Positions 1 to 64,000 of a DNA stretch of 64,000 nucleotides are shown here, in pieces. This DNA is from Plumapathes pennacea (taxonomy: Eukaryota > Cnidaria > Anthozoa > Antipatharia > Myriopathidae). The stretch spans positions 22,248,597-22,312,596 of the forward strand of contig OZ038466.1 in NCBI GenBank assembly GCA_964036295.1. Direction: 5' to 3'. The notes under the pieces are model-generated. The model saw only the letters and a program-made list of their open reading frames with translations, made no database searches and was not told the DNA's origin. The number at the start of each line of letters is the position of its first letter. Positions within the stretch are counted from its first letter, which is position 1. Made by a program: the position numbers and the translations under genes.

Positions 1-3000
1 TCAGCAATGGTGGAACTGTGTTCAAGCTAAAACAAGAACGACAGCGTTAATTTGAAATGATATAGGCATCAGAAAGGGAAATTCCCAGAATTATTCTGGC
101 TTGAAGTGCATGGGTACACTTACATTTTCGATAGATGCAATCTCTTTGAGGCTTTTCGCGTTGACTATTCCAATCTAAAGAGCGTAAAGAGTCAAAAAGC
201 ATATTTAAGGTTTCCCAGTTACACTACTATTGACTGTAAATACGGAACATGACATGGGATGGCACAGGGTATGGATGTAGCAGCAATCCCTCAAGCAAGT
301 CGCTGTATGCAGTACTCATAAAAAGACAAACCTTCATTCTGATATCACGCACAAAGAGCAGTTCTGTGGAGAGGAAAACGCAAAATCAACCTTGCTAAAA
401 AGATTCACGCCACGACCAAGTACGGTCTTTCACAATCTGATCTGCAACCGAGACGAGACAAGATGGCGGCAAGATGGACCCCAGGCCTTCCGCGCGTGCT
501 GTCAGTCCTCGCTAGTTCCCAGTTCTCAGTGAGTGACATTTACCAAATGTACCCGGTTTCATTCGATCGGTACATGTTCTGACAGGGTCCGCCTCGTCCT
601 TTGATGTTTGTATATCTCGCCGAAAGGTAAGTAGACTTTGCTTTGATAGCTTCATTACAAAAACAAAGGTCACGAGTTTAGTGGGCCAGTCGATCAGTTC
701 TTTCGGCTGATGTGAGCGAAAAATGCCGCCGTCGAGAAGGCGGACTGGACATAGAGAACATACTGTATTTATTATCACATCCCTGACAACTTCATCTATA
801 GATAGGCCTACATATATGTAATGAGTCGTTGTGATCAGATATCAGAGTTTTATTTTGGCAAATTCACGAAAAGAAACTACTTTAATATTTCGCACTGTGT
901 TGTTTATACTGCCCCGCCCTGAGGATTCTGTGGATCCTGTGGTTGAGCCTTCCTTTCAGCGCATTTCCGAATCACGTTTTTATTCATAGACTTCCTGTGG
1001 TGCCATTGATCGACTAATCTAGGACAGACTTTGGCGAGGAGTCATAAGTTGAATTCATTATTATCACAACAGAAATCGCAGCCAGTTAAACCCAAAACAA
1101 ATTACTCCAGCCCAGAAACAAGGCTAGCGATTTTTCTTGATGTCTACAAGAGATAGTGGGGATTTATTAGCATTAATTTCTCAGTTTTTCGTTCCAGAGG
1201 TGATGAAAATTTGAGGTACAGAGGACGAAGGGAGAGACAAATATTAACAGATAGAGAAAGAAGGAGGGAGAGGGAGGGGGGAGGAGGGTCTTCCCTCTCC
1301 GCGTGGCCTCTGGAACCAGGATATTTTGCGAAGATCTTTATATATTAATTTTTGATTAACATAAAAGGGGTCTGGAGGAATCTGACACTATATAATGATA
1401 AGGGGACATGATGATTGGACTATCCGTTGAACAATGGCACCATATACGCGACATATGTATGTTTACATTTCCATTAGTTTATTTTTATCCCGCGCGGTGG
1501 TTCAGGGTTCCGTTGTCGGAATACAAGGCTAAACAAGTTTTGGACGAGCCAAGCGGCCGCATGCCAGAGCACGTTTCGTTACAAGGTAATTCAATCTTTA
1601 AGCGCTTTAATCTTCAGTGGAATGGCGAATATTGGGTTTTACGAAAAAATAAAAACTAAATACGTGTTGTAGTCCGAAATACAGAAACCGAAAAAGTCCT
1701 AAACGACTGTTTCAAATGAAAAACAAGAGCTATCGTGTAGCCGTAAGGTATCCTGCATCAAACCAACATGAAGTAGAGTTTGTCAAAATATTAAATGAAA
1801 ATAGATTATTCCGGTTCTTGGAATATGAACTGACCACAATGTCTACCACGATTATCCGCGATTGTCGATGTGTGATAAACCAATGAACGCAAAAAAATGT
1901 CGTTATCTCACTGACTCCTTTCGACCTTCGTGTACAACGACGTTTTGCGACTATTTACAAGCGCTACGAGAAATTCAGTGCTGAAAAATTGAACATGCAA
2001 ATTAGTTTTGTGCGAACTTACTTTCACTTAGTTTTCCATTATATACATGCAGCTGTAAATTACTCGCGTCAGTGTTTTATTGTATATTCTCGCCGCTTTT
2101 ATGGCATACAAACTGATTGAAATAAAATGGATTGAACACGCTAAAATCGAGATTGAACGCGTAGAATAAACTGGCGCAACTAGGAAGATTTATAGCCGTT
2201 TCATACGTCTTTGTATTCAGAGCTTATGTGTTCTGGAGCAGCTGAAAAATCATTCTTTCACTTCATTCATGCTAGTTTTGTCTCTTAAGGTATGAAGGGT
2301 GTTACGGTGCATGTTTGTTTCCTCCTGGAGCTGTTGCTTAGACTATATCAAGCTGAAACCGAATGACTGATTTGATTATCTTTTTTCAAAACAATCAAAG
2401 CACAATGACTATGAAGGACTGATGGGTATTCGTTGTGATTCGACACCCGAATTAACGAGGAAAAGAATTATTTTCAGCCTCAACAATAATTTGTTTTTTC
2501 TTTCGTAAGAATTCTGTAATCGGATTCTGTTCACCAAAATTGCTATATCTGCGCTCCTTCTTTTTCTTTTGAAAACTGGACCAATCTTGCCAATTTTCTT
2601 AATGGTCGCCCGTTTTGATATTTAGAAAAATAATAGGGGAACCGGAAGCTGTTCCGATAAAACGATTCTGATATTTTGTTATCTCAATCTCCCCACCCAT
2701 ATATCAGCACTAACCCTTGACACCCAGCAATACATTCTTACAGATTTTTCCAGTTTCGATGCGGTTGTTTCTCAAAAAGTATTGAAGTATTCAACGTTTT
2801 AAAGTTTCAAATTGGTCTGCATTATCTTTCGATTTATGGAGTTTGTTTTTTTGTTGCTTGAAATTTAATTTAACGAGGCAAACGTGCAAAGACCCTCCTA
2901 TATGACGTCATTTTGCTTTCGTACATCAAAACACAATTACAGGATTTTACGCGGCTCGGCCGATTGTGCACACAGCACTTTGTTCAACAATCTAGATTCT

Positions 3001-3102
3001 TAAATGACTGCTGACCTGTAAGCAGTATTCAGTTTAATTTTGGTCTAATTATTTGCCTAGGATATTGGAAAACAAAATCTCGGAGATTCTAATCGATTCA
3101 AA
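1..3102. other. Gene-poor left end
   Basis: No convincing gene was recognised here. One possible first exon lies at 463-528 on the + strand: an ATG followed by 22 codons that look like a basic, hydrophobic N-terminus (MAARWTPGLPRVL) and end at a good donor (TTCTCA|GTGAGT). No partner exon could be linked to it; the next + strand gene with a matching phase is the thioredoxin 8 kb away, which is only speculation. The 83-codon open frame at 1408-1659 has no recognisable domain. A purine-rich tract lies at about 1240-1290. Confidence 0.4.
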
Positions 3103-3483
3103 ATGACCGCCAAGCACTCAAGTAAGCCACTTGCCATTGCGTTACCTAAAGCCAGTGAAGACGAAGACTTCTCGAGCCAAGAAACCGCGTCACCTCCTAA
3201 GGACAAACTGGGAGCCTTGCGAGCACCAGACTCTCCAGGACCACGGGCCAAACGTTGGTTCAGAAAGCAGTTCGGAATCAGTGCAAGAAGGAAAAGTAGA
3301 GACGACAGTTTGGTGCAGCTGACCTGGGGAAACGTTGCGCGCGGGCACAGGCGTACGAGTTCGCTTCCAGACCTCGCCTCGATGCTCGAAGCGGCCACTC
3401 TGAAAACGAGGACCCATACGATATCCGAGGCATTGACAGGTCGCACGATAGCTGCTAAAAATGATGGAGCAATGAGAGAATAA
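3103..3483 (+). CDS. Small basic protein with a Ser-x-Pro-Asp-Leu motif, unknown function
   Basis: An intronless frame of 126 residues; the ATG sits in a reasonable context (tcaaaATGA) and no upstream splice acceptor was evident. The N-terminal third is Ser/Pro/Glu-rich and looks disordered. Residues about 49-67 are strongly basic (RAKRWFRKQFGISARRKSR). This is followed by HRRTSSLPDLASML at about residues 82-95. The stretch RTSSLP fits the R-x-x-S-x-P outline of a basophilic-kinase or mode-1 14-3-3 site. The same RR-x-S-x-x-PDL-x-x-M arrangement recurs at the end of the facing gene at 5098-6195, so the two are probably paralogues or share a docking motif. No enzymatic domain is visible. The opposite strand is also open over much of this interval, but the motif match favours the + strand. 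Confidence 0.6.
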   Translation: MTAKHSSKPLAIALPKASEDEDFSSQETASPPKDKLGALRAPDSPGPRAKRWFRKQFGISARRKSRDDSLVQLTWGNVARGHRRTSSLPDLASMLEAATLKTRTHTISEALTGRTIAAKNDGAMRE

Positions 3484-5097
3484 AGCCATGGAATTAGGAC
3501 TAAGGAGCAGTGGCCTGCAGAACATGGTTACATTTTCAAGTCTTTTAATATGAAATAACAATTGATAGTTTAAACGGCTTTTACCCAAGTGAGTTATGAA
3601 AGACACCGAGTTTTCCCAACTGTATGATACGTTTTTGGTATAAGAGACTAAAAGAGAAAGTTGACACCAATTTGATCAGCCAGGGCCTGATAAGTTCAAA
3701 GCACGATTCGCTAGCCCTGGGTTAGGTCTAAACTATGTTGTCATTTTCGCTCACAAAACAACCTGCTTGCTATGTTTTGAGCTAGAACAAACCTTTTTTA
3801 GTTTCTCTATAGCTCTCGGCGCAGTTTGGTGCATGACTAAAAGCACGAGAGAAAATCTAGATCACCTGGGTTAGGCTATAATTTAGCTTCCGACAGCTAT
3901 TCATTTTGTCGGTAGGGTGAGAGGTCTTTACCCTCCAGTTTGGTCATTGGTGCGTGCAGTTTTTCGTTTATTCAGTGCACGCAAGTTGTGTGTACAGCAA
4001 GCCGACTATTTGGCCATTTTCTCTTATAGCTCACGGCCTGCAACGCGCTTAAAAAGGTTTCGATAAATTTGAAAGAAGAAGAAAGAATGGAGGCCGAGAA
4101 TGGACGAAATTAGAAAATATCGCTCAATCAGTCTCTCGATAGACTTGATAACTTTCAAGCACAATGACGAGTTTATTGAAAATGACAGTTGCACAGGGCG
4201 TTACATAGTTTCATATGCCGATGTACAGCGTAATTAGAATGGGTTAACAATACAGATTATATGCTGTTTTTGATAACACCTGCAGACACAAATACGTAAA
4301 GTGCAGAAGGTTTTGCACTAGTTTTGCTCAAAGAGACCGAATTACTGATTGGCCGTTTTAAAGTTCAAATGTGTTTGACTTAGCCGCTAATTGTACAGTA
4401 TAGACTATCTCTTTAATTTGTGGACCATGCAAATCAGTCACAGCAAATTTACGATGAAAGAGTACAAACATAATTAGTTTTCTCTTGTGACTCTTTAGTT
4501 TATAAAATACTACATGCAGCTATACATAATTAGAACTTAAAGTGCATCGTGCTGTGAAAGTGCATGACGGCCGAAATTACAAGCCGAACTAGACACGAAA
4601 CTGTTTTACAGAACTGTGTACAAAATTGATCAGGACGTACTCGGTAACTGAAAATTTGCGACGGCTTCATATACAATTAATGCACAGATGAAGGCTTAGG
4701 GAGTGTAGGTATTGATAACTCGTACTTTAATCACAACCCCTTTTGGGCACGAACAGAACGACAGCTCTTCTAGCGACAGTTGGTCCTTAATTTATTGCTT
4801 TCTGATTCTTTTAAACAATAAAAAATCCTTAGTTGCTATTCACCATGGGAGTAAACAATATGTTTGCTGTATGTCTGTTTTTTCCTCCGTTCCTTTTAAC
4901 TTTTTAACGGATAAATAATATAGGAGATCTTTGTGGATTTTTGTCAGTAAATATGTGTACAAATTTACTAAAGCTTCTTTAGATTTTAAAGGCCGAGTTA
5001 ACTTTCTTTGTTATTGGCAAATCCGGTGCATAATTTTTGCTTAGCAATAGTTTCTTAGTAACTGTCGCCGCTTTTATTTTGTCTATTCCTTTCTAGG
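3484..5097. other. Intergenic DNA between two facing genes
   Basis: No gene or clear repeat was recognised. The short frame at 4712-4918 lacks recognisable domains. Because the flanking genes are convergent, this 1.6 kb probably holds both 3' UTRs. Confidence 0.4.
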
Positions 5098-6195
5098 TTA
5101 GTTTTCAACATTGGAAGCCGAGTCTTCCTTAATTTCATCGTCCGAGTCTTTCTGATCAGAGCTTCTAAGATAACGACAGGTTTTCAAATTGTCCATCATC
5201 TCCGACAAATCTGGCATCGAGATGGACCTTCTCCGAGCGTTCAGTCGCTTACTGCCATCACTGTCCATTCGTCTACTGGGAGATGATTTTCCTCCCGCCT
5301 GTTTCGCATTCTTGTACAAACGAGAAAAGACGGTCGTTTTCGTTCTATCTTTGGGCTTCTTTTGCTCGGTCACAGAGGAAGAGATGGGTCGTAAATGCAG
5401 CCCTCTATGAACTCCCTTCTCGACGTCACTGGCTGTTCCGGGTCGGCTCAGGCTATTGTTGGGTTTCCCTTGCTCTGGAAACTTTGGTAGGGCAGCCGTT
5501 ATGTTTGAGGGTAATGCCCCTGCCGCACTTGACCTACCTCGAAGTGAAAAGCGATGTTGACATTCCAGGGTTTCCTCGGAGTGTGAAATATCTCGCAAAG
5601 AGGTCATCGAATTTGCCAGCATCATGCCCGGCGAACTGAGCTGTCGGTTGAAGAACTTGCGCGAGACTTGAGGAGAAGAAAGAGTTTGCGTCGGTGAGCA
5701 TGGCGGAGACATAACATTCGGCTGTTGAATGCTTCCAGCTCTTCTCGGTCTTGGCGAAGCGGGAGGCGCGGGAACGGGATGTGCTTGTTCTTGTTGTAGC
5801 GTATCAGCTCGTCGCAGCCTTGGAGATGTTCCAGGCGGGTTTAGCGGTGGCAGTGAGTGTGCCCTGGTCAGTAAGGTGTTGCTCGAACCAGGGTCAGAAA
5901 ATTGTGCCGTGTGGAGTCTCTCTGAGGCGGCCCCGCTTAATTTGGTCACCGCTTTGTTTATACCTGGAACGGACGAAATTACCCGGTCTTTTTGCACTTG
6001 TAAGCACAACAACTCTTGGTCTCGCTTCGCCTCCAAGCTTCTCACTGTCTTGGACAATTCGTGGTTTTTAACGCTGTTCACAGAGAGAGCGTTTCGCAGC
6101 GAGACGCTGATTCTGTGCGAGTCACCGCAACCGTCCATAATTCGTTCTGGTGAAATTGGACAGCTGTTCTTTTTAGCTGTGCCGAGACGACACAA
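5098..6195 (-). CDS. Ser/Pro/Arg-rich protein with short coiled coil and PDL motif, unknown function
   Basis: A single-exon frame of 365 residues. Residues about 43-72 (NHELSKTVRSLEAKRDQELL and following) are predicted by eye to be helical or coiled coil. The middle is disordered and Pro/Ser-rich and contains a repeated basophilic block, SPRLRRADTLQQ and SPRPRRAGSIQQ, about 23 residues apart. Near the C-terminus, RRRSISMPDLSEMM matches the R-S-x-S-x-P outline of a mode-1 14-3-3 binding site, followed by an acidic tail (DSDDEIKEDSAS). The PDL block resembles that of the gene at 3103-3483. Translation could instead start at Met20 (MDGCGDSHRI). The family was not recognised; a cytoplasmic, phosphorylation-regulated scaffold is the most I would infer. 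Confidence 0.7.
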   Translation of the reverse strand: MCRLGTAKKNSCPISPERIMDGCGDSHRISVSLRNALSVNSVKNHELSKTVRSLEAKRDQELLCLQVQKDRVISSVPGINKAVTKLSGAASERLHTAQFSDPGSSNTLLTRAHSLPPLNPPGTSPRLRRADTLQQEQAHPVPAPPASPRPRRAGSIQQPNVMSPPCSPTQTLSSPQVSRKFFNRQLSSPGMMLANSMTSLRDISHSEETLECQHRFSLRGRSSAAGALPSNITAALPKFPEQGKPNNSLSRPGTASDVEKGVHRGLHLRPISSSVTEQKKPKDRTKTTVFSRLYKNAKQAGGKSSPSRRMDSDGSKRLNARRRSISMPDLSEMMDNLKTCRYLRSSDQKDSDDEIKEDSASNVEN

Positions 6196-8472
6196 TATTA
6201 ATGCACAGAAAAGTGATTGGTTCTGTCAACTGCAGTCCCGCACTATTGTTTACAATCGTTTTAAAATCGGACGAGTGTTTGCTCAGAGCTCGTCCTCTCA
6301 TTGGCCCGTCATCGGACGGTTCTAATTGCTTCTTGAAGTCGAGAACATGTTAATAATATGTCGCGCCTGTTATAATGCTCAGGTCCTTCTTTGATGTTAA
6401 AATTATTGTTTTTGAAAGCGAGACTGTATGTTTCTCCTTTTAAATCTATAAGTCGAACTTGACTAATGTGGAAAACTAATTGCTTAGGCTGGCAAAGGAT
6501 AAGAGCATTACTGACAATGTACTTAGTAAAAAATTAAACATGACACAGGAACGAAAACACAGCTCCGCGAACAAGGATTAACTTTTTACATATTTTAATT
6601 GTAATTAATTCTATGCTGTCCTATTTGGAATGACGAGCTTGTTTTGGGGAAGATATAAGCCCGTTGTAAATGACACCTAAAACATATAAATATAACAATC
6701 TTCAATCACATGATGTATGCTTGGAGCAAAGACAAGTTTGTATCCATGAAGGTAAGAATGTCTCTTGTATTTACTTCTTTTCCCAGTTTATATAGAAAAG
6801 CAGCACAATAATGATGGACACCCATTTTATAATTTTCATGCTGTTGCTAATAGAAGTCAGAAACCAATGCTAAATCGAAAACTGATCGTGTGGGCAGGAA
6901 TATAAAGCATGGGCTGTTACTTACTTGCCCAACAGACGGCTTATTTGTTGTGGCTTTGTTCTTTTCTCGTCTCTTTTTGGTTCATTTGCTGCGGTTGTTT
7001 TCCCTTTTTATCACATGATTGCATACAGAAACGCCTGTATATATTCAGAAAGCGAGGAGTCTGGGGTCTATAGTAAATAGAAGGCAGGTGGTTAGGCAAG
7101 ACAATGAAGGAGCTCGAAGGCAAGGTTTGACATAACGTTGATGTTTTCTAACATTTCTTTGTTGTCCGATTCTCTGTAGTCTGACTCCAACATATATCTT
7201 ACTAAATTAACGCCAGTGGTCATACATAAAATATGACGAGATGCGGTTTCTAGTTTTGTCCGCTTCCGTTCGACCATGCACCTGCAATGTGATTATATCT
7301 CTATCGAACCAGAGTATAAGCGAGGTCCGACAATGATGTAGAGAAGCTCAGAACGCTGCAGTTTTATGCTAAACTAGATAGCAGTTATATCAGTTTGAGG
7401 AACTGAGAACAAACCACTTGGGCCGATTCTTAAACAAAACCTAACTAAGGCCCGATATATCGCTAAATTGAAGTTCAAATGGACCCCGTAAACCCCAAAG
7501 GTTAAATTGCTTTTTTAAAACATGGTTCGACGTCGGTTTATACAGACCATGCACCTTTAGCCATGGTCCGACAAGCATGCATGGCTATTGTTTATACCTT
7601 GTTCACGATTTTTTAACCGCGGTCCAATGTTTAAAATATCGGCCCATAAAGTTTTATTGAGATTTTTCGCGGTTAACTTTATGCTATAGGACTGGTCATT
7701 CATTTTAGAACGAGAACGAGAAACTTTAAAATAATACTGTATTCGTATTTTAGAAAATAGGAATTTCTCGTAGGGATTTTTAGCAAGATTTGTAGACAAA
7801 GGCCTGGCTTTTTTTTTTTTTTTTTTTTTTTTCCGCGAAATCTACATTTCACAATTTAATTTGAAATTGGGGTGTGACTCAACAAATCGATAAATTCTGA
7901 CCATTCGTTTGCATTTTGTGTTTTCGGTCCGCTTCAGTCCATTGTATTAAACCCACGACCAAGGAAAGGAAAGAGTAGTGGATCAGAATTGGAAATCTGC
8001 ATAAAAAAACCTATGTAAATAGTAATCGGTCTTGTCTCCGGCAGCTACCAAGGAACCGCGTCCTGTAATTTATTCAGTTAGACACTGAAGTGACAATGCA
8101 ATAATAATTTATTCGAACATAACGGTCAAGTTTTTGATTCATCTCCGTTCACTTTCATGAAACTGCGGCAGAAAGCACGTCAGAAACAAATTTATTTTTC
8201 ATGTTTAAGCAATATTTTATTCCCGATCGTTCGCAGCTTGGCATTGTGTTGGGGTTGACATATTAATATTTGCACGAAGAATTCACTGTACATGGACAAT
8301 AAATCGCTATCTATCGGGACCCAAAAATCTACTCCCCAGTAGGATACTGTAAACTCTACCTGTTTGACGCATGCACGACCCCAAGGATGTCCGCGCTTAC
8401 TACAGGTTTGACTTAGTTATATTCTAGAAAACTGAATATAGAACAGTCATGCATGGCTGCTTCCCTTCGCAG
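6196..8472. other. Intergenic DNA upstream of thioredoxin
   Basis: Contains a poly-T run at about 7810-7832 and no recognisable gene. The missing first coding exon of thioredoxin should lie here or further upstream, but no ATG-bearing exon with a phase-0 donor and a thioredoxin-like N-terminus could be identified. Confidence 0.4.
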
Positions 8473-9675
8473 CAAGAATTTTCCAAGTTCCTTGCTGATG
8501 CTGGCGGAAGTCTGGTGGTGTTAGACTTTTTTGCCAGTTGGTGTGGTCCTTGTCGTCAAATGGCACCAAAGTTTAAGGTAAGCTTGATGGTATGATGAAT
8601 AGGCCGTGATTTGTGCAGGGATTCACGAGACACTAACGGTCGAAACTTGGGGGACAAATCTTGGAAACGACATGGGAAATATATACCATGCAGCACTCCC
8701 CACTGCAATATTATAAAGAGTCAACCTCTCCCTTGATTCACTGTTTGTCATATTGCTTTTAATGGGGTCCTTGTGACATGAATTTTGTTTCTCTTTCTCA
8801 GCGACTGGAGGGAGAGTTTCCAGCGGTGAAGTTTGCTAAAGTTGATGTTGATGACAATGCAGTGAGTGTCAGTGAGAATTGTTGAGATAAACTTGTCACT
8901 TTCACATGCTAGCTGATCCAAATACATACATTCTCATTAACTCTAAATTGTTATAAGTACCTCTGTTACACTCCCTTCTTGTCTATTCGCATTCTAAAGT
9001 TATGTCGTTATTAATCACGTGATGTCACGTGATCAAACATAATCTAAGGGGGAGGTGTGGTTCAGTTACAATCTTTGTCAAAAATTAAGGCAGTAGAGAC
9101 AGAAGTAGAAGATGATCATTGGTTGGTCAGACTAACATTTCTCCTAACACACTCGTACATTCTGTTTGGGACAGGTTGGGAGAATATTAAGGTCTGAATC
9201 TGGGGACTAAAATAGAAATAGATAATAAATAAAGTCGAGGCATGGGGAGTGGTTGCCAAGTCTCTTGAGCCAGAGGCTCGTGTTAAATTTTCGACTGAAA
9301 GAGTTACGCTTCACGTTTCTGCCATGATAGGAAATTGCTGAAGAGTATGATGTCGACATAATGCCAACATTTGTGTTCTTCAAGAAAGGAAAGGTGAAAC
9401 TTTGAGCAACTTGTGTTTTATGTACTTGTGCTGATGTATGTCTTTATATTGCTTGGGTCAATCCAAAGGCTTTTAGCAAACGCATAACCAAAGCAATCAT
9501 TATTGGATACGATTATTTTCGATAATCATCCAGAACGGCTTTATATCTGGCTCTGTTTCTGCCTCTTTCTTTCTCAAACTCGATTCTTCTTTGCATCATT
9601 ATCCAACAGGAGTTTACGAGGATGAGTGGTACAAAAGACAAGGAACTGAAGGAACTCATCCTAAAGCACCAGTGA
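8473..9675 (+). CDS. TXN: Thioredoxin (first coding exon not located)
   Basis: Four exons in phase 0 are visible: 8473-8577, 8802-8861, 9331-9393 and 9610-9675 (stop TGA), encoding 97 residues. The first carries [21 protein letters not shown] with the redox-active WCGPC motif. The second gives [13 protein letters not shown] (buried Asp and beta-3). The third gives [12 protein letters not shown] with the conserved cis-Pro. The fourth encodes the C-terminal helix ending in ELILKHQ. Length and spacing fit cytosolic thioredoxin of about 105 residues, lacking only the first 7-10. Cytosolic disulphide reductase, recycled by thioredoxin reductase, is the family role. All junctions are GT-AG. The N-terminal exon is upstream and unresolved, so a short targeting sequence cannot be excluded. 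Confidence 0.9.
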
Positions 9676-10254
9676 ACTAAACTCTCCATATACTGTTGCG
9701 CTTTAGTCTAGTTAGTACCACAAGTTAAGGTTAGCTTATGCTAGTTTAGATTTTAATTTGTTTAGTCAAGTAAGTGCTGATCAGGATTATGCGAATTATG
9801 TTATCTGCACTGTATGTAATTTAAAATATACATTACAATTCTGTACGTGCACACCCGAAAGTATTAGTGGTCAAAATTCAAGATGGTAGAAAAAGATCGA
9901 TGCCTTAAACTCGTTCATTGTTCATAATTTATTTACCCAACTTCCCTTCCTACAGACCCTCTACTCCCCTTGCCCTTACGCCCTTGGGAGTCTGGGTCGA
10001 AGGTGGGTGTGGCACATGCATGTGCGTCCACAATACACTCAAGACAACCGTTGATCTAAGTCAATTCGTGGGGTTTAATCACTTCAACAATACATCTACA
10101 CGAGATTGAAACGCTGTCGTTGGAGCTTCAACAATCTGCAAGGGAAAAAGAGCAATTAACTAGTCTGCGACTAATGGTTGACAGATTGAACGTAAATCGT
10201 AAGGGAGTGAATTATGTTACTTTTATTTATTTATATGTACCTCCATTTCAGCTG

Positions 10255-11066
10255 TTATTCGTCGCCGGAACAGTTGTTTTCGCAGTAGACCTCTCCCCCT
10301 TGACAGTAGCAGGATCCACATTCACCGGTGGTTAACACTTTTCCTTCCTGAGCCTCGGAACAAACTCCGGCTAAAAGAAAGGATTTTTAGTTTTCTGCCA
10401 GTTTATTTACACAGTTTCGATCAGCGGTTGGTATAGAAATATATCCCTTTTCAATCCCCTCCTGATCTTGGCGAGAGATATGTATTGGTTTCATAGAAAG
10501 CTCGACTGCTAATTCACAATTAACAAAATTCTTTCTCTCAACTTCTTGGCCAAGAAACAGCAGTGATCAAAAATGGAAACTGAAACGCTTTTTCTAGGTC
10601 AAACCACATTGAAGAGATCGTGTTGTAAGCAACACTTCCTATTTTTAGGCTTAAGAATTAGAAAATATGATGTACCTAATCCAGGGTTGACCGAGTAATC
10701 ATGCTTTGGCTAACATATTTAAGTTCCTGGAGTAGAGATTATTTTCCAACCCCTTCTTAAACGTGCTACACATACATAGTCAATCTCTTAACTTTCAAAT
10801 CACACATTCAACTTGTGTCACAAGCAGTGGTTTACATACCTTCTCCTTGCGTTGCATTCACATCTAGAGCAATATAGAAAGATGGACTATGTTAATTATA
10901 ACATAGTGGAACTCTAGTCCCTGTGACAAATTGATTTGCGACGCTATGAACATACATGGCTATGCAAACGTCATTTACAACATACAAAATTATCAGGCAT
11001 GTACAGTATCCTACCCGCTGCCATGGTGATGAGCAGAATCCCACAAATAAACAATAAAGATTTCAT
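10255..11066 (-). CDS. Small secreted cysteine-rich peptide, 63 residues
   Basis: Assembled from three tiny exons on the minus strand: 11015-11066, 10840-10863 (24 nt) and 10255-10370 (stop TAA). All junctions are GT-AG and phases match (1,1). The first exon encodes a textbook signal peptide, MKSLLFICGILLITMAA. The mature part is about 45 residues, begins DVNATQGEAG and carries six cysteines in the order C-x14-C-x2-C-x-C-x6-C-x3-C, centred on GECGSCYCQGGEVYC. The C-x2-C-x-C-x-x-G core resembles the second half of a von Willebrand factor type C domain, so this may be a minimal VWC-like peptide. Secretion is inferred from the signal peptide; target and function are unknown. It lies tail-to-tail with thioredoxin, 580 bases apart. 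No precursor repeats or dibasic processing sites are visible. Confidence 0.75.
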
Positions 11067-14000
11067 GATTGGTCAGTGTGTCTTGGTTTAGCCACGTGTG
11101 CTGAGAAGGCGAAGTAAACGGCCTGACAATCAAGGAAGAAGATTTAGATCAGGTATTATCTAGCCATTCAAAAGAAGACGGTTAAAAAAAAAAAGTATTG
11201 ACTAAGACCAGTCCTGGGTGAAATCTCCACACGTTTCCCGCGGCCATGAATTAAACTGAAAATCCCATAAACATGAACTACACTCATATCAACTTACTGT
11301 TAGACACTGAATGCAGTCGCTATACTGGAGAGCTTCGTAAACACCCACGTTTAATGGCAGGAGTTACAGGTTCTATGTCGAGTTAGTTGAAGAGGACACT
11401 AAATCATCAATCTTTTGAACGTCACACAATTAGGCTCGTTTAAATATTTATGCTTATAAAATTAAATTTCACTTATTTATTATATGCGCTGTTTGGGTAA
11501 ATTGATTCGATTCCAGCTTAATATGCTATATAATCAGCGATGAATCATTTTGAACAGTTTGCAAATATAACAAGCGTGTTGAGATAAAAAATGGAACATG
11601 TCATATTAGCGGCATGCGATTTAATAAAATATACGGAATTTTAATTTTTTTAAATAAAAGTTAGCCCATGTATTCCTCTTCTGTACGTCAGACAAGTTTT
11701 CTCTGTCGTAATAAGCATAAGGCAAGGGCGTCTAACTTGACAACTGAATATCCCGCACAGGTTATCGTGCTTAGCATCGAAAGAGAACCGTCCAGTCTTT
11801 TTGTCCAAACAATAAATGAAGCTATTAACCACTGGAGTGCCCTTTCTGTCATTTGTTAGTAACTTTTTCACTTACAGCCTTCTTGTTTTATAGTGGCCAT
11901 GTTTAATGGGATGCTCAACAATTATGTTTATACCGTCCTAAATTGCATTAGCGATCTTTTTTCAACTATTATAATATTAGCGGCAAATCTCTCTGAATTT
12001 CCGCACTTTCCAAGACAGTGAATAATCCTAAGGCCTAGGTCTATACTACTATTCCTCACGGTGACCACAAGTTGCTTAAACTATGAACTTCAGTCGTTAA
12101 GGGGCTATGTCATATGGCTAAAGATGAATGAATCCGACTAACTGTTTCACCATGTGAAACGGTTTATGTTCATATAGTCTACGTTAAAAATGATCTACGG
12201 CTCTGATTTTGGCCGTTGACTGTTGAACGCACAGAGATCTTGAAAGTTAAGTCAACACGTGTAAAATGGCGCAAGTGCTATATCAGTATAATTAGTGATC
12301 TGCATGTACGTTCTTTTCAGGGACACAACCTCTCTATGATAACCGCATGGCTATCTCGAAGAAGAAAAAGATTCATTTAGTTCAGTTCAGTTTCTCTCCC
12401 CTACGGACAAAAATATGGAAGCCTTGGAAACTTACCTTTGCTTCCTCTGGTCACTGAGTCTTGCGAGTTAAATGGCTGTTTAATTAAAAAATCCTCCATT
12501 TATACTGACCGCTCATTTATACGACCTATTTACCTTAACAGTTTGTTTAATAGTGTTTTATGAGCCATCTCGACTGGATAATTTTATTATTAGTAAGAGA
12601 GGTCTCTTTGAATCGACACATCGATCTTTGTCATTAACGCACGACATGCAGCTGTGCAAACTGCGAGGATAAACACAACTTTTCAATAAGCATTTAATTT
12701 CAAAAGGAGGCCTTTAAAACAAACAAGAATAGATGCGCAATTTTTAGCCGAATTATGTTAGGTATAATTTTAATCACTTGGGGCTGTTGGAAATTTTCAA
12801 GGGTTGCTTTGCACTTAGACAAGTACGACAGCCCCATGAAAGGACTTGGAAAACGAAATGGTGAAATGAGTACTAGCATTCACTTCTTAGATTGGAGGGC
12901 GATAGTTCACGGAGGGTCCTTCAAAGATTTTTCTTTGAATGAACCAATAAATGTATAAATGTATAGTTGTACAAGATATATCAGAAAGGAATCTTGGTAC
13001 CTATTTCTAGCACTATTAATCCGGCTCTTGAATGAAACTGTTGGATCAAAATTCTTCGAACATCTCTGTGGACCAAACAAGTGACTTAAAGTGACAGAAA
13101 GTATTTCTTTTACTACGTACTTTTGCCGTAGACCTTCGTAATAGAGCACAACTGAAAATATACAAACTACATTTTCGAAACCTTGACAAAAGGCAAATTC
13201 TCGCCATGCAAGAATGAAACCAAGAAGTAAATGATATTGACTTACATGAATTAGGGACGGGAAAAAAAGCAACCAAGTTTGTTGTTGGAGGTGCTTTCGA
13301 TCACAAGACAGTCCGTGGGCGGAGATAACCGACCTGCTACCAAACGTAGATTGCATGGACGCGTTTGAAAATGCAATAATCGCCACTGTAATCGAACTAT
13401 ATAAAAAGATGTTGTCTGTATGCAAGTATTTTCAACAAATTTGATTTACTCTCTGCTCCTTGTGTTCGGGGTTGAAGATATTTCACGCGGAATTGTACCA
13501 TTAGTTTTTTTCGTTCTCTTACGTTTAGCCGACAAAAGTTCCTCGAAATTATTTAATTTTCTCCAAAATCAAATTAAAAATCTCAAGCAGGTAGTGATTA
13601 GCCCAGTGGCAATTTTCTTCGTTTTAATTAAATTCTCTTCGTAATGGCATTACGACTTGGTTTCTCATCGCGACCATACCTGCAGCTGCACATGAACACA
13701 TAATATATATTTTTGTTTGGCGTAAGTTAACCAAATAATCTTTGATTCGTACATTTGCTGCTGTGCTTATCACCCAAAGTTAATTCAGGCCCCCAAACTA
13801 TTTGAGCTGACTCACAGTCCACTCTAGCGCGAGCTCAGTCCCAAACTAGGCAACATGTGCAAGACAACTTCAAAACAATGCATTTTCTTTTTAGTTTACC
13901 GACCAAGATTATCGCCGATTCTACTATGGCGTGATATAACACGTGGTCAATAGCCTCTTATATTTTTCTGCCATTCTGCCTGAGCAACAAAAAGATATTT

Positions 14001-15188
14001 ACTATTCTCTTTGTTTAGTTACACACTCGATATCTCTTGAACTCTATTACAGTGTTGCAGAATTCGGCAAAACTATGGTTTCAATACTGACAGGGCTTAC
14101 TGCCGCAATCTGAAGACATTAGAAAACTCGCAAAACCTTTGGTTCAACGGTTCTCTTTTCTTCAAAATACCATACATTTGCATCCCTGAAACGAACGGCC
14201 TCTTATGGTATTTTACAACAAGAACAAGGGAATATTCTGATGGATTTAAAATCTTGTGCCCAATCGGCGTGAAGCCCCTCTGTACTATTTCATCAATTCA
14301 CCTCATTGGACCGGAAACGTGTTGAAATCTTTCCATTTCTGTTTTTCTTTACCCATTCTCACTTATTTACACCAAGAACAAACTGTCATACTGTTAGAAG
14401 AGGATTTCACAAAGGGTTTTGAAATCACGCTTAAAAGCTGCACAGTCTTTACTAAGTCTTTTTAGTATCGATCTACCTGTTGTAAGGGCTGCGTGGAACA
14501 CGAAGTACGATGCATGTATAAAAACTTAATGTATGACTATATCGGCTACAGTGATACAGCCAATAATATCCACGATGAAACCATTCATCTGTTGCCATTA
14601 ACTCTTCAAGACTTGGGTGACTCTATTCGAACTTCTTCGGTGCTTTGTAAATGAACTCCAAAAAATAAAATGATAACGTGTACCCCATGCCAAAAGCTTT
14701 CAAGAATTTTTGGCATTTTCTTATGTATGCTCCCATGGCTCTCGTTGTAGGTCAGTCATTGGCGACATGACGACAGCAACTACACACCAAGAATTTGATT
14801 TACATTGCAGCTAGGTATCTCTGGAATAAGAAAGAAAGAAAAAAAACTATCAAAAAGAATAACTGCAATAACTAATACATATACGTAGTTATTGATGATA
14901 ATGACAGATAGTGATCAGAATCACAAATATAAACAAGTAAATAATAAATAGCTAAATAAATAAATAAAAATGGCGATGTCAATGACGATAACGATGGTGC
15001 TAGTGCTAATGTGGACGGTGATCATAATGATGACGCTGATGACGCTGATGATGACGATGATGACGATGATGACGGTGCTGATGATGACGATGACGTCAAT
15101 GATAATGATGATGATGATGAAGGTGATGATCATGACTATGATGATCATGACGACAACAATGGTACATAGCAGTGCAAAGTATTGTACA
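11067..15188. other. Gene-free stretch between the secreted peptide and HOOK
   Basis: No gene was recognised in this roughly 4 kb. The open frames at 12907-13425 and 13420-13644 have no domain signature and are AT-biased. The right end holds a GAT/GAC-rich microsatellite (about 14965-15140). The promoter and any 5' UTR exon of the secreted peptide gene should lie in the left part. Confidence 0.4.
14965..15140. repeat. GAT/GAC-rich microsatellite
   Basis: Imperfect trinucleotide repeats of the type GATGAC/GATGAT. They give artificial Met/Thr-rich frames on the + strand and an Ile/Val-rich frame on the - strand. The latter is contiguous with the last clear HOOK exon but is very unlikely to be translated. 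Confidence 0.85.
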
Positions 15189-18100
15189 TCACTCGGTTGT
15201 AGCTTTCGATACTCGTAACAAGATGCTGATCTTTCGGTTTTCACACGATAATTTTTTCCTGTATTACGCAGGTCAAATTGGAACTTTCCCAACTTTCTAT
15301 TTCTTCTCAGATTTACTGACCTGGCTGACACCGCAGTGTTTTGTGATCTCGCTGGGGTTGTGGTTCTCCGACTTGACGCTTGTCTCTGTCGAGCGAGGAA
15401 AGACATTCCACCTGTGCTCCCTGAAAGTCGCTCTTCCGCTGCTTTTCTGTGTAACTGCATTCCCTGCAAGCAAAATACAACACTTGACTCCGGCAGCCAC
15501 CAAAGTCCCAGAAAAATACAAAGGATGCGGTTGCCCAGTCTCTTGATTACTACGCACCATAACACGGTTTGGGCGTGAACTTTGAATTCGAAGCGGAATT
15601 AAAACTGGAAACCCGGCAGAAAAACAGCTTGAATGGACAAAATAATGAATGTGATTAACTTACCATCTCGTACCAAGCGCTAACAATGAGTTTTTCTTCT
15701 CGTTCTCTCGTGATGCGCATCTTCTCGTGATCCCGCTAAAAGAAGATAGACAAACAAACAAACAAACAACAACAAAAACAACAACAAAACAGGATCAATC
15801 TGAAAGTGTAGAAAGCGCAAAACCAAAGCAATCACGCGATTACTTTTGACAGTCATCCGAAAACCACACGATTACTATCGACAGTCATCCGAAAACCACA
15901 CGATTACTATCGACAGTCATCCGAAAACCACACGATTACTATCGACAGTCATCCGAAAACCACACGATTACTTTTGACAGTCATCCGCAAACGGCTCCAC
16001 TACAGCGATAACGAAAAAAAGAAAACTTTGATCAGCTAGAACTACAATGTACAAATGTTAATGCTGTTACCCCTAACTAGACTGTTTCTTACGTTCAAGT
16101 TTGCAAACATTCACGCAGCTCACCTCTAAATGTTCGATCATTTTGTCTTTCTCTTGAAGCTGGTTTTTCAAGACTTGGAGCTGTGAAAAACGCAAAAACT
16201 TAAATGTTAGTTGTCCAAATCGAAAAGTTACAAGGTCATGAAAAAATAAAATGCCATAAATTTTTTTTTAATGGGGAAGAAGACCTTCCACATACAATCT
16301 CCACCGTAACTAGTGGCTGCATTAACGCAAATATCTGCAGCTATCTGCATATATCTACTCTCCAGCTGTCTGCTAAAATCTGGACAACGTTGATCAAAAG
16401 TTGGTTGACGAAAGCCCAAATTTAGTTGAATGTCCAGGTCAAGGGACAATTGTTCATTTTGAACCCTTACGTTTGGAGACCTTGTTTGAGAAAAAACACA
16501 CATTACCTCTGGAGCTGATCCGGCGTTTTGTTTGGGGTCCAGCGTCTTAATGACCTGAGAAACCAAGACACAAAAACGTTGATACTTAGGTTGTTACTGA
16601 TGCTGCTGTCTTAATCTGATGTTCTTAAAAATTCTCGTGTTTGTAAATTATATTTTTAACCAATAACACGTCGTTACCAACATGCACGCTTAAAACCCTC
16701 CGCACCAAAGGACACTGACAGTAATCTCCCAATACGTACGTTCTTAGCTTTATCAAGGTATTTCTTGTAGCGATCTTCCATCACTTTCATTTCTTGCTCC
16801 TTCTTTACAAGCATTCCCTGTAGCTCATTTACTTTCTCCGCTAAAGATGAGAAACAAAACGCAACAATTAGTGCATGTACTAGTGTGTATTTACTATTGC
16901 ATGTACTATTTCTTATCTAAAATCAAACAAAACGTTTCTTTTTAATAAGTCACTTTCATTCGCAATTCTCGAGGCCCAGATATTTTGACGGGCCACCACA
17001 GTGGATAACTGCTTCTTTGCTCATAATACAATTGTGTAGAACAAAAACCAAGTTCTCTAGAAAAATTAACTTGACGGACACTCGTGAAAAGTGCTATTGC
17101 GCATGATTGTGCAAGTAGCTTAGTAGTGATCAACTCTATAACTTCTGCTATTGGTGGTCCACGTCATCATACACACAAATAACTTTATTACTTTTATACG
17201 TCTTCTATCACAAGCCCGAGATACTGAGTAAGCTTACAGCTGCTCTGAGCCTTGGGCTCCAAACTGTCAATGTACGCTTTTTTCTTCTGCAGCTCTTCAT
17301 TAGCCTCTTTTAACTTGTCCCTGAAATGAGAAGCAAACACGCACAGTGAACAACGTCGCACCCAGGACCATCCGCGAGAGAAGCTACGCCCTGGAGACGA
17401 GACTGCACGAAAACAACCTCGCCCCCAGGACCATCCGCGGGAGAAGCTACGCCTTGGAGATGAGACTGCACGGAAACAACCTCGCCCCCAGGACCATCCG
17501 CGAGAGAAGCTACGCCCTGGAGACGAGACTGCACGGAAACAACCTCGACCCCAGGACCATCCGCGGGAGAAGCTACGCCCTGGAGACGAGACTGCACGGA
17601 AACAACCTCGGCCCCAGGACCATCCGCGGGAGAAGCTACGCCCTGAGGACGATAATGTACAGTGAACAGAAACTAAATGTCAGAAATGGTCTAATGCATG
17701 ATTGCTTTGGCTTTACAGTAGTACAACACACAAACAAGTCTCACAGGTGTTCTCTGTATTTTTTGTCCATGGCGCTGCCTCCCTCCACCTTGCTTGCTGT
17801 TTGCTGGTTCTTCAAGTCGTCCATCTCGCTTTCAAGCTCCATAATTTTCTTGTTGAGCTCACTGAGAACACAACAGGAAAAAAAAGGAAATTAAAACAAT
17901 TAGTTATCATCGCCTTAGCAACGAGGAGAGGCTGCTACAGGGATAATCCCTGTCACTACCGAAGGATTTGACTTAACCTTGAAAACTGTCTTCCAACTTG
18001 AAAACTGTCTTCCTGAACCGTCAGGTGAAGACTAATTTTGTGACTTGCAATTTTATGAAAGCTCTCAGTGAGTACATTCTGACAGCCAACTCCTGGACTA

Positions 18101-21100
18101 TGAAATGAACCTGAAGGTGTGACCACTCAAATGAAAGCTCTCAGTAAGTACATTCTACTAGCAGTGTTCACTTACAGCTCTTGAACTGTCAAATGAAACC
18201 TAGAGGTGTGACCACTCGTTTTGCTCACCGATTTTCCTTCTCCAGTTGATCTTTCCTCTCGTTAGAGTCATTCAAGAGATTTTGCAGAAGTTGCGCCTGG
18301 AAAAACAGAAAAAATTGTCAAAACTAGTCCAAGAGAAAACGGATACGGCTTAATTATCTGCAAAATGCTTTCAGAGGTCAGGTTCTCCGATCCGATCTCT
18401 CCGACCAGGCTACTGAACATGGCAAATGGTTTGAACCCAGGAGCGTGAAGAGTATTTTGTATTTCAAGACTTCTACCTGCTCTTCCTGTTCTCCTTTGGA
18501 CTGCATTTTCAACTTCTTGTTCTCATGTTCGAGACGCAGCAATCTCTCCCTACAAAATAATGAAGTGGGAAGCACTGATTAAGATGTTTTAAAAACAAAC
18601 AATCACGGTACAGTAGCAAGAGTGGATCAATAAACATATAAACGGACGCGATTGGTTAACAGGATAAAGTACATGAATGCATGACAGGTAAACACTACTT
18701 ACTTGATCCCTGCTGGCATCACATCTGCTGAGAGAGCAAGCAGTTCATCACTGGGTTCAGATCCTGGTGAGGAGTGGTGAACAGATCCAGTCACTTGAGT
18801 AAGCTCCAGCTCCTCATTTTGCTCCTTGAGGTTGTCCCTCTCGTGTCTTAAACGCTGAATGAGACAAAGCAAAACAAAAGCCTGAGTAAAAACACGATAG
18901 CACTGTAATATGCACAGGATATCCTGCCAGACAGCAACTACATTACAGCTAGTACAATATGGTTTAGTAGGTTCCCGCCAGGGATCTTCATACATAATTT
19001 ACAAACAAAAAAAAGTATCAATAAAAAGCATGTGAATATTTACATTAAGTGGCCTGGGGTTAAGAAAAAACGTCCTAAATCTATAAACCACAGTAACTAT
19101 GGACAAGCTAGTACTTGGGCAAACTACCCCTTGACTGTATAGGCGTGGAGAAGAACGCATGGTGTATCGACTAGGATCGATGTGCAAAAACAGGACGCCG
19201 TTAAGAAATCTGAGCTGATGCTTCGAGCATTGGACCTTCTTCGGAGCTTCGTTCACTTGCTCTGACAAAGAGTTAACGCTTGAAACGTCAGCTCAAATTT
19301 CTTAACGCCGTACAGTCTTCACATATCGACCCCAAGTGCTCTGCACGCAGCTGTTTGATTCTTTCATGAACCACCGTCATTAGCCGTGGACAACAAATCC
19401 GTGACATTTACCTCATTTTCGCCCTCGAAGTGCGCCATCTTTTCTTTTGCTTTTTTCGCCTCAAACTCGGCCTGTTTTTCAACAAAAAACAACACAGTTT
19501 TGACCTTTTCACATCACATTTCTCTCTTCAAATCAAACACAAAAACCAAAGCTTCAAACAGACAACTGACTGTTTAACAACGGCGTCAACACTGCTGTTT
19601 GAATCTTCTGGTCATCTTCAACTTCTCCCACTTGTCATGAATAAAAACAGGGCAACAGAGAACGAAGGCCGAACACACAGAGTGTACGGACTACATCAGG
19701 GACTTTACCGACCACTTACCGACCACGTTGCCAACCTACCACGTTACCGACCACTTACCGACCAAATACCACTACGTTACCGACCACTTACCGACCACAT
19801 ACCGACCACGTTGCCGACCACATACCGACCACGTTACCGACCACATTCCAACCACGTTACCGACCACGATACGACCACATTCCGACCACACACCGACCAG
19901 TGCCACTTGTTCACTATTACCCATGGAATGCTTGTCATGTTAGTGCTTGTCAGTGTGGAGTAAATTTACACATCAAGAAATTCAATCGCTTCTCACCTTG
20001 TCCGTTCGCCTCTGCAGGTCTGACAGCTGCACCTGGAGCTGGTGGACCTAAGAGACAGGACGCGGGACCAACATCAACCTCTCAACGCTAAAACATTCAC
20101 ACGGAAAACTTGTGGTGCACAATGAATATAAAACATCCACGCATTGCCCAGTATTCTGTTACTTGGGGAAAGAGAGCTCAGTCGATATATTTGGGGTACA
20201 GTAGTGCATTTGGGTGTGCGTAATTAAGTGTAAGTGTGTAAGTGCGTGGATGTTGTAGGGATGCTACTACATATTATTAAATAGGTTTTGTTTTTTGTAA
20301 AGTGCACATTGCAGGAACCAGAAGTAAATGTCACTGCAGTGTCTTCTTGGCAGTGCCTCAAACGGAAAGCGTGCAGTGTGGAAACTAGGCTGAATTCCAA
20401 CCACGCTACAGTTCGCACCACATCCTATTCACTTGCAATAACCCTGACTTACTTGTTTCTTGTAGGTCTCCACTTGGGTCTTAAGGGCGTTTGCCTTTCT
20501 AAGGTCCTACAACAAAAACAAAACAATATTTACAACATGTCACAAGTCACTGGAAGATCACATTTCAAGATAATGTCTCATGTCACTGTAAGGTGATTGG
20601 TCACTGATTGCTGTACTGGTCACATGACATGCTGCTGTATGGTCACATGCTACTCTATGGTCATGTGCTAATACAGAATGACTGGGATCATTGAAAGCTT
20701 GTTGTTAACTTATGTGGATGCTGAGGGAGGTTACAAGGCATGCAAGGATCATTGCACAATTCAGTCACCTCTTCCAGATTCATCGTCTCCTGCATGTAAG
20801 TAACGTTTTTCTCTTCCATGGTCTTCATCTGTTTTCTCATATCAGACAACTCCTCTAAAAAATAAATTGACTAATTAGTCAATTAATTTAATTGATTGGT
20901 GATAGGTTCAGGTAAAAGAACACAGGACAGTTAACATCATACACTGGTTCACTCACCCAACTTCTTCTTGTACATTTCTATTGTCGACTCATATTTTGCC
21001 TGTAAAAAGAGAAGGAATTGAATCAACACAACACAAAGATTCACAATATTACAACAATGATAATAAATAATTAATTGTGCCTAATAATTAATTAGTATCA

Positions 21101-24100
21101 CTATTGTTAATCAATAATATTGGTAACTAACAAAGCTCTTTTTGCTTGCCAGATCATGTTACTCTCCTCACTGAAATACTGCCAATATTGACACCATGAA
21201 ACACTGCAAAAATAGAGAAGCTGCTGCTGGCTACATACTACTTTCTCTTGGGAATGTCGTAAGATGTCCATCTCGTCTTTAAGCTGCTGTGATTCTTCAG
21301 CTAAACTTTGTAACTGTTCATTCTGTTGGACCAAAGACAAATAAATAAATAATTAAATAAATAAATACCAAGTAAAACAGAGAATTTGAGATCCTATGCA
21401 AACAATGCAGTATTGCCTTTTGCATCAAGGAATATTCACGTACCCTATCATTTAATATTTGTGCATCCCTTTCAAGCTGTTCAAACTTTATCCTAAATTC
21501 ATCACGTGCTGCGGAGGACAGGTGCAAAAACATCAGTAAAGAGGTAGTCACTATACTGGAATGATATCCAAAACCCAGTGAAACCCACTTAATTATTAGA
21601 ATCAATTACAGAGGGTCTAAGAAATCTTACACTTTTGACCAACTATAAGCCAGATGTACTATACTGTATTGTAATGTAGCTTGCAATGCAGAAGAGGCTT
21701 ACATGTCTCCAGTATGAAGTTTTCCTCCTGCAGCTTTTCCACTTGGTGCTGTAGCTGTGACAAGCGCATGCTTGAAATCCTGTATATATCAAAGAACTTC
21801 CATTACTTATTGGGATGGGGCTTAAACAAGAATTGGTGGTTGCATTAATTCATTCTTGATGAAAGAAAAACCTTAAAATAGTATGTAAATACAGAACCAG
21901 ACTTCAAAGTATTGGGCAGCACATCTCTCTCCATTACACCAAGAAAAAACAAATAATGAAAATTTCACCATGGCATAGGGTAAGTAAGTATGTATATATG
22001 GGTCCCTACTTTCCACATACATAAAGTTCTAAATTAATGAACATAAACAAGAGTGCATGAATTTTAAAAGAAGTTTATCTAAAAGATGTACAGTAAGTTG
22101 ATAAATAGAGAACTTTTTGTAGACAAAGTTATTCTGAAATACAGACAGTTTGATAACAGTCTTAGATGACCACACCCAACTTACATACGCTGCACCATGC
22201 ACTACATGTTACATACAGCTACCATAGCACATTTTTCAAAATTATGTTTTCGATATTTTAAACAAAGTAAAGAGCGGTGCCCATGATTCATATCCCTTCA
22301 TAATTTTCTAAGAATCAACGCTGTTGTAAAATGTAGATTCTTACAAAGACTTATAGCAAGATTATTGAGGTTTCTACAGTATAGTTTTAAGATTCTTGTA
22401 ACATTCTTGCAGCACACTAAGAATCTTATTTACCTGGGGTGTGCAAAAACTCTGTCTTAGCTGTGGATAATGAATACTGCAGTACCTCATCCAGAAACAT
22501 AGACAACAATGTGAACAGGCAGTTATATGACTGCCAAGCTGACCAGTTTGCTTAGTGCTAAATAATGGAACAACTCATTTATTATTGAACAAAACCTGCT
22601 GTTGTCCACATAACACACAAAGTTCAGCTGTCTACAGGGAACTTCAGAACTGGACATCAAGAAAACAGTTATGGGAAGCACTAAAAGTGTGGTGGAAATT
22701 TCCTGGTTACACAGTCATGCATCTAAAGTATTACATGTGAATAATTTACAACATATTGTAGATTCAAGGCAAAAAGGATGCCAACAACAGAGGATGGTAC
22801 ATAAAAATATAAATACATTTTTGCATACATTTACTAAGTGTACAGTTCTAGGACATGGACAAAATGACATTTGATAGTGTTCTGTCTTGCTTCAAGGGTT
22901 CTCCAGCAAACACTATACTCACCCTTGCTCAGAAAAAATTGAGCTGGAGAACGAAACAGTTAACCGTAGTTACATGTAACCTACCCACTATCATCTCTGC
23001 TGCCAGAGTCCATGCGGTTAATTTTTCCTCGTAATTTATCATTATCCATCTGTAAACTTGCCTCGTGCTCTTTAATAAAGCTCAGCTGAAGCAAAATAAC
23101 ACAAATAACACAGTTAGAAAAAGATGAAATAATTTATATATCTGTACACTGCCAACTGTTAAATTCACTCACTGCATCATGCACCACTATTGATTCAAAG
23201 TCAGGCAGGATGGTAACAGCTGCAATAATATCAATAATCAATAAATATTATTGATCGATGTTCTGTATAATACCAAACACATAACTCAGACCTGTTCATC
23301 CAACTCATGGCATCTCTGTGATAATTCCTCCTTCTCAACCATGACTCGCTCTATTGCTCTTTTATGCTGAAAAGCAGAGTAATATTCTTACTTTACTGCC
23401 TAGAACTGCATGTCTTGTCCATACCTGTATACTGACATCACAGTACCAGAGCTGCTTGCCAACCCCCAGCTCCCATTTGTATTAAAACTATACCTCACTG
23501 AGAGCAATGCCACTCCACAGAGGGCCCAGACTCCTGGCCTAAACCTCTGGGCTGAAAATCACTCAGTTTCAATGAACATAAGGACGGTAACTTTTAAATG
23601 TACATAAATAATCAACACCTTACCTGCAATTCAAGCTCTTTGTACATGTCATTATCAAGAGAACTTGAGTGGTCTTTTGAACTCATCAGCTGAAAAAATG
23701 AACCACATCCATTCATCAATCAGAGATAGACCATTATAGAAAAGGAATTAAACTGTACAGTGGGGTGGTTGTGATCATCCACTGTATAATCTTCAGGAAG
23801 ACTGTTGTTGGTGACTGACATTTCAAGTACAGTACCTGACCATATAAAGTCATCTTCAGAGTCAGTCATTGCAATTACATGTAGTCTTCCTGAAGACTAA
23901 TATCACCCAGATGATCTGAACCAACCCACTAAAATCTCAAACACCTGGGTTCAAACCATTTGCCATAGAAAAGAAAATTATAATCCATGAAGGTTATGAA
24001 ACAAGCCTTTATTTATGCATGCAGTTACTGATTTGTCAGTCATGCTGCAGAATTTTACAACCTGTAAATATACTATCCCATTATTTCACAAAGTTGAAAA

Positions 24101-26208
24101 GCTGCAAACCTCTTGGATGGACATCATTACTACATGTTGAACTGATTCTTCCATCGACATAATAACCTGGATGTATTCTGGAAGATAACAATCACAAAAT
24201 TTAATATTTATAATTTGGAAACATCGGCTGTATTTTTTCCCTTTAAAATACAGTCAAAGCTGTATTAAGCGGACACCTTGGGGAATTGTAAAGTGTCCGC
24301 TAATACAGGTTGAGTTTACAGTATCTTACCGGGAAGTAGATTTTTCGGACTTGGACAACTGTCTGCTTACAGGGTGTCCGCTTAATACAGGGCCGCTTAA
24401 TACAGGGGCCACTTAATACAGGTTTGACTGTACTCACGCCCAACCCTCTCCATTAGATACCCTAAAATCAGCTTTCAGAAAATATATAAATTTAATGTTT
24501 ATAGTTATTATCATCTTGCAGAGTCCTGGTGAGGCTGTATGGTTGAATTCAATGGCATGGATTGAAACATTGGATTAAAACATCGAATATACTTTTCCTA
24601 AAAAATGAAAGTTAAACCCAGAACCAACTCACCTTGTTTATCTTCACAGTTGACAGCACAGCCGAGGATCAACTGTAGTAATCTTCCCAGCTCAATCACA
24701 TTACCACTTTCAGCTAAATATACACAGTGCACAATAAAAGCAAACAATAACAGTGATCCAATCAGCATGATAAAATCTTTGGCTAAAAATAAAACCTTTC
24801 AAGTTCTCAATTCTTTATTTCGCATTTGCTTTGGCCTAATGTATTATAAATGGATGGCTGGGGCAAAACCTACAAGAAAATGAGTTTGATTTGCAAGAAA
24901 ATGAACAAGCAAATAAAACTAGTATTCATATGATAATATGGCACAGATCTATTGATATGGCCTTGGCTTGTTTTGAAACTATATATTGTTCTATAATTTG
25001 AATAAAAGACTTGATAACTAAGATTATTCTTACAATAATTGGCATGATTTCTCTGTTGACAGTTATTGTAAGTTAGAAATATTTTATAGTACAGCATTTA
25101 TAGACTGATTCATCTGAGGGATAAATAGATTACCAATTGCATTGACATCTGGCATTGGGAAGCCTGCAATGTCCATAGAGAGAACCTGAAAGCAGAGGTG
25201 AATAAAACAAAAAAATGTTAGGCCAACAGGTTGTAGACTGAGGTATATAAAAAAGTGACGGCTCACAGTAATTCCCATACCCGTGACTACTACATGTACA
25301 GGATAGTTCAAACAGCTTTCCTCTGGGTAAATTGTCTGGAGAGGGAAGTCAAGTAATCCAGGACAGCTAGTTTTAATTTTCACACCCATGGTGACAAATG
25401 ACCTTTTCACTCCCAAGTTCTGATACAGTACAGTCTCGAACCAACCATTCAAGAAGAAACTCTAAGATTAATGTCCATGTAGTGGGAATTCAATGATCAG
25501 CTTTCATCTCAGCAAGATATTAAAGAACAAGTTCTCCTTTACTATATTTCAGCTGTTTGTGAGATCAGTGTTGTACAAACATTCTGATGATAAAATTAAT
25601 TCAATTACCAACCTCTGTATAGTAATCATGTATGCCCTTGACAAGCTTTTTTAGGTTGTTAACCTAGAGAGAAGGAAATGCCATTACTAAGAACAACCAC
25701 AGTTAAAAACAATATGTTCTCTTTTTTACCCAGCTTACTTTCAAACGCCTGTTGTCTGTAGTGTCATTTCGGATTTTTGACATCCATTCATCATCAAACC
25801 AGTCTGGGGCACTACAAGAAAAAAATTACAATTAGGCATGTAATTGTACAAAGGGGCCCCCAGGTTTAGAGAAGGAAGGAACCTGCCCACGTAACTGTTT
25901 CATTTTCTATTGAGCATTCCCAACATTACTAACTGTACCTCATACGCTTGGCATATATTGTACAGCAGGTATAAGTTCAGATGATGAATTGTGTGATTTA
26001 AGCTGCACTGACAAGTGACATTGCATGATAACTGACGCACAGTAGCAGTCAAAGCAGTACGTAAAACATCCCAAGAGCTCATCTACCTCTCCAAAACAAT
26101 AATGACAATATCAAAGTCTTGAATAATCTTCAAATACCTCACTATTTCTGGTCATTTGTTCAAGGCAATTTGGGAGAATCAAAATCTCAAAATCATATAG
26201 GGAGGTGT

Positions 26209-26239
<31 letters not shown>

Positions 26240-26927
26240 TGGGGGGGTGCAGGCATTATGTATCACAGGAACGAAACCTGTATACGATCATATACGATCA
26301 TATACCTTTTACAGCATGTTTATTAACAAAAGATCAATAAAATAAGACACATCAGTCCTTGACAAGAAAGCTATAAGGTACACTTATGTGAAAATTACTG
26401 TAAGTCCTGAATTAGAAAAGACAATGGTGCATCCTGACAGAGGAAATTGTTTTATTGCCCGGCTTGAAACTTATAAACATGGCCGATGAGAAATGGACCA
26501 AACAACATCGTGGCAGCAAAACCTCGAATTGCTTCAAACTCTTAAACTACTACTCTGGTCTGGAAAAGCTTGCATCTGCTACGCAATAAAAACTATGTTC
26601 ACACTCAGCTGAGAAAGAGCATTAGACGCTGATTCAACAATGAAATACAATGGTGGTTAATAAACAACGATAATTTGATACCCACATTTCCGCCAGGCAT
26701 TCACATAACGCGACACCCGTAGAAAGATCATCCACGGTACTGTGTGGAGCTTTGATTCCGTCGAAAGTTTTCAGCTGGAAACAATACAAGAGTGTATCAA
26801 AATTTAAATACGTTCTGGGTCAAAAAATTCACAAGAAAACACCAACGCATACTGGATCAAAACAGAGAAGCAGTAAGCCAATACTGACCCATTTGATGAG
26901 GCTTTCGCACATAAGCTCTTCATCCAT
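15189..26927 (-). CDS. HOOK: HOOK-family dynein/cargo adaptor, near complete
   Basis: At least 28 phase-consistent GT-AG exons on the minus strand give about 708 residues plus a short tail (human HOOK proteins are about 720-730). Exons 1-7 are 26889-26927, 26686-26774, 25739-25811, 25613-25663, 25134-25185, 24633-24713 and 24110-24177. They encode the N-terminal HOOK (CH-like) domain from MDEELMCESLIKW through LGRLLQLILGCAVNC to MEESVQHVVMM. Exons 8-28 encode the central coiled coils (including YKKYLDKAKNVIKTLDPKQN) and the C-terminal EEKLIVSAWYEMGMQLHRKA and SFLARQRQ signatures; their outermost limits are 23624-23689 and 15321-15463. The protein links dynein-dynactin and kinesin to endosomal cargo. 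The stop codon is unresolved: a donor at 15320 may join a 70-nt exon (15189-15258). Introns carry several minisatellites and a MITE. Confidence 0.93.
15836..15992. repeat. 32-bp minisatellite in a HOOK intron
   Basis: About 4.5 copies of a 32-bp unit containing GATTACTATCGACAGTCATC lie head to tail between HOOK exons at 15664-15735 and 16124-16180. The outer copies differ from the inner ones at a few positions. Repeats directly abut with no unique spacers, so this is not a CRISPR array. Confidence 0.85.
17341..17650. repeat. 63-bp minisatellite in a HOOK intron
   Basis: About five copies of a 63-bp GC-rich unit occupy the intron between HOOK exons at 17238-17320 and 17745-17861. Because the unit is 21 codons long, a frame stays open through the array on both strands; the + strand frame repeats NNLAPRTIRGRSYALETRLHG. 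Copies are nearly identical, which points to recent expansion. No start or splice context supports translation. Confidence 0.85.
19205..19315. mobile_element. Dispersed-repeat fragment with hammerhead-like core
   Basis: Inside a HOOK intron. The segment is bounded by inverted copies of a GACGCCGTTAAGAAAT-type sequence (about 19196-19215 and 19293-19310). It contains CTGACAAAG (19262-19270), a short potential stem AAG/CTT, then GAAACGTC (19282-19289). The order CTGA..., stem, GAAAC, GTC is that of a hammerhead ribozyme core as known from Penelope-like retroelements. One core base departs from CTGANGA. Confidence 0.45.
19690..19895. repeat. ACCGACCAC minisatellite in a HOOK intron
   Basis: Head-to-tail imperfect repeats of a 10-11 bp unit (ACCGACCACTT, ACCGACCACGTT and variants), about 18 copies, between HOOK exons at 19412-19471 and 19997-20047. 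The open frames across it are a by-product. Confidence 0.85.
23760..23925 (-). mobile_element. Degenerate copy of the CTGAAGA/GAAAC dispersed repeat
   Basis: Read on the minus strand this HOOK-intron segment runs GACTCTGAAGATGACTTT, then a diverged middle, then TTGAAATGTCAGTCACCAAC and AACAGTCTTCC. It is clearly homologous to the + strand segment at 52230-52330, but the GAAAC core has mutated to GAAAT. A decayed dispersed repeat is the simplest reading. Confidence 0.6.
24249..24432. mobile_element. TA-flanked MITE in a HOOK intron
   Basis: A 180-bp element (24251-24430) flanked by TA on both sides. Its ends are inverted repeats of about 22 bp: CAGTCAAAGCTGTATTAAG at the left, and the complement of CTTAATACAGGTTTGACTG at the right. 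It has no coding capacity. TA target duplications and short TIRs point to a Tc1/mariner-type non-autonomous element. Related ends (CAGTCAA followed by TCTC) occur near 30775 and 60276. Confidence 0.8.
26205..26248. repeat. GT/G-rich microsatellite
   Basis: (GT)n running into poly-G, inside a HOOK intron. Confidence 0.9.
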
Positions 26928-27999
26928 CGCACCTTGCTATTACAGGGGAAAACGTTTGAAATATACAAAATATTTACATCAACTTCTCTCCGACTGTCCT
27001 TCACAAACTGGCGATCAATACCCTCCTGGCCTGGTTACACAGTCAAATTTACAATGGCCTGCATGCTGGGAAGCCAAACGTGACGTCATTGAAGATGCGA
27101 AGGAGGAAGAAGCCCAATCGGTTGAAATTTGAAAATGAAAAAATACTAGAAATACGATAATCGCAGATATTCCCTCGCTCTGTAGTGGGTTTTCGGAAAG
27201 CGGGATTCTTGTTTATTTTCCGTTCGGAGATTATTTAAATTTTTTTTGCAAACCACGACTGTGTAGCGACGTCAGCCAGTCGGCCGCTAAAAAAATCTTT
27301 GTCGCACGGCAGTCTTACCTAGTAATCGTCGAACTATGAATGAATAGCAATCTTTGCACAAAATTCTACCTTTGGCGAAGGTTCGCCATGTTTTTAGAGT
27401 AAAAACCAAAGCGCTAGCTACAAATTGTAGGTGTTGGGCGAAAAATCGTCGTTAAAAATCGTCTCGTGCAACATCACCTTTAGTTCAGACAACGTGCACA
27501 GTCTCTAATTTTCGTAGACACTAGCTGAACTCCAAAATTCGCTGAGACAACATTTATACAAGCAACTACAGAATACTCCGTGATTTCTCCAGCCAACGCT
27601 TTATCCTAACCACATATGTGTATGTTTTTTTTTTTGTTTTTGTTTTTTGTTTTTGGTTTTTAACTTTAATACGCTTCTTCGAGTGTTACAAATTTAGAAC
27701 CGTCAAAGCGAGTCGCTTGTTTACACACTTTCGAAGTCTCGGAGCCGTGTGAATTTTGGCAAGGATTCAGTTTTGAACACAACAACTTTTCAAACCGCGT
27801 TTGACGATTTTAAAATCTTTCACAGAAGGAAGAAATCAAGTCACTCAATAATACAAGGTCCGATTGTGTTGAGCGAGCAAATTCGGCCACAATTGTTTAA
27901 TTTGGAAAGCAGTTGCCCCTGGCCGGGTATTTTCTACTTTAATAGCCTTTAGAAAACAAAAGCACTTCAACCCGGTTACATTTCATCCTTAATACCAGC
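26928..27999. other. HOOK upstream region
   Basis: Immediately 5' of the HOOK start codon and likely to hold its promoter. The part around 27280-27480 is relatively CpG-rich. A T-rich tract lies at 27622-27662. No further gene was recognised; the 67-codon frame at 27749-27952 lacks a domain. Confidence 0.4.
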
Positions 28000-28712
28000 T
28001 AAGGATAGTTAGGATCCTTCTAAGAACGGCGACAGAATTTTTCTAATATAAACAAATTTTACGCTGCTGTTGCTGTAATAACCTAGTCATCGCCATTGGC
28101 TGTTGGATTTGTGCACTAAAAACCCTCCAGAACCTTAAATATTTCTAAGTCCAAAGTTCGGGATCTAACTACAGACGGTCGGCATCCTGCTAAAAACGGC
28201 GTGACAGAATTTTTCTAATATAACAAATTTCACGCTGCTGTTGCTGTAATATACATTACAAGTTTGATATCTACCTAGTCATCGCCATTGGCTGTTGGAT
28301 TTGATGCACTAAAAACCCTCCAGAACCTTAAATATTTCTAAATCCAATGTTCGGGATCCAACTAAGGACGGTCGGGATCCTGCTAAGAACGGCGACAGAA
28401 TTTTTCTAATATAACAAATTTGACGCTACTGTTGCTGTAATATACATCACAAGTTTGATATCTATCTAGTCATAGCCATTGACTGTTGGATTTGGTGCAC
28501 TAAAATCTCTCCAGAACCTTAAATATTTCTAAGTCCAATGTTCGGGATCCAGCTAAGGATGGACGGGATCCTGCTAAGAACGGCGACAGAATTTTTCTAA
28601 TATAACAAATTTTACGCTCCTGTTGCTGTAATATACATCACAAGTTTGATATCTACCTAGTCATCCCCATTGGCTGTTGGATTTGACGCACTAAAAACCC
28701 TCCAGAACCTTA
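28000..28712. repeat. Tandem array of a roughly 170-190 bp unit
   Basis: About four head-to-tail copies. Each contains AACGGCGACAGAATTTTTCT (near 28025, 28194, 28386, 28576), then TGCTGTAATATACAT, CTAGTCATCGCCATTGGCTG and CCAGAACCTTAAATATTTCT. The first copy lacks about 20 bp. A reverse-complement fragment of the unit occurs at about 29150-29212. Confidence 0.85.
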
Positions 28713-28808
28713 TCCCCGAGCAAAGCGAGGGGAATATTCACGACGCTAATGCAGCATAGTCGCCTCATTTGAAGACTCCAAGCGTGTCGCCATCTCGAAA
28801 TTTAATGT

Positions 28809-28809
<1 letters not shown>

Positions 28810-28857
<48 letters not shown>
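28810..28857. repeat. (GT)n microsatellite
   Basis: About 23 uninterrupted GT dinucleotides. Confidence 0.95.
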
Positions 28858-28858
<1 letters not shown>

Positions 28859-29212
28859 TACGACTTTTTAGGCCAGGTGCCTAAGGCAATGACGTATGAT
28901 CGCATCGATTAGCGTCTCCGCCAGTGTTTTTAAAAGATTTGAACGAAGCAATAATTGTACGTAACTGGTTTCACGAAAATGAATTTGAAAACTAGAAAAC
29001 TTGAAACAGAACGGTCTCGCGAAGCTCGTCTTTAAAAGAGAAGGGAACAGGCACGGGCAAGGCGAAATCATGAAACGATCGGACCGCGCCAAATACGTCT
29101 AGAGAAAAGACGACAAACATGTTAATATGGAAATATTTAACTTTCTCGAAGGTTTTTAGTGCACAAAATCCAACAACCAATGGCGATGACTAGGTAGATA
29201 TCAAACTTGTAA

Positions 29213-29991
29213 AGGCCCGTTTACACATGCGATTTTTGATGCGATGTTAGTGGCGATTTTCGATGCGATTTCAAATCGCATGTGTAAACTACCTGCGATT
29301 CCATGGCGATTTCATGGCAATTTGTCGCCAAGAAATCGCCGCTGTTTTGAACCTGCTCGAATTTAGATGCGATTTTGCGGCGAATTTGAGGCAAAAAGCT
29401 TCTTTGCCCTACCCCCAAGGGTGTTTTGTCGCGACAGGAAACAATATGGCGGATGAAATTGTGATTGTAAACAACATTTGTGACAAAGCCAACGCCAACG
29501 CCAACGCAAAGAAAAACACAAAAGCAAAAAAAAAAAAAAAAAAAACTATTTGGACAGTTGAAGGGGAGGAGCTCATGATTAGCCGCTGGGGAGAGGCGGA
29601 TAGCTTATTTAAGACCAGTTCGGCAGACTACAAGCGGCACGCCAAAAGAGCCGCTGCAAGAGAAGAACTAATCAGGCGAGCCCTGCAGTCGCAATTTGGG
29701 AGCATTTTTACTATCCAAACTTTTCGCTGCTTTTGACGTTTTTGGCGGCGAGCAACTAAAACAGCATTTACACACAAGCAGGCGGTGGCTATGTCCCTCG
29801 TTTCATCTTCTTCATCCTCCATCTTTCACGGAACTTTGCGCGTGACGCCATATGTGCTCGCGCGTAATAATCGCAATCAAATCGCCATGAAAATCGCCAC
29901 GAAATCGCCGGTGGTTTACACATGCAACTTGAAATCGCATCGAAAATCGCCACTTAAAATCGCATCAAAAATCGCATGTGTAAACGGGCCT
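29213..29991 (+). mobile_element. Harbinger-type non-autonomous DNA transposon
   Basis: A 779-bp element with perfect terminal inverted repeats of at least 33 bp beginning AGGCCCGTTTACACATGCGA, flanked by a 3-bp TAA duplication (29210-29212 and 29992-29994). TAA/TTA target sites are the hallmark of PIF/Harbinger elements. Subterminal DNA is packed with GCGATTTT/AAAATCGC motifs. An internal frame (29446-29736) encodes MADEIVIVNN, a Lys run, then TIWTVEGEELMISRWGEADS, which resembles the SANT/Myb-like DNA-binding accessory protein of Harbinger elements but stops early. No transposase DDE domain is present. It is inserted beside an inverted fragment of the neighbouring tandem repeat. Confidence 0.8.
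29446..29736 (+). pseudogene. Truncated SANT/Myb-like frame inside the Harbinger-type element
   Basis: 97 codons from ATG. After a basic region with a poly-Lys run (from an A-tract) comes WTVEGEELMISRWGEADSLF, with the spaced Trp pattern of Myb/SANT-like domains used by Harbinger accessory proteins, then an Arg/Ala-rich helix. It ends shortly after, so it is probably a remnant. Confidence 0.5.
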
Positions 29992-30093
29992 TAATGGTTC
30001 CTATGGTTCTATTTGTGCGCGCGCGCAATTTACATTTAGCTGTGACGTAGGCCTCTCGCGCGTCTCAAAACTAGGAAGAATCATTACACTTCA

Positions 30094-32341
30094 ATGCGCA
30101 AAGAGGCTATGGAACCAAATATCAGTCAAGCTCTGCCTGAGGAACGAGAGCAGTTATGCCTCGACCTTGAATCAGTCATCAAGTTATACAGAAGCACAGC
30201 ACATCACGCGCTCTTTCATGAAACTCTTACCGTGGAATCTTCCTTAACATCCATCCGGCAAGTGTTGTGCGAGGAAGACGAGTTTCAGCCACTGAGCCAA
30301 AACGACGTGATCAGAGTGAAAAATCTACTGAAGGATTTGAGAAGCCACGTTAACATGATTGCCCTGAAGAGTTTTAACAGCGAAATGGGGGAAGTTAAGA
30401 GTAGACTTTGTGGTGTTGAGAAACGCATCTCAAATGCAACCTGTTATTGGGGGTGCAGTCGACCAACGGTTGGATGTGATTTACCAGGTGAGCCCATCAG
30501 TCATTATTTCACTGTTCTAAAATTTAGCTTCCCAGCTTAAAGGCCCAAGCAAACAAACGCAACATGTTGGCACAGCATCGCCACAGTGTTTTTTTTTTTT
30601 TTTTTTTCTTTTTTTTCTTTTTTTTTTTATATAACAAAGACGTCACATGTGATGTAGCAGTTTTAATAACTTTTTCAAAACAACTCGAGTTTTATAATTA
30701 TTGTAAATTATCTCAAAAAATTCAAAAAGTAAACGTGTGAGGGATGTGGCGAGAACTTATTTTTTTGAAAGACAGTCAATTCTCGTTATTACAGACACCC
30801 TGGGGACCGTGATTTGATGTCCGTAATAGCGAAAGTCCACACTAGCGGGGTACGCGAGCAAGAAATGACAATAACTACATGAACTTGCTTATTGAGACAT
30901 AAATGAAGCAATTTTTTACGAATTTACGAATCCTCTGATTTCTTGCAACTTTTACAACCGAGTAATGGTATTACAAATGTTGAACTGTTCAGTGGACCAA
31001 ATGAGGTAATTTTTGTTTACAGGGAAACGGAAATATTATGTAAGTGACAGGGTTAAGGGCGCTAACATCATTAAAAATATTGTGCCCTCGATTATAATGA
31101 CTGAATTCCTTGTTCCGTATAAATACTCCCTTCGCACTGTCTATTACCACCGTCTAATAGCAGGACACCCATCTATTCTTTATTCATTTTTCATTTAGTT
31201 TCTTTCAGTTCACCGACTCATTGCTGATATTCTCTTGAAACAGGAGATAACGAGATGTGGCACAGGATGAAGACAAAAATAAAAGACGTGTTGGGTCCCT
31301 CGAGTTTATCCGCTTTGAATGAAAAACATTTGCATCCACAAACGGCTCACGAGAAGCGTAACAAGGATATTACTGAGGCTGCAACACACCACGAACAAGG
31401 CGCAGAGAGAAAGCGACAGCCTGCTACTGTCTATACACAAACTGAAGCATCGCCGGAAGTACAGGAAAGAATAAATAGACTACAGCACTTCCTGAAGGAA
31501 AAACGATATCGAAGGGAAGTACTTTCAGAACAAAGTCTCCGGACTACGTCCGAGACGGTGAGAAAAGTCCACTGTTTAGTACATCAGAGTGAGCAAAGCC
31601 GACGCCGAGCTGAAAAGGCGCTGATAAACGGGCTACAAAAAGAGAACGCTGACCTAAACGAACCTGAGGCTCAGTGTGACGAATGTCTAGCGCTCATGCG
31701 AGAACGGGATTTATTTTGGGGCTTGGAATCCGATTCAGAGACCACCTCGAGCAGCGAGCCCAAAGAGGAATGTACAGATACCAAGAAAGACATTGAGGAA
31801 TTCTTAGCAAGTCTGCCAAGGGAGGAGCGGCACCGTACTTCAATATCAGTCCAGTTTAGCCCTTCCAAGTCATTTATAGTTGGTCAGAAACCGCCGGGTG
31901 TGGCTGGTCGAGGGACCTGGGCCACACCAGCTCACATTCCCCCGTGGACAGTGTGTGCAGTTCGCAATCCCAAAGAAAAAGATCAGAAAGTCAAAAAACC
32001 TGTCAGTAGTTCTCGAGGTGAATGTGTGTAATTGATAATTATGTCTTATTAGCTTAATGTTTGTTTTATTTCTTACTTGTGCAACATAGCTGTTTTGCTT
32101 TTGTTTCACTGTCTGGCCATAGGCTAGTTTTCAAGATGTTGGTTCCATGCGAGGTCGAGAGGCTACATTGCCCGAGAGCGTTGCCTGACTTGTTTGAACC
32201 ACTAAACTAAAAAAGATGCTACCGATCACACTACTCGACAGTCAATCCGCAATCGCCCTAAAATCCCCTGTTTCTTTCTTCTTTTTTTTTTCCTCAGGCA
32301 CTCGTCAGGGATTTTTCAAGAAGCTGTGGAATAAGTTTTAG
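30094..32341 (+). CDS. Coiled-coil protein of unknown family, 403 residues
   Basis: Three exons joined in matching phase 1 with GT-AG signals: 30094-30487, 31244-32017 and 32298-32341 (stop TAG). The N-terminal exon (about 131 residues) is helical (LPEEREQLCLDLESVIKLY and NDVIRVKNLLKDLRSHVNMI). The large second exon begins NEMWHRMKTKIKDVLG and carries a long coiled coil (VQERINRLQHFLKEKRYR through RRRAEKALINGLQKENADL). A CDECLALMRERDLFWGLESD block follows, then an acidic Ser-rich linker. The last exon adds the short basic amphipathic tail TRQGFFKKLWNKF. No catalytic domain was recognised. It is convergent with the intronless TRIM gene, with only about 280 bases between stop codons. A poly-T stretch at 30590-30630 lies in intron 1. 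Confidence 0.75.
30773..30860. mobile_element. Fragment of a CAGTCAA-ended repeat
   Basis: ACAGTCAATTCTCGTTATTACAGACACC and the following bases resemble one end of the TA-flanked MITE class seen at 24251. No matching right end was identified. Confidence 0.35.
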
Positions 32342-32622
32342 GCAAGAACCCACTGAGGATTAGAATACCTATTAATAACTGATTTTATCACTGTTTCCTG
32401 AAATACGGAACACTTTTTATAGGATTGAACATAAGAAAACATAGTCGCATAGTTCCGTTGATTAGATTAGCTTTTCTTCACATGGCTGTGGTGTCACCAG
32501 TACCAGCTTCTATTATTATCGGCTGTACTACTATTTTTGCATTTACATGCACCATTGCTATTTGGCTACAACTACTACTACCCCCATTCCCCTCCCGGTC
32601 CCGGGTCTTAGCTTCAACTAAT

Positions 32623-34041
32623 TTATATCCAAGAAGTTCTGAGGTCGGAGCTGACAACAACATGAAATGGACTTCCCTTGATGGGCTTTCCCCGAACTTT
32701 CACCTCCAGAATGATCCGTCCGGCTTCCTTGGGTGTATATGTCACTTCGTAAGTGCCATTTTGTTTGTCGATTATGCTATCGGTGCGAAGCTGTGTCCCA
32801 TCTTCCTTTACCATGTTGACACAAACTGGCTCACCAGATCTACCCAGCGGTTTACCCTCGCGGTCATTTAAAACGATGACTAATTTCGCTGGTCTCGCCA
32901 CCGAAGCGAGTTTAGTCCCCACACCCCTAGCTGTACATTCTGGTGGGTAGGCGTAGGACGAGTCAAGCCAACCAAAGTTGTTGATCGCCTGTTGTAAGCA
33001 AGTGTCATCTGCCCTGAAGTGAAGCAAACTTACTTCTAATGGCTCCAGGTTTTTCGCTTCTCTAAGCATGAGCTCAGCCAGCCTAGACGTAAGAAATTGT
33101 TTCAGAACCAATGAAGTTCCTTCCTTGTGGTTAGCGCTGCTGTGCAAATTAATTTCCGTGACCCTGCAAGCATGGTGTAGTTGCTTCAAAGTCGTCTTCA
33201 AACTTTCTTCTTGGGTTTTCAGAATTTCTAACCGTGCTTGTCGTACCAGTTGGACTTGATCTCGAAGCTCTTTCTTCCGTTTCCAGAACGTCATGATTTG
33301 AAAATCAAATATCAAATCGATCTCGCTCAGAATTTTCTTGGCTTTCAAGCTGACCTCTGCTGTCATTGTTTGAACTCTCGGAATACCCTTCTCTATCTCT
33401 TGAGCGAATGCCTTCGCTCGTTGGATGAGGCCGGATAGCTCAGCACTGCACTTTTGAATAGCATCTTCCAACTCGAGATGCTTATGATTCAAATGAAGCT
33501 CCACACTGCACTTCTTACAGATAGGCTGGTCGCAAGTCTCACAAAACATGTTAAGCATCTCTTGCGTGTGTCGTGGACAGAGCAAAGGTCGCCTAAAGGC
33601 GCGTAGTGATTGCTTCTGTAATTCCTCAAACGAGACTTGTGTGTGGGATTTTGAAAGTCGCGCTCTTTTGTGAGCCTCGCTATGCAGGTCACACAGATAC
33701 TGCGCACACTCTTTGCACCGACAAACTCCCGGGGAGGCCTGGGCCTCATCACATACATCACACTTGATTTTTTGTTTACCGTGTAAAACGTGGATCATAT
33801 CCAGCACACTGTACATCAAGTTGTCTGCGGGGAGATTTTCAACATCGTGACTAGTTTTGATTTGCGAGGATTGTTCGTGGCAAACAGGACAACTGAAGTG
33901 CCCGTTGAGCTGGTTCTCAATGCAACGTTTGCACAGCGAGTGAAGACAAGGAAGAATGCGTGGTTCCTGTAGGATTCCTTTGCACTTGGGACAAAACAAA
34001 CTCACACCAAATTCAGTCTTCCCAGGCACTGCTGTGGCCAT
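32623..34041 (-). CDS. TRIM protein: RING, two B-boxes, coiled coil, filamin domain
   Basis: A single uninterrupted 472-residue frame on the minus strand. RING finger at residues about 17-54 (CPKC...CLHSLCKRC...CPVC). B-box 1 at about 94-130 (CDVC...CKECAQYLCDLHSEAHKR). B-box 2 at about 155-190 (CPRH...CETCDQPICKKC). The coiled coil runs from about 195 to 310. A filamin-type Ig domain at about 370-463 ends in KGSPFHVVVSS, and the stop follows seven residues later. The order matches TRIM45 and lacks the NHL repeats of its neighbour at 37469-40944, with which it shares long blocks (EPRILPCLHSLC, CDVCDE, CKECAQ). Predicted cytosolic E3 ubiquitin ligase. Lack of introns suggests an intron-loss or retro-derived paralogue. 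Confidence 0.9.
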   Translation of the reverse strand: MATAVPGKTEFGVSLFCPKCKGILQEPRILPCLHSLCKRCIENQLNGHFSCPVCHEQSSQIKTSHDVENLPADNLMYSVLDMIHVLHGKQKIKCDVCDEAQASPGVCRCKECAQYLCDLHSEAHKRARLSKSHTQVSFEELQKQSLRAFRRPLLCPRHTQEMLNMFCETCDQPICKKCSVELHLNHKHLELEDAIQKCSAELSGLIQRAKAFAQEIEKGIPRVQTMTAEVSLKAKKILSEIDLIFDFQIMTFWKRKKELRDQVQLVRQARLEILKTQEESLKTTLKQLHHACRVTEINLHSSANHKEGTSLVLKQFLTSRLAELMLREAKNLEPLEVSLLHFRADDTCLQQAINNFGWLDSSYAYPPECTARGVGTKLASVARPAKLVIVLNDREGKPLGRSGEPVCVNMVKEDGTQLRTDSIIDKQNGTYEVTYTPKEAGRIILEVKVRGKPIKGSPFHVVVSSDLRTSWI

Positions 34042-37000
34042 GTCATTTTATATATATTCCACGTTGTGTGTAGGACTTCTGTTGGTTTGGGGCTGTGCTG
34101 CTGATTTGATATACAGGGCTCCAGTAGTAATACCACGAAACTGCAAAAATAGGTAAGCATATAACAAGTTATGTAATTGGGGTGATGACGAGGAGTGCTT
34201 CCTTTCTTCACGGGAGAGTGTATAGTAAATCCAGTAAGGCGCGCAGACTGAACGACTATAGGGAACAGAGGGAACGACTCGCAGGCTAGCCTGTAGATGC
34301 ACGATGTGAAGCGGCTGTATCCGTAAACCAGCGGTCTTTTAGCCGGGGCCTGAGGGAAAACGTGTAGATTAAGAAGGTGTGGACTGGGGACGAGAGAGAA
34401 GACAAGGATACAGACAGTCAGAGAGAGAGAGAGAGTGTGTGTGTGTGATAAAATGACAGCGATTGCACTTACTAAAGAAGTAACTTATGCTGTTATTACA
34501 ATAAAGTACTAAAATACGTATCTACGTGCATGAGGTAAAGCCCAACACTGAGGAGTCTGCAAACACTGGGAATATCAGTTGGGAAATGATGCAAACCGAC
34601 CGTATGAACTACAGAAACGGTCTTCCGGAAGCCGGAAAAGTTGAGCTGATGCGGAAACAGGGCGACGAATCAGAGGAGAAATGAACAAGGACCAGAATTC
34701 ATGCACAGCCCTGCGTCTGTCTTCTTAAGCGAACTAGGATAGGTCGACAAACAAGGGCATTTGTATGACTATATAAACAAGGGCATTCGTGTGATTATAA
34801 AGCCACACTTAGCAACGATCAATCGATCCTATGTCGTGCCATTTACTGTAAGACAATAAGCTGACTTACCTAACCGAGTTCACAACTGGTGCTTTTCAGT
34901 TGGTTGAGATTGGCTGGGTAGGCTCATGCAACCGAAAACAATCATCGAAGACGCGGTAAGCATTTGTTTTTAAGACGTCACTCTGAGAAGTCAAGTCAAT
35001 GCCTGTCTTCCATACTCAGCAGGACAGGAAATAGCGCACGCGCTTTAGATATTCAAATAATCGAGTAACCTAATCTTCCTGCGTGTCAACAACTTCTATT
35101 AAATTCTCTTCACCGACACTTCAACCAATATTAATTCACACTTTAACACGGCTTCGTTTGGATCAACGGCCAAGCTTGTCAGGCCTATTAGCGTTATGTG
35201 TTTACATAGCTCGAACATGCTGTCTGTTAAAATTAAGGCAACGCTAGTGACACTTTTATGAGTTTTAGATCCAACTCAATCAAGTAGTCAAACGATGAAA
35301 AGAAAGAAATAGAAAGTAAAGAAGAATGACGTTCGGCCTTTGGAAGCATCTGCTGTGGGTGGCTAGTCTTTTTTGGACATCAGTGCGCAAAACTAACTTG
35401 AGATCACGCAATGCGACTTCACCCAGACAAAACCTGGCTAAACCATGAACAACTCTTAGTTGTACTGACCCTAATCAGATCATAAAACTTAGAAACGTAC
35501 GTAGCCGCTTCACTTCCACTTGAGGCCCGCGAGAGAAGCATGCTCACTCCCGGAGGCGTGAGACTATATATAAAATGAATCCCGCTACTGATACCGCTGA
35601 TTTGAAATTAAGTTTTGACCAATTCGTCAAACATCTTTGATTCGACGCTGCATTCGTCGACCCGTCAAAAGTTACAATGCACATTGGCCAATGACTCAAC
35701 TGTGATAACATGTCTCTTACCGCTGCAAACTGAAACCGTACGGTTAGTATCAAGAGTGTTTTCAAATTACTTTCTTCCGGCTTTGCTTTATCTAGTGTTC
35801 ATTTGCTGGCTTTTTCGCGTGAACCACAGCACGAAAAAGACACAAGAGCCGTACGTAAATTGATAATTAGAGCACTAAATTCAGCCAGGGGGGAGTCGGC
35901 TTAACGTGTTTACTTTGGCATAAGCCTTACATCCTGATTATACTTTCCATTTCCGTCTGAAAATCACGCTACGATTTAACAAATTGACGTCAGTTTTTTA
36001 TGTGTCTGTCCTCTTATTGATCACGAAACGCGTCATAACATTGTCAAAACGTTGTGGATCCACGAGGCGCTTCGCCGAGTGGATCCGCAACTTTTTGACA
36101 ATGTTATGACGCGTTTCATGATCAATAAGAGGACAGACACATAAAAAACTGACGTCAATTTGTTTTTTACAATAACAAAACTCAAGCGACGACGCGGGGA
36201 AAACACACAAGAAAACTGGATTTTGTTCAATTTGACCGAAATGTTGTCAACAAATTTTCCCGCTTTCTAATTGGTCGAGGTTAAAATTTAAGACATTTCA
36301 TTGGCCAAAAAGTGACAGTTTGACGTGGGCATTTCGCGCGTGCAAAATAAAATTTTGTCAAAGTAGTTGGAAAGAAATGAAACTAGACGCTTTTCTGCGC
36401 GCTGCGGTTTTCTCGACAATTTCAAGACAAAGCTCAAGGAAATTCGCCTCTGAACACTTCTGGTTCTCTACTTCAAATGCCGAATGTCGCTTTTGCAAGA
36501 ACTGAGGTAAAATTGAAGCTGAATTCACCTTCTTCGTCCAAATCACTGTCGTCAGCACTCGATTTTATGTGTCTGTCCTCTTATTGATAATGAAAATTAG
36601 CCAATCACAAAGCGAGAAACTGACGTGTTATTGTAAAATCTTTTTTTGCTTAGATTACACAAAAATGTAGCATAAGATATATTCGCCCTACGTGGGTGGC
36701 ATAGAGACAATTCATAGTTGGATCAGCTAGGCCTGAATTGCACGCGATCAAATAGCAAAAAGTGCTCCATCAGTTGCCTTGTGTAACTAAGGAGAAAACC
36801 GCAGTTAGTGCCGCTTTGGTCTCAGTTCATAGTGTCCAAATTGTACCCAAGTATTAAGGGAGATCATGGAAACCCGGCGTGACTAATGTGTGCTCTTTGA
36901 GAGCTTCCATCCTATTTGACAGATTACAAGTTGGGAATTGTTTTATGAACTCCGCTCAACAACACTGCGAACATGGCCATAGTAGACTTTATTACACGAC

Positions 37001-37468
37001 TTCACATTTTCGAGTGCAAATACGGGCCAAAACGAGTGCAAAGATGGGAGCGTATTGCACTCGTTAGGAACCAGATCAACTGGTTTATTAGCTTACGTGA
37101 TCAGTTTTCGCAAGCAAAGTTTACGAACGCGTCATTTTTTTGTTCCATTTTGCGCGCGGCGAGAATGTTTGCCCTGCTTCCTTTGTCGTGTAATGAACAA
37201 TTTATTACACGAAAAGTCGTGCAATATGGCTGTATTTTTACTCGTCAGTTTAATTTTTTCTCGCCTGAAGCAGGCTCGAAAAAATAAAACCGGCTCGTAA
37301 AAATACTCCGCCGTATTGCACTCCTTCCCGTGTAATAACCTCTTTGTACTCATTGAAATTCCTTCAAATGAGTGATCACTATTTTATAGTTTCATTTTAC
37401 AGTTTACTGAGTTGGGGCTTCAGGATGTGCTGCACAAGTTTTGTCTTTACCTCATTTTGTTGTTGGTA
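34042..37468. other. Intergenic DNA between two TRIM genes
   Basis: No gene recognised. It holds a GA/GT microsatellite (34420-34447), the long palindrome at 35978-36164, a lone arm of the same palindrome near 36563-36590, and a repeat-rich block at 36960-37350 with several TGCACTCG/CGAGTGCA motifs and TGTAATAA/TTATTACA motifs in both orientations. The short frames at 36320-36505 and 37055-37300 are within these repeats. Confidence 0.5.
35978..36164. mobile_element. Palindromic foldback element, copy 1
   Basis: A near-perfect palindrome of about 187 bp with arms AACAAATTGACGTCAG... and the complement. The centre at 36051-36091 is a hairpin built on GAGGCGCTTCGCC. The arms include TTTATGTGTCTGTCCTCTTA. 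The same core occurs at 59033-59073 with paired stem changes. Confidence 0.85.
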
Positions 37469-40400
37469 TCAAAATACTTTCACTTGATCGGACGAATCGG
37501 TGACCACAACTCGTCCTAAACAATCTAACGCAACCCCGAAAGGACTATTCAGACATTGCTCCGCAGGTCGAGCAAGAAATGCACCATCCTTTGAGAATAC
37601 TATCAAGCTGCTGCTGTTGCTATCTGCGGCAAATATGTTGTCTTCTGAATCCACTGCTATTGCTTCAGGAACGAAGAAAGCGTTTGGTTCACCAAGCAAC
37701 TCTTTCTGCTGCAGTTTCATTCGTCTCAGGGGTTTACCTTCTTGAGAGAACACTTGGAAACCACCATCGTTTGCCAGCGCCACAATCACTTCACCTGGGA
37801 AAGAAAGAAAAAGTGAGTGGAAAGAGGAGGAAAGGGGACGATGGGCTCCTTGCACAGGAACTGGCATGGGCTTCAAAACGAGGCTGTCCTGACTACCTTT
37901 GGAATTTGTACATTTAACTCGCCAAATGAAACATGTGCATCTCCTCTGTAGACGCCTTGGTGCTTCAGTGCGATGGGAAACTCTCTTGTATTATTATGGC
38001 AAATTTTGTGCCACATTAGCACGAAATTCGGAATTCTATAAAGCTATTAAAAAACAATTTATAAACTTCTCGGCTATCTGGAATGCTTCCTCCTCATCCC
38101 TCGAAGGGAGCTTTGCATAAAATTCATTGCTAAGGTGTGCACTACTCTCTCACCTTCGCTATTTACAGCAATGCCATTAGGGCCGTTGAGTAGGCCGTCA
38201 CTCTCGTCAGTCGTACTGCCGCTAAAGTTGTACAAACTCTGCCCACTGCTCTTAAACACTTGGATTTCCTTATTCTGGTAATCGGAAACAAAAATGCGAC
38301 CTTCACGGCTGGCAGCCACATGGCAGAAATTCCCAAAGTTCTGGCCGCGTCCTTTCCTTGCAGACTCCAGTCTGGTGAGGAAATTTCCATCGGAATCAAA
38401 TACCTGGATGGAACTGCCATTCCAATCAGAAACAATAATAGTCCCATCTTTCCCGATTGCCACGGCATAGGGTCCCCCGCTAAATTCCCCCTCCTCTGTA
38501 CCCTTCTGTCCAAACTGAAAGAGAAAGTTCCCTGAGTTATCGAATACTTGAACCCTGAAGTTGTTCCGGTCGCAGACGATGATTCTGTTCCCGTTGTCAA
38601 CAGCCACACCACGAACACCGTCCAGATATCCCGGATGATCACCATGGCAACCTATAACGGCTTGAGGCTCGTTCATGTTGGTGTAATCTCGTTTGTCGTA
38701 GGGAACGTTGACAGTAAAGGGACACTGTTTCAGTGGAAATCCTCTTATCGTTATGTGAATTCGGTGTTGTCCTACCGCAGTAGGACTGTACTGCACCATG
38801 TGTCTGCCTTCTTTTTTTGTTGTGATCTCTGCAATGACTTTGTTCGTTCCGGCTGGAGGTTCAATCTGGACTTCTAGTTGTGTTTCGTCACGTGTAAATA
38901 TTTTTCCCTTTCGATCTCTGCAAAAAACGATGTGAAACGATCAAAATGTTGAAGTCAAGCGTACCCTAATAGATGAGTATATTAGAGCCTTTAACTGAAC
39001 CTAGACTGAATGGATCAGCTACTAAGTGCGCCTAATGTTCGACACCCACCTCGTAATTACTGTGAACTCTGCCTTAACACCAAGTCTGGCGTCACTTAAG
39101 CCTTTTCCTTCCGCTGTCGAAGTGGCGAAGTATGGATAACAGGTGTCTAGATAGCCATAGGCGCCAATTTCCTCCAGCAAAGCATCGTCGTTACAGCAGA
39201 GTTTGAGATGATAATCTTCACGCGGGAAAAACTCGTGCTCTTCCGCCAAGAGAGACTCTAATCTCTGGGATATCAGGTCTTTTGTCGATAGTAGGTACAC
39301 GGCGTCTCCTGATGGGGGCAACAAGTTTTGTTCATGTGGCCTGTAGGGCTTACGTCTCTTAATCAAACGTTAATTACCAAAATAGGGAAGGAGTGAATGA
39401 GGTATTAAACCGCTTCTTTATTCAGTAGCTTCAAACCCGAGCTATGTACTTACAGTCAATACAGAGGCAACCCACAAAACAGGTCTCAAGTCTGCGGCAA
39501 ATGACTTTATGTAGACTATTTTATGTAAAAAGAAACAAACACCACTTAGGCCTCCATTCAAACTACCAACCTTCCTCTAGCGTCCTCTTAACAAAGTGAC
39601 ATGAACCGCGAAGCTTGTCTCTAGCAGCTGCTAGACGATTCTTTTGCTGCTGAAGGGCCGTCTTTCTTGCAATGCGAACCAACTCAGCGGCAGCTCGGAG
39701 CTCTTTCCTTCGCTGTTCCAAGGCCCGGATCTTAGAATTGATGCGGTCGTCTATGTCTCGGATTGCGCCATCTGCCTTCGCATTCACCATTCCCAAGGTG
39801 TAATCTAATACTGGGACCGCTTTCTCGACACGAACGCACAAGCATTTTGCTTTGTCCAAGAGGTCTGAGAGTTTGGGGCGTATTCTGGTGTGAGCTTCCT
39901 CTACAAACTGACATCGATGACGTCTGTGATCACGCAAGGCGCAGTTTCGGCAAATACTTGCGTTACATGAGTCACAGAAGAGTATGAGTTTTTCATTTGC
40001 GTGCGTTTTGCAGAAGCTCGGTCTGTGGAGCTCTTTGAGAGACACTGACCGCAGATGCTCTGAAAATAAGAAAACAAGAAGAAAAGAGAGATGAGATGAA
40101 TGGTATCAGTGGATCCCCTGCGCCGACGCAGTGAAGAACTATAATTTCTCCTAAGCACCATTGCTATATTTTAGAGCACATGCCCTCCATTTAGGTTTCC
40201 CTTCAACAGTAGGTCCTAGTAGTTTTCTAAAGCTTGCAACCTGACTTGTCTCAGAAAACATGACCTTGAGTCATTTTCACCACAGGCAGTGAAAACCTGA
40301 CATAAGGCCGTAAAATTCCTCAAATAACCTACATAATTATACCTCGAAGTTCACTTTAAACCAATTAAACACAACAACGCAACCTTGTTGTGACCTGCCC

Positions 40401-40944
40401 TCAATTGAGGGATGAGGTAGCTCGCCAAGCAAGCCATGATTCAATTTATGATGCTAAACGCTTTGACGGATAGCGCGCCATACTTCAAGTAGAGCATACT
40501 GAACGTACCTGGTAAAAACAGCGTGTGCATTCTCGTGCCCTTGGCGCGCTTGTGTCCCTCGGCGTGCAACTCACACAGAAATTGCGCGCACTCTTTGCAC
40601 CTGACAGAAGCTACAGACTCCTCTGTCTCATCGCACACATCACAGTGGATCCGCTCCCCTTGCTGAATGGACAACACGTCCAGAAGTGAAACCAGGAGCG
40701 AGTTTGCCGGCAGTGCTCTCGCGACTTTACGGCTTTCCAAAGTGACCTCTTGCGCGCACGTAGGACACGAAACTGTACTCGCGGCTGTTGCTCTGTTTCG
40801 CACCAAATTATCGATGCATCGCATACAAAATGTATGCAAACACGGCAGAATTCTTGGGTCTTGTAGTAGCTCTTGACAAAGAGCGCATGTTAGATTCTTT
40901 CGAATGCTTGCCACTACTTCGAACGGGGCAGGTTCCTGAGCCAT
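37469..40944 (-). CDS. TRIM-NHL protein (RING, two B-boxes, coiled coil, filamin, NHL repeats)
   Basis: Five minus-strand exons with matching phases: 40509-40944, 39567-40059, 39050-39340, 38154-38917 and 37469-37794 (stop TGA), giving 769 residues. RING at about 20-63 (CALC...CLHTFCMRC...CPTC), B-box 1 at about 99-131, B-box 2 at about 162-196 (CKTH...CDSCNASICRNC), then a coiled coil. The filamin domain ends FPLKQCPFTVNVPY. The C-terminal beta-propeller has several NHL units (GVRGVAVDNGNRIIVCDRNN, PYAVAIGKDGTIIVSDWNG, CHVAASREGRIFVSDYQN, PEAIAVDSEDNIFAADSN, PFGVALDCLGRVVVTDSSD). The order matches TRIM2/3/71, E3 ligases whose NHL propeller binds RNA or protein. The exon 2 to 3 junction uses donor GTAGTT at 39566, chosen because only this keeps the frame. 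Confidence 0.9.
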
Positions 40945-42170
40945 TTGTTCCTCGCCTTCCTACACTAGTCTACGGCGGCGTCATTGGCACTGAGTCACAG
41001 TTATGGTCTCTTGGTCACAGCCAAGACGCTGACTTGTGATTACCTTGGTAACTGAAAAGCCGTTTGTTCTGATGGGACGTACGTATACTTCTTAAGTCCG
41101 GGTGGAAACTAAACCTACACACAGCTACAGACTGAAGACCAAGGCCTCAGTCAAAAGTCAAAGTCTGGCGTAACCTCAGTAACCAACTAAAACTGATATC
41201 TTACGTGAGTGATGTGATCAAGTGTCCTGAACCAGGCACGCTTCGAAACTGCACAGGGCAGTGTGTTCACCTAGTCCTCGTCAATTACTTTCAGGCAGTA
41301 GTACGCGTTTACAGAATGAAGCCACTCCATGGGCTGCCCACTTTATTTATCCGACCGACACAGGGCGCATGCGGCTGCAAGCCGGTTTCTTTTCGCAACC
41401 GTTTAGTGAAACCGGAAAATTAGAATTGCGCAAATTTTGTCCGCTTCGAACAGCCGGGTTGGCGGCTCAAGACAAAGGACGCCTTTAAGACATCATTGTT
41501 CGCACCGCCACTGGGAATTGGTGCCGTCATGCTTGGTAAATCATGCAACCTTCACTGTATAGTTTCCAGTCCGACCTGTTGATCCACCAACATGTTATTA
41601 TCTACAGAAAGGGGATAGATATAGGTCTGCGGATCGACGGATTTAGCCCCAGAAAGCGCACGGATATTTTTTAGTACAGATTTGCGGATTTTCGAAGTGC
41701 GGCGGATCACGGTTTTATCGAATATTTTGGCAAGGGTTTTGGGTGTTTATTGCTTTTGGATTTTAGAAGGTCTATAATCACTTTCGGGTTCGGAGCTAAA
41801 GAAAAAATAAATGTGGATCGACTAATTTGATACAACGCGGATCGGCGGATTTGTAACCCAATTCACCCCTGCACAATAGAGTGCGAAAACTGAACAAATT
41901 AACACGAGTTATGTTCACAAACACTGACCGCATCTTGTAGGACATGCCACAACTTTAATAGTTTTCTTAAAACTGTTGTTCCAAGCCACGGGAATCTGAA
42001 AGACTTTCTAATACAGATTAAAAGATGAAATTAGTATATAAATTTAACAAATATAACTGTTTCTTTCATTTGACGGATTTTGCTCAGTGTTAACTGATGC
42101 CAAAAGTGTTCCAGTTGTGTGGTATAACTGTGAGCTGAATTCCTTCCTTTCGGCCCTACAAATCTCCACC
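40945..42170. other. Intergenic DNA upstream of the TRIM-NHL gene
   Basis: Likely holds the TRIM-NHL promoter at the left and the 3' UTR of CCDC152 at the right. No gene or clear repeat was recognised. Confidence 0.4.
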
Positions 42171-44941
42171 TTAAACTAAACTAAGTCGCTTTCTCTTTGC
42201 TGGATGCTGCTGGTACTGTGCCAGTTTCCTTTCCAGTTCCGAAACCTTGCTCTTCAAAGAAATTATGTCTTTCTCCGCTTCGGCTTTTGCGAACTGCAGT
42301 TTCTAAATAGAGACAAAAAACTGTGGCAGTTATTCAAGACCTCTTTTGCTCGCTGGGTCCTCAGTGTGTTTTACATAAAGTGAGCGTCGCAACTTGAATA
42401 CAACTGATTTAAAAATAGTCATTTTGGAGCCCCTTTGAGAACTGAATATATAAGCTGTTGCGAAACGTACGAAATTACATCTGCTTCAAAATTTCAAGAG
42501 TTTATAGATGAAAACGTATCTAAAACAATTAATAATTGGCCCTGATCTGCCAGCACTTTCGTGTTTTTCCCAACGCACATGAATATCCAGTACCGCCTGA
42601 CTAGACTACAGCCCTGTAAGTATTTCCAGGTGCAGTCCTATAATCTTTATTTGTTGGCAAATTACAGTAAACACAATCAGTGTGTTGTTAATTGCTATTG
42701 AATCAGTCACTAACCTTTCGGAAAATGTCCTTATTCACATTCCATGTCTGTGAAGCTTGTGCTTTGGCGTTATTTTCTTGTAACTTCATAATCTTGGCAT
42801 CAAACTATCACAAAAGACGAAAGCGGTGTCAAAATAGTACGGAATAGTGCTACAACAGGAATGATATAATGATACTGACAAGTTATGAATCATATATTAT
42901 ACGTGAACTGAGGAAACAATACTCGTTGAAGCTCAGACATTTTCGGGCTATCCTTGAAACAGCCATCCTGGGAACTAAGGCTGAATTACCTCAAGCCGAA
43001 GTCTGACAATCTCTGCCTGTTTTTCGTGTTCCATATCAGCCAGTTGCTTCTGAAGCTGGCTTATCGTGGTGGTTTTCTCCTCGAGTGTTTTTTCTAAAAA
43101 GCCTACTTCGTGCCTTGCTGTTGGAAAGATAAACTAAGCAAAATCATTCACTGCAAATCAGTCACTCCATGCAGCCCTGTGCCTTAGAACCACAAATGTG
43201 TGCCGAAGTCGGTAATTCACGGATCAGGCAATCCGCGGTCAGATTGAGTTGGTTCAGTAAGAGTTGCGACTAAACTAAAACCTGGCTTTTATGACGGCGA
43301 CGCAAACGCTAGCACGAGGCTTTTATTCCACAGTGAATACAGGTTCGACGTAAGCGCGAGCACAAGGACTTGATCAACAAATTTTGATCATTGCGCTCGC
43401 GTTGCATTTGGATGCGGCGCTATCATCGGACCTGTTTTAACTGTGAAATAAGAAACTGATCAGTAAACTTATACTAATCTTTTTTTGTTGTTGTTGTTGT
43501 TGTTTCATAACATTATGATGTGTAATTTACTTTGATTGGTGGCTTCCTCTTGGATCCTTAATATCTGCTCCCTGTGTGCCAGGTCTGAAGCTTCGAGATT
43601 CTTCATCGCCTCGTTGACTTGGTTCTTCAGTTCCTTCGTGAAGGAAATAACGGATTTACTTGGTGGAAGTGCATACTACGATATTAAATAGTACCGATAT
43701 GTTCCGACCCATGTGGCAAATACCTGTTCCAGAGAAGCAGTAGTTCCCTTCAAGATTGAAATCTGTTCTTTCAAATGTCTATTCTCCTCTATCGTAAAAG
43801 GAATACAGCAATCATGTGTTAGAGTTCTGTGATGAGAACTTCAGTGAAATATTGATACAGCCGAGGGCTGTAGGGGTAGGATAGCAACCTAGTGCGCTAA
43901 GTCTACGAACCAGCGGTCGAGAAACCTGCCATTAGCCTGCCATTCTAAATCACATCTAGCGAACTGTGTACTTAGCCTGTTCCAGGTTCTCGGATACTAA
44001 AAGCAAGGCATGGAAAAAAAAGGTGCGAAGGACTAGGGCGAGAAAAAGAGAGTGCGAGGCCCAGTCCGCTTAGCGCCTCTTTTCTTTCGCTACCCTTTGG
44101 CCGCGCCTTGCTTCAGTACCCGAGAACCTGAAACAAGCTGACTATGTATTGAAGGTCGGGTATTGGGGGTACTGTTATTAAGCTCACAAAATCCTCAGTG
44201 CAATATAAAGCTGTGTGACTGCATATATACCTTCAAGATTACAGCGCTCTGCGATGATTCCTTGGAGTTTGTCCACTATGCTTTTAAGGTTGCCTGCCTC
44301 TGATATCGATATGTGAACAAGTCAGGGTTTAACTCTAAACTTCGAATGACTATTAGTCAAATTCAGTGCTAACCTTACCTACGGGACTACGTTTACTTTT
44401 TGCACTACTAAATACCGAGGATAATGATTACAAAAATATCAGCCATTGCATAAATAGAACTACAAGAGTATTGCCGGTTACCTTCGAGTGCTACACTTTC
44501 CGCCGTTTGACTCGTTTGAATCTGCTTTGTCAAATGTCGCACTTGTAGCTTCAGGCAGCTGTTTTCATGGGCGATGTCCGCAGAATCCTGTAATTTTTTA
44601 TGACGACACAGTTTTTTTAAATATGTTTATAGTGCCAACAATGCTTTCCTAAAGCTGGGTTCGTTGTTCAAAAATTTATAGTCACTCGTACAGGCATTTC
44701 TGGCAACCGAACATAAATTGAACAAATAAACAACTACGAACAATATAAATAAAACGACAATATTCAACTAGAAATAAAGGCCGACTGCAGAGTATTACGA
44801 AGAATAAGAACTGACGTTAAAAATGTTCGGCATAATATGCGGCCAAACACGCCTAACTGCACAGACCTTTTGCCACTTCATAAACTCGGAAACGATTTTG
44901 CTCAGGTCAACCTGCTTTGCAGCTTTCTTACAAGTCGCCAT
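42171..44941 (-). CDS. CCDC152: CCDC152 homologue, coiled-coil protein, 255 residues
   Basis: Eight minus-strand exons with consistent phases: 44867-44941, 44482-44587, 44231-44299, 43724-43788, 43531-43633, 42990-43117, 42715-42804 and 42171-42302 (stop TAA). The protein is coiled coil almost throughout. Diagnostic resemblance to vertebrate CCDC152 lies in the N-terminus (KQVDLSKIVSEFMKW), the block KQAEIVRLRLEFDAKIMKLQ, the run IFRKKLQFAKAEAEKDIISL, and the basic end PAKRKRLSLV; length is also close to the human protein (about 254). The C-terminal KRKR could be a nuclear localisation signal. Molecular function is poorly known in any animal. A consensus E2F site lies about 50 bp upstream of the start codon. 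Confidence 0.85.
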
Positions 44942-44989
44942 GTTGTTCCAGGACAGCGAAGGACTGTGCACTAGTGCATCCGCGGCAAG

Positions 44990-45003
44990 TTTTGGCGGGA
45001 AAT
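44990..45003. promoter_or_regulatory. E2F-type site upstream of CCDC152
   Basis: TTTTGGCGGGAAAT matches the full E2F consensus (TTTSSCGC/GCGSSAAA type). It lies 49-62 bp upstream of the CCDC152 start codon, suggesting cell-cycle-linked expression. Confidence 0.6.
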
Positions 45004-45937
45004 TATGCGCAAAGAGAAACACCGCGGCAAAACGTCTGCGCATGCGTTGGTGTTTTTAGTTCCAGTTGATTTTCCCGGGCGAGGAAAAAAGCTGGGAAGG
45101 GGAAGGGGAAAATTCTGCAACGGAAGAACGGCATTTCGCAGCCGCAAACAATCAGCGGTAAAGAACACGGGCATGAATTTACAGGATCAGCAAAATGGTG
45201 GCAGAAATTAAAAAATACTACAGGTTGAGGGGAGGGGGTCCAGTCTAAAGTTTTCTGCCCTGACTCCTGCAAACAGAAAGGGCATGCCACTCGATATTCT
45301 CAGCGTACAAGTGTTTTGAAATGTTAAACAGAAACTAGCATCAAAATAAGGCATCATTCACCATCACCAGCCATATGCATTCACTGCTTTATTTACACCA
45401 TCACTGGTATATAATAAAATAACAATAAGAATAAGTTCGTTTTTGCATATTTTATATTCTGGTAAAATACCTCTTCTAATATACATGTAAATTGCCAACA
45501 TTTGAAGAAATTTAGATACAATATAACAAGATTGTTGTCTATTTCACAAAATTTAGGTCAATAATTGAGTTATATCTCAAAAATCTCTAAATGCAAAATT
45601 TTCTAAAAAACAAAGCAACAAGAATTATTCATCTAAATGATCATCAGCATAGAGCCGTTTTTCGGATGACAATACAAGTAATCAAGTGACTGCTTACATT
45701 GGCTTTGCAATATCTATGGTCAAAAACAAGTTCACTAAACAGCAGCAACTTGGCCAATCAATTGATTGATACTGCAATCAATTGATTGCAGTATTCTCCA
45801 CACAAGAAAGCAATATTTCACATTGCTGATTGGTTTCTTCTTCTTGGCTAATTCTGATTGGTTGAGAAACATGGTTAAGCCTCTGTCATCGGTTGGGTAC
45901 TTGCTTTGGTTTTGGTTTTTTGACAGTCATCAAAAAA
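45004..45937. other. Intergenic DNA
   Basis: No gene recognised. A minus-strand AATAAA (plus-strand TTTATT near 45391) could serve as polyadenylation signal for the gene ending at 45938. A perfect 26-bp palindrome lies at 45769-45794. Confidence 0.4.
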
Positions 45938-48900
45938 TTAATAAACTGCTCCATAACAATTTGCAAATAAATAAATAACCCTGCATTTGGTGATACTGTG
46001 ACATCCATGAATATAGATATACAGTGTAAATGCATTGTCTTTCCATTCTTGTACAAAGCTCCCTAAAAGGGGGATGACAGACATTGCATTAAGACACAAA
46101 CATCAAATGTAAAAAAAAAAAAAAAAAATGCATTTTTGGCAAATGAAACTGAAACTAAACTTTCTCATGCTAACAGTTAACTTCTAAAGTTTTCCTTATC
46201 ATGTTAGTGTACGTCAAACAACTCTTTGTACATAACATTATTACTCACATTAGCTATGTTGTTTATGCAGAAATAGTATACATTGCAACCAAATATCAAA
46301 ATCTATGGCTATGATTTGCAAAATATCAAAGAATTGCCTCCCTCTTGGTTTTTGAATTATTTTTACAATATTTATAACTTTTTCCCATGTTTTTTTTATC
46401 TGTCTGTTTGTTGCTTCTCTAATATATATAACTAACTGAACTGTACAGTTTATGCAAAAGTAAATATTACAAACTAACAAAGTCTAATTTACCTGGAAAC
46501 ATGATCACAGTGCACAGTATGACAATCCCAGCTAGTAGAATGCAGAGGGGTAAATATACACTTGTCCACACACTTCCAAGCAGATGCCTTTTGTACTTGC
46601 TCTTCACCAAGAAGTACTGGAAGGTGAGCCAGCCTCATTCCACCTCAAAAGCCCAGTGCAAATCCTGGGATCTGCCTTTCAACAACAACAACAACAACAA
46701 ACAAAAAAAAAGCAAACAAAACAAAAACAAAAACAAAAACAAAAATACATTAACAGTAATAAAAACCTGAAGAACTCACTTAAACTTTCAAAAATGAGAT
46801 TTGGGACATATGGACTGATCACTGAATATTAGCAATTTAATTTTTTTTTCTACCAGATGTGATCTTGTAGTTAATTTTGTTTCAACTATACATATCACCC
46901 ACCTGATACAAAACTCCAGGAAAGTAGGAAGTCATTGCAGCCTTGTGCTCAGGAAATTACTGTTTGAAAAACTTTGAAGTCTGTGGAATAAAATAATGGA
47001 CTAGTCAAGTAGGACATCACTGCAGCCTTGTCAAATAAATTATGCTAAGTAAACAACTGTTTAAACACTCTGAAGTCTGTGGAATAACATAGTAGACTAA
47101 GTCAAGTGAATTTTTGTGAGGTACGTCTTGGTATATAACAAACTATGTACAACTTCAAAATTTGGCACATGAGATATTTTCATGATTAACATCACCCACC
47201 TGATACAAAACTCCAGGAAAGTAGGAAGTCACTGCAGCCTTGTGCTCAGGAAATTACTGCTTGAAAAACTCTGAAGGCTGTGGAATAAAATAATGGACTA
47301 GTCAAGTGGATTTTATGGATACACTGGTATTCAAACTATGTGGGGTACGTGCAAAGACCTCAACAGAAATTTAACAGCCCCATGGGTACCACCCTTCTCA
47401 GCATGCATTAACAATCTATCAAATCTATCAGAGATCCATTACAGTCCTCAGCAAACAGGCCTACCAACTCTGAAAGTGACTTAGTTCACAACTCAACTCC
47501 CCCTGATTTTTTCTTTTTTATTCACTGGGGGGGGGGGGGGGGGGAGGGGGTACTCCTCAAAATTTTGGGTTGGGGGTGTGCCGCCTGGGACTGAAAACCC
47601 TTACCCTATTTCAGATCATAATTTGTAATTTTTGACCATATTTTAGACCAAAAAATGCAATTTTCAGCCCTATTTCAGACCAAAATTTGCAATTTTCATC
47701 CCTATTTCAGACCAAATAACAAGTCTCCAACCTATTCCAGACTAAAGGTTAAAATATTGATACCCTATTTCAGACTAAAATGCTGAAAATGATACCCTTT
47801 GGGGTGGCACACACCTATATGGGAGTATCCCCCCCCCCCTCACCCTTGGGCCATGCCCAATATTCTGCCTGGCCCCGAAGCATGCTGAAGATGCAAATTT
47901 TGGGTGACGGTAGTTTGAAATTTAGACTTACCTTCCTTCCACAAGTTCCTTTCTTTACTTCAACCATCATCTGAAGGGCAAGGCCAACACAGCTTTCAAC
48001 AGCGTCTCTGTTTAAATAGAAATTCTCTCTTTTGGGAACTTGTCCCTTATTTATTCATTCCTTCAATTTATTTATGAATAATTAATCAATTCATTTAATA
48101 AATTAATTTATTCATCATATGAATAATTAATCAATTCATTTAATCAATTCATTTATTCATTATATGAATAAATGAATAATTAAATAAATGCATGCATGAA
48201 TGATAAATCAATTCTGACTGGCCCAATGGAATTATGGGTGTATGGTAATTTGAAATTTGGATTTGAATAAATCAATTCATTCACTTATACATTATTTAAT
48301 TATTCATTTTTTCTTTTGTTTATTTTATTGTTTATTCTTTTGTTCATTTCTTTACTTGTTATTCTTTATTCCTTTATTCATACATTAAAGAATAAAATAA
48401 ATAAATAAAATAAATGAAATAAAATAAAATAAATAAATTTTAATCATTGGGTGTGTTGGGTTAGGTTATGGCGCCATGGTTAGGGTCAAGTAGTGTTAGG
48501 GTCAGCGTTACGGTTACTTAGGGTTATGGTTATGGGTTATGGGTTAGGAATGGGGCATCCTGTCGGGCAAGGGGGCCTGGGATGGTGGAAGTACACCAAG
48601 GGAGGTGACGGTTGCACAACCACGTTCACGGTCATCCCAGGCCCCCTCTCCCACCCCTCCCCTCAAATCCCATCCCTCCTAAATCACCTGTACAATCCAG
48701 TCCCTATCCACCTACCCTCCGACCAACAGCCAACCCCACTGAAGGAGGAAGAATGCAGATGAATATCAGCGAGAAGATAGACAGGAAGAGAGTCAAAACA
48801 GGGCCCTGAGGGGGCCGTGGGTGCATTGCCTCCCCTCTGATGAGTCGTAGGAGTAAGATGAGAGAGTTAGGGCTAGAATGGGGAGAATTGGCCAAAGCAG

Positions 48901-51519
48901 TGGTACGCATAACAACCCTCTCGACAAGTTAAATGGGTGGACCACCCCTCGGCGACGAGATCTGGAGCTGCAAGTAGTCCTTTGTAGAGGATGGCACCCT
49001 CCGTCCGGAGTACATGCAAATGTGACTTGGCGGCAGAGACCCCCCCAATCAGAGGTGCCATCTACTGTCGTTGAGGTCTATGTTGCCTGTAAGCCGACCA
49101 GTCTCGAGTCACCTGCCCATTCTTCTCATTTTGAGGATTGAAATGCGTACCACTGCTTTGGCCAATTCTCCCCATTCTAGTCCTAACTCTCCCACCTAAC
49201 TCCTACAACTCACCAGAGGGAAAACAATGCGCCCACGGTCTCCTTAGAGTCCTGTTTCAAACCTCTTCCTGCCTATCCCTTTGCTAACATTCATCTGCAC
49301 CCTTCCTCCTTCAGCAGAGTTGAATGATGGTCATCATCAGGTTGATGGAAGGCACACAATGATCATACAGGGACGAGGGACTTGAGGGGACTTAGAAGAA
49401 AAGAGAAAAATGGATGATAATAAGAGAGCCTGGAACAGCATGCTGGAGGAATGTCCACAACAGTCTGCAGGAAGTCAGCCCAGAAGAGTCTGTCCGCAAC
49501 AGTCTGGAGGAAGTCAGCCTGGAACACTCTGCAGCAGCTGGCTCAGGAGAACATCTGACTATAGTAGGGAGAACAGGAAACATGAGGTAAGAAAACAGTG
49601 TAAAATAATAATATTGTAATGGATGAAAATTGAGCATGGGTAATTACGAAAATAGTATATAATAGGGGATAATTACATTACATATTTTTTGCTGTCTATA
49701 ATAAAGCACAACATCATTGATAGTGAAAAGATGCTAATTAGGTGACCTTAAACTTTTTATACACATTATGCTACAGTAATATTTAGAACTTACACATAAA
49801 CAAGTTTACCAAATAGCTCATCTGAATTGGAAAACAGTTTCAATCACCAGAAAAAAAAAAGAAATGCACTGTATCACAAAAATAATCATAAAAAAACGCA
49901 GTTTTGAATTTCAAGGAGTTTGAACTTCCACGGCAGTGAATCGCAAGGATACTGCCTGCCCAGTGTCGGGCGGGATAGGGGACATGTAAAAGCCTCAATG
50001 GGGTGCATAACCAACAGACATATGGATACCAATAAAACAACTAAAAAGTGTAAGGAAATATAAAGCATGACTAAGAAAAAAACCTACATCAATAGGTAAA
50101 CAAATACCATAAAATCCCACGTTAAAGGCCCCCGGGATATAAGCCCATCCATTTGCTAACAAATATATTATTCCGGATATAAGCCCCCCCCCCCCCCCCC
50201 CCCCCCATTGCAGTTGACTTTAAGAATGGGCGGGGGCACTCATTATAATTTTGGGTGGGGGTGTGCCACTTGGTCCTGAAAACCCTTACCCCATGTTTCA
50301 GACCAAAATACCTGATTTTCTATACCCTATTTCAGACCTGACTCCAAAAATGTATACCCTACTTCAGACCTGACCCCAAAATGTATATCCTATTTCAGAC
50401 CTTTGTTTAGAGATTTTTTGTTCTTTTGCAACGATTTCTGCCCTGTGTTTTCTTCCATTTGCTGTGCAATGTCCGCAGCGACATATTTCTGTTAAAATCA
50501 TACCTATCCCAGATCAAAAAGACAAAATCGATACCCTATTTCAGACCAAAAAGACAAAATCGATACCCTATTTCAGACCAAAAAGGCAAAATCGATACCC
50601 TATTTCAGACTAAAAATGCTTGAAAACGATACCATTTGGGGCGGCACATACCTATATGGCTTTTTATGGGAGTAACCCCCCCCCCCCCCCCCCCCCCCGG
50701 TACTGCGGCCTCGTTTTTGAAATACATTGTCCGTTTATTATGACTCAAAATAAATGTATTATAAAATGTAACTCTAAATGTAATGGTACGTTTGCTTTAA
50801 TTCGTTTCTCAGATATACGTTTTATCTCGTCGTTCCGAAGGAAGGAACGGAAGTGAAAACACGGCAGAAGAAGAAGAAAAAAATAACATCTGTGACTAAG
50901 AGAACAAGAAAACAAGAAAACTGGGGGAAAAATATTTATAGAAGATTGAGGATACGAAGGGAAAAACGAAATGATGCAAACTACTGCTACAAAGCGACCA
51001 TAAAACAGGGAAGTTGTGCCGCCAGAAAAGTATGTAAAAAGTATTGTGAAAGGCAAAAGGAAACAAAATATATGGGGAAAATAAGCTAGACCAGTACATA
51101 GAAAAACTAAAAACGAAGGGACACGAGTGTGCGACAAGGTAGAAACGAAGGCCAAACAAATTAACACGAGGTGTGAGGTGGCAAATGCGTTTTGCATAAG
51201 TTACACGAGAAGGAAACTTGAGCGCACACATGGCCTGAGAAGGCGAGTTGGTTACGGGGAGAAACAACAAACAACAACGACAGAACCTAAAACTAACTTA
51301 CCTGTGAAAGGGGGCTTCGTTTAGGCGTAGAGCCGGACCGGACGCTTTGGGCCGCTTCAGCCGACCTTCAGTTGCGAGCGAGGTGGATGTCCTAGTCGGG
51401 GGGAGTCCGGAGAGCAGAGGCGTTTGGGACTCTGAAGGTTTCTTTTCTGCTGGAAATCATTCCGAACTTGGGGAACCTTGAAAATCTTGTGAAGCAACAG
51501 CGAACCCCCGCTCTTCCAT
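45938..51519 (-). CDS. Probable small single-pass membrane protein; first exon has an in-frame TGA
   Basis: Four minus-strand exons whose phases all agree: A 51302-51519, B 47932-48007, C 46493-46616, D 45938-46062 (stop TAA). Total 180 codons before the stop, with codon 21 (51457-51459) being TGA. Exon A encodes MEERGFAVASQDF, then after the TGA a Ser/Pro/Lys/Arg-rich part ending RLNEAPFH. Exon B encodes DAVESCVGLALQMMVEVKKG. Exon C encodes a basic stretch YFLVKSKYKRHLLG and a transmembrane helix (LPLCILLAGIVILCTVIMF). Exon D encodes a short tail. An E2F-like site sits just upstream of the ATG. The family was not recognised. Exons B, C and D look real; the start and the TGA need resolving (readthrough, alternative start, sequence error or pseudogene). 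Confidence 0.5.
46678..46745. repeat. A/C-rich microsatellites
   Basis: (AAC)n followed by an A-tract and (AAAAC)n, inside the intron between exons B and C of the membrane-protein gene. Confidence 0.9.
46898..47320. repeat. Duplicated intron segment
   Basis: A block of about 110 bp with CACCCACCTGATACAAAACT and AGGAAAGTAGGAAGTCA occurs at about 46898-47000 and again at 47206-47310. A diverged third copy (GACATCACTGCAGCCTTGTC) lies at 47008-47105. Confidence 0.75.
47526..47842. mobile_element. Short element with CCCTATTTCAGACC internal repeats, copy 1
   Basis: Begins with poly-G then GGTACTCC and GGGGGTGTGCCGCC. It has about five internal copies of TACCCTATTTCAGACCAAAA and ends GGTGGCACACACCTATATGG, GGAGTATCC, poly-C. 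The ends are roughly inverted (GGTACTCC/GGAGTATCC, GTGTGCC/GGCACAC). No coding capacity. The same structure recurs at 50225-50700. Confidence 0.7.
48050..48440. repeat. AT-rich ATTCATTTA-type repeats
   Basis: Degenerate runs of TTATTCAT, GAATAATTAATCAA and AAATAAATAA units, just upstream of exon B of the membrane-protein gene, within its first intron. Confidence 0.8.
48442..48560. repeat. Degenerate GGGTTA/TTAGGG-like tract
   Basis: Contains GGGTTAGGTTA, GTTAGGGTCA, TTAGGGTTATGG and TTATGGGTTAGG in one orientation. It resembles a decayed telomere-like repeat but could be simple-sequence DNA. Confidence 0.55.
48728..49322. mobile_element. Long inverted repeat (foldback element)
   Basis: Two diverged arms of about 180 bp, 48728-48910 and 49143-49322, are reverse complements. 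Examples are GAAGGAGGAAGAATGCAGAT versus the complement of ATCTGCACCCTTCCTCCTTC, and GGGGAGAATTGGCCAAAGCA versus TGCTTTGGCCAATTCTCCCC. A unique spacer of about 232 bp lies between. The inner ends are better conserved than the outer ends. No coding capacity was recognised. Confidence 0.75.
49440..49560. repeat. Short tandem duplication
   Basis: About 2.5 imperfect copies of a roughly 33-bp unit containing CAGTCTGCAGGAAGTCAGCC / CAGTCTGGAGGAAGTCAGCC. The frame across it (PQQSAGSQP...) has no domain and probably does not code. Confidence 0.6.
50100..50210. repeat. Poly-C-ended repeat fragment
   Basis: CCATAAAATCCCACGTTAAAGG, CCGGGATATAAGCCCATCC and a second GGATATAAGCC followed by about 23 C. 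It looks like a piece of a dispersed repeat. Confidence 0.5.
50225..50700. mobile_element. Short element with CCCTATTTCAGACC internal repeats, copy 2
   Basis: Second copy of the family at 47526-47842: TTTTGGGTGGGGGTGTGCCAC at the left, at least six TACCCTATTTCAGACC-like units, then GGGGCGGCACATACCTATAT, GGGAGTAACC and poly-C. The three near-identical 32-bp units at 50516-50612 indicate recent expansion. Confidence 0.7.
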
Positions 51520-51554
51520 TGAAGATGGACGTTTCTTCAGCGAAGTCGTGAAAA

Positions 51555-51564
51555 TTCCCGCCAA
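51555..51564 (-). promoter_or_regulatory. E2F-like site upstream of the membrane-protein gene
   Basis: TTGGCGGGAA on the minus strand, about 36-45 bp upstream of the ATG at 51519. It supports the idea that transcription of that gene starts nearby. Confidence 0.4.
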
Positions 51565-51745
51565 TCATTACCCATGATGCCGTGTTCAGCCTCGTCAGGA
51601 GAACGAGGCGACACTCGCTGATGTTGTAGTTGTACCCAGTCTTCCAAATGCCTGAGGTTGCTGGTCCCCATTCTCCCAATGCCGTAACTTAGTTGTACCC
51701 AGTCCCCCAGATGCCTGAGGTTGTTTTTGTGTTTCTTAGTGGCAG

Positions 51746-52174
51746 AAAATAGAGATTACTTCATGGAAAGTGCGCGCGTACGGTTTTTATTCACGAGTTG
51801 TGAAGTATCATAAAACGAACGAGCGAGGCTTTGCGAGCGAGTGAGTTTTATGATACGAAACAACGAGTGAATAAAAACTGTACAAAGCACTTTCCATGAT
51901 GTTTTCTGTTTATTATATACATACTGAGACATTTATGATGGGACCGGGAAACCCTTTAAAAGTAGTGAAAAATCGTCGTTCGCAGCTTGTGATTGGACGA
52001 ACGATTTTTTTCACGTGTGAAAAGCGTCGTTCGCGGCCTCTCATTGGCTAGAACTCATTTGCGTACGAAATTTTACGATATGGCTTTTTCGTGAGTATGT
52101 CTCAGTATGTATATAATAAATAAAGATTACTTCATGGAAAGTGCGCGCGTACGGCTTTTATTCACGACATAACG
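51746..52174. mobile_element. Nested palindromic repeat complex
   Basis: A palindrome at 51763-51898 (arms ATGGAAAGTGC / GCACTTTCCAT, centre GAGCGAGGCTTTGCGAGCGA) is followed by a second inverted pair, TTATATACATACTGAGAC (51912-51929) and GTCTCAGTATGTATATAA (52098-52115). A direct copy of the first 50 bp (AGATTACTTCATGGAAAGTG) then recurs at 52130-52174. This looks like one foldback element inserted in, or fused with, another. There is no coding capacity. Confidence 0.7.
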
Positions 52175-52229
52175 GACTAATCAGTTCTACAACCAGAGAC
52201 ATATATACCGCCATCTGACGAATACTTTT

Positions 52230-52330
52230 CACTTGACTCTGAAGATGACTTCCGCTCAGGTAGTCGAAACGTCAGTCACCAACAACAGTCTTTCTGGAGA
52301 CTACCCTAACCCGGACGATCACAACCAACC
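52230..52330 (+). mobile_element. Dispersed repeat with hammerhead-ribozyme-like core
   Basis: TTGACT (52233-52238), CTGAAGA (52239-52245), a possible stem II GACT/AGTC (52247-52250 with 52262-52265), GAAAC (52266-52270), GTC (52271-52273), then AGTCA (52274-52278), which can pair with TTGACT. That is the order stem I, CUGANGA, stem II, GAAA, GUC, stem I of a hammerhead with an almost absent stem III. Such minimal hammerheads are known from Penelope-like retroelements. No reverse transcriptase is nearby. Confidence 0.5.
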
Positions 52331-53760
52331 TACCAAAATATAAAATTGAAAGCGGCGAGGAATGTAACGCGAGACATGTTTAAAATATTATTGCGGTTTT
52401 GTTCACAGTGTGTTCAGTCCATTTGCGACTGCAAACTTAATACTCAGGACTATTTCGGTGTATTTTTCATTTCTGGTATACAATGACCATTGCGAAACAA
52501 AGGCTACATGATCGAATGAAAGAAACATTTCAACAGGCAATGTACGATAAGCAGAAGAATTTTATGAGGCAACAGATGTCATGTCGGCAGAGTAAAGCAT
52601 AAATCGCCATTGTTTTGCGCTAAAGCTCATCGCAGCTTTGGTTTCCGTTTTCGGCCTGTTTCCTTCCCAGAACTATTTCGTGTCGCCACAGAAAGTTTCG
52701 TCGGGACTAAATATTTAGCGGCGACAGAGATGTTTGCAATCCCCCAGCGGTATCTGATCAAACATCTGTTTACGGCTATTCTCGAAGCTTCCGCGGTGAA
52801 CTAAAGAACGCAAGCCAAAATCGTTCCCTAACATCCAGTTTATCAGTGCGTGTTCCACAAACCCAAACGGTGGAGTTTGGATTAAATGCAGTTAACTTTT
52901 ACACACAAGTACCGAGCAATTCACTGGCCACAATCGAGTTGTTTAACGAAGTCAATTACGTCATTGCATATCACGTGATAATCTGAACCAATCATGGTGT
53001 GCAGATTCGTAACCCAGAAAAAAACTAACATGACGATAAAGACACGCCGTGTGACTTTAAGCTCGACGGGCCACGCCCGCGAGCAATAATACATGGACGC
53101 TTGGAGATATGAAATTGAGATGAACACTCAAAGATAAATTCATATCTCTGCATGCCCATGTATTACTCTTGATATCTCATTGCACACTTTTCCACCATAC
53201 CTGTGTAAACATTTTTGTCAACTCTCAAACAATTTCTGCTGCCTCCTGAGTAATAAGCTTCCACGACAACCTAAGAAAATAAAGCAAATTGTTTGCACTC
53301 AGTTAGAGAATAATTATGTAAAATAACTACCAGCCATAATTATTTAATACCTTGGCCTTTCACTATAATTAAATGATGACACAGTATCACATTCAAGTTT
53401 TTGTAAAATACATGTCAGACTTTTTATCTGAAAGACACAGACCTTTAGAATTTTATGATGCTGTACACAGCCAGAAAATACTTCTGTTACAAACAACTCA
53501 TCGCTCTCACCGAGATCCTGCAAACCAATTAAAATTAGAGATAATTTTAATAATTGAGACATCCTTCTACGGCCATGTCACACAAAGCAATTTTCCCTGC
53601 AACTTGTCTTGCAAAGCTGACGACAGCATTGCAAAGAGACAAGTTGCAAAGTACACGTCACACGGTGCAACAAAACCACACATTGTTGCAAAAAGTAGAG
53701 ACTGCTCAACTTTTCCTGCAGCTAATCTCACAAGTTTATGTTGCATTGCAAGTTATATAT
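52331..53760. other. Gene-poor stretch
   Basis: No gene recognised. A 40-codon frame at about 52482-52602 (MTIAKQRLHDRMKETFQQAM...) and a 64-codon frame at 52610-52804 were noted without domain evidence. Confidence 0.35.
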
Positions 53761-53980
53761 TTTTATATAGAGGCGACGAGTCGGGGCGTGAAACCCAACT
53801 GGTAACACGCCCCAAGCATTTTTATTCTATATATTTTTATACAGAGGCGACGAGTCGGGGCGTGAAACCCAATTGGTAACACGCCCCGAGCATTTTTATT
53901 CTATATATTTTTATGTAGAGGCGACGAGTCGAGGCGTGAAACCCAATTGGTAACGCCCCAAGCGTTTTTATTCTATAAAA
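53755..53980. repeat. 74-bp tandem repeat, three copies
   Basis: Units start near 53770, 53844 and 53918 with GAGGCGACGAGTCGGGGCGT. Each includes GGGGCGTG and CACGCCCC arms that can form a hairpin around a short AAACCCAATTGG loop, and ends TTTTTATTCTATA. The third copy has lost two bases of the right arm. Confidence 0.85.
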
Positions 53981-54530
53981 TTTTTGTTCTGTGTTTATTT
54001 TATACAGAATAAAGTTTCACGCCCCGCAAAATTTCAACTACAGAATAAAGTTGTTCACATAGTTTGTGTTTATCTGATTGCCCTTTCAGTGCGACTCCGG
54101 AAGGTCTCCTTCCGGTTCAAAGATTTGGACTCGGTGAAGAATTTTAAATTCTCCCATTTCGAGCGTCTAAGTTTTATAATTTTCACCCTCTACCGCCTCG
54201 TAAATGAGGGTTTTCAAAACTGAGACTAAATTGAATACGCGGTTCAGCAAAAGTGGAGAACCGCGGAAATGGATGCGACCTTCCACATACCTAAAATTGA
54301 GCAATTTTTACGATGTGGCCTTGAGTCAGTTCTATTAAACACCCACTCCCGCAAAAGCACTTTTTACAAATTCGCGAGCTTACAGCTGCCTTGCTGCTTT
54401 GATTGTAGGTCCCGCCCGCCCGGGTTCCGCTTTGATTAACCATGATCCTCTTGGGTCATCAAGAACAAAGGAGGCAGGGCTCAGGAAGAGGACGTGACGG
54501 GCTGTGTAATTTCTTCCCTTTTTTGCCATC
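53981..54530. other. Upstream region of the methyltransferase gene
   Basis: No separate gene recognised; it likely contains the promoter and 5' UTR of the gene starting at 54531. Confidence 0.35.
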
Positions 54531-57500
54531 ATGGACACCAGCGAAACTGACATCAAGACGATGAAACTATGTAAGTATTAATGTTGCTATAAGCAACCCA
54601 AACAGAGTACTGAGGTTGCTCCTGCATCCATGTGCAGCCTTGCAGTGACGTCTAAACTCGACGCACCGCCAAGCACACTCTTATTTTGAAATTTGTGGCC
54701 GCAAACAAGGAAAATGGGCCTCACAATTGTGTTCTTGTGCCGTCGAGAATGGCGGATTGCTCTTGATACAGTTGCCTCCACACCTATTTTATACAACAGT
54801 CAATCGTCTGTCACGATATAACAGCTGCATAAGCTTTTCAGTTGCAAGGTCTTGCAAGGCTTCTTAGATTTTAGCTCGCATTCAAATGCATGATCGGTAC
54901 ATTATGTGTTCATATGGCGACATTGCAGTTTCAGAGTATTTTTTCGTAATTGGAATTATGCAAGACGTTTCAATTGTGTGCAGAATGCGAAGATAAATAT
55001 TCCAAGTCCCCCCCCTTCCCCCCTCACCCCCCCCCCCCCCCCCCACCCCACAATGAAGTTTAATTTTATGGTTCATGGCCGAAGGCTGAGACCTAAATAA
55101 TAAATTATGCGAAGTTAATTATGCATGACGTCATAGAATGAGCATTTGGCCATAAAGCGGTCGATATTTTCATCAAATAGCATCACGGAGACAAATTAAA
55201 GCATCGTTTTGATTGATGATATGTAAAGTAAGTCTTGTTTGAAAGAAAGTTATCATTTCTGTTTTTAGAATTTTGGTTTGAAAAGGTGCAAAATGAAGTG
55301 TCATGCTGTTAAAAGGCAAAATTTTAGTGGCAAACTTTAGAATTTTGTAATTATGGAATGACAATGTCTTAATAAATTTATCCAGTTTGCTTCTGGTGGT
55401 GAAAGTAACACAGTGAATAGTTTCCTCTACATTCCATTTTGATTTACGTTCAACTGGTTCGTGCATTTCTTTGACGTGAATCCGAACCATGCAGCATCGA
55501 AAGACGACAAGAAGAATCGAAACCACAACACCACACAAGATGTTGAAAAGTTTACTTTTTATATTTCGCGCGGAGCAATTTGTTGCCATAGTTATTATAC
55601 TGGCAACCGCGGCCAAATGGCGGGCGCAAACTTTCCTGACATCATGTACAAATTCAAGACTGCATCCAATTTGCCGACAGGCCGTGAACCATAAATTTTG
55701 ATGATCACCTTCAGGCACGGCTTCTTTCAATGTGAAACAGTTTGTTGCAAAACGTACAAGTGCAAAAGTAAATATGTTGAGTATATCCTGCTGATCAATA
55801 TTATTCTCTGTTCGAAATGCCAAAGGAAAATTATGCACTGGCAATTTTACACACTATTTAACTTTTTCAGGAATATTTGTTGTTTTCTTCAAAGAGTATT
55901 TGGGAATCACTGCATGTACTTTCTTTTCTTTTTTGACAGATTCTGACGTCAATCGTGTCTACAGTGAGCTGAAAGAGGTATAAAGACCTGTACAGTTACA
56001 TGACATTATTTTGTTTGGATTATAATATGTAATTCCTTCAGATGCTAAGAGTCTAGCTGTTGCAGTTGTCACTGATGAATTTCTCAAGGCTAAACTAAGT
56101 GGACACCCACATTTTTTATAGCTTGGTTACGATGAAAAGGCAGAATTAAAAGTGGAAGATGTCAATAAATTTGATCAGTATCACTATCATGGCACAGACG
56201 CAGTGGACCACTGCATCAAACAGCTTGGAATCAAGTGAGTAACGTAGACTGAAACAAAAGTACTACTATTCTGAAAATTGTACTAAGACACCTTTTTTTT
56301 GTTATGAGTTGTTGTTGCTTTTTGTGTTTCTGAAAAGGTGAGGAGGGGGAGAGGAGTAATGCTACATTACTCACATGCACCTGTGATCAGGCCCTCGTTT
56401 CCTTCCCCAGTGGCGAAAAACATGAAAAATATAATTGGCAGAGGGCCTGATTGCAGGTTAAAATGTGGCTTTTGCAAAATCTGTGAAGTTTGAATGCACA
56501 TCAGATTCAGGCAATTTTTCTCAATTTTCACAATAAAACTGCCTCTTGATTCTTTTTCACGATTTTGATTGTTGGTGTCAGACTGTTATTTGTTTTATCA
56601 TCTTGGTTTAGCAGATGGTTCATGATGGTACAATGCAACTGTGTGTTTTAGCCTTGCAAGAGATTATCGTTTTTGCTGAGATGATAATCATTTTTAATTT
56701 GTACCACTCTTTCATACCTGTAGTTCCACACACAGAGTTCTTGACATTGGATCAGGAATTGGTGGCCCTGGTAGATACCTTGTTAGTAAGACTGACTGCT
56801 CTGTTATGGCTATCGAACTTCAAGAAGACTTGCACAAGGTAGCCCTCGATCTGACAAAAAGGTGTGGCATGGCACAGAAAATGACCCATTGTTGTGGCAA
56901 TATATTGTATCAGGATCTAGGTATGAGTTAACTTAAATACTTTCTTCCTTTTATCAGTAGAAAATATAGGAATCAGATTTAATACCATAAATATGTTATG
57001 ATGTACATGTACTAGACATATTGACTTTGGAACAGCTAGAGCACATCATCTAAGCTAGAGTATAATAGTTTCAGCACATGCATAACAAAACTTACTGTAC
57101 ACTGAAAACAGCATACACACAACAGAGCACAGCACTTGGCATATTGGAGATCCTGATTTTTATTATCTGACCGATGTATTGTATTGGCCAACTGTTGGCA
57201 TAAACGATGATACAATACACAACACAGCTGCACAGTAAACAGATTTAATACAATATAGAGTACAGGAAATCATTGTGTCATTATAGCCTATAGAAGAGTT
57301 TTTCTGACCGCACTCTTTTATCATTATTTCTTCAGGAGGTGCAGTGTATGACTTCATTGTAAGTTGGCTGGTTTTCCTGCACATTGATGACAGAAAAAAG
57401 TTGTATGACCGTTGCAGTCATCATCTAAAAAAGGGGGGTAAAATGTAAGTGAACTAGAAGGACTAGAGTAAGTTACCAGGACCATGATGGAATAATACTT

Positions 57501-58678
57501 GATGGCACTAAAAGTACCAGAATGGCCCATTTGCAAATCTAATGCAAGATAAAAGTACTGTACAAGTTTTGTAAAAGAATATAATTATCGTATTGTACTC
57601 TTCAGTATAGTATTATACCTATATCATTAAATACAAAGGAATAGCATATTCTGTATAACTTGATTTTGACAATGGGAATATCTCAGTGCTATGTTCTCTG
57701 AATCTGGGCGTAGTTCACACCTTGTGTTTTCTCCACTTTTATAAACATTATGTTCAGCATTATGTGGACTGTCTTATATACCTGTTCTGGGTACACTGCA
57801 ATATTATTATTAATGCAGTGTTGTCATTACTTTTTCTTCAGGTGGATTGAGGATTTTTTCGTAAAAGGTGAATTCACCGAACAAGAAAAGGCCGACCTGA
57901 AAGAAGCTGTTTATGTAAATCGTCTGCCTTCCCGTGAGGAATACATCAAACAGCTCCAAGATGCTGGTTATCTTGATGTTCAGGTAACTTTAGATTATCC
58001 ATTGACCATTCAAAATGAAATTAATGCATGAGTGGTGTGGCGAGAATAAATAGGGACTTTAAAGGATGGGAAAGGATGACAGCAGCCTCAGTGAAACAAT
58101 GAAACTAATCACAGAAGACAAAAGGAGTATGTGAATATCTGAAATTGACATGATCTCAGGGTCGTCGTGCTCTTTTGTGATTTTTTACGTCGTTGGACAA
58201 CATTTTGAGAAATTACAACAGTCTTTCTTCCTAGTAGGAGACGATGAAATCAGTAGAATATTGGCAAAAATGGAACAAGTTGAGCAACCTAAGAGTAGGC
58301 AAAGTTACAAAGACATAAGAAATATGGAGACACCTTTTTGGTTTATACTGTTTAAATACAATATTTTAAATGAATAGGGCTTGCAAATGCCACATATTTT
58401 ATTTCTAGTACTTGGATGAGGACACAATTTCTGTGGTGCCATCTAACAGTCATTCTTTCTTTTCTTTATAGTTTGTAGAGATGACGGACTCCTGGACAGC
58501 ATTTGTCAAGGAACGCCTTGAAAAACATAAAGCACAAAAGGATAGGCATGTCAGAGTCATAGGTGAACATGCATACTCTGCACTGGAGTATTTCTACACC
58601 AAAATATGTACCTTGTTTGGTGGTGGGCATTTGGGAGGATGTTGTGTCATTGCAACAAGGCCAAATGACACAGATTAA
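54531..58678 (+). CDS. Class I SAM-dependent methyltransferase, 281 residues
   Basis: Seven exons, all GT-AG and phase-consistent: 54531-54570, 55940-55977, 56122-56234, 56724-56920, 57336-57444, 57842-57983 and 58472-58678 (stop TAA). Motif I (SAM binding) is VLDIGSGIGGPGRYL at residues 69-83. The acidic residue ending beta-2 is in VMAIELQEDL. Motif II lies in VYDFIVSWLVFLHI and motif III in LKKGGKMWIEDFF. A substrate-side helix region (RLPSREEYIKQLQDAGYLDV, DSWTAFVKERL) and a C-terminal strand (GGHLGGCCVIATRP) follow. This arrangement is typical of small-molecule N-methyltransferases of the sarcosine/dimethylglycine or phosphoethanolamine type; the exact substrate cannot be read from the sequence. 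The N-terminus shows no signal peptide, so it is probably cytosolic. Confidence 0.85.
54995..55050. repeat. C-rich tract
   Basis: Interrupted poly-C inside intron 1 of the methyltransferase gene. Confidence 0.9.
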
Positions 58679-60763
58679 CTTCAGATCCATTGACATCCAT
58701 GGTGTGATATTCGTTAAAACCAAGAGGAACTACCTTATATTTAGTAATGCTTGCCAGTTGGCTACTGTAGGCATTTACAGGGTAATGATATTATAATTTT
58801 TACCACAACACGCTAGTTTCTCGCTCTCTGATTGGTCGATTTACCATGGTAAATAGGAGTCCAGACAACGATGCTGACGCCAGCTGACGCCAGCATATCA
58901 CGTTTTGCAGCGAAATACAACGAAAGTTTCATGTATATTTCTAAATGTTGTGGTAAAAAACAAATTTCCACTGGTTTGCCGTGGTGTGGACTCTTATTTA
59001 CCATGGTTTACGTCATCACATGGTCAAAATTAGTTGCGGACTCACTCGGCGAAGCGCCTCGTGAGTCCACAACATTTTGACCATGGGATGACGTAAATCG
59101 TGGTAAATAAGAGTCCACACCACGGCAAACCAGTGGAAATTTATTAAATATAATTAATGATTAATGCAATGTGGCCATAAACAGTGGGATGCCAGTAATG
59201 GTGAATCAACTAAGATTCAATTTGGCAAGTTATACATGTCATAAAGAAGCTGCCATTTCAAGCATTAGCCCTTTGTATGTGTGAGTGCTCTTGCTGAAGC
59301 TATAAAATGCTCAAAGCGTTTAGCTTTCCCACATTTACTTTCAGTTGATTTGGGCCAAAACTATAGGTCTGCAATTCTCTACTTGACCAGTGTACTGCTT
59401 TACTCTTTTTATGAACCCAATAAGCAAGAAGCAAGAAATATTGATTCAACTCTTGAGCTGTAAATTCAGGCCCTCAATATTGCAGATCCCCTAACAACTT
59501 TAGATGTTTATTATTAATAATAAATAATTATATATTACTGTGCAAAATTAACTCTGAACTAATAGTAATAATAATATGAATTGTAATTACTATATTCTAC
59601 ATTATTGTGAACTCTGAATAAAACCTGAATGCAATATACAAGATTCTACAGTGACTGAAATGAGATTATTACTTGTCCCATAAACAGGACATGATTTCTC
59701 ATTGGTCACATGAAAATATTATTTTTTTATTACTTTAACTTAGTATCAATTACCGGTAGTTGACCTATAAATTACAATCTTTTGGTTTTGCTGTACTCGA
59801 TGCCCATTGTGAGAACAAGTAAGTTTGGTGTGAGAGTTTCCTGATAAAAGAACATTATTTTTTTATTCACTGTATTGACTTGAATATTAAAATAATAGAG
59901 ATAGGTGAAAGAATGAATGGATAGATAGGTGCCAGTACTCTACTACCTGTATAAGTGTGTGTTTACTTGGCAAATAATAATATTATTGCAATGGTTGTAT
60001 GCAGTGTATAAACAATAAACCATGTAAAAGTAATATGGTGCATTGACTTTAATATGGTCAGCACAGTATTACAATAAATTGCTACTGTACATGGGTCCTG
60101 TTGCCTTTTTCCTCTCTCCCAAGTACCTGCTTGTATAAATTGGGACTATGTTGGAACCTATATGTACACTACTAGATTTGCCCTATGAAACAACTATGAA
60201 ATTTACTTCTACCATAGAACATAAGGGGGGGGGGGGGGGGGGGGGGGCTGTTTCACATGGTTTATGTGAAATACAGTCAACTCTCCCTTAGCAGACACCT
60301 CTCACACAGATTTGGTCCATAATTTCATGCTAGAGCCTTTGTTTTCTGAGCCTTTTGACTAATATTTTCTTCTAAACTATTATAAAAATAACTACTTTAC
60401 AAAGAAAATACAACAAACTGGAAATTGGTCCTTCCTCCAGCTTTAATCTCAGTAATCTATCAAGAGTTCCAACCCAGCCAGACATTCTTGTAATTTTTGC
60501 AGTTTACACTCCCTTTTGATTTATAGACTGTCCACAGCTGGAGGAATATTGATTTACTGCAACTTACAAGCTTCATAGTCAAACAGCCCAAACTACATGA
60601 AGCCACAATCTATCCGTCCTTGATCCACAGTCCAATAACTGTACAAGTCAGTATGTATGTCACTGACACACCCCATGGCCTTTCTGGCCAATTTAAGTTA
60701 TCCATTCTACAGTGTCACTGGCAAACTTCACCGCCCTTTCCTCCTGCACGAATAGCATCACAA
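58679..60763. other. Intergenic DNA between convergent genes
   Basis: Contains the palindrome at 58962-59142, a poly-G run (60227-60247), and a CAGTCAACTCTCCCTTAGCA fragment at 60274-60293 resembling the end of the CAGTCAA MITE class. No gene recognised. Confidence 0.5.
58962..59142. mobile_element. Palindromic foldback element, copy 2
   Basis: A near-perfect palindrome of about 181 bp with arms AAATTTCCACTGGTTTGCCG and its complement. The hairpin centre at 59033-59073 is ACTCGGCGAAGCGCC. It is homologous to the element at 35978-36164, both in the core and in the flanking TTTTGAC.ATG..ATGACG part of the arm. A partial extra arm (ACCATGGTAAATAGGAGTCC) lies at 58842-58861. Confidence 0.85.
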
Positions 60764-62911
60764 TCAACAGGCCAAAGCTACAATCAAGTTGGCACACATT
60801 TCCAGGAACTCCAATGTGTGGTGTGAACCTGAGGAACTGGGACTGATGCTGCCGTCGATGTCTTGTGCTTCCTTGAGACTGCTGAAGGACGAGTTGGCAG
60901 ATGAGCGAATAGAGAACTTCCCCAATGCATTTCCTTCCTCGTCGCGTATTGGGAGGCTCTTGTAGTCCAAGAGATAGCTCTTCTGGTCAACTTGGTACAA
61001 CTGAAGTGCGACTTTTGTCTGGTAGAAAAAGTTTCAGTAATTTTAAACTAATTATTTTGCTTATCAAAATAGTTTTGAGATCCACACCTGCTGTAAAAGG
61101 TTGATTGAGAAGTTGAACTTGTAAGCAGAAATCCCAACTACAGATAACTGATACAATGTGCAATGTGTGTACATATATAACAGCAGGATTGGAGTTACTG
61201 GATATAAATGCAAGTCAAGTGACACCCATATATACCCGACCTTAGGAACTGAGTTCTGACAAACCTTTTTCCCAGTGTTCTTGCTTACACCAATAACCCT
61301 CAAGTGAAAGGGGTTGACAACTTTCCATTCCTGTTTAAAAAAATGCAATAAGAGAACAGTAAATAATCAGAAGGACAGTTGCCGGTCATGGTAGGTCCAT
61401 TGTGGCATTGATCGTTTACATGGATTTGGTACTGTAGGTACCAGAGGAGTACCTACACATGTTAAGGTGACTTAATTGATAAAAATAAAGAAGCAAAGGA
61501 ACCAAAAGGTTGAAAGTACTCACATAACCAAGGGTCAACATGGCCCGATATACTTCAGACATAATGTCATTGGGTTTACTTTGAGATCGGATACCTGAGA
61601 AAGAAATACAACAACATCAATGATACATCACTGTATGACACTTGCAGGCATTCCTTAAACAAGGCAGCTTGTGTGATGAATTTTATATGACATGAATGAA
61701 TAGCTGGAATTTGGGTTTATACAAAATACACCATATAGATATAATGTACAGTCATTTAGGGTTTAAACTTATAAACTTCTCTGTAAAGATAAAGAACAAA
61801 ATGATACACAGACTGGAGGTTGGGGTCGGGGGGAGGGGGGGGGGGGGGGGTGCACAGATATGGAGAAAAGACAGGAACAAAAAGGAAATGGGTAGAAAGG
61901 CTGATGGACAAAAACAAAGAAATAGACAGAAAGAGCAAATACCAGAAACAGGCAGACATATGAGAGAAGTAGAGACAAAGACATGAGAGGAAAAGAAAGA
62001 CCAATGCAGATAGAGGGAAAGGAACAGTAGAGTATTGTCTCACCCAAATGCCACTTAGGTCTCTTCCCTTGTGCAATTTTGATGTATGGATACTTCTTTG
62101 TGGGTGTAGATGGTGTTGAAGCTGGAAAGTAATAAGTCAATCAGTTTTTTACAAAGTACACACACTACTGTGAATAAAACTTAATATTTCTAAGAAGTGT
62201 GCTCTTAATAGGTAATCTCTTTAAAACAGCAACATACCAACCTGCTCTGGGTCTTTCAGGAGGTAGCAATGTAGAATAAGGTTGAGACACCTGCTGTGTA
62301 AACTAGGAAGCAAAGAAAGACAACCATACAAGTTCAGGCAAACCAACCCCAATAAAGTAGCAATAAAATATCAAGACAATGCCATGGTCTCTCATCCTAC
62401 AATGTACTGTACAGAACTACTATATTACAAAAATATTAATACATGTGTAAGGTTTGGAAAGACTATTTTGTGCTGGCAATAACTTTTTAATGCAGAATTT
62501 TGCATTGAATGACTACAGGTCTGGTTTTGACTAAATACTCACTGAAGACGATGATCCTCTCATTAGGAACTGTGCAGTTGGTGGTGATGGATTGGCACTG
62601 TAGAATTCCATGATCTCATCTCCTCTCTTAGCTAAAATACCAAAACATATTTGAATTAAAATATTGTCTAAAATTCTTAGTCCCTGGCCAGGGGGAGTTA
62701 TTACTTGGACATCAACAAAAGGGAGCGGGGTGAGGGGCAGACATTAAACTACCTTTAACATGCTAGTAATTTATATTTGTCAGGGAACAATCAGATCAGA
62801 TCAGTTTGTCTGATCACTAAAAATATACTGAACCCCTGCCAATGTCTATTGCAATTTGGGTCTCAAAAATATCAAGTTGTCACATGTTCTATTCTGTCAC
62901 AGTGCTAATGC

Positions 62912-62997
<86 letters not shown>

Positions 62998-63749
62998 CAA
63001 GGTAACAAAGGTATTTGCACAATTTATGTGTAAAAGGTGGACAATATGTTCACTCTAGCATATAATTTTGAACCCAGAATAATAAATTTATGGTAGTGGC
63101 AGTCAGGTTATTGTAAGAGAGGGATGAAACATTGGACAGTCAGCTTTTTTGAGCACGTAGCCTCTTTAATAGGTCAGATTGAGTTTGTTACTTCAATCTA
63201 ATTCCAATCCAGAACCAATGGGTAAAAGTAGAATGTAAGGCTTACCAAGATTCCTCATTCTCTTACTGTCCAGAATCAAGTCATAAGCGATCTTGAGTTG
63301 GTCGTGTGGGTCATCACTTTGAAGTGCAAGGCGAACATCACTTTCATTACAATGTAATTTCTGAAGGAAAACAAATAATGTAACAATTTTGCTAAATTTT
63401 CCTATTTACCACATACACTCTTGTTTCAACAATGATTACATCACTCAATTCAATAAAAAATGTTTTACAAATTCCACATGCATATTAAAGTTAGACCTTT
63501 GTTTTTATAAAAACATTCTTGTGAAAGTTCAAGACAGCTGACCACAAACTTACAACACACTGACCACACTCTGACTAATGCAATGCTCATAATAGTTATA
63601 GATTGAATTGCAGAATTTTTAAAAGCATCCTGGGGTCACTTACATCACAAACTTGTGATAAACATTCTTGATCAATGGAGTTTTTATCTTCAATATGGGA
63701 TGTAGGGAAAAGATAGGCTGGCAAGTCTGTAGTGAACCAAGCATGGTCC
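60764..63749 (-). CDS. PRKAA: AMP-activated protein kinase catalytic alpha subunit, C-terminal part (5' end beyond window)
   Basis: Eight minus-strand exons in matching phase: 63644-63749, 63246-63360, 62543-62631, 62242-62293, 62044-62121, 61524-61594, 61265-61330 and 60764-61018 (stop TGA), encoding 276 residues. The first visible exon (DHAWFTTDLPAYLFP) matches the residues just after the kinase domain. The next gives the autoinhibitory UBA-like region (ESDVRLALQ...LKIAYDLILDSKRM). KRPKWHLGIRSQSKPNDIM, EVYRAMLTLGYEWKVVNPFH and LQLYQVDQKSYLLDYKSL are the alpha C-terminal, beta-binding domain. A Ser-rich ST-loop precedes the conserved end LEFLEMCANLIVALA. AMPK is the cellular energy sensor. 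The kinase domain lies beyond base 64000, so the entry is truncated by the window and not a pseudogene. Confidence 0.93.
61826..61853. repeat. G-rich tract
   Basis: Poly-G inside an AMPK alpha intron. Confidence 0.9.
62911..62994. repeat. (AAT)n microsatellite
   Basis: About 27 uninterrupted AAT units inside an AMPK alpha intron. Confidence 0.95.
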
Positions 63750-64000
63750 CTGAAACAAAAATTATGAGAACAACACTTAACTGTATGTATGAATAGTAAT
63801 AATCAATAGGAACATAAACATGATAATATAATAACATAAACAATAACATAATATAATAATAAAACAACTGTACTGTACGTATCTATTGTGTCCCTCTAAA
63901 TAAAGTGTCTCTTCTAATATTATGATCTGTGTTCATACAGAACTGCACATTCCTACCAACTGTACATTAAGATTCTCTTGACAATTTATAAAAAAAATTA

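Follow-up and report, generated by a model that had tools for sequence, protein, structure and literature searches.

Two repeats in the window, which is the whole 64,000-nt stretch of Plumapathes pennacea DNA analysed here, belong to two related families, f1 and f2, each ending in a hairpin of about 90 base pairs. We consider it probable, at roughly 0.7, that both consist of non-autonomous elements of the Helitron2/Helentron type, a kind of rolling-circle transposon, in which the hairpin tip is recognised and the arms are occasionally recopied by template switching. The question behind them is a puzzle of molecular evolution, namely how both arms of a long perfect hairpin change and yet remain paired. 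A single genome with more than 1,000 core matches of a 90-pair DNA hairpin, endowed with fixed asymmetric markers, makes one-sided, paired and inverted states directly countable, and f1 and f2 offer a natural test of how perfect DNA hairpins are maintained.

Two hairpin cores in the window and the elements that carry them

The original prediction, made from the letters of the window, was that two 41-bp hairpin cores differ only by compensating stem changes. The 41-mers at 36051-36091 (plus strand) and 59033-59073 (minus strand) are indeed identical save for four positions (GGATCCAC/GTGGATCC versus GGACTCAC/GTGAGTCC), all four of which are paired in both 41-mers, and the tip GAGGCGCTTCGCCGA is unchanged between f1 and f2, as had been claimed. 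A single T-G wobble in the outer stem is common to both. Folded as DNA, each 41-mer gives -16.5 kcal/mol (z -5.8, 0 of 200 shuffles as good). Both are the centres of 187-nt palindromes, and the corresponding ends, folded as single-stranded DNA, reach -101.5 kcal/mol for f1 (z -25) and -94.3 kcal/mol for f2 (z -22), again with 0 of 200 shuffles as good. Since these fold energies beat every one of the 200 shuffles, the two window hairpins are far beyond chance. No Rfam family of structured RNA was found at gathering score within the window.

Each palindrome is one end only of a longer non-coding element, of 663 bp for f1 and 350 bp for f2. In the alignment of copies, one side of the palindrome has a sharp boundary (TTAA), and on the other side conservation continues to a second boundary, ...GTAAAA, beyond which the flanks of the sampled copies are unrelated. 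A stand-alone palindromic MITE is ruled out, since conservation runs on one side up to a defined end. What was first described as a palindromic element family is thus a repeat family with a hairpin kept paired, but the element is larger and rolling-circle-like, and the palindrome forms one of its ends. The features are as follows.

35976..36638, minus strand: f1 element, 663 bp, non-autonomous, 5' TTTTACAATAACA ... GTTAA 3' on the minus strand (copy alignment and empty sites)
35978..36164, minus strand: f1 3'-terminal palindrome, 187 nt, about 90 pairs (self-alignment and DNA fold, z -25)
36064..36078, unstranded: hairpin tip common to f1 and f2, with inner GGCG/CGCC stem, CTT loop and GA/GA flanks
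36163..36177, minus strand: inner (3') inverted repeat of f1, TGTTATTGTAAAAAA, lying on the inner palindrome edge and matching the 5' end repeat
36624..36638, minus strand: f1 5'-terminal inverted repeat TTTTACAATAACACG
36563..36588, unstranded: 26-bp block TTTTATGTGTCTGTCCTCTTATTGAT near the f1 5' end, an exact repeat in the palindrome arm at 35996-36021
58798..59147, plus strand: f2 element, 350 bp, non-autonomous, 5' TTTTACCACAACA ... ATTTATTAA 3'
58959..59145, plus strand: f2 3'-terminal palindrome, 187 nt (self-alignment and DNA fold, z -22)
58946..58960, plus strand: f2 inner (3') inverted repeat TGTTGTGGTAAAAAA
58798..58810, plus strand: f2 5'-terminal inverted repeat TTTTACCACAACA
59046..59060, unstranded: f2 hairpin tip, letters same as in f1

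In both elements the inverse of the far end sits at the inner edge of the palindrome (TGTTATTGTAAAAAA in f1, TGTTGTGGTAAAAAA in f2), and the f1 and f2 5' ends can be aligned over their first 50 bases or so. The f1 consensus palindrome has 90 pairs, all Watson-Crick save one T-G wobble; the f2 consensus forms 89, two of them T-G wobbles, and has a 2-nt bulge. The f1 palindrome of the window itself shows two one-sided differences from its family, one of which is also found in the sampled copy L035. Elsewhere in the window, minus-strand open frames at 32623-34047, 38074-38940 and 39563-40105 resemble, by eye, TRIM (RING/B-box, filamin) and NHL-repeat proteins.

Copies in the genome

A genome search with the core, proposed along with the original prediction, was carried out over 290 Mb in 24 contigs. 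A 20-mer of the core gave 1,789 matches with at most 2 mismatches (890 and 899 by strand), far more than two copies, and the reversed 20-mer, used as a control, gave 0 matches in the same search. Forty of 1,649 f1 candidates were scored, and those 40 were 99-100% identical to the window copy. Near-complete palindromes have a mean identity to their consensus of 99.1% in f1 (n=36) and 98.3% in f2 (n=54).

Two sets of copies were used. The first consists of 104 core copies (109 hits without duplicates) found via the core or via f1, a choice by which the tip is ascertained. Copies of the second set were chosen by flank, a match to a degenerate 18-letter pattern on the TTAA side being required; among the 100 matches listed out of 119, 5 were already in the sample, and the first 60 of the remaining 95 were used. 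Near-complete palindromes made up 34 of these 60 (5 of 17 in f1, 29 of 43 in f2). The pair counts exclude rows having over 10 gaps (40 of 163), leaving 123 near-complete palindromes, and the window's own f1 copy was excluded from the counts within families.

Insertion sites and junctions between copies

Among the 99 copies whose two ends could both be read, 13 had an empty site elsewhere in the sampled sequence, each with an ungapped alignment block spanning the junction and a flank identity of 81-100%; other hits, being self-matches, simple repeats or tandem copies, were left out. Ten of the sites are the better ones (L003, L005, L023, L036, L060, L061, L070, L092, L135 and L147) and three are more diverged (L006, L022 and L093). 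At all 13 the target is intact, with no bases duplicated or lost. The target-site duplications suggested as a check on the original prediction are therefore absent from these 13 sites, and insertion without duplication is a trait of Helitron2 and Helentron elements.

A TTAA duplication is likewise ruled out by the empty sites. This bears on whether f1 and f2 could be palindromic MITEs of the TTAA type (piggyBac or Kolobok), like the CMITEs of corals, which are palindromic, about 100 bp long and provided with TTAA duplications (PMC2872659). The outer end of f1 and f2 does usually start with TTAA, but at one end only and as part of the element; it is absent from empty sites, and the TTAA duplication of CMITEs is lacking in f1 and f2. 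We hold such an origin to be extremely improbable.

Copies joined end to end were found in 32 5'-to-3' junctions genome-wide, 31 of them without an intervening base and 1 with one base, and the same genome-wide count gave 0 head-to-head (5'-5') and 0 tail-to-tail (3'-3') junctions. Joining of 5' to 3' ends is a general trait of rolling-circle elements, and junctions in one orientation only are as expected from joined ends or from rolling-circle read-through. Two of the junctions were read letter by letter, and because one of these joins f1 to f2, at least some junctions may be insertions at a resident end and not read-through.

Alternatively, f1 and f2 might be unusual cut-and-paste (DDE) elements that insert without duplication and have one end palindromic by chance. 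Such elements would account for the short inverted repeats, and for the target, which is A/T-rich and follows a rough symmetric consensus, TCAAW|...WTTGA, clearest in f1. However, the ends of f1 and f2 are asymmetric, no duplication was seen, and the junctions of copies have a single orientation (32, 0, 0); we regard this possibility as very unlikely.

As to the choice of target, a strict TT dinucleotide was not observed, the junction bases being mostly A/T but variable (L070 lies between C and T). Insertion into hairpin loops of the target, hinted at by L010, L023, L060 and L061, is not claimed, as pairing across the insertion point, examined at 22 offsets in 92 copies, does not clearly exceed that given by column composition (z of 1.9 at best). 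L010 is an f1 copy near the centre of a long host palindrome, its flanks being inverse copies of each other.

Resemblance to Helitron2 and Helentron elements

Anatomy like that of f1 and f2 is described for Helitron2 and Helentron elements (PMC3627910, PMC4067079, PMC5148889). Helitron2 elements have a repeat at the 5' end whose inverted partner lies directly upstream of the 3' hairpin, start with a 5' T, and include short non-autonomous families inserted without duplication, with the 3' repeat about 20-30 bp from the end (PMC3627910, Bao and Jurka 2013). The same asymmetric pair of inverted repeats, the 5' T, the short non-autonomous copies and the lack of duplication are all present in f1 and f2, but here a 187-nt palindrome stands between the 3' repeat and the end, in place of some 20-30 bp. 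The Helitron2 target, TTTT|T/C, was not seen for f1 and f2. A 5' hairpin on the terminal repeat, another Helitron2 feature, is missing from f1; in f2 this repeat does pair, but no better than in shuffled sequence (z -0.05).

Helentrons and HINE/DINE-1 elements have subterminal inverted repeats, a 3' palindrome, a terminal T-run and abundant short non-autonomous copies (PMC4067079, Thomas 2014), and f1 and f2 resemble them in each of these respects, including a T-run at their ends. They differ in that the f1/f2 palindrome is far longer (it measures 5-10 bp in mite HINEs; PMC4067079), the TT target was not observed, and no partner with an endonuclease was found. More generally, the 3'-terminal hairpin that f1 and f2 share with Helitron2 and Helentron elements is about ten times longer than in the publications consulted, where 3' hairpins measure 5-20 bp; no long terminal palindromes in Helitrons were noticed in the partial coverage of the literature searched. 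f1 and f2 broaden the range of rolling-circle transposon ends, and searches for short 3' hairpins could misfile elements of this kind as palindromic MITEs. A canonical Helitron1 (5' TC, 3' CTRR, A|T target) was rejected, the ends of f1 and f2 being TTTTAC...TTAA.

The tie to Helitron2 and Helentrons is one of resemblance, and the step to membership is not closed: no autonomous partner with f1 or f2 ends was found among the Rep loci compared, there is no strict TT target and no clear 5' hairpin. Helitron_like_N was matched at least 150 times in the genome (of 209 candidates, 150 were scored), and many of these matches fall in open frames exceeding 1,000 codons. The autonomous relative suggested together with the original prediction, that is, an element with f1 or f2 ends, was found neither near the Rep loci of contig C1 nor in ten Rep loci that were read. 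On C1 the nearest of 27 Rep-domain loci lies 17 kb from any of 98 exact cores, and the ten loci, read with short flanks, contained no tip and no convincing f1 or f2 end. Sixteen of the 27 Rep loci of C1 are within 11.5-15.1 Mb, a region poor in f1 and f2 cores (3 of 98, where about 8 would be expected).

Joint change of the two arms

Between the f1 and f2 consensus sequences, 63 of the 90 pairs are unchanged, 24 are changed on both sides, 2 on one side, and 1 is gapped. All 24 two-sided changes are Watson-Crick (13 transitions, 11 transversions); of the one-sided differences, one is at the open end and the other beside the f2 bulge, and both arms show the gap, in mirror position. Within families, the 123 near-complete palindromes contain 296 one-sided changes, a majority as expected of mutations after insertion. 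Changes of both arms to another Watson-Crick pair number 11, against 1.65 expected by independence (Poisson P ~1e-6), and two further pairs are altered on both arms without pairing. When the register was slid as a control (12 slides), 3 of 33 both-changed pairs were complementary, compared to 11 of 13 in register. Two of the 11 paired changes concern the same tip-stem pair, in L116 and L117. Taken literally, the pattern opposite to the original prediction, uncompensated stem changes in many copies, is what we found within families, most changes there being one-sided; the compensation it proposed stands in the excess of paired changes over chance and in the 24-to-2 ratio between the consensus sequences.

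Some copies are informative individually. In L087 the only changes are two transversion pairs, and one of these variants is exact in five arms genome-wide, two in L087 and three elsewhere. In L146 both fixed asymmetries of the inner arm are replaced by the complement of the outer arm; both are retained in 50 of 83 f2 copies. Paired changes found in a single sampled copy may belong to unsampled subfamilies, and are not proven separate events. The variant pattern of L056 was set aside as uninformative: 4 of its 7 matches are within 75 kb on C1 and look like local duplication. In addition, the second arm of L056 has further changes within that pattern.

Arm correction cannot be frequent, because all 40 near-complete f1 copies retain the T-G wobble at 78/110, and 12 of the 40 have an unresolved T-G at 13/175, against 1 in which it is resolved to C-G. 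The matching f2 wobble is retained in most f2 copies. Survival of the 78/110 wobble would suit a scheme in which selection alone keeps the hairpin paired, unpaired elements being immobile and second, independent mutations restoring pairing with no arm copying. The 13/175 position points the same way, as L035 has the matching second change that a two-step path predicts. Yet transversions, for which there is no G-T intermediate, make up 11 of the 24 paired differences between the families, paired changes occur also in single sampled copies such as L087, and selection alone leaves inverted tips unexplained. We consider it unlikely.

Constancy and inversion of the hairpin tip

The tip is exact in 100 of the 104 sampled copies, a set found via that same core. 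Exact tip patterns placed 501 tips, 477 in normal orientation and 24 inverted relative to the body of the element; the 24 are a lower bound, as exact patterns miss diverged copies, and L012 and L159 are inverted yet outside the 24. In three copies read directly (L012, L122 and L159, only L122 being among the 24), asymmetric markers beside the tip are inverted together with it. A regular flip-flop of the element end is unsupported, since 477 of the 501 placed tips share one orientation.

In the reading that we favour, the palindrome would be a 3'-terminal hairpin marking the end of strand transfer, its tip being read in sequence and held constant, while in the stem pairing would suffice. A Rep/helicase protein would act on this hairpin, which would function as a terminator. 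With arms this long and this close to perfect, DNA synthesis across the hairpin would now and then switch template and recopy one arm from the other. A mutation on one side would thereby become a paired change, and the tip would sometimes be inverted; new families would therefore arise with new, still well paired arms. We infer that template switching, and not another form of arm correction, does the recopying. The two causes initially put forward for the paired stems, a replication-protein target and arm-to-arm copying, both have some support. Arm copying could also be part of the transposition cycle, the 3' end folding back to prime or template its own arm and inverted tips being regular outcomes of that cycle and not rare errors, much as in the rolling-hairpin mode by which linear single-stranded DNA genomes are replicated. 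We judge this version decidedly unlikely.

Occasional recopying of the arms of a terminator, the preferred reading, has parallels in two systems. In Helraiser, a canonical Helitron, a swap of the stem kept about 90% of activity and a change of the loop equalled deletion of the hairpin; the 3' hairpin acts there as a terminator, and exact head-to-tail junctions arise as well (PMC4778049). The critical loop, exchangeable stem and head-to-tail junctions of Helraiser are matched in f1 and f2 by a constant tip, a changeable stem and head-to-tail junctions, and a constant tip on a changeable paired stem would, by analogy, fit a Helraiser-like terminator. Helraiser differs in having TC...CTAG ends and a 19-bp palindrome, both lacking in f1 and f2. 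In RNA genes, template switching is reported to produce both paired changes in stems and inversions of loops (PMC8794818); that study calls its own evidence for the upkeep of short stems circumstantial, and paired changes with loop inversions are rare there. The types of change are the same, but there in short stems of RNA genes and here in stems of ~90 pairs at the end of a mobile DNA with more than 1,000 core matches. Paired hairpin changes are already known from one Helitron2 pair, Helitron-1N1_CQu and -1N2_CQu, between which they were noted (PMC3627910). The size of the hairpin plus one-sided, paired and inverted states together in one genome was not found described in the literature searched, which was covered in part.

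Five sampled copies (L113, L115, L139, L144 and L148) consist of the outer arm only; they end in or before the tip and are followed by unrelated sequence, and resemble 5'-truncated insertions, or deletions of which one breakpoint lies in the hairpin. Two others are mixed: in L158 the outer arm is of f2 and meets an inner arm of f1 close to the tip, and in L118 an arm and tip of f1 continue into sequence of the f2 end. Across the 123 near-complete palindromes the inner arm is more changed than the outer: of the singletons lying over 20 nt away from the open end, 78 are in the inner arm and 42 in the outer (32 and 10 in f1, 46 and 32 in f2).
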